DNA of 64,000 nucleotides from positions 1,612,001 to 1,676,000 of the forward strand of contig NZ_CP076668.1 in assembly GCF_018968705.1 (NCBI RefSeq). The letters run 5' to 3'. How positions within the stretch are numbered: position 1 is the stretch's first letter; each line of letters opens with the position of its first letter. A program made the translations under genes and the position numbers. Origin of the DNA: Pseudomonas lijiangensis. GTDB lineage: Bacteria; Pseudomonadota; Gammaproteobacteria; Pseudomonadales; Pseudomonadaceae. Under the pieces are notes generated by a model. It searched no databases, was not told the origin of the DNA, and saw only the letters and a list, made by a program, of their open reading frames with translations. Shown in pieces: positions 1-64,000 of the stretch.

Positions 1-539
1 TGCATCGTGGCGGTGTGCTTGCCGGTCCGGCGATAACCGTCAAGGCCCGTCCGGGGGACAACCTCATGCTTCACTACGCACTGGATATTTCCCAGCCAGG
101 CGACGTGATTGTCGTGGATGCCGGCGGTGACCTGTCCAATGCGCTGATCGGTGAAATGATGGTGGCCTACGCCGTCAAGCGCGGTGTGGCGGGGATCGTG
201 ATCAATGGTGCAATCCGCGATGCGGGCGCCATCGGCCAGGGTGATTTCCCGATGTTTGCGGCAGGGATTTCACACCGTGGGCCTTACAAGGATGGTCCGG
301 GCGAGATCAATGTGCCAATCGCCATCGACGGCATGGTGATCGAGCCGGGCGACCTGATCATTGGCGATGACGATGGCCTGTTGTGCGTCCCTTATGATCA
401 GGTCGCCGAAGTGTATGAGCGTGCAGTTGCCAAGCACACGGCTGAGAACAAGCAAATGGAGCAGATCGCTCAGGGCACCAATGACCGTACCTGGGTGCTG
501 GAGTCGCTGAAGAAAAAAGGCTGCCAATTGCCACTGTGA
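1..539 (+). CDS. RraA-fold aldolase-like protein, 5'-truncated
   Basis: This is the C-terminal part of a protein of the RraA / 4-hydroxy-4-methyl-2-oxoglutarate aldolase family. It enters from outside the window; the reading frame is open from base 3 and ends with TGA at 537-539. The visible part contains GEMMVAYAVKRGVAG followed by NGAIRD, which gives the E-x20-R-D spacing of the family's metal and substrate site. It also has the family's late PGDLIIGDDDGLLCVP strand-turn segment. Family members cleave oxo-acids in aromatic degradation or decarboxylate oxaloacetate, and a few bind RNase E. The true start is not visible and the neighbours do not fix a substrate, so the specific reaction is inference. 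Confidence 0.85.
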   Translation, partial: HRGGVLAGPAITVKARPGDNLMLHYALDISQPGDVIVVDAGGDLSNALIGEMMVAYAVKRGVAGIVINGAIRDAGAIGQGDFPMFAAGISHRGPYKDGPGEINVPIAIDGMVIEPGDLIIGDDDGLLCVPYDQVAEVYERAVAKHTAENKQMEQIAQGTNDRTWVLESLKKKGCQLPL

Positions 540-550
540 TTCGTTGCTAT

Positions 551-685
551 GCAGTCCGAAAGGAAGCTGCCGCCTGGCATCTTCCCTTTCCCTTGAGTGA
601 AATTTCCTAGAAAATCCCGACCGCTTGTATGTGTCGATGCGGGGATTTAAGGTGCGGCGTCGCTGCAAAATCAGCGGCCGGGTTT
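551..685 (+). repeat. Conserved leader of BRO/C4 unit, copy A
   Basis: This 135-base block recurs at 1567-1701 with about three substitutions. Homology begins abruptly at GCAGTCC in both copies, which marks the 5' edge of the duplicated unit. It holds a short hairpin, CGCTG-caaaat-CAGCG (661-676), and AT-rich stretches that could carry the promoter, but no -35/-10 pair is convincing. It has no credible coding frame. The high conservation suggests it holds the promoter and start of the transcript that carries the C4-type RNA and the BRO gene. Confidence 0.8.
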
Positions 686-708
686 AGCGATCCGAATCCC
701 AAGGCACA
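684..708 (+). promoter_or_regulatory. Upstream C4 target sites b1 and a1, copy A
   Basis: TTAGCGA (684-690) is the exact complement of the C4 loop TCGCTAA at 815-821. CCCAAGGCACA (698-708) pairs with TGTGCC-T-TTGGG of the other C4 loop (797-808) with one bulged base. The order b then a is what antiparallel pairing with a' then b' requires. In phages P1 and P7 the equivalent sites are called a1/b1. Confidence 0.75.
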
Positions 709-725
709 GCAGTGCTACACAACCT

Positions 726-752
726 GCTTCAAGCGAGCTTTATGCTTGAGGC
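726..752 (+). other. Hairpin preceding C4-type RNA, copy A
   Basis: GCTTCAAGC (726-734) pairs with GCTTGAGGC (744-752) with one G-U pair and a 9-base loop. Copy B has a different sequence that folds to an equivalent hairpin (1741-1764), so the structure rather than the sequence is kept. There is no U-tract, so it is not a typical intrinsic terminator. It could shape RNA processing or attenuation. Confidence 0.55.
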
Positions 753-760
753 ATGCGTTA

Positions 761-838
761 TGGCGGCTGTGCGTCGGAGACCTTCGGGTCTGCCGGTGTG
801 CCTTTGGGGCCGGTTCGCTAACCGTCGTACAGCCGCCA
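761..838 (+). ncRNA. C4-type antisense RNA, copy A
   Basis: An outer stem pairs TGGCGGCTGTGCG (761-773) with CGTACAGCCGCCA (826-838), 13 pairs with one G-U. It encloses a UUCG tetraloop hairpin (AGACC-TTCG-GGTCT, 778-791, extended by CGG/CCG), a purine/pyrimidine loop CCTTTGGGG (801-809) and a second hairpin GGTT-CGCT-AACC (812-823). Loop a' (801-809) is the perfect complement of CCCCAAAGG at 875-883, which includes the ribosome-binding site of the BRO gene. Loop b' (815-821) complements 850-856 and 684-690. This architecture and position match the C4 antisense RNA of phages P1/P7, where RNase P trims the 5' end and the RNA blocks antirepressor synthesis. Function here is inferred from the complementarity. 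The exact ends are approximate. Confidence 0.85.
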
Positions 839-849
839 CCCACATGCGT

Positions 850-885
850 TTAGCGACGTATCGGGTGGTTAATTCCCCAAAGGAG
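850..885 (+). promoter_or_regulatory. C4 target sites b2 and a2 over the BRO ribosome-binding site, copy A
   Basis: TTAGCGA (850-856) complements C4 loop b'. CCCCAAAGG (875-883) complements loop a' over 9 bases and overlaps the Shine-Dalgarno AAAGGAG (879-885), which lies 10 bases before the ATG at 896. Pairing would hide the ribosome-binding site. Confidence 0.8.
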
Positions 886-895
886 TTTTACCCCC

Positions 896-1435
896 ATGGA
901 CCTTCCATACCCTTCATCACCCTGCACCGATCACTTCGAACCCACGATCTTCATCCGCCACCACCGCATGCTGCGCGCCGTGATGCTGGACGCCCAGGTC
1001 TGGTTTCCCCTGCAGGACCTGGCCCGGTTAATGGGCAAGCAACTGGACGAACGCGCCACCCTCAAGCTCGATATCGACCAGCGCCGCACCGTCTGGCTGC
1101 TGACCCACGGCAACTGGGAAAAATGCCTGATGATCAGCGAGTCGGGCGTCTTCGCGATGCTTGTTCATCACTACGTTCCTGAAAACCGCGCACTGCGCCG
1201 CTGGCTGGCGCAGGAAGTATTGCCGGCTCTGGATGTTCGTCATGCAGAAGTAGCCGATCAGCCATTGCTGTACCAGATGCGCTGGCAGGGCAATGCCCTG
1301 AGTTCGCTGCAATGGCGTGGGGAGTTGTGGGTGAAATTGCGGGATCTGCCGGAGCTGGTTCAGGTGCAGGCTGGTGTTGTGACCGGGTCCTGGTGGCGAC
1401 GGTTGATGGGGCGGCGGCGGTCGTTTTTGGCTTGA
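896..1435 (+). CDS. BRO-N domain protein (phage antirepressor-like), copy A
   Basis: This 179-residue protein carries a BRO-N domain over about residues 15-110, the DNA-binding module of many phage antirepressors. The start is ATG at 896 after AAAGGAG. The second half is arginine/tryptophan-rich, ends in RRRSFLA and has no recognised domain, so it is a short form without the usual second (KilA-C/ANT) domain. It differs from copy B at three positions (T/I near residue 11, M/L and L/F near the C terminus). No integrase, repressor or structural phage gene lies nearby, so it is either a phage remnant or a domesticated regulator. The C4-type RNA just upstream predicts post-transcriptional repression. 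The binding target is unknown. Confidence 0.85.
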   Translation: MDLPYPSSPCTDHFEPTIFIRHHRMLRAVMLDAQVWFPLQDLARLMGKQLDERATLKLDIDQRRTVWLLTHGNWEKCLMISESGVFAMLVHHYVPENRALRRWLAQEVLPALDVRHAEVADQPLLYQMRWQGNALSSLQWRGELWVKLRDLPELVQVQAGVVTGSWWRRLMGRRRSFLA

Positions 1436-1566
1436 TGAGGTGGGCGTGGCGATCAATCGGATTGGTTGATCGTCAGGCCATATGAGCATAAATGCTTGTT
1501 CATGGTTTTCGTCAGAGTGTCGAGCCTCCCGGAAAGTGATGTATGCCTTGATTGGTCGTGTTCCAC

Positions 1567-1701
1567 GCAGTCCACAAGGAAGCTGCCGCCTGGCATCTTC
1601 CCTTTCCCTTGAGTGAAATTTCCTAGAAAATCCCGACCGCTTGTATGTGTCGATTCGGGGATTTAAGGTGCGGCGTCGCTGCAAAATCAGCGGCCGGGTT
1701 T
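1567..1701 (+). repeat. Conserved leader of BRO/C4 unit, copy B
   Basis: This is the second copy of the block at 551-685, almost identical. The 131 bases before it (1436-1566) are spacer with no credible gene and no similarity to the sequence before copy A. The duplicated unit therefore runs from here to the BRO stop codon at 2449. Confidence 0.8.
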
Positions 1702-1723
1702 GACGACCTGATCCTGCACTCGC
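1700..1723 (+). promoter_or_regulatory. Upstream C4 target sites b1 and a1, copy B
   Basis: TTGACGA (1700-1706) is the exact complement of the copy B loop TCGTCAA (1830-1836). CACTCGC (1717-1723) is the exact complement of GCGAGTG (1814-1820). Both differ from copy A, and each matches its own RNA. Confidence 0.75.
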
Positions 1724-1740
1724 AATCGCGCTCCATGCTG

Positions 1741-1764
1741 CCTCATGCCATTTCATGCATGAGG
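1741..1764 (+). other. Hairpin preceding C4-type RNA, copy B
   Basis: CCTCATG (1741-1747) pairs with CATGAGG (1758-1764). It sits at the same place as the copy A hairpin at 726-752 but has a different sequence. Confidence 0.55.
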
Positions 1765-1772
1765 TTGCTTCA

Positions 1773-1853
1773 TGGCGGCTGTGCGTCGGAGACCTTCGGG
1801 TCTGCCGGTGTGCGCGAGTGAAGGCCGGTTCGTCAACCTTCGCACAGCTGCCA
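1773..1853 (+). ncRNA. C4-type antisense RNA, copy B
   Basis: The outer stem pairs TGGCGGCTGTGCG (1773-1785) with CGCACAGCTGCCA (1841-1853), 13 pairs with the single G-U at a different position from copy A. The tetraloop hairpin (GACC-TTCG-GGTC) is unchanged. The two address loops differ: a' contains GCGAGTG (1814-1820) and b' is TCGTCAA (1830-1836). b' complements TTGACGA both upstream (1700-1706) and downstream (1864-1870). a' complements the upstream a1 site perfectly, but I found only weak pairing (a GTGA core plus G-U pairs) with the region before the ribosome-binding site at 1884-1899. The fold is the same as copy A with a rewired specificity. Confidence 0.82.
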
Positions 1854-1863
1854 CCCAATTCGT

Positions 1864-1899
1864 TTGACGACGTCCGGCAGCTCTTTTTCTCACAAGGAG
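1864..1899 (+). promoter_or_regulatory. C4 target b2 and ribosome-binding region, copy B
   Basis: TTGACGA (1864-1870) complements copy B loop b'. The Shine-Dalgarno AAGGAG (1894-1899) lies 10 bases before the ATG at 1910. The a2 pairing that covers this site in copy A is weak here. Confidence 0.6.
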
Positions 1900-1909
1900 C
1901 TTTGACACA

Positions 1910-2449
1910 ATGGACCTTCCATACCCTTCATCACCCTGCATCGATCACTTCGAGCCCACCATCTTCATCCGCCACCACCGCATGCTGCGCGCCGTGATGC
2001 TGGATGCCCAGGTCTGGTTTCCCCTGCAGGACCTGGCCCGGTTGATGGGCAAGCAACTGGACGAACGCGCCACCCTCAAGCTCGATATCGACCAGCGCCG
2101 CACCGTCTGGCTGCTGACCCACGGCAATTGGGAAAAATGCCTGATGATCAGCGAGTCGGGCGTCTTCGCGATGCTTGTTCATCACTACGTCCCTGAAAAC
2201 CGCGCACTGCGCCGCTGGCTCGCGCAGGAAGTATTGCCGGCTCTGGATGTTCGTCATGCAGAAGTAGCCGATCAGCCATTGCTGTACCAGATGCGCTGGC
2301 AGGGCAATGCCCTGAGTTCGCTGCAATGGCGTGGGGAGCTGTGGGTGAAATTGCGGGATCTGCCGGAGCTGGTTCAGGTGCAGGCTGGTGTTGTGACCGG
2401 GTCCTGGTGGCGACGGTTGCTGGGGCGGCGGCGGTCGTTTTTTGCTTGA
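1910..2449 (+). CDS. BRO-N domain protein (phage antirepressor-like), copy B
   Basis: This is a near-identical tandem paralogue (179 residues) of the protein at 896-1435, with the BRO-N domain at about residues 15-110 and the same arginine-rich tail. Nucleotide similarity to copy A ends at the stop codon. The coding sequences are far more alike than the regulatory segments just upstream, which fits either a recent duplication with fast change of the antisense addresses or gene conversion of the coding part. No dedicated DNA target or partner can be named from the sequence. Confidence 0.85.
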   Translation: MDLPYPSSPCIDHFEPTIFIRHHRMLRAVMLDAQVWFPLQDLARLMGKQLDERATLKLDIDQRRTVWLLTHGNWEKCLMISESGVFAMLVHHYVPENRALRRWLAQEVLPALDVRHAEVADQPLLYQMRWQGNALSSLQWRGELWVKLRDLPELVQVQAGVVTGSWWRRLLGRRRSFFA

Positions 2450-2530
2450 TGGGGGCGTCTTGACTGGAAGGGTTAGCAGTCTTCCCGGATAAATCCGGTC
2501 CCACCTGGTTCGCATTCTGTGTAGGGGTAA

Positions 2531-2676
2531 TGCTGATCAGTTAAGGTCATTGAATGACTTTGTGGGAGGCAGCTTGCTGGCGACTTTTTACAGACGCAGA
2601 ATATCTGCCGGTTTCAGACTTTTTTCGCCAGCAAGCTGCCTCCCACAAGTGTTGTATGAGCCTTAACTGATCGGCA
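2531..2676. repeat. REPIN-like nested inverted repeat
   Basis: Two 23-base REP arms (2561-2583 and 2625-2647, core GGGAGGCAGCTTGCTGGCG) face each other around a spacer containing CGCAGAATATCTG. An outer inverted repeat, GATCAGTTAAGG (2535-2546) against CCTTAACTGATC (2661-2672), encloses them. The same element occurs at 22124-22212. The right edge touches the ATG at 2676, which argues against that codon as the start of the next gene. Confidence 0.8.
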
Positions 2677-2696
2677 TGACTGTGCAGGAGCGAACG

Positions 2697-3173
2697 GTGA
2701 CCCAGGAGCAGAAAGTGCGGCAAAACCGAATCAGGATGATCATGCCGGCCAGCGCCGCCGACGCCTTTGAGGCCTTTCACGATCACGACGTGCGCATGCG
2801 TTGGGACAGCTTGTTGTCGCGGGCTGAAGTGGAGGGCGGTGGCAGTCACCCGTATGTCGGGGCAATCACGTTCAATCAGGGGCGTGGCTGGAAACGCTTT
2901 TTCGCCATGCGCACCCGATTTGTGAATTATCAGCCGGGCAGGGTCGCGGCTGCCGTGCTGGTGGAGCCTGCTGGCTGGTTTGAAGGCTGGGCCGCATCGA
3001 TGCAGCACCGCGACATTGATGATGCCCGCTCGGAGCTGATTTACACCTTCCGAATCCAGATGCGCCCACGCTGGTTGGGGCGAGTGCTCGACCCGCTGGT
3101 CAACCGCCTGTTCGAGTACGAAACCCGGAGGCGTTTTGCTGCGATGGCAGAGTATTTGCGGGCCAGGGATTGA
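2697..3173 (+). CDS. SRPBCC (START-like) domain protein
   Basis: This protein of about 158 residues has the helix-grip pattern of the SRPBCC superfamily: an N-terminal strand and helix (MIMPASAADAFEAF), then WDSLL, and a long C-terminal helix (RRFAAMAEYLRARD). Such domains bind hydrophobic ligands or act as cyclases or hydratases; no ligand can be assigned. I chose GTG at 2697 because AGGAG (2686-2690) lies six bases upstream. The ATG at 2676 has no ribosome-binding site and sits on the edge of the REPIN repeat. The MFS gene follows 51 bases later and may be cotranscribed. Confidence 0.7.
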   Translation: MTQEQKVRQNRIRMIMPASAADAFEAFHDHDVRMRWDSLLSRAEVEGGGSHPYVGAITFNQGRGWKRFFAMRTRFVNYQPGRVAAAVLVEPAGWFEGWAASMQHRDIDDARSELIYTFRIQMRPRWLGRVLDPLVNRLFEYETRRRFAAMAEYLRARD

Positions 3174-3224
3174 AATAGGCTTTACTCCAAGGGTCGTATG
3201 CGGTTCACCTCATCTGGAGCCCCC

Positions 3225-4517
3225 ATGCCGAGCAAGCCCGCTACGCCGCTGATGCGCACTGTCTCCAGGCTGTTCAATGTCGGGCAGGATGAGGCGCAGC
3301 CGGTCGTCGTCGGTTTGCTGATGTTCTTCACGCTGTTTACCGGCTATTTCATGTTACGGCCCGTGCGGGAAACCATGGGGATTGCCGGTGGCGTGGACAA
3401 CCTGCAATGGCTGTTCACCGGAACCTTTCTCGCGACGCTGGTCATGCTGCCGGTGTTCGGCTGGCTGGCTTCAAGGCTGCCGCGCCGGGTTCTGGCGCTG
3501 TGGGTCTATGTGGGCTGCGCCTGCATCTTGCTATTGTTTGCCGCGGTTTTCCGGCTGGAGCCGGACAACGTCTGGGCGGCACGAGCCTTTTATATCTGGC
3601 TGTCGGTATTCAACCTGATCGCCATATCACTGGCCTGGAGTGTTTTGGCCGATGTGATGGTGGCGTCTCAGGCCAGGCGCACCTTCACGCTGATTGCGGG
3701 CGGTGCAAGCGTGGGCGGTCTGGCCGGTCCGGTTCTCGGGGCTTTGCTGGTAAGGCCGTTGGGGCATGTCGGGCTGTTGATCATAAGTGCCTTGCTGCTT
3801 CTGGCCTGTGCCGCAGCGGCAACAAATCTGCATCGCTGGCGGGATGCGCGACCGTTGTCCCAGGCCGACGAACCGGCCCCCAGACACAAACCCTTGGGCG
3901 GCAACCCGTTCGCGGGCGCCACCCAGACCTTTCGTTCGCCCTACCTGATGGGCATCACCCTGTTCGTGCTGATGCTGGCCAGCATCAATACCTTCCTGTA
4001 TTTCGAGCAGGCGCGTCTGGTGGCCGAGTATTTTCCGGATCGCACCGAGCAGACGCGAATCTTCGGCCTTATCGACGCGACTGTGCAGGCATTGTCCCTG
4101 ATCGTTCAGGTTTTCCTAACCGGGCATCTGGCCAGACGCTTTGGGGTTGGCCTGTTGCTGGTGGCTGTGCCGCTGTTGATGGTGCCGGGCTTTCTGGCGC
4201 TGGCGTTCGCGCCTTTGTTCTCGATATTCGTGGTGGTCATGGTCATTCGCCGTGTGGGCGAATATGCGCTGGTCAGGCCGGGACGCGAGATGCTCTACGC
4301 CGTCGTGCCTGCCGAGCAGAAGTACAAGGCCAAGAACTTTATCGACACCGTGGTCTATCGCGGTGGCGATGCGGCGAGTGGTTGGCTCAAGCGTGCCATC
4401 GACTTGCTTGGCGATCATCCCGCAGCCGCCATGATCTTCGGCGCGCTGCTGGCGGCGTGCTGGGGCGTGTGCGGTTTTCTGCTGGGGCGCCGTGAGCGGG
4501 CGCTGGAGAAGCCTTGA
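3225..4517 (+). CDS. MFS-fold transporter, NTP/NDP-exchanger-like
   Basis: This inner-membrane carrier of about 430 residues has roughly 12 hydrophobic segments. Near the N terminus, FFTLFTGYFMLRPVRETMG followed by WLFTGTF resembles a group of proteobacterial MFS proteins often described as ATP/ADP-translocase-like. The substrate is not known and nucleotide exchange should not be assumed. The ATG at 3225 is preceded by TGGAG; an in-frame ATG at 3198 would add nine residues but lacks a site. The gene follows the SRPBCC gene closely on the same strand. Confidence 0.75.
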   Translation: MPSKPATPLMRTVSRLFNVGQDEAQPVVVGLLMFFTLFTGYFMLRPVRETMGIAGGVDNLQWLFTGTFLATLVMLPVFGWLASRLPRRVLALWVYVGCACILLLFAAVFRLEPDNVWAARAFYIWLSVFNLIAISLAWSVLADVMVASQARRTFTLIAGGASVGGLAGPVLGALLVRPLGHVGLLIISALLLLACAAAATNLHRWRDARPLSQADEPAPRHKPLGGNPFAGATQTFRSPYLMGITLFVLMLASINTFLYFEQARLVAEYFPDRTEQTRIFGLIDATVQALSLIVQVFLTGHLARRFGVGLLLVAVPLLMVPGFLALAFAPLFSIFVVVMVIRRVGEYALVRPGREMLYAVVPAEQKYKAKNFIDTVVYRGGDAASGWLKRAIDLLGDHPAAAMIFGALLAACWGVCGFLLGRRERALEKP

Positions 4518-4572
4518 TCGTTTCTGCCGGCAGGTTAAGAAACGATCAACAGGCGCTTTGTGTGTTACGAAC

Positions 4573-4941
4573 CTAGAAGATGTGCCTGGAGATAATCCTG
4601 GAAATTTCCACAATCTGGGTCTTGCCGGTGAATTCGAATTTCACTTTGCCCAGGGCCGAGAAATAAACCTCGAGTTCGGAGTCCAGGTCGAAAGTCCCGG
4701 AGGTTTCCACGGAGTAAGCGACGATGTTCTTGTAGGGCAGGGACGTGAAATCTTTTTTGCTGCCGGTGATGCCCTGTACATTGACCGCAATGATTCGCTT
4801 GTTGGTGAACACCACGCCATCGCGCATCGATTTATAGGAGTCGATGATCTGTTCGCCTTCCAGCAGAAGCTCAGTGACGCGCTCGGCGTATTCGCTGTTC
4901 TGTTTAAGCTTGAAGAAGCCCTTGTTGCTGAAGTCAATCAT
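4573..4941 (-). CDS. Bacterial PH-domain protein
   Basis: The protein has about 122 residues and almost all of it is one PH-like domain. LLEGEQIIDSYKSMRDGVVF leads into TNKRIIAVNVQGI and LPYKNIVAYSVET, the hallmark strands of the short bacterial PH family (bPH). The frame is open further upstream, but I start at ATG 4941 (MIDFSNKGFF) because the extra 40 residues are compositionally unlike the family and an AAAGGG lies directly before this ATG. The gene is convergent with the MFS gene and divergent from the chemoreceptor. Its role is unknown; members are often cytosolic or membrane-peripheral. Confidence 0.75.
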   Translation of the reverse strand: MIDFSNKGFFKLKQNSEYAERVTELLLEGEQIIDSYKSMRDGVVFTNKRIIAVNVQGITGSKKDFTSLPYKNIVAYSVETSGTFDLDSELEVYFSALGKVKFEFTGKTQIVEISRIISRHIF

Positions 4942-5148
4942 CCCTTTATCCCTGTCTTCAAAGTATTTTGCCTGCCGGCTGTGCGTAGCGCGCCGAGAAT
5001 AGCACTCGGCCACAGTCAGTGTCGGACGTTTCACTACGGGCCATGAAACGAAAGCCTGCAAATAGGCTTAACTAACCCGGCGAGGGTGCCGATAACCAGT
5101 CTGGAACTAGGTTTTGCTCTATCTGAAGGACCACAAGAGGGCGGCAGG

Positions 5149-6762
5149 GTGTCTATAAAACTACGTTTGCTTCTGCTTATGGGGACCGGCGTAATTGCCA
5201 TCCTGATCACCAGTCTGGTGAGTTATGTGGGCAATGCCCGGATGTCCGATGCGATGGAGGACAACGAGGTCAGCATGACCGCGCTGCGCAACCATCTTGA
5301 GGCCGACATGATGCACGACGCCCTGCGCGCGGATGTGCTCTCGGCGATTCTGGTCGGCCTTGGCCAAAGCGACAGCAGCAAAGACGAGGTGCGTAGCTCC
5401 ATTGCCGAGCATGCGGCGCTCTTTCGTAAAGTCCTCGGTGAAAACCTCAACTTGCCTGTGAATGACGCCATCAAGGCGGGGCTGAACAAGGTCAAGCCCA
5501 GCCTGGAAACCTACATTGCCGCTGGCGAAAGAATCGTCGGGCTGGCTCTCGACAAACCCGAGAGTGCGCATCAGGAACTGGGCGTCTTCAACAAGGCGTT
5601 CAGTGAGCTGGAAGACGAAATGGCCGGCCTGAGCGAGCTCATCGAAAGCAGCACGCAACAGGCCAGTGAAGAAACCCGACAAGCCAGCAGCAACGCCAAC
5701 CTCACCCTCGGCGCGGTATTGATTGCCAGCTTGATATTGCTGATTGTTCAAGGGCTCTGGGTCATCCGCAGCATCATGGGGCCGTTGTCGTCCGCCAGCC
5801 GTATTGCCGAAAGCATCGCCCATGGCAACCTGAGCGAGTCCATTGTCGAACCCCGGCAAAAGGATGAGGCGGGCATGTTGATCCGCAGCCTGGCGATCAT
5901 GCAGCGCGACTTGCGGAGCATGATCGAGGTGGTGCGCAGCAATGCCCATGGCGTCGCTGGCATGAGTCAGCAATTGAGCAGTGGCTGCCATGAAGTGGCG
6001 GACAGCAGCCAGCAGCAAAGCTCGGCCGCCAGCACCATGTCCGCAGCGACCAGTGAAATGACGGCCAGTATCGAAGAAATCACCCGACACGCCGAACGTG
6101 CCTTGAACATGGCCAACCAGGCTGAAGCACTGGCCCGAAATGGTGGTCGCGTGATTCATCAGGTGGTCAGCGATATGGAAAGCATTGCCCGCTCGTCGCA
6201 GCAGTCGGCCCAGGTGATCCGCAATCTGGATGAAGAGTCCGAAGGCATCTTCAATATTATCCAGGTGATCAAGGGCATCGCCGACCAGACCAACCTGCTT
6301 GCGCTCAACGCCGCCATCGAAGCAGCACGTGCCGGCGAGCAGGGACGTGGATTTGCCGTGGTGGCCGACGAAGTAAGAAGCCTGGCCGGACGCACCAGCG
6401 CCTCCACCCAGGAAATCGCCAGCATGGTTTCCCGTATCCAGCAAAACACCCGCGAAGCTGTCACCAGCATGGAAACGGGCGTGGCCCAGGTCGACAAGGG
6501 CATGGCCGTCACCGCCGAAGTCGAAACCGCCATCAAGGACATCCTCGATGCCACGCTGAGCACCACCCAACTGGTCAACGACATCAGCCGCACCATCAGC
6601 GAACAAAGCCTGGCCAGCAACGAAATCGCCCATCAGGTGGAAATGATTGCCAGCATGTCCGAAGGCAACAGCAGAGTCATTGGCCAGACTGCCGGGACGA
6701 CCGATGAGTTGTCGGCGCTGGCGGGGCAGTTGTCGCAGTCGGTGGATCGGTTCAGGCTTTGA
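5149..6762 (+). CDS. Methyl-accepting chemotaxis protein
   Basis: This 537-residue transducer has a TM helix at about residues 5-27, a periplasmic, mostly helical sensor of about 155 residues (four-helix-bundle type), and a second TM helix at about 185-206. A HAMP linker and a long signalling coiled coil follow. The signalling tip contains [20 protein letters not shown] and [15 protein letters not shown], the CheA/CheW-binding hairpin. I place the start at the GTG at 5149, which follows an AAGAGGG. The upstream ATG (5086) would add 21 polar residues before the first membrane helix. There is no C-terminal CheR-tethering pentapeptide. The ligand is unknown. Confidence 0.92.
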
Positions 6763-6767
6763 GTGTG

Positions 6768-6815
6768 CGGGGGACCGATGTCAGATAGATAAATACTATC
6801 TGAATAAGTCCCCCG
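6768..6815 (+). terminator. Hairpin after chemoreceptor gene
   Basis: CGGGGGAC (6768-6775) pairs with GTCCCCCG (6808-6815), and CAGATAG (6782-6788) pairs with CTATCTG (6796-6802) inside it. The following bases are T-rich (TGTTCTTATATAGG) but not a clean U-run, so it is a likely but imperfect terminator of the chemoreceptor transcript. Confidence 0.6.
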
Positions 6816-6993
6816 TGTTCTTATATAGGTTTTTCTCTATAAGACGATAAAAATATCTTCCGAATTTCATTCTGTGAATTTAAATAAAATTTTTTAAATT
6901 AAAATGTTCTGGTCATGCCGCTCGATGTTGTTCGTATCCAGAGGAAGTGCTGCTAATGTAAAAGTGAATGCAGGTGCTATAGGAGATGGCACA

Positions 6994-7530
6994 ATGGGGA
7001 ATCTAATGGACAGTTTTGCAAAAGCTGCACCGGGTTCGACATTCAGGGTTGAGGAAAAGTCGGGGCTTGTGAGTTTTTTATACGAAGGAGAACTTAAGTC
7101 CGTCGATGTGTCGAAAAGAACTATCGGTATATTGCATAAGTTTTATAAAGGAAAGGTTTATACGGTTTCTGTTGATAATATTATATCCGTCAACGGGCAT
7201 GAGCCCTGGGATGCCTATTCCGTGAAAACGGCACCGCCAGACGGTCAAAATATTATTGAGTGGGATGGGGGTAAATGGCTCAACAGTTACTCGTATGACC
7301 TGGGATTTGATATGGAGACTGTATTCTCTCAAATCCCGGAAGGCACTGAACTTGTAATGCCGGCTGACTTCTGCGGAACCCAGGTGCCTCAGCATGGTTT
7401 GCTTGCACTGGTCGACTATCAGACCGGGCTGGCAATTCTGGAGAGCATCACTTCGCCCGGACAGAAAATCAAGGTGCCCATGGACAAAGTGGCTGCGATT
7501 GAAAACGGAGTGATCAAGCCCGTCAAGTAG
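6994..7530 (+). CDS. Uncharacterised protein, AT-rich locus
   Basis: I do not recognise this protein of about 178 residues. It has no signal peptide or membrane segment and reads as a beta-rich soluble protein, with a conserved-looking motif EWDGGKWLNSYSYDLGF in the middle. The start is ATG 6994, eight bases after AGGAG (6981-6985); the frame is open 90 bases further upstream. The region 6816-6990 and the first half of the gene are markedly AT-rich compared with the flanks, which suggests acquisition or relaxed selection. A terminator-like hairpin precedes it, so it probably has its own promoter in the AT-rich stretch. Confidence 0.65.
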   Translation: MGNLMDSFAKAAPGSTFRVEEKSGLVSFLYEGELKSVDVSKRTIGILHKFYKGKVYTVSVDNIISVNGHEPWDAYSVKTAPPDGQNIIEWDGGKWLNSYSYDLGFDMETVFSQIPEGTELVMPADFCGTQVPQHGLLALVDYQTGLAILESITSPGQKIKVPMDKVAAIENGVIKPVK

Positions 7531-7692
7531 GTGGTAGAAAGATCGAAAAGGACCATGCTGACAGCGCACCTCATACGCTTCTACACGGCAAGATCAGGGG
7601 GCTTGATTCATCCGATAAGTTGGCACTTTAATTTCGGCCTTTGCCCCCTTTTGCCCTATCATTCGCCTTTTCACAAAGGCCGATGAACCCTC

Positions 7693-7977
7693 ATGACAAC
7701 CGCACCCACCACCCTGCTCGCCGCTCTGCAAACCTCCACAATGCTGGAAATCGACGGGCTTCACGCCTGGGAGTTTTCCCTGGCCGATGATCTGAATATC
7801 GAGTGCATGGATGGTCGTGAGCGCAAGGTATGGCGTTTCAGCCTGGCGCAGATTCAGGCGGCGACTTTCGATGAAGGCCTGCAAAGCTGGGTCGTCAACG
7901 ATGGCAATGCCGATCACCGCATCATCTGCCTCGATGCGTTCACTCCCAACGATGAAGATGAAAGCGATCTGGATTAA
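7693..7977 (+). CDS. Small conserved acidic protein (DUF5629-like)
   Basis: This 94-residue acidic protein has the segments LLAALQTSTMLEIDGLHAWEF and WRFSLAQIQAATFDEGLQSW and ends in NDEDESDLD. It resembles the small Pseudomonas family DUF5629, an assignment made from memory of the family pattern. There is no catalytic motif, signal or membrane helix. It is followed by a secreted lactonase gene on the same strand after 93 bases. Function unknown. Confidence 0.7.
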   Translation: MTTAPTTLLAALQTSTMLEIDGLHAWEFSLADDLNIECMDGRERKVWRFSLAQIQAATFDEGLQSWVVNDGNADHRIICLDAFTPNDEDESDLD

Positions 7978-8070
7978 GCCTCGCGCAAAACTACATGAGC
8001 GATAGCCTGTCATACCCCTGACTGTCGCGAAGCCGGCACCCATAATTTCAACAAGAAAAGGAATGCCCCC

Positions 8071-9243
8071 ATGACTCCTGCGTTCTTGCCGTGGCTGGCG
8101 CTTGCCAGTGCAATCAGCATTTTCCCCGTACAGGCTCAAACCATGTCCGATACCGATTTGCTGGTGGGTTCCTACACCCAGGGCAAGAGTGAAGGGATCT
8201 ACCGTTTTGCTTTCAACAGCCAGACTGGCAAGATCGATCCGGCCCCGCGCCAGGTGATCCGTGCTGAAAACCCTTCCTGGTTGACCCTGTCGAAGGACGG
8301 GCGTTACTTGTACGCGGTCAACGAGAACGGTCCGGGGCAGAGCGATGTTGTGGGCAAGGTCAGCAGTTTTGCCATCGCGCCCAAGACTCATCAGGTGACG
8401 GCTCTAAATCAGGTCGTGAGCAAAGGCGAGGAGCCGACTCATTCGAGCCTGAGCCCTGATGGGCGTTATCTGTTCGTTTCCAACTATGCCGTACAGCCTG
8501 ATCCTGGCGGGTCTCTGGCGGTATTGCCGGTGGGCAAGGACGGCAAGCTTCATGACGTCGTGCAAACGGCCGGGCCTAATGTTGCCAGCCAGGTGAATCC
8601 TGAGCGGCAGATGTCTTCCCATGTGCATGCCGCAGTGCCGACGCCGGATGGCAAGTACGTGGTTGCTGCCGACCTGGGAGCCGACAAGCTGTTCGTGTAC
8701 AGCTACGACGCCAGCCAGGCCAGACCTCTGCAACCAGCCAGTACGCCTTCGGTGCAGTTGCCGGGCGGTAGCGGGCCTCGGCATATCCTGTTCAGCAGCG
8801 ATGGCAAGCATGCCTGGCTGGTTCTGGAAATGTCGGCTCAGGTCGCGGTGTTCGATTACTTGGATGGCGAGTTCAAGCAGACCCAACTGGTCGACCTGAA
8901 AAACCAGGGCGTGCAGCAACGCAATGGGGCTGGTGGTCTGCATGCGTCGCCTGATGGCCGTTTCCTGTATGTCGCCAACCGTGGCGAGGCCAATCAACTG
9001 CTGGTTTTCCGGATCGATCCGACCACGGGCCAGCTTGAAGAGCTACAACGTCGTTCGGTGGAAGGTACTGAGCCACGGGAATTCAGCTTCGATCCCAGCG
9101 GTCAATTCATGCTGATCGCCAACCAGAAGAGCAACCAGATCGTCACGGTTCGCCGCGACCCTCAAACCGGAATGCTGGGTGAGACGGTGCAGAAAATCGA
9201 TTTCGATTCACCTTCGGATCTGCATTTCCTGACCGCCGATTGA
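8071..9243 (+). CDS. Secreted seven-bladed lactonase (YbhE/Pgl type)
   Basis: This 390-residue protein begins with a signal peptide (cleavage probably after FPVQA). It then shows about seven repeats of the beta-propeller family that includes 6-phosphogluconolactonase YbhE and muconate cycloisomerase-like lactonases. Typical pieces are LLVGSYTQGKSEGIYRF, HAAVPTPDGKYVVAADLGAD, GPRHILFSSDGKHAWL and GGLHASPDGRFLYVANRGE, with the conserved H and R residues of the active face. A periplasmic location makes a sugar or aldonate lactone substrate likely, but the exact substrate is not shown. AAGGAA precedes the ATG. A GC hairpin (9255-9285) without a U-tract follows. Confidence 0.88.
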   Translation: MTPAFLPWLALASAISIFPVQAQTMSDTDLLVGSYTQGKSEGIYRFAFNSQTGKIDPAPRQVIRAENPSWLTLSKDGRYLYAVNENGPGQSDVVGKVSSFAIAPKTHQVTALNQVVSKGEEPTHSSLSPDGRYLFVSNYAVQPDPGGSLAVLPVGKDGKLHDVVQTAGPNVASQVNPERQMSSHVHAAVPTPDGKYVVAADLGADKLFVYSYDASQARPLQPASTPSVQLPGGSGPRHILFSSDGKHAWLVLEMSAQVAVFDYLDGEFKQTQLVDLKNQGVQQRNGAGGLHASPDGRFLYVANRGEANQLLVFRIDPTTGQLEELQRRSVEGTEPREFSFDPSGQFMLIANQKSNQIVTVRRDPQTGMLGETVQKIDFDSPSDLHFLTAD

Positions 9244-9254
9244 TCGTTGAAAAG

Positions 9255-9285
9255 GCTCAAGCCCGCGGTTTGCGCGGGTTTGAGC
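9255..9285 (+). other. GC-rich hairpin after lactonase gene
   Basis: GCTCA-ag-CCCGCG (9255-9267) pairs with CGCGGG-tt-TGAGC (9272-9285). No U-tract follows, so it could be an RNA-stabilising 3' structure or a weak terminator. Confidence 0.5.
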
Positions 9286-9427
9286 AACTATCAATCCAGA
9301 TGATATGCGTTAGTGGCATAAAAGATTTTTGAATGAGCAGCCTCGGGCGTAACTTTGAGTTCAAGCCAGAACGGCCACCACTTGAATCCAAGCGTGCATA
9401 TATAAAAGACCACCGAGGGTTGACGAC

Positions 9428-9610
9428 ATGAACTTCAATATCTTTTCCATCATTGCAGCATCGGCTATTTCCGCATCTGTTGTTCTTCCTGCCAGTGCCA
9501 CTGTTGAAGTGACCGACAAAAAAGCCCACGCGACCCAGACGTACACACCCAAGTACCTGCAACAGAGTGCCAACTTCTATGCTGCGCTGGACCACAAGAC
9601 CGCGCAGTAA
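9428..9610 (+). CDS. Small exported protein
   Basis: This 60-residue protein has a clear signal peptide (IFSIIAASAISASVVLPASA) with a likely cleavage before TVEVTDKK, leaving about 36 mature residues. It is preceded by GAGGGT. It fits the group of short Pseudomonas periplasmic proteins of unknown role. The intergenic stretch 9611-9886 holds an intrinsic terminator and no other gene. Confidence 0.65.
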   Translation: MNFNIFSIIAASAISASVVLPASATVEVTDKKAHATQTYTPKYLQQSANFYAALDHKTAQ

Positions 9611-9707
9611 GCACTGATCCCACGGTTTTACTGGCTCACACAGGTTTTTGCGACCACTGCCCATTGCGTGGCAGACCATGCATCTACTGTGGACTGGGCT
9701 GACCCCG

Positions 9708-9744
9708 AATCCCCCGTTACTTAATGAGTGACGGGGGATTTTTT
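9708..9744 (+). terminator. Intrinsic terminator
   Basis: AATCCCCCGT pairs with ACGGGGGATT, with a central TTAATGA loop and weak inner pairs, followed by a run of T residues (9739-9744). It should end transcription from the small exported protein gene. Confidence 0.85.
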
Positions 9745-9886
9745 ATGCCTGGTTAGTTGTCAGGCGTTGATACGTGATATTTCGTATATCAAAAAAACGC
9801 ATAGTAGCTATGCATAACCATGGTTTTTCAATACAACGGATATCGACGATCCTGTTGGCCATGCAAAACACTATGGAGTTCTAAAC

Positions 9887-10066
9887 ATGGCCACTGCCAT
9901 CCTGGGTTCAATCAAACAAGGCGCCTATATCGCGATTTCTCTGTATGTGGTTTTCATTGCCGTGGTGACCATCACCAGCCTGCATCCACAACTTAAAACC
10001 CGCGCTTATGAGTCGGCAGCACCTTCGGTCGTCGTGGCTGCGGCCCCACAGGAACGTGCTTCGTGA
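9887..10066 (+). CDS. Small single-pass membrane protein, 59 aa
   Basis: ATG at 9887 opens a 59-residue frame ending with TGA at 10064-10066, preceded by TATGGAGT with an eight-base spacer. The translation has one hydrophobic helix (AYIAISLYVVFIAVVTITSL, residues 13-32) between MATAILGSIKQG and a polar/alanine-rich tail ending in PQERAS. The good ribosome site, the compact hydrophobic design and the absence of any overlapping gene support it. Function unknown. Confidence 0.7.
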   Translation: MATAILGSIKQGAYIAISLYVVFIAVVTITSLHPQLKTRAYESAAPSVVVAAAPQERAS

Positions 10067-10075
10067 TTGTGGTTG

Positions 10076-10141
10076 TTCGCGAATGAATTCGCTCCCACGG
10101 GCTGGGAGCGAATCGGGCGGCGCTCCGCTCATTCGCGAATG
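10076..10141. repeat. REP pair between convergent genes
   Basis: ATTCGCTCCCA (10086-10096) pairs with TGGGAGCGAAT (10102-10112), flanked by two TTCGCGAATG motifs near 10076 and 10131-10141. It lies between the small membrane protein gene and the convergent sbcC end and may act as a bidirectional transcript end. Confidence 0.75.
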
Positions 10142-10142
10142 C

Positions 10143-13100
10143 TCAATCCCCAACCTCTATCGTACTCAACCCATTCCCCTGTCGACGTACCTTGATCTGC
10201 ACCGGAATCCGCTCATGCATTTCCTGTACGTGAGAGATCACGCCGACCTTGCGCCCCTGGGCTTGCAGGCCGTCCAGGGCGTCCATGGCCAGTTGCAGGG
10301 ATTCGGGGTCCAGGCTGCCGAAGCCTTCGTCGATGAACAGCGATTCGATACGCAAGGTGCTCGATGCCATCGACGCCAGTCCCAGTGCCAGGGCCAGGGA
10401 GACGAGGAAGGTTTCGCCGCCCGATAACGAATGCACCGAGCGCAGTTCGTCGCCCATTTCCGTATCCAGCACCAGCAGGCCCAGCATGCTTCCGCCACGC
10501 TTGAGGCGATAGCGGCGTACCAGTTGCCTGAGCTGGGCGTTGGCGTGATGGACCAGCAGGTCGAGGTTGTAGGCCTGGGCGATCTTGCGGAATTTGTCGC
10601 CTTCCGCCGAACCGATCAGTGCCGCCAGACGCGCCCAGCGTTGGTACTCGCCTGTGGCCAGCGCGATGCGTTCCTGCAATTCGCTATTGGCATTGCGTCG
10701 CTGTTCGTCTTCGCTCAGCCGGGCGCGCAGGTCGGCGCAGTGTTGTTCGCTGACGTCACATTCAATCTGAATCTGGAGCAGGGCAGCGGCCAATTGTTCG
10801 TTATCGGTGATGTCGCTGTGTTGCGCCTGATGCTGTTGCAGGCGCTGTTCGCGCTCATGCAGTCGCACCTTGGCTTGCTCCAGGGCCTTTTCGCTGAGAT
10901 TCAATTGCTGGCGCAACTGATCGATGCGGGCATCGTCGTAAGTCAGCAGGCTTTCAAGCGAAGCGTCATCCAGTTCCTGATGGGTGCTGCGCCACTCGTT
11001 GATCCGGCCGTCGAGTTCGCGGGACTCCTGCTCCAGAGCCAGCAACTGCTGTTGATCGGCCTTGAGTTCGGCGCCGAGCTGAATCAGTTGATTGTGGACA
11101 TCCTGCAACGTCTGGCTTGCCGATGTTTCGGCGTGTCGGGCCTGTTCGACGGCCTGCTCCAGCGCTTGTTGCCACTGCTGGGCATCGGCATGGGAGCCGA
11201 GCAACTCAGTGAGCACCTGCTGGCTGGCCTGTTGCTGCTGACTCAGGGTCTGAACCTGTTCAGCCAGTTCAGCCTGGCGCTGGACCCGGTTCTGTTGCGC
11301 ATCCTGTTCCTTTTCGATGCGCTGCTGGCGTTCGCGCTGTTCCTCTTGCTCTTCGCCTTGCTGTTCGAGCTGGTCCAGACGCTGGGTCACGCGTTGTTCA
11401 AGCTGCATGACGGTGGCCGAAGCGTCGTTGCGCAGGTTGTCCAGCAGCTCGGGTGATACCAGTGTGGCAAGTGCTGTCAGTTCTTCTTCCAGGCGCTCGC
11501 GATCTGCTTCCAGTTGCTTGATCTGGTCAGTGACATGCCGTGCGGCGGTCTGGCTGGCTTCATGGGCAGCCTGGACTTGCTGTTGCAGGCGCGCAGCGTC
11601 TTTTTGCAGCGTGAGCAATGCAGCCTGACGCTGTTCGTCACGGCTGATGACTTCGTTCAACTGGCTGAGCTGCTGCTTCAGCCAGCTGTCGCGCTGTGCG
11701 GCATCACGGTCCAGCAGTTGTGCGCCGAGTGGATGGGCTTGCAGGTCCGGGGCGAGTTCCTGCTGCTGGAGGGCGAGTCTTTCCTGCTGGCGAATGAGTT
11801 CTTTTTGCCGGGCAATGACGCCGCCCACCTGCTCGCGCAACTGGTTGTACTTTTCCTTTAACTCATCCACCGCTTTCTGGGCGCCGGCCTGTTCGGTTTC
11901 GTCGTGGCGGGTCAGGCTTTGCAGCAATGCTTCGGGCTGATGCCAGGGATGTTCGACGCTGCCGCACACCGGGCACGGCTGGTCGTCCTGCAACTGTTCG
12001 CGCAGTTCTTCGACACTGGCGCTGCGGGCCAGACGCTGACGTTCCAGTAATTGCTGAGTGACGCTCAGGGTCTGCTCGGCAACTTTCAGATCATCCCGGG
12101 TCTGGATGCCTTCGGCATTGAGCTGGTCGCGTTCCTGCTGGGCGTCTTGTTGCTGCTGTGCGAGAGCCTGCAGTTGTTTATCGATCTCTTGCTGGCTGGC
12201 CCACAGGCGGGCCAGTTCCTCAAAGGCGCGTTGCTGCTTGCGGTTGTCCTGCAACAGGCTGCCCAGAATCTGGGTCTGCTCGGTGACAGCGTCTGCTTCG
12301 CAATCGGCCTCTCGGTACAGTACTTCAAGCTCGCTGCGCTGCTGGAGCAACTGCTCATCAGCATCGGCGGCACGTTGTTGCAGAGCGGGTAGTTCGTCCT
12401 GCCCGTGTTTCAGGCGATTGGCGGTCAGCGTCAGGGATTTGAGCCGGTCGCGCCAGGCGCTCCAGGCTTGTGCCAGCGGGGCGAGTTCGGTGCTGTGTTC
12501 CAGTTGCCGGGCGATACGTTCCAGCCGCTCAGCGACCTGTTGCTGCTGATTGCGCAAACCGTCCAGTTGGCTCTGGCCCTCTGCGCAACTCTGGTCAGCC
12601 TGTTGCTGGAGCGCGACGATCCTGGCCAGTTCCTGAGTCAGATGGTTCAGGGTGTTCTGGCTTTCAAAGGCCTGTTGCAGCAATGGTTTGGCAGTGTTCT
12701 GTTGCTGCTGGGCTTCGAGCAGTCTGGCGTGCGCGCTGCTGCGGGCACTTTCCAGTTGCTGCTGTTGAGCCTGTAGCGTGATTTCCCGGGCTTGATGCTG
12801 GCTAATGCGCTCGGCCAGCGGCGTGAGCTGGGCATTGAGGACGATGCGGCGGGCGAAGCGATGACGTTGCGGGCCCAGACGCTCCAGTTGGCCGAGGGTC
12901 TGGCGCTGGCCTTGCTGGTTGTCCCAGTCCTGTTGCGCGCTGCTCAGGCTTTCGCTGGCGCTGAGCTGTTCATCGCGCAGGCGATGCAGTTCGGTCAGCC
13001 ATTGTTGCTTGAGTTCCAGTTGTCGCAGTTGCGCCTGATGGGCCTTGTGCTGTTGCTGGGCTTCGCTGAGGTTCTGTTCCAGTTCGGCGCGCTGCTCAGG

Positions 13101-13787
13101 CTCAAGCGGGGTGATGTTGCCCGCCTGGGCGTTGAGGGCCTTGAGCGCTTCTTCGGCTTCCTTGCTCTTGCTGTAGGCGCGGCGTCCGAGCTGGCTGTAG
13201 ATGGCGGTGTTGGTCAGCTTTTCCAGCAGTTCGCTGCGTTCCTTGTCATCGGCCTTGAGGAAGGCGCTGAACTCGCTCTGAGCCAGCATCACGGCGCGGG
13301 TGAACTGCTCGAAGTTGAGGCCCAGGCGCTGTTCGATCAGTTGCTCGAATTCGCGCTTGCTCTGGTTGCTGAGGATTTGCTCGCTGTCCAGATCGGTTAG
13401 GGTCTGACGGCTGGCCTGCAGCTTTTTAGCCGCGTTGTCACGGGCGCGGTTGGTTTCCCAGCGGGCGCGGTAACGACGCTGGTCGATGCCGACAAAATCC
13501 ACTTCGGCGTAGCCGCTGCCGGTGCCACGGCGCAGCAGGGTGCGCGGATCGCTGGTGGTGATTTCACCTTCCACGTCCGGGACCTTGGACTGGCCGATAT
13601 TGCTCAGTCGCGGAATCGCCCCGAACAGCGCCAGGCACAGGGCATCGAGCAAGGTGCTCTTGCCTGCGCCGGTGGGGCCGGTGATAGCGAACAGGCCGGC
13701 ACTGGCCAGGGGCTCTGCGGTGAAATCCAGTTCGAACGGCCCGGCCAGAGAGGCGAGGTTTTTCAGGCGAATGGCGAGGATTTTCAT
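10143..13787 (-). CDS. sbcC: Exonuclease SbcCD, ATPase subunit
   Basis: This 1214-residue SMC/Rad50-type ATPase has an N-terminal Walker A (GPTGAGKSTLLDAL) at about residue 38 and then long glutamine-rich coiled coils. A zinc hook CPVCG sits near residue 605. The C-terminal ABC signature LSGGETFLVSLALALG is followed by Walker B SLFIDEGFGSLD. With SbcD it forms the Mre11/Rad50-like nuclease that opens hairpins and trims double-strand ends. The ATG at 13787 overlaps the sbcD stop by four bases, so the two are translationally coupled. The length is usual for pseudomonads. Large opposite-strand open frames inside this gene are compositional shadows. Confidence 0.96.
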   Translation of the reverse strand: MKILAIRLKNLASLAGPFELDFTAEPLASAGLFAITGPTGAGKSTLLDALCLALFGAIPRLSNIGQSKVPDVEGEITTSDPRTLLRRGTGSGYAEVDFVGIDQRRYRARWETNRARDNAAKKLQASRQTLTDLDSEQILSNQSKREFEQLIEQRLGLNFEQFTRAVMLAQSEFSAFLKADDKERSELLEKLTNTAIYSQLGRRAYSKSKEAEEALKALNAQAGNITPLEPEQRAELEQNLSEAQQQHKAHQAQLRQLELKQQWLTELHRLRDEQLSASESLSSAQQDWDNQQGQRQTLGQLERLGPQRHRFARRIVLNAQLTPLAERISQHQAREITLQAQQQQLESARSSAHARLLEAQQQQNTAKPLLQQAFESQNTLNHLTQELARIVALQQQADQSCAEGQSQLDGLRNQQQQVAERLERIARQLEHSTELAPLAQAWSAWRDRLKSLTLTANRLKHGQDELPALQQRAADADEQLLQQRSELEVLYREADCEADAVTEQTQILGSLLQDNRKQQRAFEELARLWASQQEIDKQLQALAQQQQDAQQERDQLNAEGIQTRDDLKVAEQTLSVTQQLLERQRLARSASVEELREQLQDDQPCPVCGSVEHPWHQPEALLQSLTRHDETEQAGAQKAVDELKEKYNQLREQVGGVIARQKELIRQQERLALQQQELAPDLQAHPLGAQLLDRDAAQRDSWLKQQLSQLNEVISRDEQRQAALLTLQKDAARLQQQVQAAHEASQTAARHVTDQIKQLEADRERLEEELTALATLVSPELLDNLRNDASATVMQLEQRVTQRLDQLEQQGEEQEEQRERQQRIEKEQDAQQNRVQRQAELAEQVQTLSQQQQASQQVLTELLGSHADAQQWQQALEQAVEQARHAETSASQTLQDVHNQLIQLGAELKADQQQLLALEQESRELDGRINEWRSTHQELDDASLESLLTYDDARIDQLRQQLNLSEKALEQAKVRLHEREQRLQQHQAQHSDITDNEQLAAALLQIQIECDVSEQHCADLRARLSEDEQRRNANSELQERIALATGEYQRWARLAALIGSAEGDKFRKIAQAYNLDLLVHHANAQLRQLVRRYRLKRGGSMLGLLVLDTEMGDELRSVHSLSGGETFLVSLALALGLASMASSTLRIESLFIDEGFGSLDPESLQLAMDALDGLQAQGRKVGVISHVQEMHERIPVQIKVRRQGNGLSTIEVGD

Positions 13788-15028
13788 GGCTGTTCGCTCT
13801 CCTGCTGAACTTCACGCAGCAGCGTGGCGAAATCGGTGAGGGTCTGTTCGTCCACCGCGTTGCCGAAGTTTTCCTCCCAGACACGGCTGAACAGCTCCTG
13901 AGGCGTGAGTTGCCCCAGTTCGATCAGGGTTGATTCTTCATCGCCGCCGTTGCGGCTGCCATGACCGGCATATTCGGCACCGATACGCACCAGACGCACG
14001 GCCTTGCCTTGCAGGGCGGTTTCTATCTGGTTGCGCAGGTCCGGTTGCGGCTCGTCCAGACGCACGCGCACTTCCAGCCAGGGCTGGCGGTCGATGTCGG
14101 CCAGCAGGTCGATGTCCGGCAGTTCCTTGAGTTTCAGCAGCAGTTCGGCCAGCGGGGCAGGGCCGAGGCGTTGCAGGTTGACGGCACGGGGGATCAGGCG
14201 CGGCTCGACACTGACCAGTTGCTCGCCGTCGCAGTTGATTTCCAGAATCTGGTGTTTGTAGTCGATTTCCGAGAATGACAACGGAATGGGCGAACCGCTG
14301 TAGCGAATGCGATCTTCACCGTTGACCCGCTGGGGCTTGTGCAAATGGCCAAGGGCGACGTAGGTGATACTCGGCCCGAACAGGCTGGCGGGCAGGGCTT
14401 CGGCATTGCCGATGATCAGGCTGCGCTCGGAGTCTTCGGACACCGAGCCACCGGCCATGTGTGCATGGCTGATAGCGATCAGGGCCTGGCCCGGCTGACG
14501 TTTTGCGTTGGCAGCCTCGATCAGCAGTTCATGAACCTGGGCAATGCCGCGCAGGTAGTCGTCACCCAGGATCGCACCCGTGACTTCGGCCGGGCGCAGA
14601 AACGGCAAGGCCAGGCACCATGCCTTGATGTCACCTTTTGCATCCGGCAACGGCAGCAGCAGGCGCTCTGCATCCAGCGAGCCGTCATCCAGCCACAACA
14701 CCCGCCCCAGTGCGTGAGTGCGCAAGCGGCGCATCAGCGGAGCAGGCAATTCGATGCGTGAGCCTGAGTCGTGGTTACCGGCAATCATGACGATGGTCAG
14801 CAACGGTTGTTGCTCATGGGCGTTGACGATGAAGTCGTACAGGCGCTCCTGGGCTTTGACCGGCGGGTTGACCGTATCGAAGATATCGCCTGCGATCAGC
14901 AGCACATCAGGTTGGCGCTCGGCCAGACGGGCCAGCAGCCAGCTCAGAAAGCTGGCGTGTTCGAAGTCCCGCTCCTGACCGTGGAGGTTCTGACCCAGAT
15001 GCCAGTCGGAGGTGTGAAACAAACGCAT
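13784..15028 (-). CDS. sbcD: Exonuclease SbcCD, nuclease subunit
   Basis: This is a metallophosphoesterase of about 414 residues with the Mre11-family metal ligands: TSDWHLG at the N terminus, then LLIAGDIFDTV, MIAGNHDSGS and GHLHKPQ further in. It is the nuclease partner of SbcC in the cytosol. I use the ATG at 15028 (MRLFHTSDWHLG), which gives the family N terminus. The open frame extends 16 codons upstream without family similarity. It is the first gene of the sbcDC pair. Confidence 0.95.
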   Translation of the reverse strand: MRLFHTSDWHLGQNLHGQERDFEHASFLSWLLARLAERQPDVLLIAGDIFDTVNPPVKAQERLYDFIVNAHEQQPLLTIVMIAGNHDSGSRIELPAPLMRRLRTHALGRVLWLDDGSLDAERLLLPLPDAKGDIKAWCLALPFLRPAEVTGAILGDDYLRGIAQVHELLIEAANAKRQPGQALIAISHAHMAGGSVSEDSERSLIIGNAEALPASLFGPSITYVALGHLHKPQRVNGEDRIRYSGSPIPLSFSEIDYKHQILEINCDGEQLVSVEPRLIPRAVNLQRLGPAPLAELLLKLKELPDIDLLADIDRQPWLEVRVRLDEPQPDLRNQIETALQGKAVRLVRIGAEYAGHGSRNGGDEESTLIELGQLTPQELFSRVWEENFGNAVDEQTLTDFATLLREVQQESEQP

Positions 15029-15087
15029 TGATTGACCTGTAAGCGGTGTATTTGGGGCGGATGTGTTGGTTTTCATGGCCTGTTAGG

Positions 15088-15120
15088 TTCGCGAATGAAT
15101 TCGCTCCAACGTGGGAACGA
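15088..15120. repeat. Single REP half
   Basis: GGTTCGCGAATGAATTCGCT followed by CCAACGTGGGAA is one REP unit of the GGGAGCGAATTC family, lying between the sbcD start and the end of the bat operon. Confidence 0.6.
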
Positions 15121-15125
15121 CAATC

Positions 15126-16775
15126 TCACTTCGGATAGAGCGGCGGCAACCCTGCATCGCCCGTCGGGTCCTGTATCCGCTCGGCTGCAGGCAGGGTGCG
15201 GATGGCGCGCCACAGGTCTTCGCCCATCCAGAACTTGCCGGTTTCGCTGTACAGCGCGCCGTTCAAGCCATCCAGCGCATCGGACAACGGTACGAAACGG
15301 GCGGCCATGTCGGCCAGGGTTTCAGGCTGCTGACGTGCCCAGGCATCCAGTGCCTGACGGGTTGCATGGGGATCGTTGGCGGTACACGCACGCTTGAGGT
15401 CGTCCAGGACGGTGCGCGGGCTTGGGCCGGTCTGCACCGCACGGGTCACCGCTGGCTGGCCACGTGCCCGCCACCAGAGGATCAGGCTCAGCAGGGTGGT
15501 CAGGGCGAGCAGCAAGGTGCTCAGTTGCCACGGCCAGACCGGCGGACCCAGGACTGTCAGGCCACCTTGTTCGTTGTTGACCGGAGTGTCCACCGCCAGC
15601 CCCGGATTGTTGTTGATCTGCAGGGTGCGTGCAGGGAGGCTGCTGTGTTCCAGATGATCTTCGCGGGTGTTCCACCAGGTCACGTCCACGGTGGGCAGGT
15701 CGATGGCGCCCGGACGATTGGGGACCAGCGCTTCACGTTCTTCCCGGGTGCCGATCAGGCCGCGCTCGCTGACCAGATTGCCCAGTTGCGGTTGATCCGG
15801 GTAATGCCTCAGGCCCGCTACCTGCGTGGCAGGCAAGGGCGGCAATTGCGAGCCGGACAGGCCTTCGGCCTTGAGAATGATGGTGCGGGTCAGGGAATCG
15901 CCCACCTGGCTGTTGCCCGGTTCGGGGTTCCAGCTTTCTTCCAGTGTCACGCTGCGGGCTGGCAACCAGGGCACATCGGCCGGGTAGTCCGCAGGCTTGG
16001 GTTTGACGTTCAGGGGAACCTTGGCGGAGCTGACCCGCATAAGCCGGCCCGGTTGCGGCCCGAACGGACTGGCTTCCTGATTCTGTGAGCCGGTCTGCAC
16101 CAGCGTTGCACTGAAGACCAATGCCGGAACTTCCAGAGTACCGCTCTGTTGGGGATAGATCGCATAGCGCGTTTCGATCACGCCATGACGTACGCCATTG
16201 ATCAGTTTTTCGTAGGTGCGTGAGTCACCAAGCTTGTCGACCCGCGCCTCGGCAATCTGCAAGGGGCTCAGGCTGCTATCGTCGAACAGCGATACCGAGT
16301 GATAGATGCGCAGGGTCAGCACCGCCTGGGCCTGCACATAGACGCTTTCCTGATCCAGGCTCGTCTCGATGAAGACCGGCGCCAACTGGCTGCCTTTATC
16401 CTGGGTGTCGCTCTGCATGACCTGCAGGCTCACGGGCTGGCTTTTCAGCTCGCCCAGTTGCAACGAAGGAATCACGACAATGCCCGACTGGCGGGGCAGC
16501 AGGGTGATGATCCAGCGGGTGGTGGCCTGATTGCCGCCATCCAGCGTGGTCAGCCGGTTGATCTGGCGGGTGCCGCGCACATCGAAATTGGCGTCCAGAG
16601 CGCTCAGGTCAGGTTTGCCGAACAGCGTGACATCGGAGGTTTCCAGAGTCAGTTCCACGGTCTCGCCGGAATTGAGGCGCGTGCGATCGACCTTGGCGAT
16701 CAGCTCCGCTGCCTGTGACGACAAGACGACCAGCCCAAGGAACAGGCCGGTCAAAAGGGGGTACACACGACTCAT
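15126..16775 (-). CDS. batD: BatD-family protein (oxygen-tolerance)
   Basis: This exported protein of about 549 residues has a signal peptide (LLTGLFLGLVVLSSQA), beta-rich periplasmic domains of the BatD family, and a TM helix around residue 435 (LSTLLLALTTLLSLILWW). An alpha-helical cytoplasmic tail follows. The ATG at 16775 overlaps the stop of the upstream VWA-TPR gene by four bases, which fixes the start. It is the last gene of the moxR-bat operon, and a REP half follows. In other bacteria this operon affects stress resistance and envelope integrity; the molecular role is not established. Confidence 0.88.
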   Translation of the reverse strand: MSRVYPLLTGLFLGLVVLSSQAAELIAKVDRTRLNSGETVELTLETSDVTLFGKPDLSALDANFDVRGTRQINRLTTLDGGNQATTRWIITLLPRQSGIVVIPSLQLGELKSQPVSLQVMQSDTQDKGSQLAPVFIETSLDQESVYVQAQAVLTLRIYHSVSLFDDSSLSPLQIAEARVDKLGDSRTYEKLINGVRHGVIETRYAIYPQQSGTLEVPALVFSATLVQTGSQNQEASPFGPQPGRLMRVSSAKVPLNVKPKPADYPADVPWLPARSVTLEESWNPEPGNSQVGDSLTRTIILKAEGLSGSQLPPLPATQVAGLRHYPDQPQLGNLVSERGLIGTREEREALVPNRPGAIDLPTVDVTWWNTREDHLEHSSLPARTLQINNNPGLAVDTPVNNEQGGLTVLGPPVWPWQLSTLLLALTTLLSLILWWRARGQPAVTRAVQTGPSPRTVLDDLKRACTANDPHATRQALDAWARQQPETLADMAARFVPLSDALDGLNGALYSETGKFWMGEDLWRAIRTLPAAERIQDPTGDAGLPPLYPK

Positions 16776-18487
16776 CGGGTCTTTTCCTGATGTTGCTGTT
16801 CGTAGCGAAACTTGCGCCGCAGCAGCTCGCCGGGATCGTCCGGGATCTGCCTCAGCCATTGATCCAGCGCTTGACGTCGTTCGGCCGTGATCTGGCTCTC
16901 GGCCGGCTGGATCGGTGGGCGAGTGGTTTGTTCATCGTCTTGCGTCGAGCCTGTATTGTCATTGCCTGCCGCTTCGGGGGGCTGGCTGTCGGTGCTGCTG
17001 TCTTCCTCGGATTGAGGCTGATTCTGTTCCGTTTCGGGCGTGCTGCTGGCCTGCTGGTGCGGCGTTTCGTGGCCTTCTTCGCTTTGCTCGCTCTTGTCCT
17101 GCTCCGTTTCTGAAGCGCCTGGATTGTTGGCCTGATCCAGCAGACGCTGGATCAATGCCTTGTTGAATTGTGCCGCCGGGAAGTCCGGCTGGCGCTCCAG
17201 AGCCTGTTCGTAAGCGTCCAGTGCGGCTTCCAGCTCGCCGCTATGGGCCAGGGCATTGCCGCGATTGTAATGGTCGGCAGCCGTGTTGCCCTCGGCGAAG
17301 CGCTGGGCTGCGGTGGCATAGTCTCCCGCCTCATAAAAGGCCATGCCTTTCCATTGCGGGTTTTCAAAGTGCTGTGCGGCTTCGGCCGGGCGGCGTTGTT
17401 CCAGCAGGCGCTGGCCTTGTTGATCCGGGCGCAGCCACAGGTCCTGGAACTCGAACGCCTGACTGTTCTGCGGCATCATGAACAGCAGCGGCAGACAGAA
17501 CAGCCAGCCCCGTCGTCCGGCGCAGGCTGCCAGCAGCAAGAGCGGCAACAGGAACCAGTAGCCCTGATCGGCCCAGGTATCCAGTTGCAGGACCTGCCCA
17601 TCGCTGCGCAGATTCTGTGGACCGGCAAACAGGCCCAGGCTGCGCAGGTCTTCATCATCCATTCTGGCTTGACGATAGCTGCCGCCCAGGCTGTTGGCGA
17701 AATCATTGAGGCTGGTGCTATCCAGACGCGGCACCATGATCGCGCCCTGAGCGTCCTTGAGCAGGCTGCCGTTTTCCAGCGTTACCGGAGCCCCTTCGGC
17801 GGTACCGATGCCCAGAATCAGCAGCGGTGGCGATTGGCCTCTGAGTAGTTGCTCGATCCCGTTGCGTTCCTGTTCGCTCAAGGATGAGCCGATCAACAGA
17901 ATCCGCCCCTGACCCAATGCACCTTGCTTGAGCAGGTCGAGGGCTTTCCTGACGGCCAGATCAGCACGTTGACCGGCCTGGGGCATGATCGAGGGTTTGA
18001 TGGCATCCAGCAGGTTATGGCTGGTGACCTGATCGTCTGAGAGCGGCACCAGCGTGTGGGCGCTGCCCGCGTAAACGATGATGGCGGTCTGCGAGTCGCG
18101 GCGTGCCTGCAACAGATCCAGCAGCTTGCGTTTGGCCTGTTCCAGGCGGCTGGGTGCACTGTCGGTGGCAAGCATTTGTGGGGTCAGTTCCAGTACCACC
18201 ACCAGTGGGTCGACCGGTTTCTGGCTGATCTGCTCGACACGCTGCCAGCCGGGACCGAGCAAGGCCAGTACGGCGAGCGCCCAGCAGAGGCCCAGAATGG
18301 CCCAGGGCAATTTATTGTTGCGCCCGCGTCCGCCGTTGAGCAGCACGGAGTGGAAGGCTGCGGGCATGATCATCTGCCAGCGCCCGGCGCGTTTCTGCCG
18401 GTGCCAGAGGTGCCAGATCAACAGGCCCAGCAATGGCAGGATCAGCAGCCACCAGGGCCTTAGCCAGTGAGGCCAGAGCGCGATCAT
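16772..18487 (-). CDS. VWA domain-TPR fusion (BatB/BatC)
   Basis: This protein of about 571 residues fuses the two functions called BatB and BatC elsewhere. Two N-terminal TM helices (WWLLILPLLGLLIWHLW and LGLCWALAVLALLGPG) are followed by a periplasm-facing VWA domain and another TM helix. TPR repeats (DHYNRGNALAHSGELEAALD, then ALERQPDFPAAQ) and a Q/E-rich low-complexity tail complete it. The MIDAS site that binds metal in VWA domains is degenerate: the position of D-x-S-x-S reads ELTPQM, so metal-dependent adhesion may be lost. The start at 18487 overlaps the batA stop by four bases. Confidence 0.88.
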   Translation of the reverse strand: MIALWPHWLRPWWLLILPLLGLLIWHLWHRQKRAGRWQMIMPAAFHSVLLNGGRGRNNKLPWAILGLCWALAVLALLGPGWQRVEQISQKPVDPLVVVLELTPQMLATDSAPSRLEQAKRKLLDLLQARRDSQTAIIVYAGSAHTLVPLSDDQVTSHNLLDAIKPSIMPQAGQRADLAVRKALDLLKQGALGQGRILLIGSSLSEQERNGIEQLLRGQSPPLLILGIGTAEGAPVTLENGSLLKDAQGAIMVPRLDSTSLNDFANSLGGSYRQARMDDEDLRSLGLFAGPQNLRSDGQVLQLDTWADQGYWFLLPLLLLAACAGRRGWLFCLPLLFMMPQNSQAFEFQDLWLRPDQQGQRLLEQRRPAEAAQHFENPQWKGMAFYEAGDYATAAQRFAEGNTAADHYNRGNALAHSGELEAALDAYEQALERQPDFPAAQFNKALIQRLLDQANNPGASETEQDKSEQSEEGHETPHQQASSTPETEQNQPQSEEDSSTDSQPPEAAGNDNTGSTQDDEQTTRPPIQPAESQITAERRQALDQWLRQIPDDPGELLRRKFRYEQQHQEKTR

Positions 18488-19542
18488 CGTGGCCTCCGGA
18501 TACGTTCCAGACGTTTGCGAAGACGCACCAGCCGTTGCTGGTTGAGCAGACGTTGCAGGGCGTTGTTGGCCCACAGATCGACGAAGACCAGCAACACGCT
18601 ACCCAGCAGCGCGGCCGCCAGCGGCCACTGATAAAGCGCCATGGCCGGGCGTGCCTGGGTGGGTTGCTGGGCAACAGGCTCCAGTGAGTCCAGGGTCAGG
18701 CGGATCTTTCGCAGTTCTTCGCCGTCACGGGCGCGGAAATACTGACCACCGCTGATGGCGGCTATTTCCTTGAGTGTGGGCTCATCCAGATCCAGGCTCG
18801 GGTTCAGGCCGAGCATGCTCTGCACACCGCTGCTGTCGGGATCGGAGCCGATGCCGATGGGGTAGATTTTCACACCTTCCTCGGCTGCCAGCCGTGCGGC
18901 GGTTATCGGATCGATCTGCCCGCCGTTATTGGCACCGTCAGTCACCAGTACCAGCACACGGCTGTTGGCCGGGCGCAGGCGCAAGCGCTTGAGAGCAAGG
19001 CCGATGGCATCGCCAATCGCAGTGTTTTTGCCGGCGATGCCGATCCTGGCTTCATCCAGCCAGACGCGGACGGTACGGCGGTCGAAGGTCAGGGGCGCTT
19101 GCAGAAATGCCTGGCTGCCAAACAGGATCAGACCGACGCGATCACCCTGGCGGTTTTCGAGAAAGTCGCCCAGCAGATTCTGGACCAGTACCAGACGGCT
19201 GACGTCTTCGCCTTTCCACTGCATGTCGGGATAGTCCATTGAGCCGGACACATCCACGGCCACCAGCAGATCCCGGCCGCTGGCGGCGATGGGCAGTGGT
19301 TCGCCCAGCCATTGTGGGCGTGCTGCTGCGATCAGCAGTAACAGCCAGATCAGCAGCAGTGGCAAGCGTTGCCGCCAGGCGGGCAGGTTGGCCTTGGCAC
19401 GTCGTCCGCTGAGTTCTTCGAGTTCGTTGAGAAAGCTGACCTTGAGCGCCGCTTCGCCGCTGTCTGCAATGGGCAGCACAAAACGCATCAGCCAGGGCAA
19501 TGGCAGCAGGGCGAAGACCCATGGCCAGGCGAACTCAAACAT
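18484..19542 (-). CDS. batA: BatA-type VWA membrane protein
   Basis: This 352-residue protein has N-terminal hydrophobic segments, a VWA domain with an intact MIDAS motif (VAVDVSGSMDY, then a downstream T and D) and a C-terminal membrane segment. The intact MIDAS contrasts with the degenerate one in the next gene. The start overlaps the DUF4381 gene by eight bases. It is part of the moxR operon, whose ATPase probably remodels or loads these VWA proteins. Confidence 0.92.
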   Translation of the reverse strand: MFEFAWPWVFALLPLPWLMRFVLPIADSGEAALKVSFLNELEELSGRRAKANLPAWRQRLPLLLIWLLLLIAAARPQWLGEPLPIAASGRDLLVAVDVSGSMDYPDMQWKGEDVSRLVLVQNLLGDFLENRQGDRVGLILFGSQAFLQAPLTFDRRTVRVWLDEARIGIAGKNTAIGDAIGLALKRLRLRPANSRVLVLVTDGANNGGQIDPITAARLAAEEGVKIYPIGIGSDPDSSGVQSMLGLNPSLDLDEPTLKEIAAISGGQYFRARDGEELRKIRLTLDSLEPVAQQPTQARPAMALYQWPLAAALLGSVLLVFVDLWANNALQRLLNQQRLVRLRKRLERIRRPR

Positions 19543-20029
19543 GTTTGCGAATCCAGGTTTCGACCGACTGGGTCAGGCCGAGGATGGCCTTGTCGTCGAG
19601 CTTGCATTCGGGTTTATAGCCACCTTCGACCAGAACCATCCAGCGGGTCAGGCCGGCAGCGGGGCAGCGGTTGTCGAGAAAGGCCAGCCATTTGCGACCG
19701 TTGAGGGTGTGGCTCTGGCTGTGAGGGTAGTGGTTGCGGCACACACGCTTGAGCAGACCGTTGATCTGTTGCAGCCACGCTCCGGCCGGTGCGCCGTCAT
19801 AGGGTTTGGGCAGGCTGGCCAGTTCGGCCAGTGCTGCAAGCCGCACCGGGTCCAGAGGTTGTTCGCCGCGACGCTGGCTGGCCTTGACCGGCAGCAGCAC
19901 ACGCAGTCGCCAGAAGCCCCAGGCCACGGCCGGTATGAGCGCCATCAGAAACCACCAGCCCGGTGCCGGCGGCCAGAAGCCGATGGGCGCGGGTGTGATC
20001 AAGGGTTGCAACTGATCCAGAGGGTTCAT
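19535..20029 (-). CDS. DUF4381 membrane protein
   Basis: This 164-residue protein has one TM helix near the N terminus (WWFLMALIPAVAWGFWRL) followed by a cytoplasmic helical region with VCRNHYPHSQSHTLNGRKWLAFLD. It matches the DUF4381 family found between DUF58 and batA genes in many proteobacteria. It overlaps both neighbours by a few bases, consistent with one operon and a shared complex. Function unknown. Confidence 0.88.
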   Translation of the reverse strand: MNPLDQLQPLITPAPIGFWPPAPGWWFLMALIPAVAWGFWRLRVLLPVKASQRRGEQPLDPVRLAALAELASLPKPYDGAPAGAWLQQINGLLKRVCRNHYPHSQSHTLNGRKWLAFLDNRCPAAGLTRWMVLVEGGYKPECKLDDKAILGLTQSVETWIRKHV

Positions 20030-20970
20030 TTGTTCTTTACCGGACGTCGGGCATCCAGATAGTCACGCAACTGCTCGACCATGGCGGTTTGAGTGCTCAG
20101 GGGCATGAGCAGGACCCGAAGTTTCTTCGCCAGCAGTTCCCAGCGATCAGAGCGGGCCTCGCCTTGTGCGCGATAGGCCTTGCGCAGTTCGGGGTCCAGA
20201 GTGTCGAGCTCCAGCTGGGCACCGCGCTCGGCAAAGCGCAACAGACCGGCGGCGGGGAGGGCGCGGTCCAGAGGATCGGAGACAGGCAGCAACAGCAGGT
20301 CGCAATGCCGTGACAGCAGGCTCAATTGTTGTTCGGCAGCATCGGACAGTGCACGTTCGTCACAGAGCACGATGACCAGACTGCCGGGACGCAAGACTTC
20401 CCGGGCGCGACGCAAGGCGATACCGAATGCATCGCGGTCTGCGGCGATTTCGGTATGCAGCGACTGATTGACCCGCACCAGCCGGTTCAGCAGTTGCAGC
20501 AGACATTGCTTGCTGCGTCGGGGCTTTATTTCGTAATGCTCGTTGTCGCCGAACACGAGTCCGCCGATCCGGTCGTTGTGCTCCAGTGCAGCCCAGCCGA
20601 TCAGGGCCGCAGCCTGAGCCGCCAGCACCGACTTGAACATCAGCCCTGAACCGAAGAACAGGCGACGGCTTTGCTCCACCATGATGAAGATCGGGCGTTC
20701 GCGCTCTTCATGGAACAGCTTGGTATGTGGCTCCTGGGTCCGGGCCGTGACGCGCCAGTCGATGCTGCGCACATCGTCGCCTGCCTGATAGACCCGCACC
20801 TGATCGAAGTCCACGCCACGTCCGCGCAATCTGGAGTGGTGCAGACCGATCAGGGGGCTGCGTCTGCTCGGCGTGGAGAACAACTGCACTTCCCGCACGC
20901 GATGACGCATCTCGATCAGCTCGCTGAGGCTGACACGAATGCCCGGTTGTGAAATCAGGTAGGGTTGCAT
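20026..20970 (-). CDS. DUF58 domain protein
   Basis: This protein of about 314 residues carries the DUF58 core RVYQAGDDVRSIDWRVTART, then TKLFHEERERPIFIMVE, and a VWA-like C-terminal half. The open frame runs much further upstream, but that part only mirrors the moxR gene in another frame. The start is ATG 20970 (MQPYLISQPG), five bases after the moxR stop. DUF58 proteins always accompany MoxR ATPases and are thought to be adaptors. Confidence 0.9.
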   Translation of the reverse strand: MQPYLISQPGIRVSLSELIEMRHRVREVQLFSTPSRRSPLIGLHHSRLRGRGVDFDQVRVYQAGDDVRSIDWRVTARTQEPHTKLFHEERERPIFIMVEQSRRLFFGSGLMFKSVLAAQAAALIGWAALEHNDRIGGLVFGDNEHYEIKPRRSKQCLLQLLNRLVRVNQSLHTEIAADRDAFGIALRRAREVLRPGSLVIVLCDERALSDAAEQQLSLLSRHCDLLLLPVSDPLDRALPAAGLLRFAERGAQLELDTLDPELRKAYRAQGEARSDRWELLAKKLRVLLMPLSTQTAMVEQLRDYLDARRPVKNK

Positions 20971-20974
20971 GGCT

Positions 20975-21934
20975 TCAGGCAACGGCGACGACGTCGAGGA
21001 TCCGCTGGATGACACGGTCCTGATCGATACCGGCAGCCTCGGCTTCAAACGACAGGATGATGCGATGGCGCAGCACGTCGAACAGCACCGCCTGAATGTC
21101 TTCAGGGCTGACGAAGTCGCGTCCGGCCAGCCAGGCGTGAGCCCGTGCACAGCGATCCAGGGAAATGGAGCCACGAGGGCTGGCGCCATAGCCGATCCAT
21201 TCGGCCAGTTCCTGATCGAACTTGGCCGGAGTGCGGGTGGCCATGACCAGTTGCACCAGGTATTCCTCCACCGCATCGGCCATGTACAGGCCGAGGATTT
21301 CCTTGCGGGCGGCAAAGATAGCCTGCTGGCTGATCCGGCGTTCGGGCTTGGTTTCGCCGTTGAGGGCTTCGCCACGGGCCTGTTGCAGGATCTTGCGCTC
21401 TACGGCTGCATCGGGGAAACCGATCTTGACGTGCATCAGGAATCGATCCAGCTGCGCTTCGGGCAGCGGATAGGTGCCTTCCTGTTCGATGGGGTTCTGC
21501 GTGGCCATGACCAGAAACAGTGGCGACAGGTCATAGGTGCTGCGTCCGACGCTGACCTGACGTTCGGCCATGGCTTCGAGCAGGGCCGATTGCACCTTGG
21601 CCGGCGCACGGTTGATTTCGTCGGCCAGCACCAGATTGTGAAAGATCGGCCCTTGCTGGAAGACAAAGCTGCCGGTTTCCGGGCGGTAGATCTCGGTGCC
21701 GGTGATATCCGCCGGCAGCAGGTCGGGGGTGAACTGAATACGATGGAACTGCGCTTCGACGCCTTCGGCCAGTTCCTTGATGGCCTTGGTCTTGGCCAGA
21801 CCCGGAGCGCCTTCGACCAGCATGTGGCCGTCGGCAAGCAAGGCAATCAGCAAGCGTTCGATCAGCTTTTCCTGGCCGAGGATCTGCGTTGAAAGAAATG
21901 TTCGCAGCGCAATCAGCGCTTCACGATGTTCCAT
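20975..21934 (-). CDS. MoxR-family AAA+ ATPase
   Basis: This 319-residue ATPase has Walker A GAPGLAKT, Walker B NLVLADEINRAPAKVQ, sensor 1 (MATQNPIEQEGTYPLPEAQL) and the arginine-finger region typical of MoxR. It is the first gene of the six-gene operon and probably provides chaperone-like energy for the VWA proteins that follow. A palindrome CGGTGTCACATGACACCG lies 29-46 bases upstream of its start codon. Confidence 0.94.
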   Translation of the reverse strand: MEHREALIALRTFLSTQILGQEKLIERLLIALLADGHMLVEGAPGLAKTKAIKELAEGVEAQFHRIQFTPDLLPADITGTEIYRPETGSFVFQQGPIFHNLVLADEINRAPAKVQSALLEAMAERQVSVGRSTYDLSPLFLVMATQNPIEQEGTYPLPEAQLDRFLMHVKIGFPDAAVERKILQQARGEALNGETKPERRISQQAIFAARKEILGLYMADAVEEYLVQLVMATRTPAKFDQELAEWIGYGASPRGSISLDRCARAHAWLAGRDFVSPEDIQAVLFDVLRHRIILSFEAEAAGIDQDRVIQRILDVVAVA

Positions 21935-21962
21935 CGATGAGTGTTCCTGGCAAGGTAATCTG

Positions 21963-21980
21963 CGGTGTCACATGACACCG
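21963..21980. promoter_or_regulatory. 18-bp palindrome upstream of moxR
   Basis: CGGTGTCA-CA-TGACACCG is a perfect palindrome just upstream of the moxR start codon, where a repressor could block the operon. I do not recognise the protein that would bind it. The rest of 21935-22261 holds a second small inverted repeat (ATCCC-GATA-GGGAT, 22005-22018) and a REPIN but no gene. Confidence 0.5.
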
Positions 21981-22123
21981 AAGCTGGGGGCGATACTTTA
22001 ATCCATCCCGATAGGGATCGACTAACCGCTACAGGGTTTTTTATACGTATTCAGGAACTGGGTGGCGTTTATTTGGGAATAGTCCCACAGGTTTTGTCAA
22101 AGAAGCGTGTAGGCAAATCTTTT

Positions 22124-22212
22124 TGTGGGAGGCAGCTTGTTGGCGACTTCAGCGTACGACGCAGAATATCTGTCAGTTTCAGGCCTTTTTCGCCAGCAAG
22201 CTGCCTCCCACA
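22124..22212. repeat. REPIN, second copy
   Basis: Two 23-base arms (22124-22146, 22190-22212) match those of the element at 2561-2647 with one change. The spacer also keeps CGCAGAATATCTG and a GTTTCAG segment, so the whole doublet moved or was copied as a unit. Confidence 0.82.
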
Positions 22213-22261
22213 AGTCTTGATGCTCCGTGGGAGGGGCGCGCGACGGCGCTCGGATAATGTT

Positions 22262-23008
22262 TCATATCCGATAGAAGTCCGCCGCGTTCTCCCATAGAAC
22301 CTTGTGTGCGGCCTTTTCGCCCAGTGACTCCATGACCAGTTCGATATCGCTCGCCTGGAAAGGGCGGGGTGCGCGGGTCGAGGGCAGGTCGGTGCCGAAC
22401 ATCAGAGCATGAGGGTTGGCCGAGTAAATATCCTTGAGCGCCTGATCCACCGCAAAGTCCACACGCCCGAAGCCGCATGCCTTTATCCGCACACCGCCCT
22501 CAGCAAGGCGCAGTACAGTGGGCAGGCCTTCGCGGCTCAGACCCAGATGGTCGATGCTGATGGCAGGCAATTGCAGCAGGCGGGTTTCGATTTCGGCCAG
22601 TTCACGGGAGTCGATATAAAGCTCCGAATGCCAGCCCACCTGCCGATGCACACGTCTGGCCAGGGACTCGAGCTGATCCAGTTGCTCCGAGCCGCCACGC
22701 TTGAGATTGAAGCGCAGGGCGCGCACGCCGAAGCCGTTGAGTGTATCGAGCTCGGCATCGGTGACGCTGGCGGGCAACTGGGTCACGCCGACAAATTCCG
22801 GACCTAGCCGTCGCAGGGCTTCAAGCAGATAACCCTGGTCGAAAGCCTGAAACGAACCGGAAACTACTGCACCGCCGGTGACACCCAGAGGGGTGACGGC
22901 AGCCTGGTAGTCCACGACGCTGAAAGGGTCGGGCAGATAGCCATTGTTGGCCTTGAGCGGAAAGTGCGGGTCGATGATGTGGCAGTGGGCATCGAAAATG
23001 GGCGGCAT
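22262..23008 (-). CDS. Amidohydrolase-2 family protein
   Basis: This TIM-barrel hydrolase of about 248 residues has FDAHCHIIDP at the N terminus (HxH metal ligands), WHSELYIDSRELAEIE, ISIDHLGLSREGLP and a late MFGTDLPSTRAPRPF with the catalytic Asp. Members hydrolyse lactones or decarboxylate aromatic acids; the substrate here is unknown. The start at 23008 has a good site (TGGAG) upstream. It is divergent from the Tc-toxin genes. Confidence 0.85.
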   Translation of the reverse strand: MPPIFDAHCHIIDPHFPLKANNGYLPDPFSVVDYQAAVTPLGVTGGAVVSGSFQAFDQGYLLEALRRLGPEFVGVTQLPASVTDAELDTLNGFGVRALRFNLKRGGSEQLDQLESLARRVHRQVGWHSELYIDSRELAEIETRLLQLPAISIDHLGLSREGLPTVLRLAEGGVRIKACGFGRVDFAVDQALKDIYSANPHALMFGTDLPSTRAPRPFQASDIELVMESLGEKAAHKVLWENAADFYRI

Positions 23009-23230
23009 GGCAGGCTCCAGATAGCGAGCTGTCACCTTACTCCTTGCTTCGCCGGATTTCGCTGATCTATATACCGACACGCTTGAAATTATCCGGGTTC
23101 CAGTTCTCTTGCCGCTGGTCATCCATTGCGCAATACCTTCGCCGCCTGTCGCCCGGTTTCAGTGAGAGGCGTCAAGGTCTGCTTCACTTTTTCGTTAGCG
23201 GTCTTTAGCAGTGGCCATTTCAAGGACGAA

Positions 23231-26200
23231 ATGACTCGGTGTGTTGCCATCATGAAGAAGGAAGCTGGAAAAGTTGCCCAGGCAGATTCTGCCTTGGCGA
23301 TCCTGTTGAAAAGATTTGCTCAGCCTCAAATGTCCCAGACGGCTATCAGCGACCAATTCCCCTCGGTGTTCAGTATTGCCAAAGGCACCACCGCGCAACT
23401 CCTGGAATCCGATCCTCTGCTGCACATATCGACTGCGCGCAACATGCACGCTGCATCGATTTCCATGAGCGCAGCTATCGCCCGGCAATTTCGTGAACGG
23501 CGGCTGACAGCCTCGGTGCGGCGTGCGTTACGTTACGAAAACGAGATTTCCAGTCTGGTAGACACGCCTACCTATACCGACATGTTCAACCCTGACTGGG
23601 CCAGCCATTGTCCTCCCGACGCAATCGAAGCCACCACTTCGCCGATTGCCTACCTGGCTGATCTGTACCGGGAAGTAGAAGCCATCGAAAAGACTGGCGA
23701 CCATGAGCGCGCGATCCCCCTGGCCACTCGACGGCCCGATCTGGCTTCACTGGTGCTGGACCATAACGCGCTCAATTGCATTGAGCCGACCCTGGTGCTG
23801 GCCAATGAAATCCTTGAAAAATCTATTCGCAGCTATCTCGATGGCATCAGCCTGCCAGACAAGTCGGTAGACGACGCCATGCTGGAAGTCCGTTACCCCT
23901 TCACCTTGCCTTACGAGCGCTACCAGCAGCAGATCAACTACGTGCTCAATCGCAGGAAGCGCCTGCCCGGCGATCCGATTCGAGCCGCGGATCCGGCTTA
24001 TCCGTACTTCAAGGAGCCGGGTGTGCACTCGCTGTTGTCGGATATTGCGTTGATACAGGACAGCGGTCTGGGGCCTGTGCAGCAGGGGATGCTGGTTGAA
24101 GCGCCGCACATGGTCGCGGTTGCGCCTGATGATTCTGGAAAGACGCCCCGCCTGAGACGTATCAACCCTAGAAACGGGAGGCTTGAAAGCGGGTTTCCGG
24201 CAATGTCGAGTTTCTTCAAGGATAACTTTGGTACCGATGACATCTATGGATTGACCGATACCCAGGTCTTCTGCCTCAGAACCGGACTCAGTACTGACCA
24301 ACTGGATTCATTGTTGTCGTTGGGGCCTTATGCTCCTTCGCTGTCAGCCAACGTCAAGGATCCTGGTACGCCGGTCGATGGTTCGGCCTATGGCTCGATT
24401 TATATCAATGCCGCGCAAAGCCCTGCGATAGCCATTCAGTCCTCGGAGGAAGAAGGATCTCCTGTTCATCGCCTGATCAATTGTCCCCTCGAGCGCTTTG
24501 ATCGCATGAACCGCCTGATTCGCCTCGCGAACTGGCTGCAACTGTCTTTTGATGAGGTGGATCAATTGCTGACCGCTTCGCAACAAGCGGAACAGCGTGT
24601 AATCGATACCTTGCTACAGCGCGCTTCTCCACCTGCGCACCTGATTACCCCGAACACACTGCGTGCGCTTGGGTTGTTTCAGGCTGCACGCAACCGTTAT
24701 GAGGTAACGGCGGAAGATTTTTCAGCACTGCTGTACGGTCTGGCCGTGCATGGCAGGGGGAAGACACCGTCGCAGTTCGACCGGATCTTCAATAACCAAG
24801 CCCTGTTTTCCATACCGCTGGTTCTGGACGGCTCGTCCTTTGAGGTCACGCCGAAAAATGAAACCGAACGCCAGAAGATCGATCACCTCTGTGCGGCTCT
24901 CGGGCTGACCTACGAGATGTACCGTTTCGTTGCCAAGGTCGTCGAGCAGTCCTGGGGAGGGAAGCCCTTGCAGTGGACGCGGGAGGTTGTGTCTGCGTTT
25001 TATCGGTTGGTCAGGCTGCCTCGCTATCTTGGGCTAAGCACTATCGAAGCGCTGGCACTTCTGGAGTTGCTCGACAATGGTGGGAGTCAATTGGTCTCGA
25101 AGCTGGCCGGTATTACCCAGATTGTCACGTACTACGCCTCTGCCAATACCGATACGCTGAGTGTCATTCATGCCTTGATGGATTGCGCTCAATGGCTGCA
25201 GGAAAATAAATGGACCGTCGCCCAGATGTGTCGTCTGGTCCTGCCCGCTCTGACCCTGCCGGTCGCAACTGATGCCGAACATAACCTGTTGAGGCAAATC
25301 CATTCCCGACTGGCTTCTGCACTGATCACCGACAGCAGCTTTGCCCAGATCGGTTTGCCTGATTCCTCAGAGTCTCTGCAGATCGATGCCCAGGGCGGGG
25401 AATATTATGTCAGCGAGCCGATTGACTGGTTTGCCGAGTTGAGCCGTATTGTTGACACAGGAGAGCAAAACCCTGCCTCCAAAGGGTTGGTGAAGTATCT
25501 GAAAGGGGAAGCCGAGGAGTCTTTTGAAGAGACTCTCAGCAATGAAGTGAAGTTTGTATTGAGCATGCTAGGGCTGCCTGTCGAAGAGCTGCACCCCAAA
25601 ATCACCAATATGATCATGCGGGCAAGGGGGGCGCAGGAAGCCTTGCTGATGGAAGGCCTCGCGGGATATCTGAGTACCTCCGCAGATCAGGCAAAGGCTG
25701 TGTTGTTCTGGAGTGAGGGCAATCGCTATCAATTGCTGTCGGAAGTGCTGCGTGTTTACGGGCCAGGCTCCACAGCGAATGTTGCTATTGGTGACGAGGT
25801 CTTGCTGGTGCTGGATGCGCTATCAAAGCGTGCAATGCTCAGCGGGCACCTGACGTTGAGTTCGACGCTGATCATTCAATATGTCGAGCATCCCGAATGG
25901 TTTGGTCTGCCTGATACCGAGCTGTCTCTGCAATCCGTTTATTTCCTCACTAGGTATGCCAGCACATTGCGCCTCAGTGAGCAGAATGAAGACACCCTGC
26001 TCGACTATTTTCGGTTGATCAACACCCTTTGGGAGGGGGCGACAGAAGGAGACAAGCGTCTGATACGCGACAGCGCCGCCAGCAAACTGGCCGGTTTCCT
26101 GCGTTGGGGGGTACGTGACGTTCTTGCGGTTGCTCACCGTTTGAACCCCGAGTCTGGTGTTATCTTCACTCTTCCCGAGTTCGATGTTCTGGTACGCGAA

Positions 26201-28156
26201 TCCCTGCTGAGCCGGCATACCGGACTGGACGCCAATGCTCTGTTGGCGCTGCATGAGCTGACCCCGACAACATCGACCGAGCTTTACCGCCGGGCAGCGG
26301 ATCTGGCATTGAGCTGTCTGACGGAAACTCGGCCTGCCAGTACTCTGGATGAGGTCGGCCAGAGTCATTCCAGTGTGATCACTGTGACCCCGGATTATCT
26401 GGTGGCCCAGCGTGAGAGCGACATCGCGACCTACACCATCACCTTGCGTGATTTCATGGACCAACCGCTAAGCGATGTGACCGTTAACTGGACGACGGAT
26501 CTGGGTGTGCTGGATCAGACCATTAACATTACTGACGACAACGGACAGGCCTCGAACACAATGCACAGCGGCAACGTGATGGGTATGGCTCATGTTGTTG
26601 CTCATTACGGACTGGGCGAACAATTGATGGCCCCTGTAGTGGTGATTGATTGCGATGAGAGTTCCTTGCACTTCACTGAGGGCGAGTACGAACCCTCGAA
26701 AGCGCTGGCCAATAATCTTGAGGCTATTTATTTTTCGATCAGGATGGTCGATGACTATGACAATACAGGCATTGATCGTGCCGTCGAATGGGGAGCGACG
26801 CTGGGCGAATTCAAACGCTTTCAAACGTACACAAATCAGCAAGGTATTACCGAGGCAGAGTTACGCAGTCGACCTGCCGGAGAATCCATCGCGATTGCAC
26901 GGTATAAAAACGGTCGGGATTGGGAGTTCATTCCTGTTGAGTTTGTGAGTATTCCCTATTTTCAATATGTTCGTTTCAACAATACGGTCGTTTCGGGTAT
27001 TGAAACTGAGGTGGAGTGTAGTCTTGTCGAACTGGATGGTACTCCTGTGGTGGGAAGGGAGATCACCTGGAGTGATGACATGGGTGGCCTGCTGGAAACA
27101 ACAAGCACTACCGATGACAGGGGCATTGCCAGCGCACGATTCAAGACTGATCAAGAGGGTAAAGTGGTTGTCACGATCAGTGCCGGTGAGCCGATCAAGA
27201 ACAAAAGCAGCGAGCAAACAACAATCCATCCTGGAGTCGTCATTGACAGGTCCGAAGCCAGCAGCACCGAGTTTCTGGTGGGCAGTGCCGATCCCCTCGT
27301 ATTTTCCGTATGGCTCAAGGCAGGAAGCCAGCCAGCCCGGCGCTTCCCGGTTGATTGGTTGGTCAATAACTTGCCCGTGACGACCACTCAAACAGACAGT
27401 GAAGGGATGGCCAGGTTCAGTTCGAAGTTTGAGAGGGGGAATCATGTCGTCAAGGCTTTAGTCAGTGGAATAGGGCTGGCTGTTGAATTTCCGGTTTATG
27501 CCATGCCGCCTTGCAAGTTTCAGATCACCAGCGAGGGGGGGTATAGCGATGAAAGTCCTTACTTGTTGGGAAGGACGTATGAGCGGAATATTCTGGTAAA
27601 AGTCATTGATGAAAGTGATGAGCCTCTTGAGGGCGTAGAGTTCAGGTTGGATTATGAAGAAAAGCTGGCATGTTATATTAGTCATGTGGGTGAAACTCGG
27701 GTTTCCTCTTTGGAAGGTACCCGGTTTTACACTGATGTAAGGAGGGGTATTGAGTATGGTGATATCGAGATTTTCCTAAGTGGGCGACTGCCAAAACCAA
27801 TGAGGCAAATCTATAAGGTGGGTTGGATATGTAAAATGGCATCTGTCTATATAAGGCGTGAGGATGCTTCTGGTTATATACTTTTAGATAATGCTGCTCC
27901 CGGTTATGGTTCTGAAATGAATGTTCCTCCAGGCTTTAGCACGACGCTTGATTTTGCTGTTGAAGCTAAAGATTGGCATGCAACACTTCCTCTAGAGATT
28001 CATTCTAGTGGGCTTATGAAAGCAACAATGAATGTGCCGGTTGCTGCAGGATTGGAAATCAGGGACTGGATGACTTGTTCTGGAGCTGTTCTTCTGGATG
28101 GCTATCTGGTCATTATGCCGAGTGGGGCCGAAGTTTCCATGCCTTTTACTCAATGA
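23231..28156 (+). CDS. Tc toxin A component, N-terminal half, with Ig-domain array
   Basis: This protein of about 1641 residues has an N-terminal half typical of TcA subunits. The VRP1/SpvA-like region reads SPIAYLADLYREVEAIE, RRPDLASLVLDHNALNCIEP and LANEILEKSIRSYL and is followed by a long alpha-helical shell to about residue 1040. The last 600 residues are instead a string of bacterial Ig (Big_1/invasin-like) domains at about 1066-1126, 1166-1226, 1259-1318 and 1355-1413, then two further beta-rich modules. The TcB-binding end is missing here and lies in the gene at 29199, so TcA is split as in TcaA/TcaB of Photorhabdus. ATG 23231 follows AAGGA; in-frame starts at 23126 and 23251 are possible. 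GC content falls towards the 3' end. Confidence 0.85.
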   Translation: MTRCVAIMKKEAGKVAQADSALAILLKRFAQPQMSQTAISDQFPSVFSIAKGTTAQLLESDPLLHISTARNMHAASISMSAAIARQFRERRLTASVRRALRYENEISSLVDTPTYTDMFNPDWASHCPPDAIEATTSPIAYLADLYREVEAIEKTGDHERAIPLATRRPDLASLVLDHNALNCIEPTLVLANEILEKSIRSYLDGISLPDKSVDDAMLEVRYPFTLPYERYQQQINYVLNRRKRLPGDPIRAADPAYPYFKEPGVHSLLSDIALIQDSGLGPVQQGMLVEAPHMVAVAPDDSGKTPRLRRINPRNGRLESGFPAMSSFFKDNFGTDDIYGLTDTQVFCLRTGLSTDQLDSLLSLGPYAPSLSANVKDPGTPVDGSAYGSIYINAAQSPAIAIQSSEEEGSPVHRLINCPLERFDRMNRLIRLANWLQLSFDEVDQLLTASQQAEQRVIDTLLQRASPPAHLITPNTLRALGLFQAARNRYEVTAEDFSALLYGLAVHGRGKTPSQFDRIFNNQALFSIPLVLDGSSFEVTPKNETERQKIDHLCAALGLTYEMYRFVAKVVEQSWGGKPLQWTREVVSAFYRLVRLPRYLGLSTIEALALLELLDNGGSQLVSKLAGITQIVTYYASANTDTLSVIHALMDCAQWLQENKWTVAQMCRLVLPALTLPVATDAEHNLLRQIHSRLASALITDSSFAQIGLPDSSESLQIDAQGGEYYVSEPIDWFAELSRIVDTGEQNPASKGLVKYLKGEAEESFEETLSNEVKFVLSMLGLPVEELHPKITNMIMRARGAQEALLMEGLAGYLSTSADQAKAVLFWSEGNRYQLLSEVLRVYGPGSTANVAIGDEVLLVLDALSKRAMLSGHLTLSSTLIIQYVEHPEWFGLPDTELSLQSVYFLTRYASTLRLSEQNEDTLLDYFRLINTLWEGATEGDKRLIRDSAASKLAGFLRWGVRDVLAVAHRLNPESGVIFTLPEFDVLVRESLLSRHTGLDANALLALHELTPTTSTELYRRAADLALSCLTETRPASTLDEVGQSHSSVITVTPDYLVAQRESDIATYTITLRDFMDQPLSDVTVNWTTDLGVLDQTINITDDNGQASNTMHSGNVMGMAHVVAHYGLGEQLMAPVVVIDCDESSLHFTEGEYEPSKALANNLEAIYFSIRMVDDYDNTGIDRAVEWGATLGEFKRFQTYTNQQGITEAELRSRPAGESIAIARYKNGRDWEFIPVEFVSIPYFQYVRFNNTVVSGIETEVECSLVELDGTPVVGREITWSDDMGGLLETTSTTDDRGIASARFKTDQEGKVVVTISAGEPIKNKSSEQTTIHPGVVIDRSEASSTEFLVGSADPLVFSVWLKAGSQPARRFPVDWLVNNLPVTTTQTDSEGMARFSSKFERGNHVVKALVSGIGLAVEFPVYAMPPCKFQITSEGGYSDESPYLLGRTYERNILVKVIDESDEPLEGVEFRLDYEEKLACYISHVGETRVSSLEGTRFYTDVRRGIEYGDIEIFLSGRLPKPMRQIYKVGWICKMASVYIRREDASGYILLDNAAPGYGSEMNVPPGFSTTLDFAVEAKDWHATLPLEIHSSGLMKATMNVPVAAGLEIRDWMTCSGAVLLDGYLVIMPSGAEVSMPFTQ

Positions 28157-28279
28157 GCAAAGTGGCTTCGTTTTTATACGGCTGTCGTTGGCTGAGCATA
28201 CAGGAGGCTTACAGTCATTAGAGAGCGATGATTATCCAAGGTATGGATAGATAGTTTACTAAAGGAAGAGGGTGTCGAC

Positions 28280-29206
28280 ATGAGGGTTTTTTCTGAAATT
28301 GTTATTGTTAAAGGTTTGGCGTCAGGCGAGGTTTACTGGGTGGGTCGTTCCGATCCGGTCAAGTTTTTGGTTTGGTTGCTGATTGACGAGAGTCGTGCGG
28401 TTGGTTTTCCGGTTGACTGGAGTATTGATGGAGAGTTGAAAGAGACGGTTGTATCTGATGAGAAAGGTATTTCCAGTATAAACCTTAAATTCGAACCGGG
28501 TGAGCACACGGTGACCGCCAGGATTTCCGGAGCTGCTCAAGGATTTGAGTTCAGGGTTCTGGCAAATCCACAGTATGCATTCAAATGGTTTTTGTCTGGG
28601 CCTTATTATGAACCTATAGCTCCGGATATATTGATGCCTTTCGACTATACACTCACTGTCTATACGGTAGATGCCGAGGAGGGGGAAGTTTCTGGTGTGC
28701 CGTTCAGGGTTGAAGAGTTTAATACAAATACCTTGACAATCAAACCGGATGACGATCAGCAGTCAGTGCCGGGAGGAGTAGCATTCCACATGGATGTCAC
28801 GTATTCGAACTTTATCGATACCCGTTTTGTTCTGCGTAGTGCTCATGGGGTTGAAGAGGTCTTGTCCTTTAAGATCGGGCGTCTGTTTCCTTTTGTAGAG
28901 GGGCGTGTTGAAGAGCGTAAGTTTTATGCCACCTACAGGCTTCCTTTTGGCAGTGGTGATTCCCAGGTGGATCTGAGTGTCGCTCGACCTGTTGCTTACG
29001 TTGCCTCTCGAGACTGGACGTGTGAAGGCCGTTTTCCGGCAGGTTTTGTTATATATGGCGGCACGGCTGTATTTGAGTTTCCCGAGCCGTTGATTGCCGG
29101 AGATCTTGTGATTGTAGAGTTCTATCGTGTTAATGAACGTGCCGTACTTTTGCCGTTCACCTATGAGGTGCCGCCGGACAGGGATGGAGGCATTGAAGAT
29201 GACTAG
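28280..29206 (+). CDS. Stand-alone Ig-like module protein of the Tc locus
   Basis: The 308 residues resemble the C-terminal 300 residues of the preceding protein. WVGRSDPVKFLVW and FPVDWSIDGELK match FLVGSADPLVFSVW and FPVDWLVNNLPV, and SRDWTCEGRFPAGFVIYGG matches IRDWMTCSGAVLLDGYLVI near both ends. It thus looks like a duplicated piece of that gene with no TcA helical region. AAGGAAGAGG precedes ATG 28280. The stop codon overlaps the next start (ATGACTAG), so translation is coupled to the TcaB-like gene. No signal peptide is seen. It may be a separate structural or receptor-binding piece of the assembled toxin. Confidence 0.75.
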   Translation: MRVFSEIVIVKGLASGEVYWVGRSDPVKFLVWLLIDESRAVGFPVDWSIDGELKETVVSDEKGISSINLKFEPGEHTVTARISGAAQGFEFRVLANPQYAFKWFLSGPYYEPIAPDILMPFDYTLTVYTVDAEEGEVSGVPFRVEEFNTNTLTIKPDDDQQSVPGGVAFHMDVTYSNFIDTRFVLRSAHGVEEVLSFKIGRLFPFVEGRVEERKFYATYRLPFGSGDSQVDLSVARPVAYVASRDWTCEGRFPAGFVIYGGTAVFEFPEPLIAGDLVIVEFYRVNERAVLLPFTYEVPPDRDGGIEDD

Positions 29207-32200
29207 CAGAATAATCCCCGAACTCGAAGAGCAGCGCCGTGACGCCTTGGTCGGTTATTACCTCGGTCAGCTTGTTCCTTCGGATGTCACTTCGGCCCCC
29301 CTGGGGTTGACCACGCCTGACGATTTATATGAATACCTGCTGATCGATAATCAGGTCAGCGGTGAGGTTGAGACCAGCCGGGTGGCGCAAGGTATCGCCA
29401 GTATTCAGCAATATATCAACTCGATATACAACGGTATGGAGCCTGGCTATGCACATGGTTTTGATGAGGAACGCTTGAGGCTCTGGCGTGAAGGCATGAG
29501 TGAGTACAGCGTCTGGGCAGGTTACCAGATGATCGAAGACTATCCGGAAAACTATATCAATCCGACTCTTCGCCTCGGGAAAACCAGCCTGTTTCAGTCA
29601 TTCGAGTCAGCGTTGGAGCAGAGTCGTCTGAATGAAGATAACGTACAGTCTGCCTTGAAAAACTATGTGGATGATTTTGAGATCGTCAGTAACCTGAAAG
29701 TGGTGGCCTGTTATATAGATAGTGAGGATTTTCGGCAGGCTAATTATTATTTTATCGGGCGGCAAAATGTCGAACCCTTTTCCTATTATTGGCGCATGGC
29801 GAAAGTTGATCTGCAGGAAACCAGCACCCATTTATTGCCCACAGCATGGACCGAGTGGCTCAGGGTCGACGTGGCGTGTGATGCAAAAGTGCAGCATGTA
29901 CGTCCCGTCGTGGTCGATGGCCGATTGCATGTTGTCTGGGTGGAGCTGGGGCAGGCAGAAATAAATGATGAGGGAATAAAAACCGGTAAATTTTATTACC
30001 GTGCCAAAATGGCCTACAAGAAAGTTTCTGGTACCTGGTCGTCCGCGACACAGATCTACGAAGGGCTGACTGACAAGCAAAACCTGGAAGGGCGAGAGGG
30101 TGGTAGCGCCTTGGCAGGACGTTTCACACTGGTTGCCTGCATGGACATCCGTTTTGTCGGTGAACCGCGCTTGATTGTCTGTTTTCAATATAGAAATGAC
30201 GCTGCTACCGACGTAGCGGCAGAGCCTGAGCGTTTTCTGCTGGTGTTCGATAAGCTTTTCAACAAAGTCATTGTGAGTCCAGAGGAAGAGGCACTGTTAT
30301 ACGGAATTGCCGCAAGTATGGTGGCCATGGATCCAGCACGTGCACAATTTCCTCTGGGCGGCAAGTATGCCGATGGGGCGAATCTTTGGGAGTTGAGCGG
30401 CGTTACCTGGAATACAAGCGGTGATAATGATATTCCGTCTGGGGGCGTCAATCAGTTTCTTGAGCTGGATGTTTCATTGCACAGTTCGGCGCAAGGATGT
30501 CTACTTGAGGTGCAGGGGATTTGTACGGCGAAGCGTTATCAGCGTCATGAGTTTCACTTGTGCCTTTTTGGATCAAGATATACCGAGGAGGGTGATTACA
30601 AAATCGAGATGCGGGGTACTCAGGGGCGATTTTATCTTGATGTAAGGTTCATCTATTTTTTTCCTCTCCTGCCTTTGCCCCCTACTGCAAGAGGGGATTT
30701 GATGTGGAATGGTACGCTGATCGGGAGTTATGAGCCTGAAGATTTCAAACCGATATATATATATCCGGATTTTTGTATTCTCTATCAGGCTATTGTGGAG
30801 TTACCCATCAATCCTGATGAGTTTCCTACGCCGACAGATGATGAAGTCAGAGCCGGTGCCGGTTTTAAACTGGACATGGAGGGAGGTCTGCTGGTTCTGG
30901 CAAATAGTGCCAATCATTATGGGGAGACTGTAGGTCCGGCCGTCCAGGGGTTTGATATCTGGGAGGTTACACCGGAAGTTTCGTATGAATTTGTGCTCAA
31001 TGGCGCTGCCAGAACAAGGGTGGAGACTCTCGAGTGGCTGGGTGGCGATAACCTCAAGGTTCTTCACTTTGGCGCGGTACCCAAGGGCTCCAAGTATGGT
31101 TATAACGAATATCATATTGAACGACTCATGAAGCCTGAGCCGGTTCCCGTCATTGTCTCCACACCTGAGGGAGGACAGTTTCTTGATCTGGCGGCACTTG
31201 AGTTGCCTTCTTTGCGTTATGTACGAATGAACACGACCTTCGCCAAGGATCTGGTCAAGAAAGCCGAGTTTTCGCTGGGGGGGATATTGAGCTGGGAGAT
31301 TCAGCACACCCAGGAGCCTCCGGCTCCGGGTAGCGGGTCAGTCCCCCTGGATTTCAAAGGGGCCAATGGCCGTTATTTCTGGGAGCTGTTCTTCCATGTT
31401 CCGCATCTCATTGCCCATCGGCTGCATACCGAGTTTGATTATCTGGGCTCGGAAAGCTGGCTGCATTACTTGTTCAATCCTCTGGAGCGCATTGCGCCCT
31501 TGTACCCCCCGCCAGTGGCAGAACATCCTTACTGGACCAGTCGTCCTCTGACTTTTGAAAGCGACCCGGCATACGAATGGGGCGGACTGGGAGATCCTGA
31601 TGCAATCGCTTACGGCGCACCGTCCCATTATCGCAAGGCCATTTTTGTCTTTTACCTGAATAACCTGATTGCCCACGGCGACATGCTCTACCGGCAATTG
31701 ACCCGGGATACGCTCAATCAGGCGCAGCTTCTCTACGTTCGTGCGGCGTCTTTACTGGGGCCGCTTTCCAAGGGGCGCAGTATCAGCCGCTGGACTCCGA
31801 TGACACTGCAAGAGGCTTCAGCCGGTGATGAGAGTGTGTTTGCCGATTTCGAGGTTTCGGGGCTGAAAGGACTGGAGTTTGATGTGCCCGTTCATTCTGA
31901 AGGACAGCTCTGGTTGCATCTTCTGGATGCACCCTGGTTTCGCCTGCCGGTCAATACCCAATTGCTTGATCTGTGGGAGAGGCTGGCATTACGGCTCTAC
32001 AACCTGCGACACAATTTGAGCCTGGATGGCAAACCGCTTTCGCTGCCACTTTACGCGCCTGCGGCAAATCCCACTGACCTGCTGCGTGCCCAGGCCGCTG
32101 GCGGCGGCAGTGGGCAACGGCGTCTGGGGTCGTTGGCGATTATTCCGCCATATCGTTTCAGGGCCATGCTGTCGCGGGTACAGAATGCTGTCGAAACGCT

Positions 32201-33773
32201 GATCCGCTATGGCGATCAGTTACGTGGGTACATGGAGATCCGTGATCGTGCCGATCAGGAGGAGTTGCAGCAGGCTCATGTTCTGGAGCTGTCTGCCTTC
32301 ACTGAAACTCTTCAGATCCAGATGATCGAGCAGTCCGTCAAATCCCGTGAAGCATTGGTGGGGAGTCGAGCTGCTATTGAGTCGAGAAAAAACTACTACC
32401 AGAAGTTGGAGCAGGGGGACGTCAGTCCGGCTGAAAGACGTTCTATGGATTTACATGGAGAAGCCAAAGACCTGGATGTTGCGGCGGTGGCAGGGACTGC
32501 AACGGGGCATCTAGTTGACGCTGTTGCTCCAAGCATATTCGGGACGGCATATGGTGGTATGCGCCCAGCCGGATTTTTCTATACTGCAGCAGCGATCATG
32601 CAGGCTTTCGCTTTAGCAAAGTCCAGAAATGCAGAGCAGGCTCAGATCAGCGAACAATACCGCCGCCGTCGTATCGAGTGGCAGTTCCTGGCCCGTCAGG
32701 CTGAGCAGGATCTGGAGGCTCTTGACCTTCAGATCGAGGTTCAGGACGTTGCCATCCAGGCGGCCAGGACCAGTCTTGAGCAGGCGACCAAGGCTCAGGA
32801 GCAGGCGCAGGTTTACTACACCTTCCTGAAAAGTCGCGCCACAGGCCCGGCTTTGTACCAATGGCTGATCGGCCAGATGGCAACTCTGTATTTCCAGGCT
32901 TACGATGTGGTGCTGTCGATGTGCCTGGGCACCGAGGCCTGTTGGCAATACGAAATCGGTGATCGCGATACCCGCTTCATTCCCGTCAATGCCTGGGCCG
33001 ATAATCGCTATGGGCTGACAGCAGGCGAGATGCTCAAGCTTGGGTTGTTGCAGATGGAGTCGGCCTTTCTCTCTCGACACGAGCGGCGTCTTGAACTCAC
33101 CAAGACGATATCCCTGAAAAACCTGCTCAGGCATTACGATCCCGGGGCAAATGCTCTGGACGCGACACCACGGGCAACAGGCTGGGAAGCGGTGATTACT
33201 CAACTGGAAACCACGGGTGAAATTGCTTTCGATCTTGACTCCTCGTTATTCGACAAGGATTACCCGGGGCAGTATCTGCGTCAGATCGTGCGGGTTTCCG
33301 TATCCATTCCCGCCGTGCTGGGGCCTTACGAAGATATTCGTGTCCTGCTGACCCAGCAGGCAAGCAGCGTTCTGTTGAGCCCGGACATTCGCGGTGTGCG
33401 TTATCTCTACAAGGAAGCCGGCGAGCTGCCGCCAGAGTCGGATGATGAGGTCGACTCGACGAATATCGTGTTCAACCCCAGGACCTATCAACAAATCGGT
33501 ATTTCCAGCGGAATCGACGACCATGGCATGTTCATGCTGGATTTTGGTGACGAACGCTACTTCCCGTTCGAGGGCACAGGCGCTGTATCTCGTTGGCTCT
33601 TGAGCTTTCCGCGCCATGAGTCCGAGCGGCAAAAGGCAATTCTGGGTTCGCTGACTGATATCATCCTGCACGTGAAATACCTTGCGGTGGACGGTGGCAA
33701 GGTATTCAACGCGCAGGTGGAGGCATTGGTTAAAGCGGTGGAAGCGGGCGAGGCTTCCAGGCGTATCAATTGA
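29199..33773 (+). CDS. Tc toxin A component, C-terminal half (TcaB-like)
   Basis: The protein has about 1524 residues. It begins with the ABC-toxin N region (RRDALVGYYLGQLVP, DDLYEYLLIDNQVSGEVETSRV), then a neuraminidase-like region (NYYFIGRQNVEPFSYYWRMA, VVDGRLHVVWVEL). A pore/coiled-coil region and the TcB-binding C-terminal domain complete it (YRRRRIEWQFLARQAEQDLE, then ALYQWLIGQMATLYFQAYD). Together with the protein at 23231 this gives the full TcA domain set. ATG 29199 has GGAGG eight bases upstream; the longer open frame lacks a site. No TcB (SpvB/YD) or TcC (RHS) gene follows. The 3' end overlaps the convergent gene by eight bases. Confidence 0.9.
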   Translation: MTSRIIPELEEQRRDALVGYYLGQLVPSDVTSAPLGLTTPDDLYEYLLIDNQVSGEVETSRVAQGIASIQQYINSIYNGMEPGYAHGFDEERLRLWREGMSEYSVWAGYQMIEDYPENYINPTLRLGKTSLFQSFESALEQSRLNEDNVQSALKNYVDDFEIVSNLKVVACYIDSEDFRQANYYFIGRQNVEPFSYYWRMAKVDLQETSTHLLPTAWTEWLRVDVACDAKVQHVRPVVVDGRLHVVWVELGQAEINDEGIKTGKFYYRAKMAYKKVSGTWSSATQIYEGLTDKQNLEGREGGSALAGRFTLVACMDIRFVGEPRLIVCFQYRNDAATDVAAEPERFLLVFDKLFNKVIVSPEEEALLYGIAASMVAMDPARAQFPLGGKYADGANLWELSGVTWNTSGDNDIPSGGVNQFLELDVSLHSSAQGCLLEVQGICTAKRYQRHEFHLCLFGSRYTEEGDYKIEMRGTQGRFYLDVRFIYFFPLLPLPPTARGDLMWNGTLIGSYEPEDFKPIYIYPDFCILYQAIVELPINPDEFPTPTDDEVRAGAGFKLDMEGGLLVLANSANHYGETVGPAVQGFDIWEVTPEVSYEFVLNGAARTRVETLEWLGGDNLKVLHFGAVPKGSKYGYNEYHIERLMKPEPVPVIVSTPEGGQFLDLAALELPSLRYVRMNTTFAKDLVKKAEFSLGGILSWEIQHTQEPPAPGSGSVPLDFKGANGRYFWELFFHVPHLIAHRLHTEFDYLGSESWLHYLFNPLERIAPLYPPPVAEHPYWTSRPLTFESDPAYEWGGLGDPDAIAYGAPSHYRKAIFVFYLNNLIAHGDMLYRQLTRDTLNQAQLLYVRAASLLGPLSKGRSISRWTPMTLQEASAGDESVFADFEVSGLKGLEFDVPVHSEGQLWLHLLDAPWFRLPVNTQLLDLWERLALRLYNLRHNLSLDGKPLSLPLYAPAANPTDLLRAQAAGGGSGQRRLGSLAIIPPYRFRAMLSRVQNAVETLIRYGDQLRGYMEIRDRADQEELQQAHVLELSAFTETLQIQMIEQSVKSREALVGSRAAIESRKNYYQKLEQGDVSPAERRSMDLHGEAKDLDVAAVAGTATGHLVDAVAPSIFGTAYGGMRPAGFFYTAAAIMQAFALAKSRNAEQAQISEQYRRRRIEWQFLARQAEQDLEALDLQIEVQDVAIQAARTSLEQATKAQEQAQVYYTFLKSRATGPALYQWLIGQMATLYFQAYDVVLSMCLGTEACWQYEIGDRDTRFIPVNAWADNRYGLTAGEMLKLGLLQMESAFLSRHERRLELTKTISLKNLLRHYDPGANALDATPRATGWEAVITQLETTGEIAFDLDSSLFDKDYPGQYLRQIVRVSVSIPAVLGPYEDIRVLLTQQASSVLLSPDIRGVRYLYKEAGELPPESDDEVDSTNIVFNPRTYQQIGISSGIDDHGMFMLDFGDERYFPFEGTGAVSRWLLSFPRHESERQKAILGSLTDIILHVKYLAVDGGKVFNAQVEALVKAVEAGEASRRIN

Positions 33774-34122
33774 GATTGCTTTCGAGCGCGCCGATGTCCT
33801 TGAGCAGTATTTGCAGGGTCTCGTGCACTTCACTCAGATCATCAGCCGAAGAGGTATGCAGAATCTCATAGCGGGTATCGCCACCCAGGGCTTCTGCATC
33901 CTCGGCTGATATTTCCACCACCAGATGCGTGGCATTCAGGGAAACCTTCAGGTCGGTGACGTACACCGTATCGTCGCAGACGGTGATTTCGACTTCGTCT
34001 TCATCCGGAAAACGTGCCAGGGAAAACAGCTCGTTCTTCTCGTCATGGCAGCACAGCAGCGCCATGTCGTCATTCTCGTCGTCGCAAGGATTGGCGAGTA
34101 AAAGGGCGGTCTTGATTTGCAT
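33766..34122 (-). CDS. Conserved hypothetical acidic protein
   Basis: I do not recognise this 118-residue acidic protein beyond a general look of small cytosolic Pseudomonas proteins. It starts MQIKTALLLANPCDDEN, has a cysteine pair (LLCCHDEKNE) and a beta-rich middle (VEITVCDDTVYVTDLKV). The start at ATG 34122 has AGGA upstream; the longer open frame covers intergenic repeat sequence. It is convergent with the TcaB-like gene, overlapping by eight bases, and divergent from gdhB. It may belong to the core genome flank rather than to the toxin locus. Confidence 0.7.
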   Translation of the reverse strand: MQIKTALLLANPCDDENDDMALLCCHDEKNELFSLARFPDEDEVEITVCDDTVYVTDLKVSLNATHLVVEISAEDAEALGGDTRYEILHTSSADDLSEVHETLQILLKDIGALESNLN

Positions 34123-34542
34123 GTCGAGTTCCTGGCTGGGCTGGCGGACGAGTGTGCCAGCCCTGGCCGAAATTTGCTGGGTAATTCTCTTTGGGGTGGA
34201 ATCGGTTCCCGAATGAATTCGGTCCCACGGATTGATCGGGACAGGTGGGTTGCCAGCTGTATGAAGGTCCCTGTTCGCATATGTCCGAATATGTCGCAGC
34301 CCTGTAAGTATCAGCCCGCATGCTCTCGTTAAGCTGCAATCGGATGAGCGGTCAAAGAGCCGCTCCGTTACGTGTCGATCCCGTTTGTGAAATGGAATGT
34401 GACGACTCGTTCGCGGCAAGCGTTATTTCTTTAGCTTTACACTCTGCCATGCTGTGCCTCTGCCCGTTACATCCCGGTGCAGTCTGGTACGAGACACTTC
34501 CATCAAGCTTCCTCCTTATAAAAGCAAAGCGGAGTACCACAG
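34123..34542. other. Intergenic region upstream of gdhB
   Basis: These 420 bases hold a REP half (34205-34245, GAATGAATTCGGTCCCACGG) and the presumed gdhB promoter and leader. I find no convincing -35/-10 pair, terminator or extra gene. A GGAG (34530-34533) lies before the gdhB ATG. Confidence 0.6.
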
Positions 34543-37500
34543 ATGGCGTTCTTCACCGCAGCCAGCAAGTCCGACTTCCAGCATCAACTGAAATCGGCAC
34601 TGGCTCAGCACATCAACGAACAGGCATTGCCACAAGTAGCGCTGTTCGCTGAGCAATTCTTCGGCATCATTTCCCTGGATGAACTGACCCAGCGTCGCCT
34701 TTCCGACCTGGCAGGCTGCACCTTGTCCGCCTGGCGTCTGCTTGAGCGTTTCGAGCACGGCAAACCTCAGGTGCGGGTCTATAACCCCGATTACGAGCGT
34801 CATGGATGGCAGTCGACTCACAGTGCCGTCGAAGTGCTGCATCATGACCTGCCGTTTCTGGTCGACTCGGTACGTACCGAGCTGAATCGTCGCGGTTACA
34901 GCATCCATACCCTGCAAACCACCGTACTGAGCGTGCGTCGTGGTGCTGCGGGCGAGTTGCTGGAGTTGCTGCCCAAGGGCACGACGGGCGAAGGTGTGCT
35001 GCAAGAATCGCTGATGTATCTGGAGATCGACCGCTGCGCCAACACCAATGAGTTGAGCGTGTTGGCCCGTGAGCTTGAGCAGGTGCTGAGTGAAGTCCGC
35101 GCTGCGGTAGAAGATTTCGAGCCGATGAAGGCCCGCCTGCACGAGTTGCTGGCCAGCATCGATGCCAACGAATACAACACGGATGAACCAGAGAAGGCCG
35201 AAATCAAGGTCTTCCTGCAATGGCTGGTGGATAACCACTTCACCTTCCTGGGTTATGAAGAGTTTGAAGTGCGTGGTGAAGGCGATGGCGGTCAACTGAT
35301 CTACGACGAGTCCTCCCTGCTGGGCCTGGCCAAGCTGCTGCGTCCGGGGCTTTCCAGCGAAGACCTGCATATCGAAGGCTATGCGGTGAATTACCTGCGC
35401 GAGCCGACACTGCTGTCGTTCGCCAAGGCTGCGCACCCGAGCCGTGTACATCGTCCGGCTTACCCTGATTACGTTTCGATCCGCCAGATCGATGCGTCGG
35501 GCAAAGTCATCAAGGAATGCCGCTTCATGGGCCTGTACACCTCGTCGGTGTATGGCGAAAGCGTGCGGCAGATTCCGTACATCCGTCGCAAGGTCGCGGA
35601 AGTCGAGCGTCGTTCCGGCTTCGATGCCAAGGCTCACCTGGGCAAGGAGCTGGCGCAGGTCGTTGAAGTGCTGCCACGGGACGATCTGTTCCAGACGCCG
35701 GTGGACGAGCTGTTCAGCACCGTGATGTCCATCGTGCAGATCCAGGAGCGCAACAAGATTCGCGTGTTCCTGCGCAAGGACCCGTATGGCCGTTTCTGCT
35801 ACTGCCTGGCTTACGTGCCACGCGACGTGTATTCCACCGAAGTGCGCCAGAAGATCCAGCAGGTTCTGATGGAGCGCCTGAAGGCCAGCGACTGCGAGTT
35901 CTGGACCTTCTTCTCCGAATCGGTTCTGGCCCGTGTGCAGTTGATCCTGCGCGTGGACCCGAAGGTCAATCTGGATATCGACCCGGTACAACTGGAAAAC
36001 GAAGTCATCCAGGCCTGCCGTTCGTGGAAAGACGATTACTCAAGCCTGGTGGTCGAAAGTTTCGGCGAAGCCCATGGCACCAATGTGCTGGCCGACTTCC
36101 CCAAAGGCTTCCCGGCAGGTTATCGCGAGCGTTTCGCCGCGCACTCGGCTGTTGTCGACATGCAGCATGTGCTGAGCCTGAGCGAAACCAATCCGCTGGT
36201 GATGAGTTTCTATCAGCCCCTGTCCGGTGGTCGCCAGCAACTGCATTGCAAGCTGTACCACGCCGATACGCCACTGGCGCTCTCTGATGTGCTGCCGATT
36301 CTGGAAAACCTCGGTCTGCGCGTGCTGGGCGAGTTCCCGTATCGCCTGCAACATGCCAATGGCCGCGAGTTCTGGATTCACGACTTTGCCTTTACCTATG
36401 GCGAAGGCCTGAACCTCGACATCCAGCAGCTCAACGATACGCTGCAGGACGCCTTCGTCCACATCGTGAGCGGCGATGCCGAGAACGATGCCTTCAACCG
36501 TCTGGTGCTGACCGCCGGCCTGCCATGGCGTGACGTGGCGCTGCTGCGTGCCTATGCCCGTTACCTGAAGCAGATTCGTCTGGGCTTCGACCTGGGTTAT
36601 ATCGCCAGCACCCTGAACAACCACACCGACATCGCCCGTGAACTGACGCGTCTGTTCAAGACCCGTTTCTATCTGGCGCGCAAGCTCGGTTCCGATGATC
36701 TGGACGACAAGCAACTGCGTCTGGAGCAGGCGATTCTCACGGCGCTGGACAACGTTCAGGTGCTCAACGAAGACCGCATCCTGCGTCGCTACCTTGACCT
36801 GATCAAGGCGACCCTGCGCACCAACTTCTACCAGACTGATGCCAACGGCCAGAACAAGAGCTACTTCAGCTTCAAGTTCAACCCGCGCCTGATTCCCGAG
36901 CTGCCAAAGCCGGTGCCGAAGTTCGAAATCTTCGTCTACTCGCCGCGGGTCGAAGGTGTTCACCTGCGTTTCGGCAATGTGGCCCGTGGCGGCCTGCGCT
37001 GGTCCGATCGCGAAGAAGACTTCCGTACCGAAGTGCTGGGTCTGGTAAAAGCCCAGCAGGTGAAGAACTCGGTCATCGTGCCGGTGGGTGCCAAGGGCGG
37101 TTTCCTGCCGCGTCGCCTGCCGCTGGGTGGCAGCCGTGATGACATCCAGGCTGAAGGCATCGCGTGCTACCGCATCTTCATCTCGGGTCTGCTGGACATC
37201 ACCGACAACCTCAAGGAAGGCGTGCTGGTGCCGCCGGCCAACGTGGTTCGTCACGATGACGATGACCCGTACCTGGTTGTGGCTGCCGACAAGGGCACTG
37301 CGACTTTCTCCGACATCGCCAACGGCATTGCCATCGATTACGGCTTCTGGCTGGGCGATGCCTTTGCTTCCGGTGGTTCGGCCGGTTACGACCACAAGAA
37401 GATGGGTATCACCGCCAAGGGGGCGTGGGTGGGTGTGCAGCGTCACTTCCGTGAGCGCGACATCAATGTCCAGCAGGACAGCATCAGTGTGATCGGCATC

Positions 37501-39399
37501 GGTGACATGGCCGGTGACGTGTTCGGCAACGGCTTGCTGATGTCCGACAAGCTGCAACTGGTCGCAGCCTTCAACCACCTGCATATCTTCATCGATCCGA
37601 ATCCGGACCCGGCCACCAGCTTCGCCGAGCGTCAGCGCCTGTTCAATCTGCCGCGTTCGGCCTGGACCGACTACGACACCAGCATCATGTCCGCTGGCGG
37701 CGGGATCTTCCCGCGTAGCGCGAAGAGCATCGCCATCACCGAGCAGATGAAAGAGCGCTTCGACATCAAGGCCGACAAGCTGACCCCGACCGAACTGCTG
37801 AATGCGCTGCTCAAGGCACCGGTGGATCTGCTGTGGAACGGCGGTATCGGGACTTACGTCAAGTCCAGCGAAGAGTCCCATGCCGATGTGGGCGACAAGG
37901 CCAACGATGCATTGCGCGTCGATGGCAACGAGTTGCGTTGCAAGGTAGTGGGCGAGGGCGGCAACCTGGGCATGACCCAGCTGGGCCGTGTCGAATTCGG
38001 CCTCAATGGCGGCGCGACCAACACCGACTTCATCGACAACGCCGGTGGTGTGGACTGCTCCGACCACGAAGTGAACATCAAGATCCTGCTCAATGAAGTG
38101 GTGCAGGCCGGCGACATGACCGAGAAGCAACGTAACCAGTTGCTCGAAAGCATGACCGATGAAGTCGGCAACCTGGTGCTTGGCAACAACTACAAGCAGA
38201 CCCAGGCTCTGTCGCTGGCGGCACGTCGCGCCTACGACCGGATCGCTGAATACAAGCGTCTGATGAACGACCTCGAAGGTCGCGGCAAGCTGGATCGCGC
38301 CATCGAGTTCCTGCCGGCCGAAGACCAGATTGCCGAGCGGGTTGCAGCCGGTCAGGGCCTGAGCCGTGCCGAGCTGTCGGTATTGATCTCCTACAGCAAG
38401 ATCGACCTCAAGGAAGCCTTGCTGGAATCCCGTGTGCCGGACGACGATTACCTGACCCGTGACATGGAGACGGCTTTCCCGCCGTCGCTGGGCGCCCGGT
38501 TCTCGACCGCCATGCGGGCTCACCGTCTCAAACGCGAGATCGTCAGCACCCAGATCGCCAACGATCTGGTCAACCACATGGGCATCACCTTCGTGCAGCG
38601 ACTCAAGGAGTCCACCGGCATGAGCGCGGCCAACGTGGCGGCTGCCTACGTGACCGTACGTGACATCTTCCACCTGCCGCACTGGTTCCGTCAGATCGAG
38701 GCGCTGGACTACAAGGTCCCGGCTGAAATCCAGTTGTCGCTGATGGATGAGCTGATGCGTCTGGGGCGTCGTGCCACACGCTGGTTCCTGCGCAGCCGTC
38801 GCAACGAGCTGGATGCCGGTCGTGACGTTGCTCACTTCGGTCCGCATCTGGCGGCATTGGGCCTCAAGCTCGATGAATTGCTGGAAGGACCGACCCGTGA
38901 GGTCTGGCAGGCGCGTTACAAGGCTTATGTCGAAGCGGGTGTGCCCGAGTTGCTGGCTCGCATGGTTGCAGGCACCAGCCACTTGTACACCCTGTTGCCG
39001 ATCATCGAAGCTTCCGACGTCACCGGGCACAACGCTGCCGACGTGGCCAAGGTGTATTTCGCGGTAGGCAGCGCACTGGACGTGACCTGGTACCTGCAAC
39101 AGATCAGCAATCTGCCGGTGGAAAACAACTGGCAGGCGCTGGCCCGTGAAGCGTTCCGTGACGATATCGACTGGCAACAGCGTGCTATCACCATCTCTGT
39201 GTTGCAGATTCCGCAAGGTCCTGAGGATCTGGAAGAGCGTCTGGCCCTGTGGCTGGAGCAACACGCCCCGATGGTCGAGCGCTGGCGTGCCATGCTGGTC
39301 GAGTTGCGTGCCGCCAGCGGTACCGACTACGCCATGTACGCGGTCGCCAACCGCGAGTTGCTGGACCTGGCAATGAGCGGGCAAGCCGTCGCGGTTTGA
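34543..39399 (+). CDS. gdhB: NAD-specific glutamate dehydrogenase, large type
   Basis: This 1618-residue enzyme belongs to the 180-kDa class of NAD-dependent glutamate dehydrogenases, which deaminate glutamate to 2-oxoglutarate and ammonia in catabolism. N-terminal ACT-like regulatory segments precede the catalytic core, which contains GGLRWSDREEDFRTEVLGL, VPVGAKGGFLPRR and DKGTATFSDIAN. The Rossmann part has VVGEGGNLGMTQLGR, and the tail is long and helical. The length fits the Pseudomonas and Streptomyces enzymes, which are usually hexameric with allosteric control by arginine and citrate. A strong intrinsic terminator follows at 39421. Confidence 0.96.
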   Translation: MAFFTAASKSDFQHQLKSALAQHINEQALPQVALFAEQFFGIISLDELTQRRLSDLAGCTLSAWRLLERFEHGKPQVRVYNPDYERHGWQSTHSAVEVLHHDLPFLVDSVRTELNRRGYSIHTLQTTVLSVRRGAAGELLELLPKGTTGEGVLQESLMYLEIDRCANTNELSVLARELEQVLSEVRAAVEDFEPMKARLHELLASIDANEYNTDEPEKAEIKVFLQWLVDNHFTFLGYEEFEVRGEGDGGQLIYDESSLLGLAKLLRPGLSSEDLHIEGYAVNYLREPTLLSFAKAAHPSRVHRPAYPDYVSIRQIDASGKVIKECRFMGLYTSSVYGESVRQIPYIRRKVAEVERRSGFDAKAHLGKELAQVVEVLPRDDLFQTPVDELFSTVMSIVQIQERNKIRVFLRKDPYGRFCYCLAYVPRDVYSTEVRQKIQQVLMERLKASDCEFWTFFSESVLARVQLILRVDPKVNLDIDPVQLENEVIQACRSWKDDYSSLVVESFGEAHGTNVLADFPKGFPAGYRERFAAHSAVVDMQHVLSLSETNPLVMSFYQPLSGGRQQLHCKLYHADTPLALSDVLPILENLGLRVLGEFPYRLQHANGREFWIHDFAFTYGEGLNLDIQQLNDTLQDAFVHIVSGDAENDAFNRLVLTAGLPWRDVALLRAYARYLKQIRLGFDLGYIASTLNNHTDIARELTRLFKTRFYLARKLGSDDLDDKQLRLEQAILTALDNVQVLNEDRILRRYLDLIKATLRTNFYQTDANGQNKSYFSFKFNPRLIPELPKPVPKFEIFVYSPRVEGVHLRFGNVARGGLRWSDREEDFRTEVLGLVKAQQVKNSVIVPVGAKGGFLPRRLPLGGSRDDIQAEGIACYRIFISGLLDITDNLKEGVLVPPANVVRHDDDDPYLVVAADKGTATFSDIANGIAIDYGFWLGDAFASGGSAGYDHKKMGITAKGAWVGVQRHFRERDINVQQDSISVIGIGDMAGDVFGNGLLMSDKLQLVAAFNHLHIFIDPNPDPATSFAERQRLFNLPRSAWTDYDTSIMSAGGGIFPRSAKSIAITEQMKERFDIKADKLTPTELLNALLKAPVDLLWNGGIGTYVKSSEESHADVGDKANDALRVDGNELRCKVVGEGGNLGMTQLGRVEFGLNGGATNTDFIDNAGGVDCSDHEVNIKILLNEVVQAGDMTEKQRNQLLESMTDEVGNLVLGNNYKQTQALSLAARRAYDRIAEYKRLMNDLEGRGKLDRAIEFLPAEDQIAERVAAGQGLSRAELSVLISYSKIDLKEALLESRVPDDDYLTRDMETAFPPSLGARFSTAMRAHRLKREIVSTQIANDLVNHMGITFVQRLKESTGMSAANVAAAYVTVRDIFHLPHWFRQIEALDYKVPAEIQLSLMDELMRLGRRATRWFLRSRRNELDAGRDVAHFGPHLAALGLKLDELLEGPTREVWQARYKAYVEAGVPELLARMVAGTSHLYTLLPIIEASDVTGHNAADVAKVYFAVGSALDVTWYLQQISNLPVENNWQALAREAFRDDIDWQQRAITISVLQIPQGPEDLEERLALWLEQHAPMVERWRAMLVELRAASGTDYAMYAVANRELLDLAMSGQAVAV

Positions 39400-39420
39400 T
39401 GGTCTAGCCCGGTTATAACG

Positions 39421-39454
39421 AAAAGCCCTGCATCGTCGTGATGCGGGGCTTTTT
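39421..39454 (+). terminator. Intrinsic terminator of gdhB
   Basis: AAAAGCCCTGCATC pairs with GATGCGGGGCTTTTT around a GTCGT loop, followed by further T residues. Confidence 0.9.
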
Positions 39455-39575
39455 GTTTTCAGGGGGGCAGTGCTTTGGCCGTTGGTCTGGCAGGAGGAAT
39501 CATGGTTTTGCGAGAGGAGTCGACCGCATGCGCAGGCTTCTGCGCACAACCGTGACGACTGACGGAGGTCATGCC

Positions 39576-40751
39576 ATGAGCACGATCGACAATTTGCTGG
39601 ACAACAAGGGTACGCCCTTGGAGAAACAGACTTTCACCTGGCGTGAACTCGCCGGTAAACCCATCAGCAAGCTCGATGACGATGCCTTCACGCGGGTGAG
39701 GGTGATTCTGGTGAATGGACTCGAGTCCGATGCACTGCGCCTCAAGCACATCGGGGCGCGCTTTCACAAGGAGCTGCGGCTGCCGCTGGCGCAGATCAGG
39801 CGCGTCGAGCACCACCAGATGACGGCCGTGAACTGGTTGCTGTCGGCGGATCATTCACCGCTGGAAACCACCGTGGCCTATGAGCAGACGGCTATTGAAG
39901 TGACGGCGGCGGTGGCCCGGAACGAGCCGGACCCGTATCAGGCACAGACCTATCGCTTCGGTCTGCTGGAGGATTTCGATCACCTGTACCGCTATGCCGC
40001 CATGCTCGACCGCCTGGAGGGCAAGGATGCCAACAATATCGTTCAGGGTTATACGGACATCGTGCCGGGGCGGCCGACCAGTCAGCATCATCGGGCACCG
40101 GAGGACGATCTGCGTGAACACTACCTCAAGGACGATGCGGCACTGATCACCAAGATTCATGCCGCGCTGATTACTGGTGCCGAATACCAGACCCACGATT
40201 ACTACATGAATATCGGCCCGCTGTTTGCCGATCCGGTGGCCCGTGCGCTGTATGCCGAAATCGCCTCGGTGGAGGAGCAGCATGTGACGCAATACGGATC
40301 GCTGCAGGACCCTGGAGAAAGCTTCATGGAGAAGTGGCTGGTGCACGAAGCGACCGAAGTCTACACCTATGCCAGTTGCGCCGAGCAGGAAGAGAACCCG
40401 CGTATCAAGGCGCTCTGGGAGCGCTTCCTGGACTATGAACTGGGCCACCTGAACCTGGCCTGCGAGCTGTTCAGAAAATATGAACGGCGCGACCCAGCCG
40501 AAATTCTCGCTGGCCCCTTGCCGGCGATGATTCCTTTCAAGAGCCAGCGCGAATTCGTGCGTGAAACCCTGTCGCGGGAAATCGATCTGCGCGCCTGCGG
40601 CGTCGACTACGTGGCCAGGGATCGCGAAGGGCAGGCTTCTCTGGAGCAGAGATCACGGCTCAACAGCGAAGGTATTCCGTCCAACACGGTTTCGGGTGGA
40701 TACAACTGGAAGCCGGGCACTGAACTCAATCCTGTGGGAGAACAGCCATGA
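39576..40751 (+). CDS. Ferritin-like domain protein (first of pair)
   Basis: This protein of about 391 residues has a helical ferritin-like bundle. Two ExxH motifs can be seen, ASVEEQHVTQYG and YELGHLNLACELF, plus further conserved Glu (YEQTAIEVTAA, LVHEATEVYTYASCAEQEEN), consistent with a di-iron or di-manganese site. The start is ATG 39576 with GGAGG seven bases upstream; the open frame extends into the gdhB terminator. The stop overlaps the start of the second ferritin-like gene (ATGA), so the two are probably made together and may form a hetero-oligomer. The enzymatic role is unknown; the family includes iron storage and stress proteins. Confidence 0.8.
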   Translation: MSTIDNLLDNKGTPLEKQTFTWRELAGKPISKLDDDAFTRVRVILVNGLESDALRLKHIGARFHKELRLPLAQIRRVEHHQMTAVNWLLSADHSPLETTVAYEQTAIEVTAAVARNEPDPYQAQTYRFGLLEDFDHLYRYAAMLDRLEGKDANNIVQGYTDIVPGRPTSQHHRAPEDDLREHYLKDDAALITKIHAALITGAEYQTHDYYMNIGPLFADPVARALYAEIASVEEQHVTQYGSLQDPGESFMEKWLVHEATEVYTYASCAEQEENPRIKALWERFLDYELGHLNLACELFRKYERRDPAEILAGPLPAMIPFKSQREFVRETLSREIDLRACGVDYVARDREGQASLEQRSRLNSEGIPSNTVSGGYNWKPGTELNPVGEQP

Positions 40752-41470
40752 GCGATCAAGTGAAACTGGGTATCAACCGGACCGGGGCACAGATGTCCCC
40801 CCACGACACGGCCCATCAACAAGAGGCCACGCGCCTGAATCCTGCCGATGTGCCAGGTGATATCAGCGATTATTCGCAAGAGCGTGAACGTGCCATTCGT
40901 CATGCCGACCTTGTCGGTTCAGTGCCGGTCCCCGGCTCCATCAAGGGCATGATCAAGGTCACTTTCGATGAGGCCCTGGGCAAGAGGCCTGAAGTGTTGC
41001 TCGACAAGCTCGGCGAGCGGCTGGCCTTCGAGCGCACAGGTGTCAGGCTTTATGAGGCCATGGTGGTCAAGGCTGCAGCCGCGGCGGGTGCCGACCCTGC
41101 GCTGGTGCAGACCTTGAGGCACATTCAGGCTCAGGAACTGGAGCACATGAATATCGTCAGGGAGGCAATCGAAACCCTGGGCGGCGACCCGACCAGCATG
41201 ACGCCCTGTGCCGATGTGGCTGCTGTGAAGGCGCAGGGTGTGTTGCAGGTGCTCACCGATCCGCGCACCACGGTGTCGCAATCCATGAGCGCGATTCTGA
41301 CCATCGAGCTGGAAGACAATGCCGCCTGGGAGTTACTGATCGAGCTGACGCAAAAGGGCGGCCACCCGCTGATCGCCAAGCGTTTCAGACATGCTCATGA
41401 GCAGGAAGAGCAGCATGTGTTGACGGTCCGCGAGTTGATCAGGCAGGACCTGTTCGAGCAATTGAGCTGA
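40748..41470 (+). CDS. Ferritin-like domain protein (second of pair)
   Basis: This 240-residue protein has a disordered N-terminal 45 residues and then a four-helix ferritin-like bundle. The metal-ligand motifs are LAFERTGVRLYEAM, HIQAQELEHMNIVREA, LTIELEDNAAWELLIELT and HEQEEQHVLTVREL. It is translationally coupled to the preceding ferritin-like gene. The sequence differs enough that the two are not simple duplicates. No secretion signal is present. A short GC hairpin (41487-41510) separates it from the convergent galE. Confidence 0.8.
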   Translation: MSDQVKLGINRTGAQMSPHDTAHQQEATRLNPADVPGDISDYSQERERAIRHADLVGSVPVPGSIKGMIKVTFDEALGKRPEVLLDKLGERLAFERTGVRLYEAMVVKAAAAAGADPALVQTLRHIQAQELEHMNIVREAIETLGGDPTSMTPCADVAAVKAQGVLQVLTDPRTTVSQSMSAILTIELEDNAAWELLIELTQKGGHPLIAKRFRHAHEQEEQHVLTVRELIRQDLFEQLS

Positions 41471-41486
41471 TAGGAGAGAGGCTGTG

Positions 41487-41510
41487 TTGTGGGAGGCTGG
41501 CCTCCCACAA
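41487..41510. terminator. GC hairpin between convergent genes
   Basis: TTGTGGGAGGC and GCCTCCCACAA form an 11-bp perfect stem with a TG loop. There is no U-tract. The arms equal the outer part of the REPIN arms, so this may be a degenerate REP acting as a bidirectional stop. Confidence 0.6.
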
Positions 41511-41524
41511 GCCTCGCCCGGGAT

Positions 41525-42619
41525 CTAACTCACCGATGCCAGGTCGTCGTCTGTCGCTCCTGCCGAGAATGATACGCCGGGTATCGATTCCTGCACTTTG
41601 ACCAGGCTGTCTTCGTAGCCTTCCGGACTTGTACATTGCCAGTGCCAGGCATCGCGCAGCATGGTTTCCAGGCCATACCGGGCGACCCAGCCCAGTTCGT
41701 TGCGCGCCCGTGACGGGTCGGCCCAGCATTGCGCGACATCGCCGGGGCGTCGCTCGCACATCTGCACCGGTACCTTGACGCCGGTGACCCGCTCGAACGT
41801 CTTCACCACTTGCAGCACCGAATAATCGATGCCGGTTCCCAGATTCCAGGCGCGGATTCCGCTGTGGGTGCGCAGGTAGTGCAAGGCATCGAGATGCCCG
41901 GCGACCAGATCCTGGACGTGGATGTAGTCCCGCACGCCGCTGCCGTCCACTGTCGGATAATCCCCGCCATACACCGGCAGCACCGGCAACTTTCCGTCAG
42001 CGACCCGCAGCAGGTAGGGCAGAAGGTTGTTGGGGATTGCGTTGGGCGATTCGCCGATCAGGCCCGAAGGATGAGCGCCCACCGGATTGAAGTAACGCAG
42101 CAGCGCAATGCGCCAGCGTTCATCGGCCCGCGCCAGGCTGCCCAGCACCTGTTCGGCCATGAGCTTCGATTGGCCGTAGGGATTGGTGGGCCGGCCACTG
42201 CGGGCCTGTTCGGCGATGGGCATCTTGCGGCAACCGCCATAGACGGTGGCCGATGAACTGAACACCAGTGTGAAAACACCGGCGGCTGCCATCGCCTGAC
42301 ACAGGTTGATGGTGCCGCTGACATTGGTGTCGTAGTAATGGAGCGGTTTGCGCACGCTTTCGCCTACGGCCTTGAGGCCGGCAAAGTGCAGCACTGCCCG
42401 GATCGGGTAGCGTGAAAACAGCTTGGCAAGCACGCCTCGGTTACGTACATCGCCCTGTACCAGAACAGGACGACGGCCACAGATCTGTTCGATCCGTGTC
42501 AGGGCATGGGGGCTGCTGTTGCAGAAATTGTCCAGAACCAGCACATCTTCGCCTACCTCCAGAAGGGCGAGTACCGCGTGGGCTCCGATGTAACCAGCAC
42601 CACCGGTCACAAGGATCAT
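41525..42619 (-). CDS. galE: UDP-glucose 4-epimerase
   Basis: This 364-residue short-chain dehydrogenase/reductase-type enzyme interconverts UDP-glucose and UDP-galactose. It shows the NAD-binding TGGAGYIGAHAVLALLE at the start, HFAGLKAVGESV, SSSATVYG (catalytic Ser/Thr) and the YxxxK motif in NPYGQSK. It is some 25 residues longer than the usual GalE because of a C-terminal tail of low similarity. It is divergent from the glycosyltransferase-glf cluster, for which it would supply UDP-galactopyranose. Confidence 0.93.
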   Translation of the reverse strand: MILVTGGAGYIGAHAVLALLEVGEDVLVLDNFCNSSPHALTRIEQICGRRPVLVQGDVRNRGVLAKLFSRYPIRAVLHFAGLKAVGESVRKPLHYYDTNVSGTINLCQAMAAAGVFTLVFSSSATVYGGCRKMPIAEQARSGRPTNPYGQSKLMAEQVLGSLARADERWRIALLRYFNPVGAHPSGLIGESPNAIPNNLLPYLLRVADGKLPVLPVYGGDYPTVDGSGVRDYIHVQDLVAGHLDALHYLRTHSGIRAWNLGTGIDYSVLQVVKTFERVTGVKVPVQMCERRPGDVAQCWADPSRARNELGWVARYGLETMLRDAWHWQCTSPEGYEDSLVKVQESIPGVSFSAGATDDDLASVS

Positions 42620-42876
42620 AGAGTCACCTTCGCATGAAATAAGTGGGGTGCGATCGTTGTTGCGCTACTGCGAGGGTCCGCGCGAATGGAATGGATCGCT
42701 TACTTCATAGCGAAAGGCAGTTCCGATCCCCGGTTCCGGGAATTGGCCGGGCGGTCATGTCACTGGTCGGCCATCGAGGTGTGTCGACTGAACGCTCAGC
42801 GCAGCGAACTCGTCCATAACTCTGTGTCGGGCGTCTTGCTCATCGCCACGACATCACTTGCTCTGGAGAGAACCTC

Positions 42877-44046
42877 ATGATTCCAACCCCGGCTGCATAC
42901 CCCGTCGCAGAGCATTTGGCCGAAGGCCATGAAGTTGTTGTCAACATGCGTCCCTTGCTTGTCTGCCTTTCCCATTTACGCTGGGGATTTGTCTACCAGC
43001 GGCCTCAACACCTGATGACGCGCATGGCGCGGCGCTACGATGTACTGTTTTTCGAGGAGCCACTGACAGCCGAGGGGCAGCAGGCTCATCTGCAACTGTT
43101 TCTTCAGTCCAGCGGTGTGACGGTGGCGACGCCCTATCTGCCTGCGGGACTGAATGCCGAGCAGACCGAACAGCAACTTCGCGAACTGCTCGATGACTAC
43201 CTGCTGCGCAATCCACGAGAGGTTTTGCTGCGCTGGTATTTCACCCCCATGAGCCTGGGCTTCAGCGAGCATCTGTCGGCCCGTGGCACTGTCTATGACT
43301 GCATGGACGAACTCTCGGCGTTCAAGGGGGCGCCGCCGCAGTTGCTTGAACGCGAGCAGCGTCTGCTGGCGCTGGCCGATGTGGTGTTCACGGGTGGCGT
43401 CAGCCTGTGGGAGGCCAAGCGTGCCCAGCACGACAATGTCCATGCGATGCCCAGCAGTGTCGATATCGAACATTTCGCCAGTGCCCGACAGGCATTGCCC
43501 GAGCCAGCCGATCAGGCCGGTATCGCTCATCCGCGACTGGGTTTTTTCGGGGTGGTGGACGAGCGTCTCGATCTTGCCCTGCTGGAAGGACTGGCCCGGC
43601 AGCGACCGGACTGGCAGCTGGTGGTCCTGGGGCCTGTAGTCAAGATCGACCCGGCCAGTCTGCCGAGCCTGCCCAACATTCATTACCTGGGCGCCAGGGC
43701 CTACAGCGAATTGCCCGCTTACCTGAGTGGCTGGGACGTGGCGCTGATGCCCTTTGCGCTCAATGACGCCACGCGTTTCATCAGCCCTACCAAGACACCT
43801 GAATACCTTGCAGGTGGCTGCCCGGTGGTGAGTACGCCGATCCGCGATGTGGTGCGCACTTATGGCGCTTTTCCGGTGGTACATATTGCCGAAGATGTCC
43901 CCGGTTTCGTCACTGCCATCGAAGCCGCGCTGATCCAGCGCCAGGATCGTGATGCGTTGTTTCATCTGGCCGATCAGGCCCTGGCCGGTATGAGCTGGGA
44001 TTGCACCTGGACCGCCATGATGGAGCACATCACATGCCTCGCCTGA
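42877..44046 (+). CDS. Glycosyltransferase, family-1-like
   Basis: This 389-residue GT-B-fold protein has WGFVYQRPQHLMTRMARRYD near the N terminus, a common opening of this group. It also has YDCMDELSAFKGAP, VDIEHF and a C-terminal nucleotide-sugar site (ISPTKTPEYLAGGCPVVSTP). GGAG precedes the ATG at 42877. The glf start lies inside its last 13 bases, so the genes are coupled. With galE and glf alongside, UDP-galactofuranose is a plausible donor, but this is inference. An upstream frame at 42686-42880 is not supported. Confidence 0.82.
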   Translation: MIPTPAAYPVAEHLAEGHEVVVNMRPLLVCLSHLRWGFVYQRPQHLMTRMARRYDVLFFEEPLTAEGQQAHLQLFLQSSGVTVATPYLPAGLNAEQTEQQLRELLDDYLLRNPREVLLRWYFTPMSLGFSEHLSARGTVYDCMDELSAFKGAPPQLLEREQRLLALADVVFTGGVSLWEAKRAQHDNVHAMPSSVDIEHFASARQALPEPADQAGIAHPRLGFFGVVDERLDLALLEGLARQRPDWQLVVLGPVVKIDPASLPSLPNIHYLGARAYSELPAYLSGWDVALMPFALNDATRFISPTKTPEYLAGGCPVVSTPIRDVVRTYGAFPVVHIAEDVPGFVTAIEAALIQRQDRDALFHLADQALAGMSWDCTWTAMMEHITCLA

Positions 44047-45236
44047 CACTCGAACAGGCCCGCTACCGTGCCGGGCAATTGCAAGGGGAGGGCGGCGCGC
44101 CCTTCTACGACTATCTCATCGTCGGTGCCGGTTTCGCAGGCAGCGTACTGGCCGAGCGTCTGGCCTGCGGGCTTGGGCTGAAAGTGCTGCTGATCGACCG
44201 ACGCGAACATATCGGCGGCAATGCCTACGATCACCTGGACGAAGCCGGGATCCTGGTGCATCGCTATGGGCCGCATATCTTCCACACCAACGCGCAGCGG
44301 ATTGTCGATTACCTGTCGCGCTTCACCGAATGGCGCCCCTACGAACATCGGGTGCTGGCCAGGGTGCGCGGGCAGCAGGTGCCGGTGCCGATCAACCTGA
44401 CCACGCTCAATCGACTCTATGGCCTGGAGCTGGACGAGGCGGGTGCCGAGCGTTTTCTTGCCGAGCGTGCCGAGCCGGTCGATCCGATACGCAGTGCCGA
44501 GGACGTGGTGGTCGGTCAGGTCGGACGCGAGCTGTACGAGCTGTTCTTTCGCGGCTACACCCGCAAGCAATGGGGGCTCGATCCGGCGCAGCTCGATCGC
44601 TCGGTCACTGCCCGTGTTCCGGCGAGAACCAACGCCGATGACCGCTATTTCACCGATAGCTTCCAGATGATGCCCCGACAGGGTTACACCGCCATGTTCG
44701 AGCGCATGCTGGATCATCCGGGGATCGACATCCTGTTGGGCGTGGACTTCGCCGAGATCGACCGGTTACTGCCTCGTGGTCACTTGGTGTATTGCGGGCC
44801 GGTAGACGAGTATTTCGGCTATTCCCTGGGACGCCTGCCTTACCGTTCCCTGCGCTTCGAGCACCGGACCCTGGCGCAGCAACGCTTTCAGGATGTGGCG
44901 GTGGTCAACTATCCCGATGAAACCGTGCCCCATACTCGCATCACCGAGTACAAGCACCTGACTGGCCAGGAGCATGCGCAAACCAGTGTGACCTACGAAT
45001 ACCCCTGCGCCGAAGGTGATCCCTATTACCCGGTGCCGGCTGCGGAAAATGCCGCGCTGTATCAGCGCTACAAGGCGCTGGCCGAATCCACTGAAGGCGT
45101 GACCTTTCTCGGTCGGCTGGGGACTTACAAGTACTACAACATGGATCAGGTAGTGGGGCAGGCGTTGGCGCTGTATCAACGCATTGCCCAGACCCGCGGC
45201 GCAACGGCCGAGGGCGCGTCCCATGAGTGGGCTTGA
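44034..45236 (+). CDS. glf: UDP-galactopyranose mutase
   Basis: This 400-residue flavoenzyme has the FAD-binding YLIVGAGFAGSVLAERLA, then IGGNAYDHLDEAGILVHRYG, GPHIFHTN and the late TYKYYNMDQVVGQAL. It converts UDP-galactopyranose to UDP-galactofuranose in the cytosol. The start is ATG 44034 with GGAG eight bases upstream. The end overlaps the next gene's start (ATGAGTGGGCTTGA). Galactofuranose is uncommon in bacterial surfaces and points to a dedicated glycan or glycolipid. Confidence 0.93.
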   Translation: MPRLTLEQARYRAGQLQGEGGAPFYDYLIVGAGFAGSVLAERLACGLGLKVLLIDRREHIGGNAYDHLDEAGILVHRYGPHIFHTNAQRIVDYLSRFTEWRPYEHRVLARVRGQQVPVPINLTTLNRLYGLELDEAGAERFLAERAEPVDPIRSAEDVVVGQVGRELYELFFRGYTRKQWGLDPAQLDRSVTARVPARTNADDRYFTDSFQMMPRQGYTAMFERMLDHPGIDILLGVDFAEIDRLLPRGHLVYCGPVDEYFGYSLGRLPYRSLRFEHRTLAQQRFQDVAVVNYPDETVPHTRITEYKHLTGQEHAQTSVTYEYPCAEGDPYYPVPAAENAALYQRYKALAESTEGVTFLGRLGTYKYYNMDQVVGQALALYQRIAQTRGATAEGASHEWA

Positions 45237-46371
45237 ACCGTTCGCCAGTTTTCTCATGGGAGGTTTTGAATGCACCAGCAGCCGTCGCGGTGACGGGAAG
45301 CGTCTGGACCTGATCGCCTCAACCGGACATGACCGCTGGGTTGAACAGGATTATCGACGCCTGGCCGGGTATGGAATGCGCACGGTGCGCGACGGGGTGC
45401 GCTGGCACCTGATCGAACCGCGCCCCGGCCATTACGACTTCAGCAGTCTGGAGCCGCTGTTGCAGGCCGCAGCCATAACCGACACCCAGGTGATCTGGGA
45501 TCTGGGGCATTACGGATACCCCGACGATCTGGATATCTGGCGGCCGGTCTTCGTCGAGCGTTTCGCCCGTATGGCACAGGCGGTGGCCAGACGGGTGCGT
45601 GACTCCAGCGATGACGTGCCGTTCTACTGCCCGATCAACGAGCCGTCTTTCTGGGCCTGGGGCGGTGGCGAGGTGGGCTATTTCTATCCGCTTGGGCATC
45701 GGCGCGGTACCGAACTCAAACACCAGTTGGTGCGGGCAAGTATTGCTGCCATGACCGCCATTCGCGAGGTCGATCCCCGGGCGCGTTTCATTCATGCCGA
45801 TCCGCTGATTCATGTGCGTGCTGCGCGGCAGCGACCGGGCGATGTCGAGGCGGCCGAGGCTTATCGTCTGGCCCAGTACGAAAGCTGGGACCTGATCAGT
45901 GGTCGAAGCTGGCCGGGGCTGGGCGGGCAGAAGGATTTTCTGGATATCCTCGGTGTGAATTTCTATCCGCATAACCAGTGGTATCACGGCGGACCGACGA
46001 TCCTGCTTGGCGAGCCGCACTTTCGACCTCTGGTCGGCATGCTGGTGGAGGTCCATGCCCGTTATGGATGTCCGCTGGTGATCAGCGAAACCGGTGCTGA
46101 AGGGGCCGGGCGCGGGCCGTGGCTGGATTATGTCGGTGAGCAGGTCATCCTGGCGCTGAGCAAAGGGGTCGACCTGCGTGGCCTGTGTCTGTACCCGGTG
46201 CTCGACTATCCCGGCTGGGATGATGACCGACACTGTGACAGCGGTCTGCTCGGCTATGCCGATGCCAGCGGCTTTCGTCCCGAAGACCCGTCGACCCGTG
46301 ATGCTCTGGCCCGGTTTGCGTTGCGACTGGCCGAGGCCCAAGGGCGTATTGCCAAGAGATCGTCATCATGA
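45223..46371 (+). CDS. Glycosidase-like protein, GH-A clan
   Basis: This protein of about 382 residues has a TIM-barrel glycosidase look. The family-1-like acid/base appears in CPINEPSFWAWGG, and a probable nucleophile glutamate in LVISETGAEGAGRG. It lacks a signal peptide, so it acts in the cytosol or is a synthase-like enzyme rather than a secreted hydrolase. It is coupled to glf by a 14-base overlap and to the ABC exporter by ATGA. It could trim or transfer a sugar on the glycan before export. Confidence 0.8.
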   Translation: MSGLEPFASFLMGGFECTSSRRGDGKRLDLIASTGHDRWVEQDYRRLAGYGMRTVRDGVRWHLIEPRPGHYDFSSLEPLLQAAAITDTQVIWDLGHYGYPDDLDIWRPVFVERFARMAQAVARRVRDSSDDVPFYCPINEPSFWAWGGGEVGYFYPLGHRRGTELKHQLVRASIAAMTAIREVDPRARFIHADPLIHVRAARQRPGDVEAAEAYRLAQYESWDLISGRSWPGLGGQKDFLDILGVNFYPHNQWYHGGPTILLGEPHFRPLVGMLVEVHARYGCPLVISETGAEGAGRGPWLDYVGEQVILALSKGVDLRGLCLYPVLDYPGWDDDRHCDSGLLGYADASGFRPEDPSTRDALARFALRLAEAQGRIAKRSSS

Positions 46372-48122
46372 ACATCGCGCAGAGTGTGCCGCCCAACCCC
46401 ACTGCCGGGAGTTTTCTGTGGGGCTACGTCAGGCGTCGGCCATGGGCCTATGGCGGCATGGTCACGCTGGTGATTGCTGCTGCCAGTTGCGCGGTGGCTG
46501 TGCAGTACGGCATGAAGCTGCTGGTCGACAGTATGGGAGACGAGGGGAATCGTTCCGGGGTCTGGTTCGCCTTCGGTTTTTTCATTTTTCTGATCGCTAT
46601 CGAAAACCTGTTCTGGCGCCTTGGCGGCTGGCTGGGCTGTCGTACGGTGGTTGCCAGTTGTGCGGACATGCGGGTGGACCTGTTCAGTCATCTGACCGGA
46701 CACCCGATGCGCTACTTTGCCGAGCATTACGCCGGAGCCCTGGGCAGCCGCATTTCGGCTACCGGTGCGGCGGCGGGGCAGATCTACAGTGCGCTGCTGT
46801 GGAAAATCATTCCACCCTGCGTCGACTTTCTGGGGGCTGTGGTGGTGCTGGCCACGGTGCGTATCCAGATGGCCCTGGCGCTGGTGGCGTTCGTGGTGCT
46901 GGTGGCGGCGATCATCACCTTCTTCGGCATTCGCGGGCGCAGCCGTCATCAGCTTTATGCGGCGCAGGCTGCCAGTGTGGGCGGTGAGCTTGTGGACCTG
47001 GTCAACAACGTCTGGACGATCAAGGCTTTCACGGCACGTGAGCGAGAGCGCCTGCGTCTGGATGCAAAAATCCGCACCGAGGCGCGGGCTCAGAGTCGTA
47101 GCTGGATGTACGTGGAAAAGGCCCGGGTGCTCCATGACCTGTGTCTGGCGAGCATGGCGGGTACCATGCTCGCCTGGTCCATTCTGCTCTGGACGCGCGG
47201 TGCAGTGAGCGTTGGCGATGTGGTGATGGTCAGCGCACTGACGTTCCGTATCCTGCATGGCTCACGGGATCTGGCGCTGGCACTGGTCGAGACCAGTCAG
47301 CACCTGGGCGCCGTCGGTGACACCCTGTCGGTGATTGCCAAACCCTATGAACTCAGCGATACCGAGCAGGACTGGGTGGCGCCATCCGGCACCATCGAGT
47401 TGCAGGATGTCGGCTATGCCTACCCCGGCGGACGCAAAGTCCTGTGCGGGTTGAGCCTGCGCATCGAGCCGGGGCAGCGAGTTGGTATTGTCGGCCCGTC
47501 CGGCGCAGGCAAGACCACGCTGCTGGGGTTGCTGCAACGTCTGGATGACGTCAGTTCGGGAAGTATTCGCATCGATGGTCGCGACCTGAGGCAGATCAGC
47601 CAGGACAGCCTGCGTCGACAGATCGCCGTTGTGCCCCAGGAACCCACTCTTTTCAACCGCAGCATCTACGAAAACATTGCCTACGGACGACCCGAAGCCA
47701 CCCGCGAGGACGTGATCGCGGCAGCTCGCAGTGCCTATTGTCACGAGTTCATCGACCAGTTGCCCCATGGCTATGAAACCCTGGTGGGCGAGCGGGGCGT
47801 GATGCTTTCCGGTGGCCAGCGTCAGCGCCTCGGTATTGCCCGGGCCTTTCTCAAGAACGCTCCGATTCTGTTGCTCGACGAAGCCACCGCTGCTCTGGAT
47901 TCAGGCTCCGAAGCCATTATCCAGTCGGCGCTCGGCAGCCTGATGCGCGGTCGCACAGTATTGGCCATCGCCCATCGGCTCACCACACTCAGCGCGTTCG
48001 ACCGGGTGCTGGTGATGCAGCAGGGCAGCATCGTCGAAGACGGCCCGCCCGAGCGGTTGCGCAGCGCGGGCGGGCTGTTTCAGACACTCTGGCAGGCCCA
48101 GGAAATGGGGCGTCAGGATTGA
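46368..48122 (+). CDS. ABC exporter, fused membrane and ATPase domains
   Basis: This 584-residue half-transporter has six TM helices over about residues 20-310 and a C-terminal nucleotide-binding domain. Walker A is GPSGAGKTTLLGLLQRL, the signature LSGGQRQRLGIARAFL and Walker B ILLLDEATAALDSGS, with the H-loop IAHRLTTL. It resembles lipid and glycan exporters of the MsbA/lipid-flippase type and would work as a homodimer. It is the last gene of the glf cluster and is the likely exporter of its product. Confidence 0.9.
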   Translation: MNIAQSVPPNPTAGSFLWGYVRRRPWAYGGMVTLVIAAASCAVAVQYGMKLLVDSMGDEGNRSGVWFAFGFFIFLIAIENLFWRLGGWLGCRTVVASCADMRVDLFSHLTGHPMRYFAEHYAGALGSRISATGAAAGQIYSALLWKIIPPCVDFLGAVVVLATVRIQMALALVAFVVLVAAIITFFGIRGRSRHQLYAAQAASVGGELVDLVNNVWTIKAFTARERERLRLDAKIRTEARAQSRSWMYVEKARVLHDLCLASMAGTMLAWSILLWTRGAVSVGDVVMVSALTFRILHGSRDLALALVETSQHLGAVGDTLSVIAKPYELSDTEQDWVAPSGTIELQDVGYAYPGGRKVLCGLSLRIEPGQRVGIVGPSGAGKTTLLGLLQRLDDVSSGSIRIDGRDLRQISQDSLRRQIAVVPQEPTLFNRSIYENIAYGRPEATREDVIAAARSAYCHEFIDQLPHGYETLVGERGVMLSGGQRQRLGIARAFLKNAPILLLDEATAALDSGSEAIIQSALGSLMRGRTVLAIAHRLTTLSAFDRVLVMQQGSIVEDGPPERLRSAGGLFQTLWQAQEMGRQD

Positions 48123-48132
48123 TGTGGATGGA

Positions 48133-48297
48133 TCAAGGCGAAATCGGATCGCTGGCGGGGAATGTCTCCTCGAGGGCGTGATCGATCTTCTCCTCGTCCG
48201 GTTGTTCAGGCTCGTTCTGAGTGGGCTCGTTGTCCAGATCGCCTTCGGTTTCGGATTGATCGGGTGCGCTTGGGGTATTGTGCAGGGACGTTTTCAT
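48133..48297 (-). CDS. Small acidic protein, 54 aa
   Basis: The complement strand carries a 54-codon frame from ATG (48297) to TGA (48133-48135), with GAGGT in front of the start. The product begins MKTSLHNTPSAPDQ, is very acidic in the middle (NEPTQNEPEQPDEEK) and ends DHALEETFPASDPISP. This ALEETFPASDP ending is a recurring motif of small proteobacterial proteins of unknown function. A plus-strand frame over the same bases (48124-48396) is judged a shadow. Confidence 0.75.
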   Translation of the reverse strand: MKTSLHNTPSAPDQSETEGDLDNEPTQNEPEQPDEEKIDHALEETFPASDPISP

Positions 48298-48505
48298 AGG
48301 TTTACCTCGGGTTGGGGTTTACCTGAGTTGAGGGTGCTGCCGGGGGAATGTTCAGTGGGAATGACGGGCGGAGGCGGGTTTAATCGGTTGAACTGATAGT
48401 GACTATCACAAACCGGGGATTCTATTCCCTGTAATAAATATGGAAAATGGCGCGTATTGGACCTACGGCTCGATGAGCTGTTTTCTTATTTCAGGACTCC
48501 CACCG

Positions 48506-48847
48506 ATGCGTCTTTCACTTTTTCCGGCCATGACCGTTGTTTTTGCGTTGTTGAGTGGCTGCGTTTCTGCACCGAATCAACCGACACGTATCTTGCAGAC
48601 CAGCAAGAACCCCGATGAATACGTGCAGTGCGCAATGCCCAAACTGCAGGAGCACTCACTGAACCCGGTGCTGTCCCAATCCCAGCGACACTACAAGATC
48701 ATCGTCTCCAGCCCGGTGGCGTCCGACAATATCCTTGAGGTCTACAAGGCTCCGGCAGGTGGAAAAGTGTTTTTGTATGAGCGCCAGTTATCGGCATCGT
48801 CGCTCATTACCTCCAGATTCGAACGGGCGGCGAAGGAGTGTTTGTGA
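48506..48847 (+). CDS. Small lipoprotein, uncharacterised
   Basis: The 113-residue product starts MRLSLFPAMTVVFALLSGC, a lipoprotein signal with the lipobox LLSGC, so the mature protein begins at Cys 19 and should be anchored in the outer or inner membrane. The rest (KNPDEYVQCAMPKLQEHSLN and onwards) has no recognised domain. AGGA lies before the ATG at 48506; the frame is open 66 bases further upstream without a site. Confidence 0.8.
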   Translation: MRLSLFPAMTVVFALLSGCVSAPNQPTRILQTSKNPDEYVQCAMPKLQEHSLNPVLSQSQRHYKIIVSSPVASDNILEVYKAPAGGKVFLYERQLSASSLITSRFERAAKECL

Positions 48848-48896
48848 AGCAGCAGATCAACGACTTCGAACGTCGTCGGGCCCGGCTGGTTTCTGT

Positions 48897-48934
48897 GTAG
48901 GAGCGAATTCATTCGCGAATAAATTCGCTCCTAC
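48897..48934. repeat. REP palindrome
   Basis: GTAGGAGCGAATT and AATTCGCTCCTAC form a 13-bp stem around CATTCGCGAATA. It lies between the lipoprotein gene and the YqaA-like gene. Confidence 0.8.
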
Positions 48935-48966
48935 AGCAGCACCTGCAATTCTGAAGGTATGACTCG

Positions 48967-49407
48967 ATGTTCGAGCTGACAAGCTATCTGGGCTTATTTG
49001 CGGTGGCGTTCGGAGCTGCCACGCTGTTGCCGCTGCAATCGGAAGCCGTGCTGGTCGGCATGCTGCTTTCGGAGCGCTATGCGACGGTTCTGCTCCTGCT
49101 GGTTGCCACCTCGGGAAATGTCCTGGGATCGGCCGTGAACTGGTATCTGGGTCGTTCCATCGAGCACTTTCGGCACCGTCGCTGGTTTCCGGTCAGTGAG
49201 CGCCATCTGGACAAGGCCCAGCATACTTACAGACGTTACGGACGCTGGGCACTGCTGTTCAGTTGGGTGCCGATCATCGGCGACCCCATCACCATGATCG
49301 CAGGCGTCATGCGCGAACCGTTCTGGAGTTTTCTGCTGATCGTCACACTTGCGAAAGGGCTGCGCTACCTTGTGCTGACCGCGATGACGCTGGGGTGGAT
49401 GGCATAG
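48967..49407 (+). CDS. YqaA-like inner-membrane protein (DedA superfamily)
   Basis: This 146-residue protein has four hydrophobic segments and resembles the YqaA group of the DedA/SNARE-associated superfamily: LGLFAVAFGAATLLPLQSEA, then VATSGNVLGSAVNWYLGR and FSWVPIIGDPITMIAGVMRE. DedA proteins are thought to move lipids; the substrate here is unknown. Confidence 0.85.
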   Translation: MFELTSYLGLFAVAFGAATLLPLQSEAVLVGMLLSERYATVLLLLVATSGNVLGSAVNWYLGRSIEHFRHRRWFPVSERHLDKAQHTYRRYGRWALLFSWVPIIGDPITMIAGVMREPFWSFLLIVTLAKGLRYLVLTAMTLGWMA

Positions 49408-49464
49408 ATGCCCAGAACGGATGATCTGCATGGCGAGCCAGATCATCAGAGCGTCTGAAACCTC

Positions 49465-49869
49465 TCAGCCCTCGACCGCTTCCGGAACCCTGGCAATTAC
49501 CTTGATCTCGAATTCAAATCCATACAGCCAGGTGACGCCCACTCCGGTCAGTGTCGGATAGGGTGCCTGCCCCCAGAACTCCGGCAGGACTTTCCAGATC
49601 CTTTCAAACTTTGATTCGGGGTCGACGATGAAAATGGTGACATCGACCACGTCATCGAAGGTGCAGCCTGCTCCCTTGAGGATGGCGTTGAGGTTGTTGA
49701 AGGCTGTCCTGACCTGTACCTCCAGATCCTGCTCGGGCGAGCCGTCTTCCTTGCTGCCTACCTGGCCGGAAACGAACAGGAAGCCATTGGAGCGAATCGC
49801 AGGTGAATAGCGATTGCGCTCGTAAAGTTCGAGGCGTCCGGCGGGGAAAACTACATCACGCTTTGTCAT
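49465..49869 (-). CDS. RidA-family protein, Arg-less subgroup
   Basis: The 134 residues fit the RidA/YjgF fold, with FLFVSGQVG and DVVDVTIFIVDP. RidA proteins usually deaminate reactive enamines using an Arg in P-A-R-x-x-V. Here that stretch reads PYPTLTGVGVTWL, so the Arg is missing, as in RidA relatives that have other or unknown roles. It is divergent from a LysR gene 142 bases away, and that LysR may regulate it. Confidence 0.85.
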   Translation of the reverse strand: MTKRDVVFPAGRLELYERNRYSPAIRSNGFLFVSGQVGSKEDGSPEQDLEVQVRTAFNNLNAILKGAGCTFDDVVDVTIFIVDPESKFERIWKVLPEFWGQAPYPTLTGVGVTWLYGFEFEIKVIARVPEAVEG

Positions 49870-50011
49870 GGTTGATCTCCATCGACAGGTCGGGGCGACC
49901 GGTCATTAACGATGGAAGAACTCTAAGGGCTTGTATCCGGCCGATAAACGAGCAACTGTAGCTATCACTGTTTGTAAAAACCAAACAATCCAGCAGCTAT
50001 CCGGGGTGGAA

Positions 50012-50932
50012 ATGGACCGTTTCGATGCGATGCAGGCATTTGCACGAGTGGTAGAGGCGGGCAGCTTCACCAGGGCGGCCGAAACCCTGCACATGAGCAA
50101 GACCACGGTGACGCAACTGGTCCAGCAACTGGAGGCCCGCTTGCGGGTCAAGTTGCTCAACCGGACGACGCGCAAGGTCAATGTCACGGCCGATGGCGCG
50201 GCTTATTACGAGCGGGTGGTCAGGCTGCTGGCGGATCTGGACGATGCCGAGACCAGCCTTTCCAGCGCCTCGGCATTGCCCAGAGGACGGCTGCGAGTGG
50301 ATGTGCCCAGCCCGTTTGCCAGTACGATTCTGATGCCGGCCCTGCCGGATTTTCATGCCCGATACCCGGATATCCAGATCGACATGGGCGTCAGCGATCG
50401 TATCGTGGATGTGATCGGTGAGAATGTGGATTGCGTGGTTCGCGGCGGCGAGTTGACCGACCAGTCGCTGATGGCCCGGCGTGTGGGTGATCTCAGGCTT
50501 GGCGTGTATGCGGCACCAAGTTATCTGGAACGGATCGGCACACCTTCGCATCCGCGAGAGCTGGAAGATTCCCATCACCGCATCGTCGGTTTCCTGTGGG
50601 CGCGTACCGGCAAGGCCTTGCCTTATGCCATGCAGCGCGATGGAGAGAGTCTTCAGGTACACGGGCGTTACGTGCTGGCGGTGGACGATGGCAATGCCTA
50701 CCTGGCTGCAGGTCTGGCTGGCATGGGCGTCTTGTGGGTGCCGGACTATATGGCCAAACCCCATCTTGAGCGTGGTGATCTGGTGCCGCTGTTCAGGGAT
50801 TGGCGCATGGACACGATGCCGATGTACGTGGCCTTTGCGCCGAACCGGCATATCAGCCTCAAGCTGCGGGTCTTCATCGACTGGGTCGCTGAACTGATGA
50901 CGCAGCATGCGCCTGTGATTGATAGGCGTTAA
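50012..50932 (+). CDS. LysR-family transcription regulator
   Basis: This regulator of about 306 residues has an N-terminal winged helix-turn-helix (FARVVEAGSFTRAAETLHMSK, then TVTQLVQQLEARL) and a periplasmic-binding-like effector domain. ATG 50012 gives the family start MDRFDAMQAF; the longer open frame is unlikely. It is divergent from the RidA-like gene and is the natural candidate to control it from the shared region 49870-50011. Confidence 0.9.
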   Translation: MDRFDAMQAFARVVEAGSFTRAAETLHMSKTTVTQLVQQLEARLRVKLLNRTTRKVNVTADGAAYYERVVRLLADLDDAETSLSSASALPRGRLRVDVPSPFASTILMPALPDFHARYPDIQIDMGVSDRIVDVIGENVDCVVRGGELTDQSLMARRVGDLRLGVYAAPSYLERIGTPSHPRELEDSHHRIVGFLWARTGKALPYAMQRDGESLQVHGRYVLAVDDGNAYLAAGLAGMGVLWVPDYMAKPHLERGDLVPLFRDWRMDTMPMYVAFAPNRHISLKLRVFIDWVAELMTQHAPVIDRR

Positions 50933-50947
50933 GGTTGAGCCGGGGTG

Positions 50948-51370
50948 TCACTGGCTGCGATCCCTGACCGCCGCGAGCCATCTGGAGACAATCTCCATTT
51001 CCTCATCGCTGAACGCTTGGGTCAGCTTTTCATTCAACGGTGACAGCTCGCGAGTCGCCTGCAGAGTGGCTGTGCGGCCTGCCTCTGTCAGCCACAGGCG
51101 ATAGCTGCGTTTGTCATGCTCATCGACGCGACGCTCGATCAGCCCCGACTTGACCATCCTGTCGGCCAGGCCGGTCATGGCTGAGGGCGCGATATCCAGT
51201 GCCAGTGCGACCTCGCCACTGAGCGCGCCGTCCTGCCCATTGAGCACAAAGAGTGCGCCCGCCTGGGTGGCGCTGATGCCGGCGTGATTCGAGATATGCC
51301 GTTCGATGTGTCTGGACAGGCTTTTTTGAGCCGCATTCAGCAAGTAGACGTAGCGACGATCATGCGCCAT
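50948..51370 (-). CDS. MarR-family regulator
   Basis: This 140-residue winged-helix repressor contains GISATQAGALFVLNGQDG, VALALDIAPSAMTGLADRMV and the wing ERRVDEHDKRSYRLWLT. Its start overlaps the end of the upstream hydrolase gene by 11 bases, so the two form an operon read from the region around 52240-52290. Two palindromic sites there are its likely operators, which would give autoregulation. The ligand is unknown. Confidence 0.9.
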   Translation of the reverse strand: MAHDRRYVYLLNAAQKSLSRHIERHISNHAGISATQAGALFVLNGQDGALSGEVALALDIAPSAMTGLADRMVKSGLIERRVDEHDKRSYRLWLTEAGRTATLQATRELSPLNEKLTQAFSDEEMEIVSRWLAAVRDRSQ

Positions 51371-52238
51371 TCGGATTACCCGGTAACTGAGTTTCCAGCC
51401 ATCTTGCCACTACTGGCCATAAGGTGTCGGCATGTTGTTGACGGAAAAACCCCAGGTGCCCGATGGATGAGCCGTTACTGTCTGCAGGACCAAGCTGGCG
51501 TCGCTCTACAGAACAACCCGTCAAATGCTTCGTCATGAGGTCGATGGCTTCGGCGGGTGCCCATGGATCATCATCGATACCCACGGCCAGAATCGGCAGC
51601 CTCGGGCGAGCGAAGCGGGCAGGGGCGTTGACTGAAGGATCATCAAAGAAGTACTGACGAAGACTGGTCCAGCGTGACCATTCGCGCATGACATCTGCTG
51701 GAAGGTCTTCGCCAACGCCCAGCCTGCGTCCTGGAAAGTAGCCCAGGAGTTTCGCGCTGACAGGCCCCAGGAATTTCAGCAGGATTGCCACTTTCAAGCG
51801 TTCCTGCCAAGGCCTGATGAATCGCAGGCAGCCCGCGTGGGAGCATAGGGTCACAGCCGCGTGGAGCCTGGTGCTGCTCTCGCACAACCCGATGGCATGC
51901 CCGCCGAAGCTATGGCCCACCGCGAGGTGAGGAGTCCCGCTGTACTGCTCCGAAATCCAGTGGGTGACGGCTTCGACATCGTTATCAGCCCACGAAATAA
52001 AACCTGCCTGAACGGTTTTCGGATGAGGACCTTTCCTGCCGACACCCCGATAGTTGTAGGTGATGACCCTGAAACCTTTGCTGACCAGATACTGAGCGAA
52101 CGGAAAGTACATGCGTTCGGTGACACCCGTCGCCGGGTTGATTTGAACCACGGCTTTGGCCGGGCCTGTAGCGCTATGGATCGTGACCTCGACGCTGTGG
52201 CCATTGCTGCAGGGGATTGAATGGGTTGTCGTGTTCAT
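51360..52238 (-). CDS. Alpha/beta hydrolase
   Basis: This 292-residue hydrolase has an oxyanion-hole region (VVQINPATGVTERMYFPFAQ), a nucleophile elbow AVGHSFGGHA and a late catalytic His in IGHLGFFR. It is the first gene of the MarR pair. Such pairs often handle an ester or a toxic aromatic compound sensed by the MarR protein. No signal peptide is seen. Confidence 0.88.
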   Translation of the reverse strand: MNTTTHSIPCSNGHSVEVTIHSATGPAKAVVQINPATGVTERMYFPFAQYLVSKGFRVITYNYRGVGRKGPHPKTVQAGFISWADNDVEAVTHWISEQYSGTPHLAVGHSFGGHAIGLCESSTRLHAAVTLCSHAGCLRFIRPWQERLKVAILLKFLGPVSAKLLGYFPGRRLGVGEDLPADVMREWSRWTSLRQYFFDDPSVNAPARFARPRLPILAVGIDDDPWAPAEAIDLMTKHLTGCSVERRQLGPADSNGSSIGHLGFFRQQHADTLWPVVARWLETQLPGNPNGA

Positions 52239-52241
52239 GGG

Positions 52242-52286
52242 ATTTATTTCGTATGTGAAGTAAATTATTTAACATGCGAAATAAAT
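52242..52286. promoter_or_regulatory. Two palindromic MarR-type operators
   Basis: The arms at 52242-52256 and 52272-52286 form an inverted repeat with one mismatch. Within it lie two 18-bp pseudo-palindromes, TATTTCGTATGTGAAGTA (52245-52262) and TATTTAACATGCGAAATA (52266-52283). They begin a few bases upstream of the hydrolase start codon (52238). Size, symmetry and place fit binding of two MarR dimers that shut off the operon. Confidence 0.72.
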
Positions 52287-52340
52287 AGCGGCAAGCACTT
52301 TCCACGACGATGGGAGAGTTTGGATAAACGGGCAGGCAAT

Positions 52341-52372
52341 AAAAAACCCCATCACAAGGATGGGGTTCTTTT
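52341..52372 (-). terminator. Intrinsic terminator of acnB
   Basis: On the complement strand GAACCCCATC pairs with GATGGGGTT and is followed by TTTTTT. It lies 18 bases past the acnB stop. Confidence 0.88.
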
Positions 52373-52389
52373 AACGCGGTGTTTCGTGA

Positions 52390-54990
52390 TTACGCTTGAA
52401 CGACCGGGATATTGGCGTTCGCAGCGGCTTCGCGGAACTCGGCGATCTGATCGAAGCTCAGGTAGCGGTATACGTCCGCTGCCATGGTGTCGATCTGGTT
52501 CGCGTAGCTCATGTACTCCTCGACGGTCGGCAGGCGACCCAGGATAGAAGCGACGGACGCCAGCTCGGCCGAGGCCAGGTAGACGTTCGCGCCGTCACCC
52601 AGACGGTTCGGGAAGTTACGGGTCGAAGTCGAAACCACGGTGGAGTTCGGTTCTACGCGAGCCTGGTTACCCATGCACAGCGAGCAGCCCGGCATTTCCA
52701 TGCGTGCGCCAGCCTTGCCGTAGATGCCGTAGTAGCCTTCTTCGGTCAACTGGTGAGCGTCCATCTTGGTCGGAGGCGACAGCCACAGACGGGTCGGCAG
52801 CTGGCCTTTGACCTGATCCAGCAACTTGCCCGCAGCGCGGAAGTGGCCGATGTTGGTCATGCAGGAACCGATGAACACTTCGTCGATCTTCTCGCCCTGT
52901 ACCGAAGACAGCAGGCGGGCATCGTCCGGGTCGTTCGGCGCGCAGAGCACAGGCTCCTTGACGTCGGCCAGGTCGATTTCGATGATTTCGGCGTACTCGG
53001 CGTCCTTGTCGGCTTCCAGCAGCTCTGGATTGGCAATCCAGGCTTCCATCGCCTTGGCGCGGCGCTCCAGGGTACGTGGGTCACCGTAGCCTTGTTCGAT
53101 CATCCAGCGCAGCAGGGTGATGTTGGAGTTCAGGTACTCGATGATCGGTTCTTTGGCCAGCTTGATGGTGCAACCGGCAGCCGAACGTTCGGCCGAGGCG
53201 TCGGACAGCTCGAAAGCCTGTTCGATGCTGAGGTTTTCCAGACCTTCGATCTCCAGGATGCGGCCGGAGAAGGCGTTCTTCTTGCCTTTCTTCTCTACGG
53301 TCAGCAGGCCAGCCTGGATCGCGTAGTAAGGAATGGCGTGAACCAGGTCGCGCAGGGTGATGCCAGGTTGCAGCTTGCCCTTGAAGCGAACCAGGATCGA
53401 CTCAGGCATGTCCAGCGGCATGACGCCGGTAGCAGCCGCGAACGCGACCAGACCGGAACCGGCCGGGAAGGAGATACCGATCGGGAAGCGGGTGTGGGAG
53501 TCGCCACCGGTGCCGACGGTGTCAGGCAGCAGCATGCGGTTCAGCCAGCTGTGGATGATGCCGTCGCCTGGACGCAGGGAAACACCGCCACGGGTCATGA
53601 TGAAATCAGGCAGCGTGTGGTGAGTCTTGACGTCGATCGGCTTTGGATAAGCAGCGGTGTGGCAGAAGGACTGCATGACCAGATCGGTGGAGAAGCCCAG
53701 GCAAGCCAGGTCTTTCAGCTCGTCGCGGGTCATCGGGCCAGTGGTGTCCTGGGAACCGACGGTGGTCATCTTCGGTTCGCAGTAGGTGCCCGGACGGATA
53801 CCTTCTACGCCGCATGCCTTGCCGACCATTTTCTGCGCCAGGGTGAAACCCTTGGTGCTGGCAGCTGGCTGATCCGGAGTCTTGAACAGATCCGATGGTG
53901 GCAGACCCAGCTCGGCACGTGCCTTGCCGGTCAGACCGCGACCGATGATCAACGGGATACGGCCACCGGCACGTACTTCGTCGAGCAGGACCGGGGTCTT
54001 CATTTCGAAGGTGGCCAGGACTTCGTCGCTGTTGTGCTTGGTGACTTTGCCTTCATGCGGGTACAGGTCGATCACGTCGCCCATGTGCATGTTGGAAACG
54101 TCGAATTCGATTGGCAGTGCGCCAGCATCTTCCATGGTGTTGTAGAAGATCGGAGCGATCTTGCTGCCGAAGCAGAAACCGCCGGCACGCTTGTTCGGTA
54201 CATAAGGAACGTCGTCGCCGAAGAACCACAGAACCGAGTTGGTTGCCGATTTACGCGAGGAACCGGTACCGACCACGTCACCGACGTAGGCGATAGGGAA
54301 ACCCTGGCCGCGCATTTCTTCGATCTGCTTCATCGGGCCGATGGAGCCTTGCACGTCAGGCACGATGCCTTCGCGAGCCATTTTCAGCATGGCCAGGGCG
54401 TGCAGCGGGATATCCGGACGGGACCAGGCATCGGGTGCCGGGGACAGGTCGTCGGTGTTGGTTTCGCCGGTGACCTTGAAGACGCGCAGGCTGATCTTGT
54501 CGGCCAGTACAGGGCGCTTCTTGAACCACTCGCCGTCAGCCCAGGATTGCAGGACTGCCTGAGCGTGAGCGTTGCCGCTCTTGGCTTTTTCAGCAACGTC
54601 GTGGAAAGCATCGAACATCAGCAGGGTGTGCTTGAGCTGTTCGGCAGCGATCGGTGCCAGTTCGGCATCGTCGAGCAAGGCAACCAGAGTCACGATGTTG
54701 TAGCCACCTTGCATGGTGCCCAACAGTTCGGTGGCGCGTTTCTTGTCGATCAGCGGGGAAGTGGCTTCGCCCTTTGCCAGAGCAGACAGGAAACCGGCCT
54801 TGACGTACGCCGCTTCGTCCACGCCTGGTGGAATGCGGTTGGTGATCAGGTCGACAAGGAAATCTTCTTCGCCAGCGGGAGGATTCTTCAGCAGCTCAAT
54901 AAGGTCTGCAGTTTGTTCGGCGTTAAGCGGCTGGGGCACGATACCCTGGGCGGCACGCTCTTCGATGTGTTTGCGGTAGGCTTCAAGCAC
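52390..54990 (-). CDS. acnB: Aconitate hydratase B
   Basis: This aconitase B of about 866 residues interconverts citrate and isocitrate in the TCA cycle. The N-terminal helical HEAT-like domain and swivel domain come first ([37 protein letters not shown]). The iron-sulfur core follows, with [20 protein letters not shown] and a late [11 protein letters not shown] carrying cluster cysteines. The start is GTG 54990, preceded by GAGGG, which gives the conserved N terminus ([12 protein letters not shown]); the open frame continues upstream into unrelated sequence. A terminator follows. Confidence 0.96.
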
Positions 54991-55103
54991 AGTATTACCC
55001 TCATCAGTGGTCCCAAATGGGTGTCCGGGACGCTCATCCAGAAATTGTCTGTACCCACGCAAGGCTTTCGAGCCTTGTTGGCAGGGTATCGGCAATTCCT
55101 AAC

Positions 55104-55242
55104 GAAGCTGTTTTCAAAGTTTTACGCCTGCAGGACGGGGGGATGGTAGGTCGACACGGCCATTCGTGATGAGGGAACGGCCTGTCGACACCGGACTGCG
55201 GGATTAACTTGACTGTGCTCGTGACGCTTTGAAAACAGCTTC
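55104..55242. mobile_element. MITE-like 139-bp inverted-repeat element upstream of acnB
   Basis: GAAGCTGTTTTCAAAG (55104-55119) and CTTTGAAAACAGCTTC (55227-55242) are perfect 16-bp inverted terminal repeats, flanked on both sides by TAAC (55100-55103 and 55243-55246), as a target duplication would be. A second inverted repeat, GTCGACACGGCC/GGCCTGTCGAC (55150-55161, 55179-55189), lies inside. There is no open reading frame. It occupies most of the 399-bp gap between acnB and the DUF1289 gene and could change acnB expression. It may equally be a regulatory cruciform. Confidence 0.55.
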
Positions 55243-55389
55243 TAACGGACATTGGCGCCTTCTAAGGCACGATGATTCTACGGCAAATCTTCGCTAAAGG
55301 TAAGTTAGACCCTACATCTTCGGGGGTGACCCTTGTTAGACAAAGGGCTAACATGCCTGCCTGTTTCGCCTGCCCTTGTCCTGCCAGCC

Positions 55390-55860
55390 ATGCCTGATCA
55401 AATCATCAAAACGCCTTGCGTCGGCCTTTGCTCTACTGTTTACGGGGATCTGGTTTGCCGTGGCTGCAAGCGTTTCCATCATGAAGTGGTCAACTGGAAT
55501 GGCTACAACGAAGACGAGAAAAGAGCGGTCTGGCTGCGCCTGGAGCAACTGCTGGTCCAGGTGATGGCGGCCAAGCTCGAAATCTTCGATGTCGAGAAGC
55601 TGCGCATGCAGCTCGTCCAGCGCAAGATCCGCTTTGTGGCCCATCAGTCCGAATATTGCTGGGCCTACCAGTTGATCGCTCGCGGAGCGCGGGTCATCAA
55701 TCAGGTGGAGGCCTACGGCTTCGTATTGCTGCCGGAGTTTCGCGACTGGGGGCTGCCTGAATTGCGCGATGCCATCGACCGTGAGTTTTTCCTGCTGTCG
55801 GAAGCCCATTACCAGCGATATATCGCGCCTGGGTTTCTGAAGGATGCGTTCGGGGTTTGA
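55390..55860 (+). CDS. DUF1289 (Cys-rich Fe-S type) domain protein
   Basis: The 156-residue product begins with the DUF1289 motif TPCVGLCSTVYGDLVCRGCKR, whose four cysteines could bind a metal or Fe-S cluster, and continues with a helical region. The start is ATG 55390. The open frame is 19 codons longer at the 5' end, without family similarity. Function unknown. Confidence 0.82.
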   Translation: MPDQIIKTPCVGLCSTVYGDLVCRGCKRFHHEVVNWNGYNEDEKRAVWLRLEQLLVQVMAAKLEIFDVEKLRMQLVQRKIRFVAHQSEYCWAYQLIARGARVINQVEAYGFVLLPEFRDWGLPELRDAIDREFFLLSEAHYQRYIAPGFLKDAFGV

Positions 55861-55884
55861 GGGTGGTGAGCGCTGAGTGCTGAG

Positions 55885-55970
55885 TGTGGGAGCGGATTCA
55901 TCCGCGAAACCTTCCAGACGATACATATGTATTGGATGTACAGGCCTTTCGCGAATAAATTCGCTCCCAC
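55885..55970. repeat. REPIN with diverged arms
   Basis: The arms 55885-55908 and 55948-55970 (cores GTGGGAGCGGATTCATCCG and CGAATAAATTCGCTCCCAC) face each other. A 12-bp perfect palindrome ATACATATGTAT (55921-55932) sits in the spacer. It lies between convergent genes. Confidence 0.75.
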
Positions 55971-55991
55971 TCCTGCCTGAATTGAAAATGC

Positions 55992-56852
55992 TCAACCATC
56001 AAACATCTCCTCCAGATGCCGGATGATCTCCTCGGTCTTGAGAACCAGCACATCGCTTTCCAGTGAATCGAGCACCACTTCGGCGGTATTGCCGATCAAA
56101 GCCCCTGAAAGACCTGTGCGCGCCACGGTGCCGATAATGGTGACGGCTGCGTGGAGCTTGTGAGCGGTAAAGGGAATCAGTACATCCGCCGGGCCTTCGG
56201 CGATATGCAGATGGCTGTCATCGATATCGAATTCGGACTGGAACGCCTGGCATTGTTCCCGGTAGCGGGCTTCGATGCTTTCCTTGAGCTGATAGACCGG
56301 ATCGGCAGCCGACAGCATGGGAGAAGGATGAGCGGTTATGACGTGCAACTGCCCTTTGGCCAGCGCCGCAATGTCATAGCCGTGATCGACGATGCTGAAA
56401 TGCAGTGCCTTGTGTTCGCCGTCCGCATTGCCGACATCCACGGCTGCGAGTATCACGCCGCCGGTCCAGGGGCGTGAGGTCTTGACCATCAGCACGGGGC
56501 TCGGGCAGTAACGCAGCAGTTTCCAGTCGTCCGGCGTGAGCAGGGCCTTTTTCAGCGGGTTGTCTGGCAGATGCTGCTTGATGACCAGCCCGCAGCCCTC
56601 GGCCTGTTGCACCTTGCAGATGGTCTTGTGGGTGGACTCTTCCCAGTGCTGTTCGGCGGTCGCAGTGAAACCCTCTTGCAGAAGGCTTAGTTTCAGTTCG
56701 TGAAGCTGTTGCGTATGAGCATGATCCTTGTCACAGATCAACAGGTGCAGATGTGCCTGAGTGACCCCTGCAATCAGTTTTGCGCGGTTGAGGGCCAGGC
56801 TATCGGCGTGGGCGGGATCGATGACCACCAGGATGCTGCGAACAGACTGCAT
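55992..56852 (-). CDS. Universal stress protein, two-domain
   Basis: This protein of about 286 residues is two UspA folds in tandem: RSILVVIDPAHADSLALNRA at the start and a second unit with ATP-loop-like TIIGTVARTGLSGALIGNTA near the end. It is cytosolic and generally induced by stress. ATG 56852 is chosen over an upstream start because the family begins there. Confidence 0.88.
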   Translation of the reverse strand: MQSVRSILVVIDPAHADSLALNRAKLIAGVTQAHLHLLICDKDHAHTQQLHELKLSLLQEGFTATAEQHWEESTHKTICKVQQAEGCGLVIKQHLPDNPLKKALLTPDDWKLLRYCPSPVLMVKTSRPWTGGVILAAVDVGNADGEHKALHFSIVDHGYDIAALAKGQLHVITAHPSPMLSAADPVYQLKESIEARYREQCQAFQSEFDIDDSHLHIAEGPADVLIPFTAHKLHAAVTIIGTVARTGLSGALIGNTAEVVLDSLESDVLVLKTEEIIRHLEEMFDG

Positions 56853-57002
56853 GGGGCTAACCTCCACAAGGCGAGCTGTGTTCCACAACTATAGTTGCAG
56901 TGCATGGGGGCGTCGCTTGATCTGGATCACAGCATTTCTGTCGCCCCGGGGGCGCGCGCCTCGTATAATGCGCGACCTTGCAAACCTGCTATCTGTGAGC
57001 TT

Positions 57003-57614
57003 ATGTACCCGATCCCCGAAATCGAAGCCTTTCTGCTGTGCCGCACGCCCGACAGTTGGGTTCAGGCTGCTTTGCGCAATCTGGACATTCTGTTGATCGA
57101 CCATGCGAACAACGAGAAAAAGGCGGCCGGGGCGGCGTTCCAGTTCATGTTCCAGTACAACGACAAGTTCGACCTGCTGAGCAAGATGTCGCGTCTGGCC
57201 CGTGAAGAGCTGCGGCACTTCGAGCAGGTGCTGAGCATTATCCGCAAGCGCGAAATCCCCATGGCCAACGTCAGTTCGGCGCGTTATGCGGGGGCATTGC
57301 GCAAGCTGGTGCGCAACCATAATCCCTATCGCCTGACCGACGCCCTGATCGTGGGCGCCATCGTCGAAGCCCGTTCCTGCGAGCGCTTCGCCGCGTTGGT
57401 GCCGCATCTGGATGAAGAACTCGCCAAATTCTACGGAGGGCTGCTGAAGTCCGAAGCCCGGCATTTTCAGGATTACCTGAAGCTGGCCTATACCTATGGC
57501 GATAAAGCCGATGTTGACGCCAAGATCGAAGAAATTCGCCACGCCGAACGTGAGTTGATCGAAAGCCCGGACGAGGAGTTCCGCTTCCATAGCGGTGTGC
57601 CTGTCGCAGCCTGA
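57003..57614 (+). CDS. miaE: tRNA 2-methylthio-N6-isopentenyladenosine hydroxylase
   Basis: This di-iron oxygenase of about 203 residues hydroxylates ms2i6A37 in tRNA. The ferritin-like metal ligands are visible in DHANNEKKAAGAA, AREELRHFEQVL, VEARSCERFA and SEARHFQDYLKLA. The ATG at 57003 gives the normal family start (MYPIPEIEAFL). The gene ends in an intrinsic terminator. Confidence 0.94.
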   Translation: MYPIPEIEAFLLCRTPDSWVQAALRNLDILLIDHANNEKKAAGAAFQFMFQYNDKFDLLSKMSRLAREELRHFEQVLSIIRKREIPMANVSSARYAGALRKLVRNHNPYRLTDALIVGAIVEARSCERFAALVPHLDEELAKFYGGLLKSEARHFQDYLKLAYTYGDKADVDAKIEEIRHAERELIESPDEEFRFHSGVPVAA

Positions 57615-57631
57615 GTTTCCCTGGCTCCCCC

Positions 57632-57662
57632 AAAAAACGACCTTGCCAGCGGTCGTTTTTTT
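57632..57662 (+). terminator. Intrinsic terminator of miaE
   Basis: AAAAAACGACC pairs with GGTCGTTTTTTT around TTGCCAGC, with a T-run at the 3' side. Confidence 0.9.
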
Positions 57663-57671
57663 ATGAGGATA

Positions 57672-57744
57672 TTGTTAGCCAGCTAACAAATGTTTTGACA
57701 TTAGCTGCCTGAGCAGTAATATCGCCACATCACTGCCTAAGCAG
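57672..57744 (+). promoter_or_regulatory. Promoter with MarR-type operators for the emrAB operon
   Basis: A -35 TTGACA (57695-57700) and a -10 TAATAT (57717-57722) are spaced by 16 bases. The palindrome CTGCCTGAGCAG (57705-57716) fills that spacer, and a second copy CTGCCTAAGCAG lies at 57733-57744 just before the marR start. A third palindrome TTGTTAGC-CA-GCTAACAA (57672-57689) lies just upstream of the -35. Repressor bound here would block RNA polymerase. The layout predicts autoregulation by the MarR protein encoded next. Confidence 0.75.
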
Positions 57745-57760
57745 CTTTTATGGTGATCTC

Positions 57761-58249
57761 TTGAAACATTTTACGTCCGAGAATTTTGATTCCAGCCTCA
57801 TGGGGTTGTTGGTCGGTCGCACCAACGCGCTCAAGGACCGCATGCTGGACAAGTATTTGCTGCCCTATGACGTCACCTTCTCGCAGTTCAAGGTGCTGAT
57901 CATCATTTCCCAGTTCGCCCTCGATACCCCCGTCGAATTGTGTCGGCACCTGTCTCTGGACAGCGGTTCCATGACGCGAATGCTCGATCGTCTGGAGCAA
58001 AAGGGGCTGATCGTGCGCACCCGTTCCGCCTCCGACAGGCGTCAGGTGCATGTGGCCTTGACCGCGCAGGGGCAGAAACTTTCGGACTTGCTGCCGCAGA
58101 TCGGCGCCGATGCGATGAACGACACCTTTGCCGTTCTGGACAAGGAAGAAGTCGCGACCCTTGAGCGAATCCTGACCAAGGTGCTGGTGGCCGCCGACGA
58201 CCACATCACCCTTACGCGGCTGAGCTTCAAGTCCACCGGGTCGAAGTGA
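57761..58249 (+). CDS. MarR-family repressor of the emrAB operon
   Basis: This regulator of about 162 residues has FSQFKVLIIISQFALDTPVELC, LSLDSGSMTRMLDRLEQKGL and a wing VRTRSASDRRQVHVALT. The start is TTG 57761 (KHFTSENF follows), the usual N terminus of this group; ATG 57800 is an alternative. The gene is first in an operon with the two efflux genes and very likely represses it through the palindromes in its promoter. Confidence 0.88.
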   Translation: MKHFTSENFDSSLMGLLVGRTNALKDRMLDKYLLPYDVTFSQFKVLIIISQFALDTPVELCRHLSLDSGSMTRMLDRLEQKGLIVRTRSASDRRQVHVALTAQGQKLSDLLPQIGADAMNDTFAVLDKEEVATLERILTKVLVAADDHITLTRLSFKSTGSK

Positions 58250-58322
58250 ACGGCCACCGCCGTCATCCCCGGTAAACCTCGATATCCCGCAATTACTGCT
58301 TCACCGACTACAGGTACTCGTC

Positions 58323-59528
58323 ATGGCTACTGCCGCTACTGAAAAACCATCTGCCAGCTCGCCCGAAGAGACAAAGCCGGGCAAGCGTAAATTCATGCTG
58401 CTGGTGCTCGCGCTTATCGTCATCCTTGGCGGTGCGGCTGTCTGGGCCTGGCATGAGTTTTATGGGCGTTGGAGCGAAAGTACCGATGATGCCTATGTGA
58501 ATGGCAACGTCGTCGAAATCACGCCGCTGACCACCGGTACGGTGATCAGCATCGGTGCCGATGACGGTGATCTGGTGCGTGAAGGCCAGGTCCTGATCAA
58601 GTTCGATCCCAGCGATGCCGAAGTCAGCCTGCAAAGCGCCGAGGCCAATCTGGCCAAGGTCGTGCGCCAGGTGCGTGGGCTCTATAGCAACGTCGATGGC
58701 ATGAAGGCACAACTGGCTGCGCAGCGTGCCGAAGTACAGAAGGCCCAGGACAACTACAACCGTCGTCGCAGCCTGGCTGCGAGCGGGGCGATTTCCCAGG
58801 AAGAGCTGTCCCACGCCAAGGATGACCTGACCAGCGCGCAAAGTTCGTTGAGCAATGTTCAGCAGCAACTGGCCAGCAGCGTTGCGCTGGTGGATGACAC
58901 TGTCGTTTCTTCTCACCCCGACGTGAAAGCTGCCGCTGCGCAGTTGCGTCAGGCGTATCTCGCTGATGCCCGCACCACTGTGGTGTCGCCGGTCACCGGC
59001 TATGTGGCCAAGCGCACCGTGCAACTGGGGCAACGGATTCAGCCGGGCACCGCAACCATGGCTGTTATTCCCCTTGACCAGTTGTGGATCGATGCCAACT
59101 TCAAGGAAACCCAACTGGGCAATATGCGCATTGGCCAGCCGGTCGAGATCACCTCGGACCTGTACGGCAGCCATGTGAAATACAGCGGCACCATCGACAG
59201 TCTGGGGGCCGGGACCGGTAGCGCTTTCGCTCTGCTGCCAGCCCAGAACGCTACCGGCAACTGGATCAAGATCGTCCAGCGCGTGCCGGTGCGAATTCAC
59301 ATCAACCCCGATGAGCTGGCCAACAACCCGCTGCGCATCGGTCTGTCCACCACGGTCGATGTCAATCTGCATGACCAGAGTGGTCCGGTACTGGCTCAGC
59401 AGCCGCCGAAGAAAGCGAGCTTCAGCACCAACATCTATGCCGAACAACTGGCCGATGCCGACGCCATGATCGCGCGTCTGATCCATGACAACAGTGCTGC
59501 CGGCAATAAAGCCACTGCGCAGCGCTGA
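58323..59528 (+). CDS. EmrA-like membrane-fusion protein
   Basis: This 401-residue HlyD/EmrA adaptor has one N-terminal TM helix (FMLLVLALIVILGGAAVWAW), the lipoyl/barrel segments VVEITPLTTGTVISIGADD and VVSPVTGYVAKRTVQLGQ, and an alpha hairpin between them. It links the EmrB carrier to an outer-membrane channel (none encoded in the operon). It is cotranscribed with the MarR gene and the emrB-like gene. Confidence 0.92.
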   Translation: MATAATEKPSASSPEETKPGKRKFMLLVLALIVILGGAAVWAWHEFYGRWSESTDDAYVNGNVVEITPLTTGTVISIGADDGDLVREGQVLIKFDPSDAEVSLQSAEANLAKVVRQVRGLYSNVDGMKAQLAAQRAEVQKAQDNYNRRRSLAASGAISQEELSHAKDDLTSAQSSLSNVQQQLASSVALVDDTVVSSHPDVKAAAAQLRQAYLADARTTVVSPVTGYVAKRTVQLGQRIQPGTATMAVIPLDQLWIDANFKETQLGNMRIGQPVEITSDLYGSHVKYSGTIDSLGAGTGSAFALLPAQNATGNWIKIVQRVPVRIHINPDELANNPLRIGLSTTVDVNLHDQSGPVLAQQPPKKASFSTNIYAEQLADADAMIARLIHDNSAAGNKATAQR

Positions 59529-59591
59529 TCCGCCAATCCGCACGCCCCGACCTTCAGGCCGGGGCAACGTCTCCGTTTCAAGGGATTTGCG

Positions 59592-61121
59592 ATGAGCAAC
59601 AATGCCCCGGCCTCATTTACGCCGCCCAGCCTGCTGATGTGCACCATCGGCCTGTCGCTGGCGACCTTCATGCAAGTGCTCGATACCACGATTGCCAACG
59701 TTGCCTTGCCGACCATTTCCGGGAATCTGGGGGTGAGTTCGGAGCAGGGCACGTGGGTTATCACCTCGTTTGCGGTGAGCAACGCCATTGCCCTGCCACT
59801 GACCGGCTGGCTCAGCCGCCGCTTCGGTGAGGTCAAGCTGTTCCTGTGGGCGACCATGCTGTTCGTGCTGGCTTCGTTCCTCTGCGGGATTTCCCAGTCG
59901 ATGCCGGAACTGGTGGGCTTCCGGGTGCTGCAGGGCGTAGTCGCCGGGCCGCTTTATCCGATGACCCAGACCCTGTTGATCGCTGTTTATCCGCCCGCCA
60001 AAAGGGGGATGGCATTGGCACTGCTGGCCATGGTCACGGTGGTCGCGCCTATTGCCGGGCCGATTCTGGGTGGCTGGATCACCGACAGTTACAGCTGGCC
60101 GTGGATTTTCTTCATCAACGTGCCCATCGGTCTGTTTGCGGTGTGGGTGGTACGTACGCAAATGGCCAAACGCCCGGTAAGCACCAGTCGTCAGCCCATG
60201 GATTACGTCGGGCTGCTGACCCTGATCATCGGTGTCGGGGCATTGCAGATCGTTCTGGACAAGGGCAATGACATGGACTGGTTCGAGTCGAACTTCATTG
60301 TTATCGGCTCGGTGATTTCCATTGTGGCCTTGTCGGTGTTCGTGATCTGGGAAATGACCGACAAGCATCCCATCGTCAACTTGCGGCTGTTTGCTTACCG
60401 CAACTTCCGGATCGGCACTCTGGTGCTGATCGGCGGCTATTCCGGTTTCTTCGGCATCAACCTGCTGCTGCCTCAGTGGTTGCAGACCCAGATGGGCTAC
60501 ACCGCCACCTGGGCCGGGCTGGCGGTGGCGCCTATCGGTATCCTGCCGGTGCTGATGTCGCCCTTCGTCGGCAAATATGCCCACAAGTTCGACCTGCGCT
60601 TGCTGGCTGGTCTGGCATTCCTGGCCATGGGCCTGAGTTGTTTCATGCGGGCGGGGTTCACCAACGAGGTGGACTTCGAGCATGTGGCGCTGGTGCAGTT
60701 GTTCATGGGGATCGGTGTGGCGCTGTTCTTCATGCCGACCCTGAGTATCCTGCTCTCGGACTTGCCGCCCCAGCAGATTGCCGACGGCTCGGGGCTTGCG
60801 ACTTTCCTGAGAACCCTGGGCGGCAGCTTTGCGGCGTCTCTCACGACCTGGATATGGATTCGTCGTGCCGAGCAGCATCACGCTTACCTGAGCGAAAACA
60901 TCAGCACTTTCGACCCGGCGACCCGCGATGCACTCAACAGCCTGGGCGGCGCGAGCCCGCAGGCTTATGCGCAACTGGAGCAGACCCTCAACAGCCAGGC
61001 CTACATGATGTCCACGGTGGATTACTTCTACATGCTGGGCTGGGTGTTTGCGGGGTTGATTCTGCTGGTATGGCTGGCCAAGCCACCGTTTGCCGCCAAG
61101 GCGGGGCCGGGTGGGCATTAA
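59592..61121 (+). CDS. EmrB-like MFS efflux carrier (DHA2, 14 TM)
   Basis: This 509-residue proton-driven drug exporter of the DHA2 group has 14 predicted TM helices, ATFMQVLDTTIANVALPTIS at the N terminus, GWLSRRFGEVK in the first loop and GPILGGWITDSYSWPWIFFI in motif C. It would extrude hydrophobic drugs or uncouplers with the EmrA-like partner. AAGGGA precedes the ATG. A REP pair follows its stop. Confidence 0.93.
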   Translation: MSNNAPASFTPPSLLMCTIGLSLATFMQVLDTTIANVALPTISGNLGVSSEQGTWVITSFAVSNAIALPLTGWLSRRFGEVKLFLWATMLFVLASFLCGISQSMPELVGFRVLQGVVAGPLYPMTQTLLIAVYPPAKRGMALALLAMVTVVAPIAGPILGGWITDSYSWPWIFFINVPIGLFAVWVVRTQMAKRPVSTSRQPMDYVGLLTLIIGVGALQIVLDKGNDMDWFESNFIVIGSVISIVALSVFVIWEMTDKHPIVNLRLFAYRNFRIGTLVLIGGYSGFFGINLLLPQWLQTQMGYTATWAGLAVAPIGILPVLMSPFVGKYAHKFDLRLLAGLAFLAMGLSCFMRAGFTNEVDFEHVALVQLFMGIGVALFFMPTLSILLSDLPPQQIADGSGLATFLRTLGGSFAASLTTWIWIRRAEQHHAYLSENISTFDPATRDALNSLGGASPQAYAQLEQTLNSQAYMMSTVDYFYMLGWVFAGLILLVWLAKPPFAAKAGPGGH

Positions 61122-61136
61122 ATAGCCCACAAGCCA

Positions 61137-61190
61137 TCGCGAATAAATTCGCTCCTACAGAGCCCCAGGTAGGAGCGAATTCATTCGCGA
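61137..61190. repeat. REP pair
   Basis: 61137-61158 and 61169-61190 are exact inverted copies of a 22-base REP (core CGAATAAATTCGCTCCTAC), lying between convergent emrB and lpxH ends. Confidence 0.82.
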
Positions 61191-61212
61191 ATATTGTGAG
61201 CAGATTCGCTTA

Positions 61213-61959
61213 TCAGTTCAGCAGGGCCATCTGCTCTGGCGGAAAGTCGAACGCGCCGAGCGAAAAGCCCTGTTCGTCCACTTGCAAGGCCCAGCCTTGA
61301 CGGTCCCAGTCACCCAGCACGATGCGCTGCGCGGTCTGTTCGCCAATCTGTAGCTTGTGAATGGCCGGGCGGTGGGTGTGCCCGTGAATCAGGGTATGGA
61401 CGCCATATTGCGCCATCACCTGAGGAATGAATTCAGGGGTGACATCGACAATGTCATTGGCTTTCATGCGGGTCTGGGCGCGGCTTTCATTGCGCAGCTT
61501 GCGCGCCAGCTTGTGGCGGGTCTTCAACGGCAGATGCCGCAATATCCACAAGGTCAGCGGATTGCGCAGGTAGCGGCGCATCTTTATATAACCTTCGTCC
61601 CGGGTACACAGGCTGTCGCCGTGCATCAACAGCACCGGCTCACCGTTGAGCGGAACCACGCTCGGATCGTTCAGCAGGGTACAACCCGCGGCCTTGCAGA
61701 ACGCCTTGCCGATCATGAAATCCCGGTTGCCGTGCATCAGGAATACCTGAGTGCCGCTGTCGCTCAGTTCGCGCAGGGCCTGGCAGATCGAACTCTGGAA
61801 CGGCGACATGGCGTCGTCGCCGATCCAGACCTCGAAGAAGTCCCCGAGGATATACAACGCCTTGGCCTGGCGGGCCCGGCCAGAGAGTAGATCCAGAAAC
61901 GCCCGGGTAATATCCGGGCGCTTTTCCTCAAGATGCAGGTCGGAGATCAGCAGTATCAC
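61213..61959 (-). CDS. lpxH: UDP-2,3-diacylglucosamine diphosphatase
   Basis: This 248-residue metallophosphoesterase of lipid A synthesis hydrolyses UDP-2,3-diacylglucosamine to lipid X. The metal ligands are in [39 protein letters not shown] and [11 protein letters not shown]. The ATG overlaps the ppiB stop by four bases. It acts at the inner face of the inner membrane. Confidence 0.94.
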
Positions 61960-62459
61960 TCAACGATCTCTGCTTTCTCGATGATCACGTCTTCGGACGG
62001 CACGTCCTGGTGGCCAGCTTTACCGGTGGTTGCAACGCCTTTGATCTTGTCGACCACTTCGGTGCCTTCGATCACTTCGCCGAACACGGCATAGCCCCAG
62101 CCTTGAACGGTCGGTGCGCTGTGGTTCAGGAAGCTGTTGTCAGCCACGTTGATGAAGAACTGGGCGGATGCCGAATGCGGCTCCATGGTACGGGCCATGG
62201 CAACGCTGTACTTCTTGTTCGGCAGGCCGTTGTTGGCTTCGTTCTGGATGCTTGGGCGCTTGTCTTTCTTTTCTTTCATGCCCGGCTCGAAACCGCCGCC
62301 CTGGATCATGAAGTTGCTGATGACGCGGTGGAATATAGTGTTGCTGTAGTGGCCAGCGTTCACGTATTCGATGAAGTTGGCAACGGTGATCGGGGCCTTC
62401 TCTGCATTCAGTTGCAGAACGATGTCACCGTGGTTGGTTGTCAATTTTACTTTGGACAT
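61956..62459 (-). CDS. ppiB: Peptidyl-prolyl cis-trans isomerase B (cyclophilin)
   Basis: This cytosolic cyclophilin of about 167 residues has [37 protein letters not shown] and [15 protein letters not shown], and catalyses proline isomerisation in folding. ATG 62459 ([11 protein letters not shown]) is the family start; the frame is open seven codons further. It is first of the ppiB-lpxH pair and divergent from glnS. Confidence 0.94.
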
Positions 62460-62579
62460 TCTCATTCGCTCTTTTGGCATTCATGAAGGGGCGCAGTATC
62501 ACCCTGACGCGCAGTTTACAGGGGAGGTTACATATTTCAGGTATTTTGCTGCTTTTATCGACCTCAAATGCGCACTCTG

Positions 62580-62610
62580 TTGTCAGGGGCTTGACAGCTT
62601 CGGCTATGAT
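62580..62610 (+). promoter_or_regulatory. Possible glnS promoter
   Basis: A -10-like TATGAT (62605-62610) is preceded by TTGTCA (62580-62585) at a 19-base distance; a better -35, TTGACA (62591-62596), lies too close. The placement upstream of glnS fits, but the spacing is poor. Confidence 0.35.
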
Positions 62611-62667
62611 AAGCGCTTTGATTTAGTCGGCCTACCCTGGCCGCGCACCTGTATGTCCAAGGATCCT

Positions 62668-64000
62668 ATGAGCAAGCCCACTCCAGAACCCGCTGCGAAT
62701 TCAAAGGCAGGCCCTGTCGTCCCTACCAATTTCCTGCGTCCGATCGTGCAGGCAGACCTGGATTCAGGCAAGCACACCCAAATCGTGACCCGCTTTCCGC
62801 CGGAGCCTAACGGCTATCTGCACATCGGTCATGCCAAGTCGATCTGTGTGAACTTCGGTCTGGCCAACGAGTTCGGTGGCGCGACGCACCTGCGTTTCGA
62901 CGACACCAACCCGGCCAAGGAAGACCAGGAATACATCGACGCCATCATGAGTGACGTCAAGTGGCTGGGTTTCGAGTGGGCGGGCGAAGTGCGCTATGCC
63001 TCGCAGTATTTCGACCAGTTGCACGACTGGGCTGTGGAGCTGATCAAGTCGGGCAAGGCTTATGTCGATGACCTGACCCCCGAGCAGGCCCGCAAATACC
63101 GTGGCAGCCTGACCGAGCCGGGCAAGAACAGCCCGTTCCGTGAGCGCAGCGTCGAGGAAAACCTGGACCTGTTCGCCCGCATGAAGGCCGGTGAGTTCGA
63201 AGACGGTGCCCGTGTATTGCGCGCGAAGATCGACATGGCTTCGCCGAACATGAACATGCGCGACCCGATCCTGTACCGCATTCGTCATGCCCATCACCAC
63301 CAGACCGGCGACAAGTGGTGCATTTACCCCAACTATGACTTCACCCATGGCCAGTCCGATGCCATCGAAGGCATCACGCATTCGATCTGCACCCTGGAGT
63401 TCGAGGGCCATCGTCCGTTGTATGACTGGTTCCTGGACAACCTGCCGGTCCCGTGCAAGCCGCGTCAGTACGAATTCTCGCGTCTGAACCTGAGCTACAC
63501 CGTCACCAGCAAGCGCAAGCTCAAGCAACTGGTCGACGAAAAGCACGTCAGTGGCTGGGACGACCCGCGCATGTCGACCCTGTCGGGTTTCCGCCGTCGT
63601 GGCTACACCCCGGCTTCGATCCGCAACTTCTGCGAAATGGTCGGCACCAACCGTTCCGACGGCGTCGTGGATTTCGCGATGCTCGAATTCAGCATCCGTG
63701 ACGACCTGGACCGCAACGCGCCGCGTGCCATGTGCGTACTGCGTCCGTTGAAAGTCGTGATCACCAACTACCCGGAAGGTCAGGTCGAGAAGCTTGAACT
63801 GCCACGTCACCCCAAGGAAGACCTGGGCGTACGCGAGCTGCCGTTCGCTCGCGAGATCTACATCGATCGCGACGACTACATGGAAGAGCCGCCAAAAGGC
63901 TACAAGCGTCTGGAGCCTAACGGCGAAGTCCGCCTGCGTGGCAGCTATGTGATCCGTGCCGACGAGGCCATCAAGGACGCCGACGGCAATATCGTCGAGC
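62668..64000 (+). CDS. glnS: Glutaminyl-tRNA synthetase, 3'-truncated by window
   Basis: The first 444 residues of this class I synthetase are present, reaching the window's end without a stop. The HIGH motif is in [15 protein letters not shown], followed by the Gln/ATP-binding [18 protein letters not shown], and a KMSKS-like [17 protein letters not shown] precedes ATG 62668. It charges tRNA-Gln in the cytosol. The rest lies outside the window. Confidence 0.97.

Follow-up and report, generated by a model that had tools for sequence, protein, structure and literature searches.

C4-type antisense RNA modules with address words matched at three sites in Pseudomonas chromosomes

C4-type antisense RNAs occur in many copies across the genus Pseudomonas, where most carry two short words complementary to words around them, and between related modules these words have changed in concert at three sites with their complementarity kept. 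We propose, as a reading about evenly balanced between right and wrong, that Pseudomonas chromosomes hold antisense switches, up to tens in number, that are insulated from one another and each bear a two-word address written at three sites. Much like allelic specificity types, the addresses would evolve as the segments carrying them are exchanged while promoter and gene stay fixed on either side. The window analyzed here (the whole 64,000-nucleotide stretch of the Pseudomonas lijiangensis chromosome) would then hold two address alleles of a single locus next to each other. The C4 kind of switch is known, and what appears new against the literature searched is the multi-copy chromosomal address set; no description of such a family in Pseudomonas was found in that literature.

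The window starts within an RraA-like gene (3–539), which is followed by two units at about 553–1435 and 1576–2449, each composed of a promoter-like stretch, b1-a1, a C4 fold, b2-a2, and a gene for a Bro-N protein of 179 aa. Downstream of both units lie, in order, genes for a polyketide-cyclase-like protein, an MFS transporter, a PH-domain protein, a chemotaxis receptor, and a lactonase. The elements of the two units are the following:

625–653, forward strand: putative promoter of copy A, TTGTAT-17-TAAGGT, read from the sequence
684–690, forward strand: b1 word of copy A, TTAGCGA, exact complement of b' at 815–821
701–708, forward strand: a1 site of copy A, AAGGCACA, 8-nt complement of the a' loop
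756–843, forward strand: C4 antisense RNA of copy A (RF01695, 78.4 bits, E 1.2e-13)
797–809, forward strand: a' loop of copy A, including CCTTTGGGG at 801–809, the complement of 875–883
815–821, forward strand: b' word of copy A, TCGCTAA, single-stranded in the fold (mean unpaired 0.98)
850–856, forward strand: b2 word of copy A, TTAGCGA, exact complement of b'
875–883, forward strand: a2 site of copy A, CCCCAAAGG, 9-nt complement of a', reaching into the Shine-Dalgarno AGGAG (881–885)
896–1435, forward strand: Bro-N protein gene of copy A, 179 aa (PF02498, 39.2 bits, cut-off 25.6)
1641–1669, forward strand: putative promoter of copy B, TTGTAT-17-TAAGGT, aligned with copy A
1700–1706, forward strand: b1 word of copy B, TTGACGA, exact complement of b' at 1830–1836
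1717–1723, forward strand: a1 site of copy B, CACTCGC, 7-nt complement of the a' loop
1768–1858, forward strand: C4 antisense RNA of copy B (RF01695, 68.2 bits, E 3.9e-11)
1809–1824, forward strand: a' loop of copy B, matched by its own a2 region over only 4 nt
1830–1836, forward strand: b' word of copy B, TCGTCAA, complement of b1 and b2
1864–1870, forward strand: b2 word of copy B, TTGACGA, exact complement of b'
1910–2449, forward strand: Bro-N protein gene of copy B, 179 aa (PF02498, 39.2 bits)

Scoring against the C4 covariance model, the check proposed in the first-pass annotation, placed both folds above the Rfam gathering score of 45 bits (78.4 for A and 68.2 for B), and the 13-bp outer stem and UUCG hairpin described there were found by folding in both copies. 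The b' word matched b1 and b2 at 7 of 7 bases at both sites in both copies; for copy A, direct reading of the sequence confirmed as exact the earlier claims that 815–821 complements both 850–856 and 684–690 over 7 bases, and that 801–809 complements 875–883 over 9 bases at the Shine-Dalgarno. The joint pattern b2-N18-a2, with up to two mismatches allowed, was found at a single position of the 64-kb window, the anticipated one, against 0.02 occurrences expected by chance. Over the ribosome-binding site, a' matched a2 for 9 nt in copy A and 4 nt in copy B. By folding, the a' of copy A pairs well with both a1 and a2 (−18.7 kcal/mol with the a1b1 region), and that of copy B gave −19.7 kcal/mol with the a1b1 region and only −7.4 kcal/mol with its own a2 target, the b' string of copy B being taken in this folding as 1831–1837, one base late relative to 1830–1836. 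The two C4s thus cannot be assumed to work equally well, as copy B is without a2 pairing at the Shine-Dalgarno. The pairing of a1 of copy A (701–708) with the a' loop was missing from the earlier annotation.

That the site is chromosomal, with no phage genes nearby, is supported as far as tested. Among the eight neighboring proteins in the first 9 kb of the window, seven matched ordinary Pfam families and one matched none. The genome gave five integrase hits, the closest of them ~296 kb away. Prophage content was gauged by two families only, integrase and a single portal family, and the latter gave zero matches in the genome.

The P1 C4 RNA is processed by RNase P. In P1 and P7, C4 underlies heteroimmunity (PMC12197685, excerpt), the P1 immI operon has the order c4-icd-ant (PMC8198154, excerpt), and C4 and c4-a1b1 are listed for proteobacteria and phages in Weinberg 2010 (PMC2864571, excerpt). 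The folds of the window belong to this known RNA family (RF01695) in an unusual setting, and their operon differs from that of P1. With P1/P7 c4 they share the target layout, in copy A the pairing around the ribosome-binding site, and a downstream gene that, judging from the Bro-N match (PF02498, 39.2 bits), is probably of antirepressor type. In contrast to P1/P7, they are chromosomal, with up to tens of copies per genome and differing addresses; unlike P1 immI, the window has no icd-like frame between C4 and Bro-N, the latter starting 52 (A) or 51 (B) nt past C4, and the cargo is Bro-N alone or, elsewhere, DUF6124 or one of two families labeled SP52 and SP87 in this analysis. The C4 identity and the P1/P7 arrangement claimed at first (b1-a1, C4, b2-a2, gene) are upheld by Rfam and by the word statistics given below; the a2 of copy B and the missing icd-like frame do not fit the claim.

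The tandem pair does not stand alone but proved to be one locus of a genus-wide family. The host genome has 30 C4 RNAs above the cut-off, and 137 of the 149 genomes in the genus sample had at least one (host genome included; at most 27 hits scored per genome). In one genome, G096, there were 42 above the cut-off. In a class-wide sample of 274 genomes, C4 was found in only 17 besides the host's, with 1–6 copies each. With E 0.001 as the limit, 53 of 59 genomes had the related c4-a1b1 element, 48 of them above the cut-off, with up to 48 matches in one. In the host genome, examined in full and with start sites set by hand, 25 of the 30 C4s have a start codon 44–56 nt downstream, and the other five are orphans. 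The cargo of the 25 modules, assigned by Pfam for eight of them and by clustering and our own reading for the rest, comprises 16 DUF6124-type genes, two cut-short DUF6124-like genes, six Bro-N genes, and one SP87 gene. A seventh Bro-N relative in the genome (gene at 4380862; L016, L033) had no C4 by profile search.

A profile search covering 213 loci, 26 of which gave no match, yielded 175 distinct parsed modules. Their common layout is b1-a1, C4, b2-a2, and a small gene (DUF6124/DUF3077, Bro-N, or one of the two unnamed families). The downstream gene was of the DUF6124/DUF3077 type in 85, SP52 in 30, Bro-N in 16, SP87 in 12, and of another kind in 13, while 19 had none, meaning no ORF of at least 45 aa starting 30–75 nt after C4. 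Representatives of SP52 and SP87 matched no Pfam or NCBIfam family above the cut-off. The SP52, Bro-N, and DUF6124 genes are under purifying selection, with median dN/dS of 0.16, 0.24, and 0.18, respectively; the value for SP87 was 0.37, from two pairs only. Type I toxin-antitoxin families likewise place a small gene and a dedicated antisense RNA on the chromosome many times over. Unlike in those families, the antisense RNA here shares both strand and leader with the gene, and no toxicity is known.

Within modules, the words of each C4 match its own targets. In the host genome, b' matched b1 and b2 over at least 7 nt in 24 of 25 modules. Among the 143 modules with a family gene (the 13 with other genes and the 19 without ORF being left out), both b1 and b2 reached at least 7 nt in 130, b1 only in seven, b2 only in three, and neither in three, although these modules, outside the host genome, were taken mainly from the best-scoring C4 hits, so that the match rates may overstate those of the whole genus. 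An a2 match of at least 6 nt was present in 121 of the 143, at a median position of −17 to −9 from the start, and 94 of these 121 included AGG, GGA, or GAG. When own and other targets were compared for the 25 host modules, the own pairing was higher in all 20,000 permutations, for both a' and b' and both upstream and downstream; the own mean for a2 or a1 in the 143 modules was reached by none of 5,000 permutations. The own target was among the best for 23 of the 25 host C4s and uniquely best for 20; in G096, with 30 of 43 hits fetched, the counts were 26 and 22 of 28 C4s. Chance complementarity was ruled out by these permutations and by the sister pairs described below.

Each unit is quite probably a one-gene silencing module of the phage C4 type, its C4 keeping the gene that follows silent, as in P1/P7. 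Its course, from transcription, processing, and repression through insulation and segment exchange to purpose, is inferred. The leader transcript would carry b1-a1, the C4 hairpin RNA, and b2-a2 ahead of the start codon, and C4 would be freed by processing as in P1/P7. The b' word would then bind b2 and the a' loop the ribosome-binding site of the same gene, and translation would be blocked; translational silencing is favored because a' pairs with the ribosome-binding site and b' with b2, as in P1/P7 (PMC12197685, excerpt). Upstream, b1-a1 offers both words a further target, which may act as a decoy and damp C4. Copy A is expected to be tightly silenced and copy B less so. Most modules of a genome having their own word pair, the switches would be largely separate. 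Cofolding of whole C4s with targets did not tell own targets from those of other modules (ddG −2.9 to −3.1), so specificity is attributed to the words and the comparative evidence. A promoter consensus scan of the window found none at threshold in either copy, and across 174 leaders the top promoter score did not exceed that of shuffled leaders.

Alternatively, C4 might act mainly on transcription, as the CI RNA of phage P4 does, with its binding to a1b1 favoring a terminator between a1 and C4 and giving a self-limiting transcript. We hold this to be possible, though doubtful, as the main mode. The module resembles P4 CI with seqA/seqC in that one antisense RNA, processed in P4 (PMC4825925, excerpt) and presumably here, has targets on either side of its own sequence. 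A hairpin of −8 kcal/mol or better followed by a T-run was present between b1 and C4 in all 27 SP52 modules, 15 of 71 DUF6124 modules, 8 of 15 modules without ORF, and 3 of 7 others, compared with 0–5% by family in shuffles and 2 of 27 on the reverse strand in SP52. Blocking a1b1 raised the predicted terminator probability from 0.37 to 0.74 over 54 modules (37 up and four down by >0.1), against 0.41 and 19 up for a control block of similar length; in SP52 modules it rose from 0.35 to 0.74, with 0.32 for the control. These probabilities come from folding of partial leaders only, and in DUF6124 modules the control block also raised them (0.38 free, 0.67 blocked, 0.56 control). Moreover, such a terminator is absent between a1b1 and C4 in either window copy, unlike in P4, which works through transcription termination, and it occurs in 1 of 16 and 0 of 28 Bro-N modules and in 0 of 11 SP87 modules. 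Where there is a terminator between a1 and C4, pairing at b1-a1 may end transcription early, and attenuation could thus form a second arm of the switch in those modules.

The leaders of relatives also match c4-a1b1 (RF03163) and isrK (RF01394), with 63.3 and 59.6 bits in L206 and 58.0 and 53.9 bits in L040, and STnc1160 has been proposed as possibly acting on the isrK terminator (PMC4825925, excerpt), both of which favor an action on transcription. The window copies scored 41.0 and 43.7 bits for c4-a1b1, below the gathering score of 46.7 though with E of 3e-7 and 5e-8, and 39.9 and 34.3 bits for isrK, below the gathering score of 50. The isrK matches and the published IsrK model (PMC4825925, excerpt) raise the idea of a leader that activates, in which a short a1b1 RNA would open the downstream start by binding the long transcript. 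This is very unlikely here: the a' loop mostly lies over the ribosome-binding site, and the window leaders, which differ from c4-a1b1 and isrK in this respect, have no terminator to produce the short RNA.

Silencing of each gene by its own C4 remains our preferred reading, and the way in which the words change bears on it. The word tests covered 186 of 203 modules, 17 being dropped with unparsed word patterns. Among the 26 b words found in the 186, 21 were seen perfect at both sites, as were the words of 159 modules. In 53 disjoint sister pairs with different b words, b1 and b2 were perfect in both members of 39, b1 only in nine, b2 only in one, and neither in four; in 72 pairs with different a' loops, the own a2 fitted better in 62, equally in nine, and worse in one. 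On trees built without the address sites, the words changed at least 13 times among 27 SP52, at least eight times among 39 Bro-N, and at least 25 times among 65 DUF6124 modules, counts that are rough given the short sequences and recombination and that include only modules with perfect words. Orthologous modules in related species have the same addresses.

In 12 switched pairs with gene identity of at least 0.85, the a1 and b2 spacers had a median identity of 0.72 and the promoter and gene 0.91, whereas in 24 pairs with equal words the spacers stood at 0.94 (the best 40 of 55 equal-word pairs were measured, ranked by a similarity that includes the leader). The switched pairs vary: L206/L065 retains the a1 spacer at 0.94, and in L227/L229 only the b word changed, at all three sites. 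Segment exchange is the simplest account of the switches, with point changes at all three sites also occurring, as L227/L229 shows; the words would switch jointly, probably mostly by recombination that swaps address segments between a conserved promoter and gene. Stepwise word change as a general rule is disfavored, as the spacers diverged where words switched while promoter and gene stayed alike, and where words stayed equal the spacers matched the gene in conservation.

The two window copies display this pattern within one locus. They are identical at 128 of 131 bases in the promoter and 5' hairpin region (553–683 in A), 39 of 41 in the 5' part of C4, and 529 of 540 in the Bro-N genes (dN 0.007, dS 0.065), but at only 37 of 61 in the a1 spacer (four gaps) and 20 of 39 from b2 to the start, identity alternating between about 98% and 51–61% along the alignment. 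Two changes set the b words apart and recur identically at b1, b', and b2, with pairing intact at all three. At the same locus P. capsici (L214) has a single unit with address B, its leader 99.7% identical over 334 bases and flanked by RraA-like, polyketide-cyclase-like, and MFS genes at 91–94% identity. P. cichorii (L215) has one unit with address A and a leader 97% identical; the polyketide-cyclase-like gene lies 3.7 kb downstream of it, and the RraA-like gene was not found within the 10.5 kb examined. Because each address stands singly in a related species, the tandem pair is most readily understood as the joining, within one chromosome, of two address alleles of a single BRO locus whose genes have been kept alike. 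Simple duplication followed by drift is less likely, both from these single units and from the alternating identity.

The modules might instead be decaying remnants of prophage immunity with no present function. Similar modules do occur in viral contigs, four of them in the order C4-SP52-BroN, and orphan C4s and cut-short genes exist. We nevertheless consider it unlikely, in view of the purifying selection on the SP52, Bro-N, and DUF6124 genes, the words that stay matched at three sites across many switches, and the recurrence of the same addresses in orthologous modules of related species. In addition, none of the five integrase hits is closer than 8.8 kb to a C4, and 27 of the 30 host C4s lie >15 kb from all of them; the exceptions are two C4s at 193 kb and one at 831 kb.

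In the viral stretches, 72 profile hits gave 71 parsed modules from 68 of 70 loci, 67 of them distinct, and 68 of the 71 had both b words. Among the 58 with an ORF, the cargo was SP52 in 29 and of the DUF6124/DUF3077 type in 23. In L277, L288, L299, and L320, C4 is followed by SP52 and then by a Bro-N relative (Pfam was run for L277 only, 89.8 bits), which places SP52 between C4 and the BRO gene, where P1 has icd. With a single DUF6124 query, none of 50,697 records of a phage collection and 3 of 72,556 plasmids matched; despite this, IMG/VR contigs contain DUF6124 relatives. The viral contigs support a phage origin of the modules, with the qualification that IMG/VR contigs may include host flanks.

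Since C4 confers heteroimmunity in P1/P7 (PMC12197685, excerpt) and the viral modules have the same architecture, the chromosomal C4s might form an immunity bank that acts against invading phages by silencing those of their genes that match. Six viral modules each carry one of two exact addresses that also belong to the L163 and L102 modules. However, only 6 of 71 viral targets were matched by any chromosomal C4 (b of 7 and a of 8 or more), compared with 10–14 when the a and b words were randomly re-paired and four with a' reversed, which speaks against a present immunity bank and leaves it improbable.

If the switches work as read here, one genus would offer very many natural variants of one antisense scaffold with known partners, so that the rules of RNA address recognition and insulation would be directly testable and candidate orthogonal regulators would be at hand. 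DUF6124, DUF3077, and the two unnamed families, all of them small proteins whose function is unknown, would likewise come under a phage-type immunity RNA. A Bro-N profile search against the sequences of solved structures yielded a single match, at E 0.64. As to an empty site beside the polyketide-cyclase-like gene, the 1.5-kb flanks in L247–L256 showed no C4, which says little either way. A tRNA, a candidate insertion site, was present in 4 of the 20 regions examined. AlphaFold predicted Bro-N with a pLDDT of 80, and DUF6124 as a two-helix hairpin with a pLDDT of 91.

Clustering of the ORFs downstream of the C4 RNAs showed that, in 30 of the 175 distinct modules, the gene following C4 encodes a 52-aa protein, designated SP52, whose scanned representatives matched no Pfam or NCBIfam family above the cut-off. 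In four viral loci, the order is C4, SP52, and a Bro-N relative, so that SP52 occupies the same position as icd in phage P1, where it lies between C4 and the antirepressor gene. A second unnamed family, SP87 (~87 aa), was found downstream of C4 in 12 of the 175 modules.

L040 1386-1587 and downstream: SP52 module (example)
Loci L177, L105, L047, and others: SP87 modules

In the host genome, no C4 was found by profile search upstream of one Bro-N relative, and five C4 RNAs are orphans, with no downstream gene.

Host genome 4380862-4381299 (loci L016 and L033): Bro-N relative without C4
Host genome 193621, 327492, 336368, 1515541, and 5635673: orphan C4 RNAs

The a' and b' of the orphan at 336368 are identical to those of the intact module at 332576, and the address of the orphan at 1515541 is nearly that of a paralogue that is intact in loci L217 and L218. 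This last orphan is also 88% identical to the C4-b2 stretch of copy B (window 1770-1887), ~98 kb away. On the 3' side of copy B, an inverted repeat with 23-base arms (window 2561-2583 and 2625-2647) was read from the sequence and resembles a Pseudomonas intergenic repeat.
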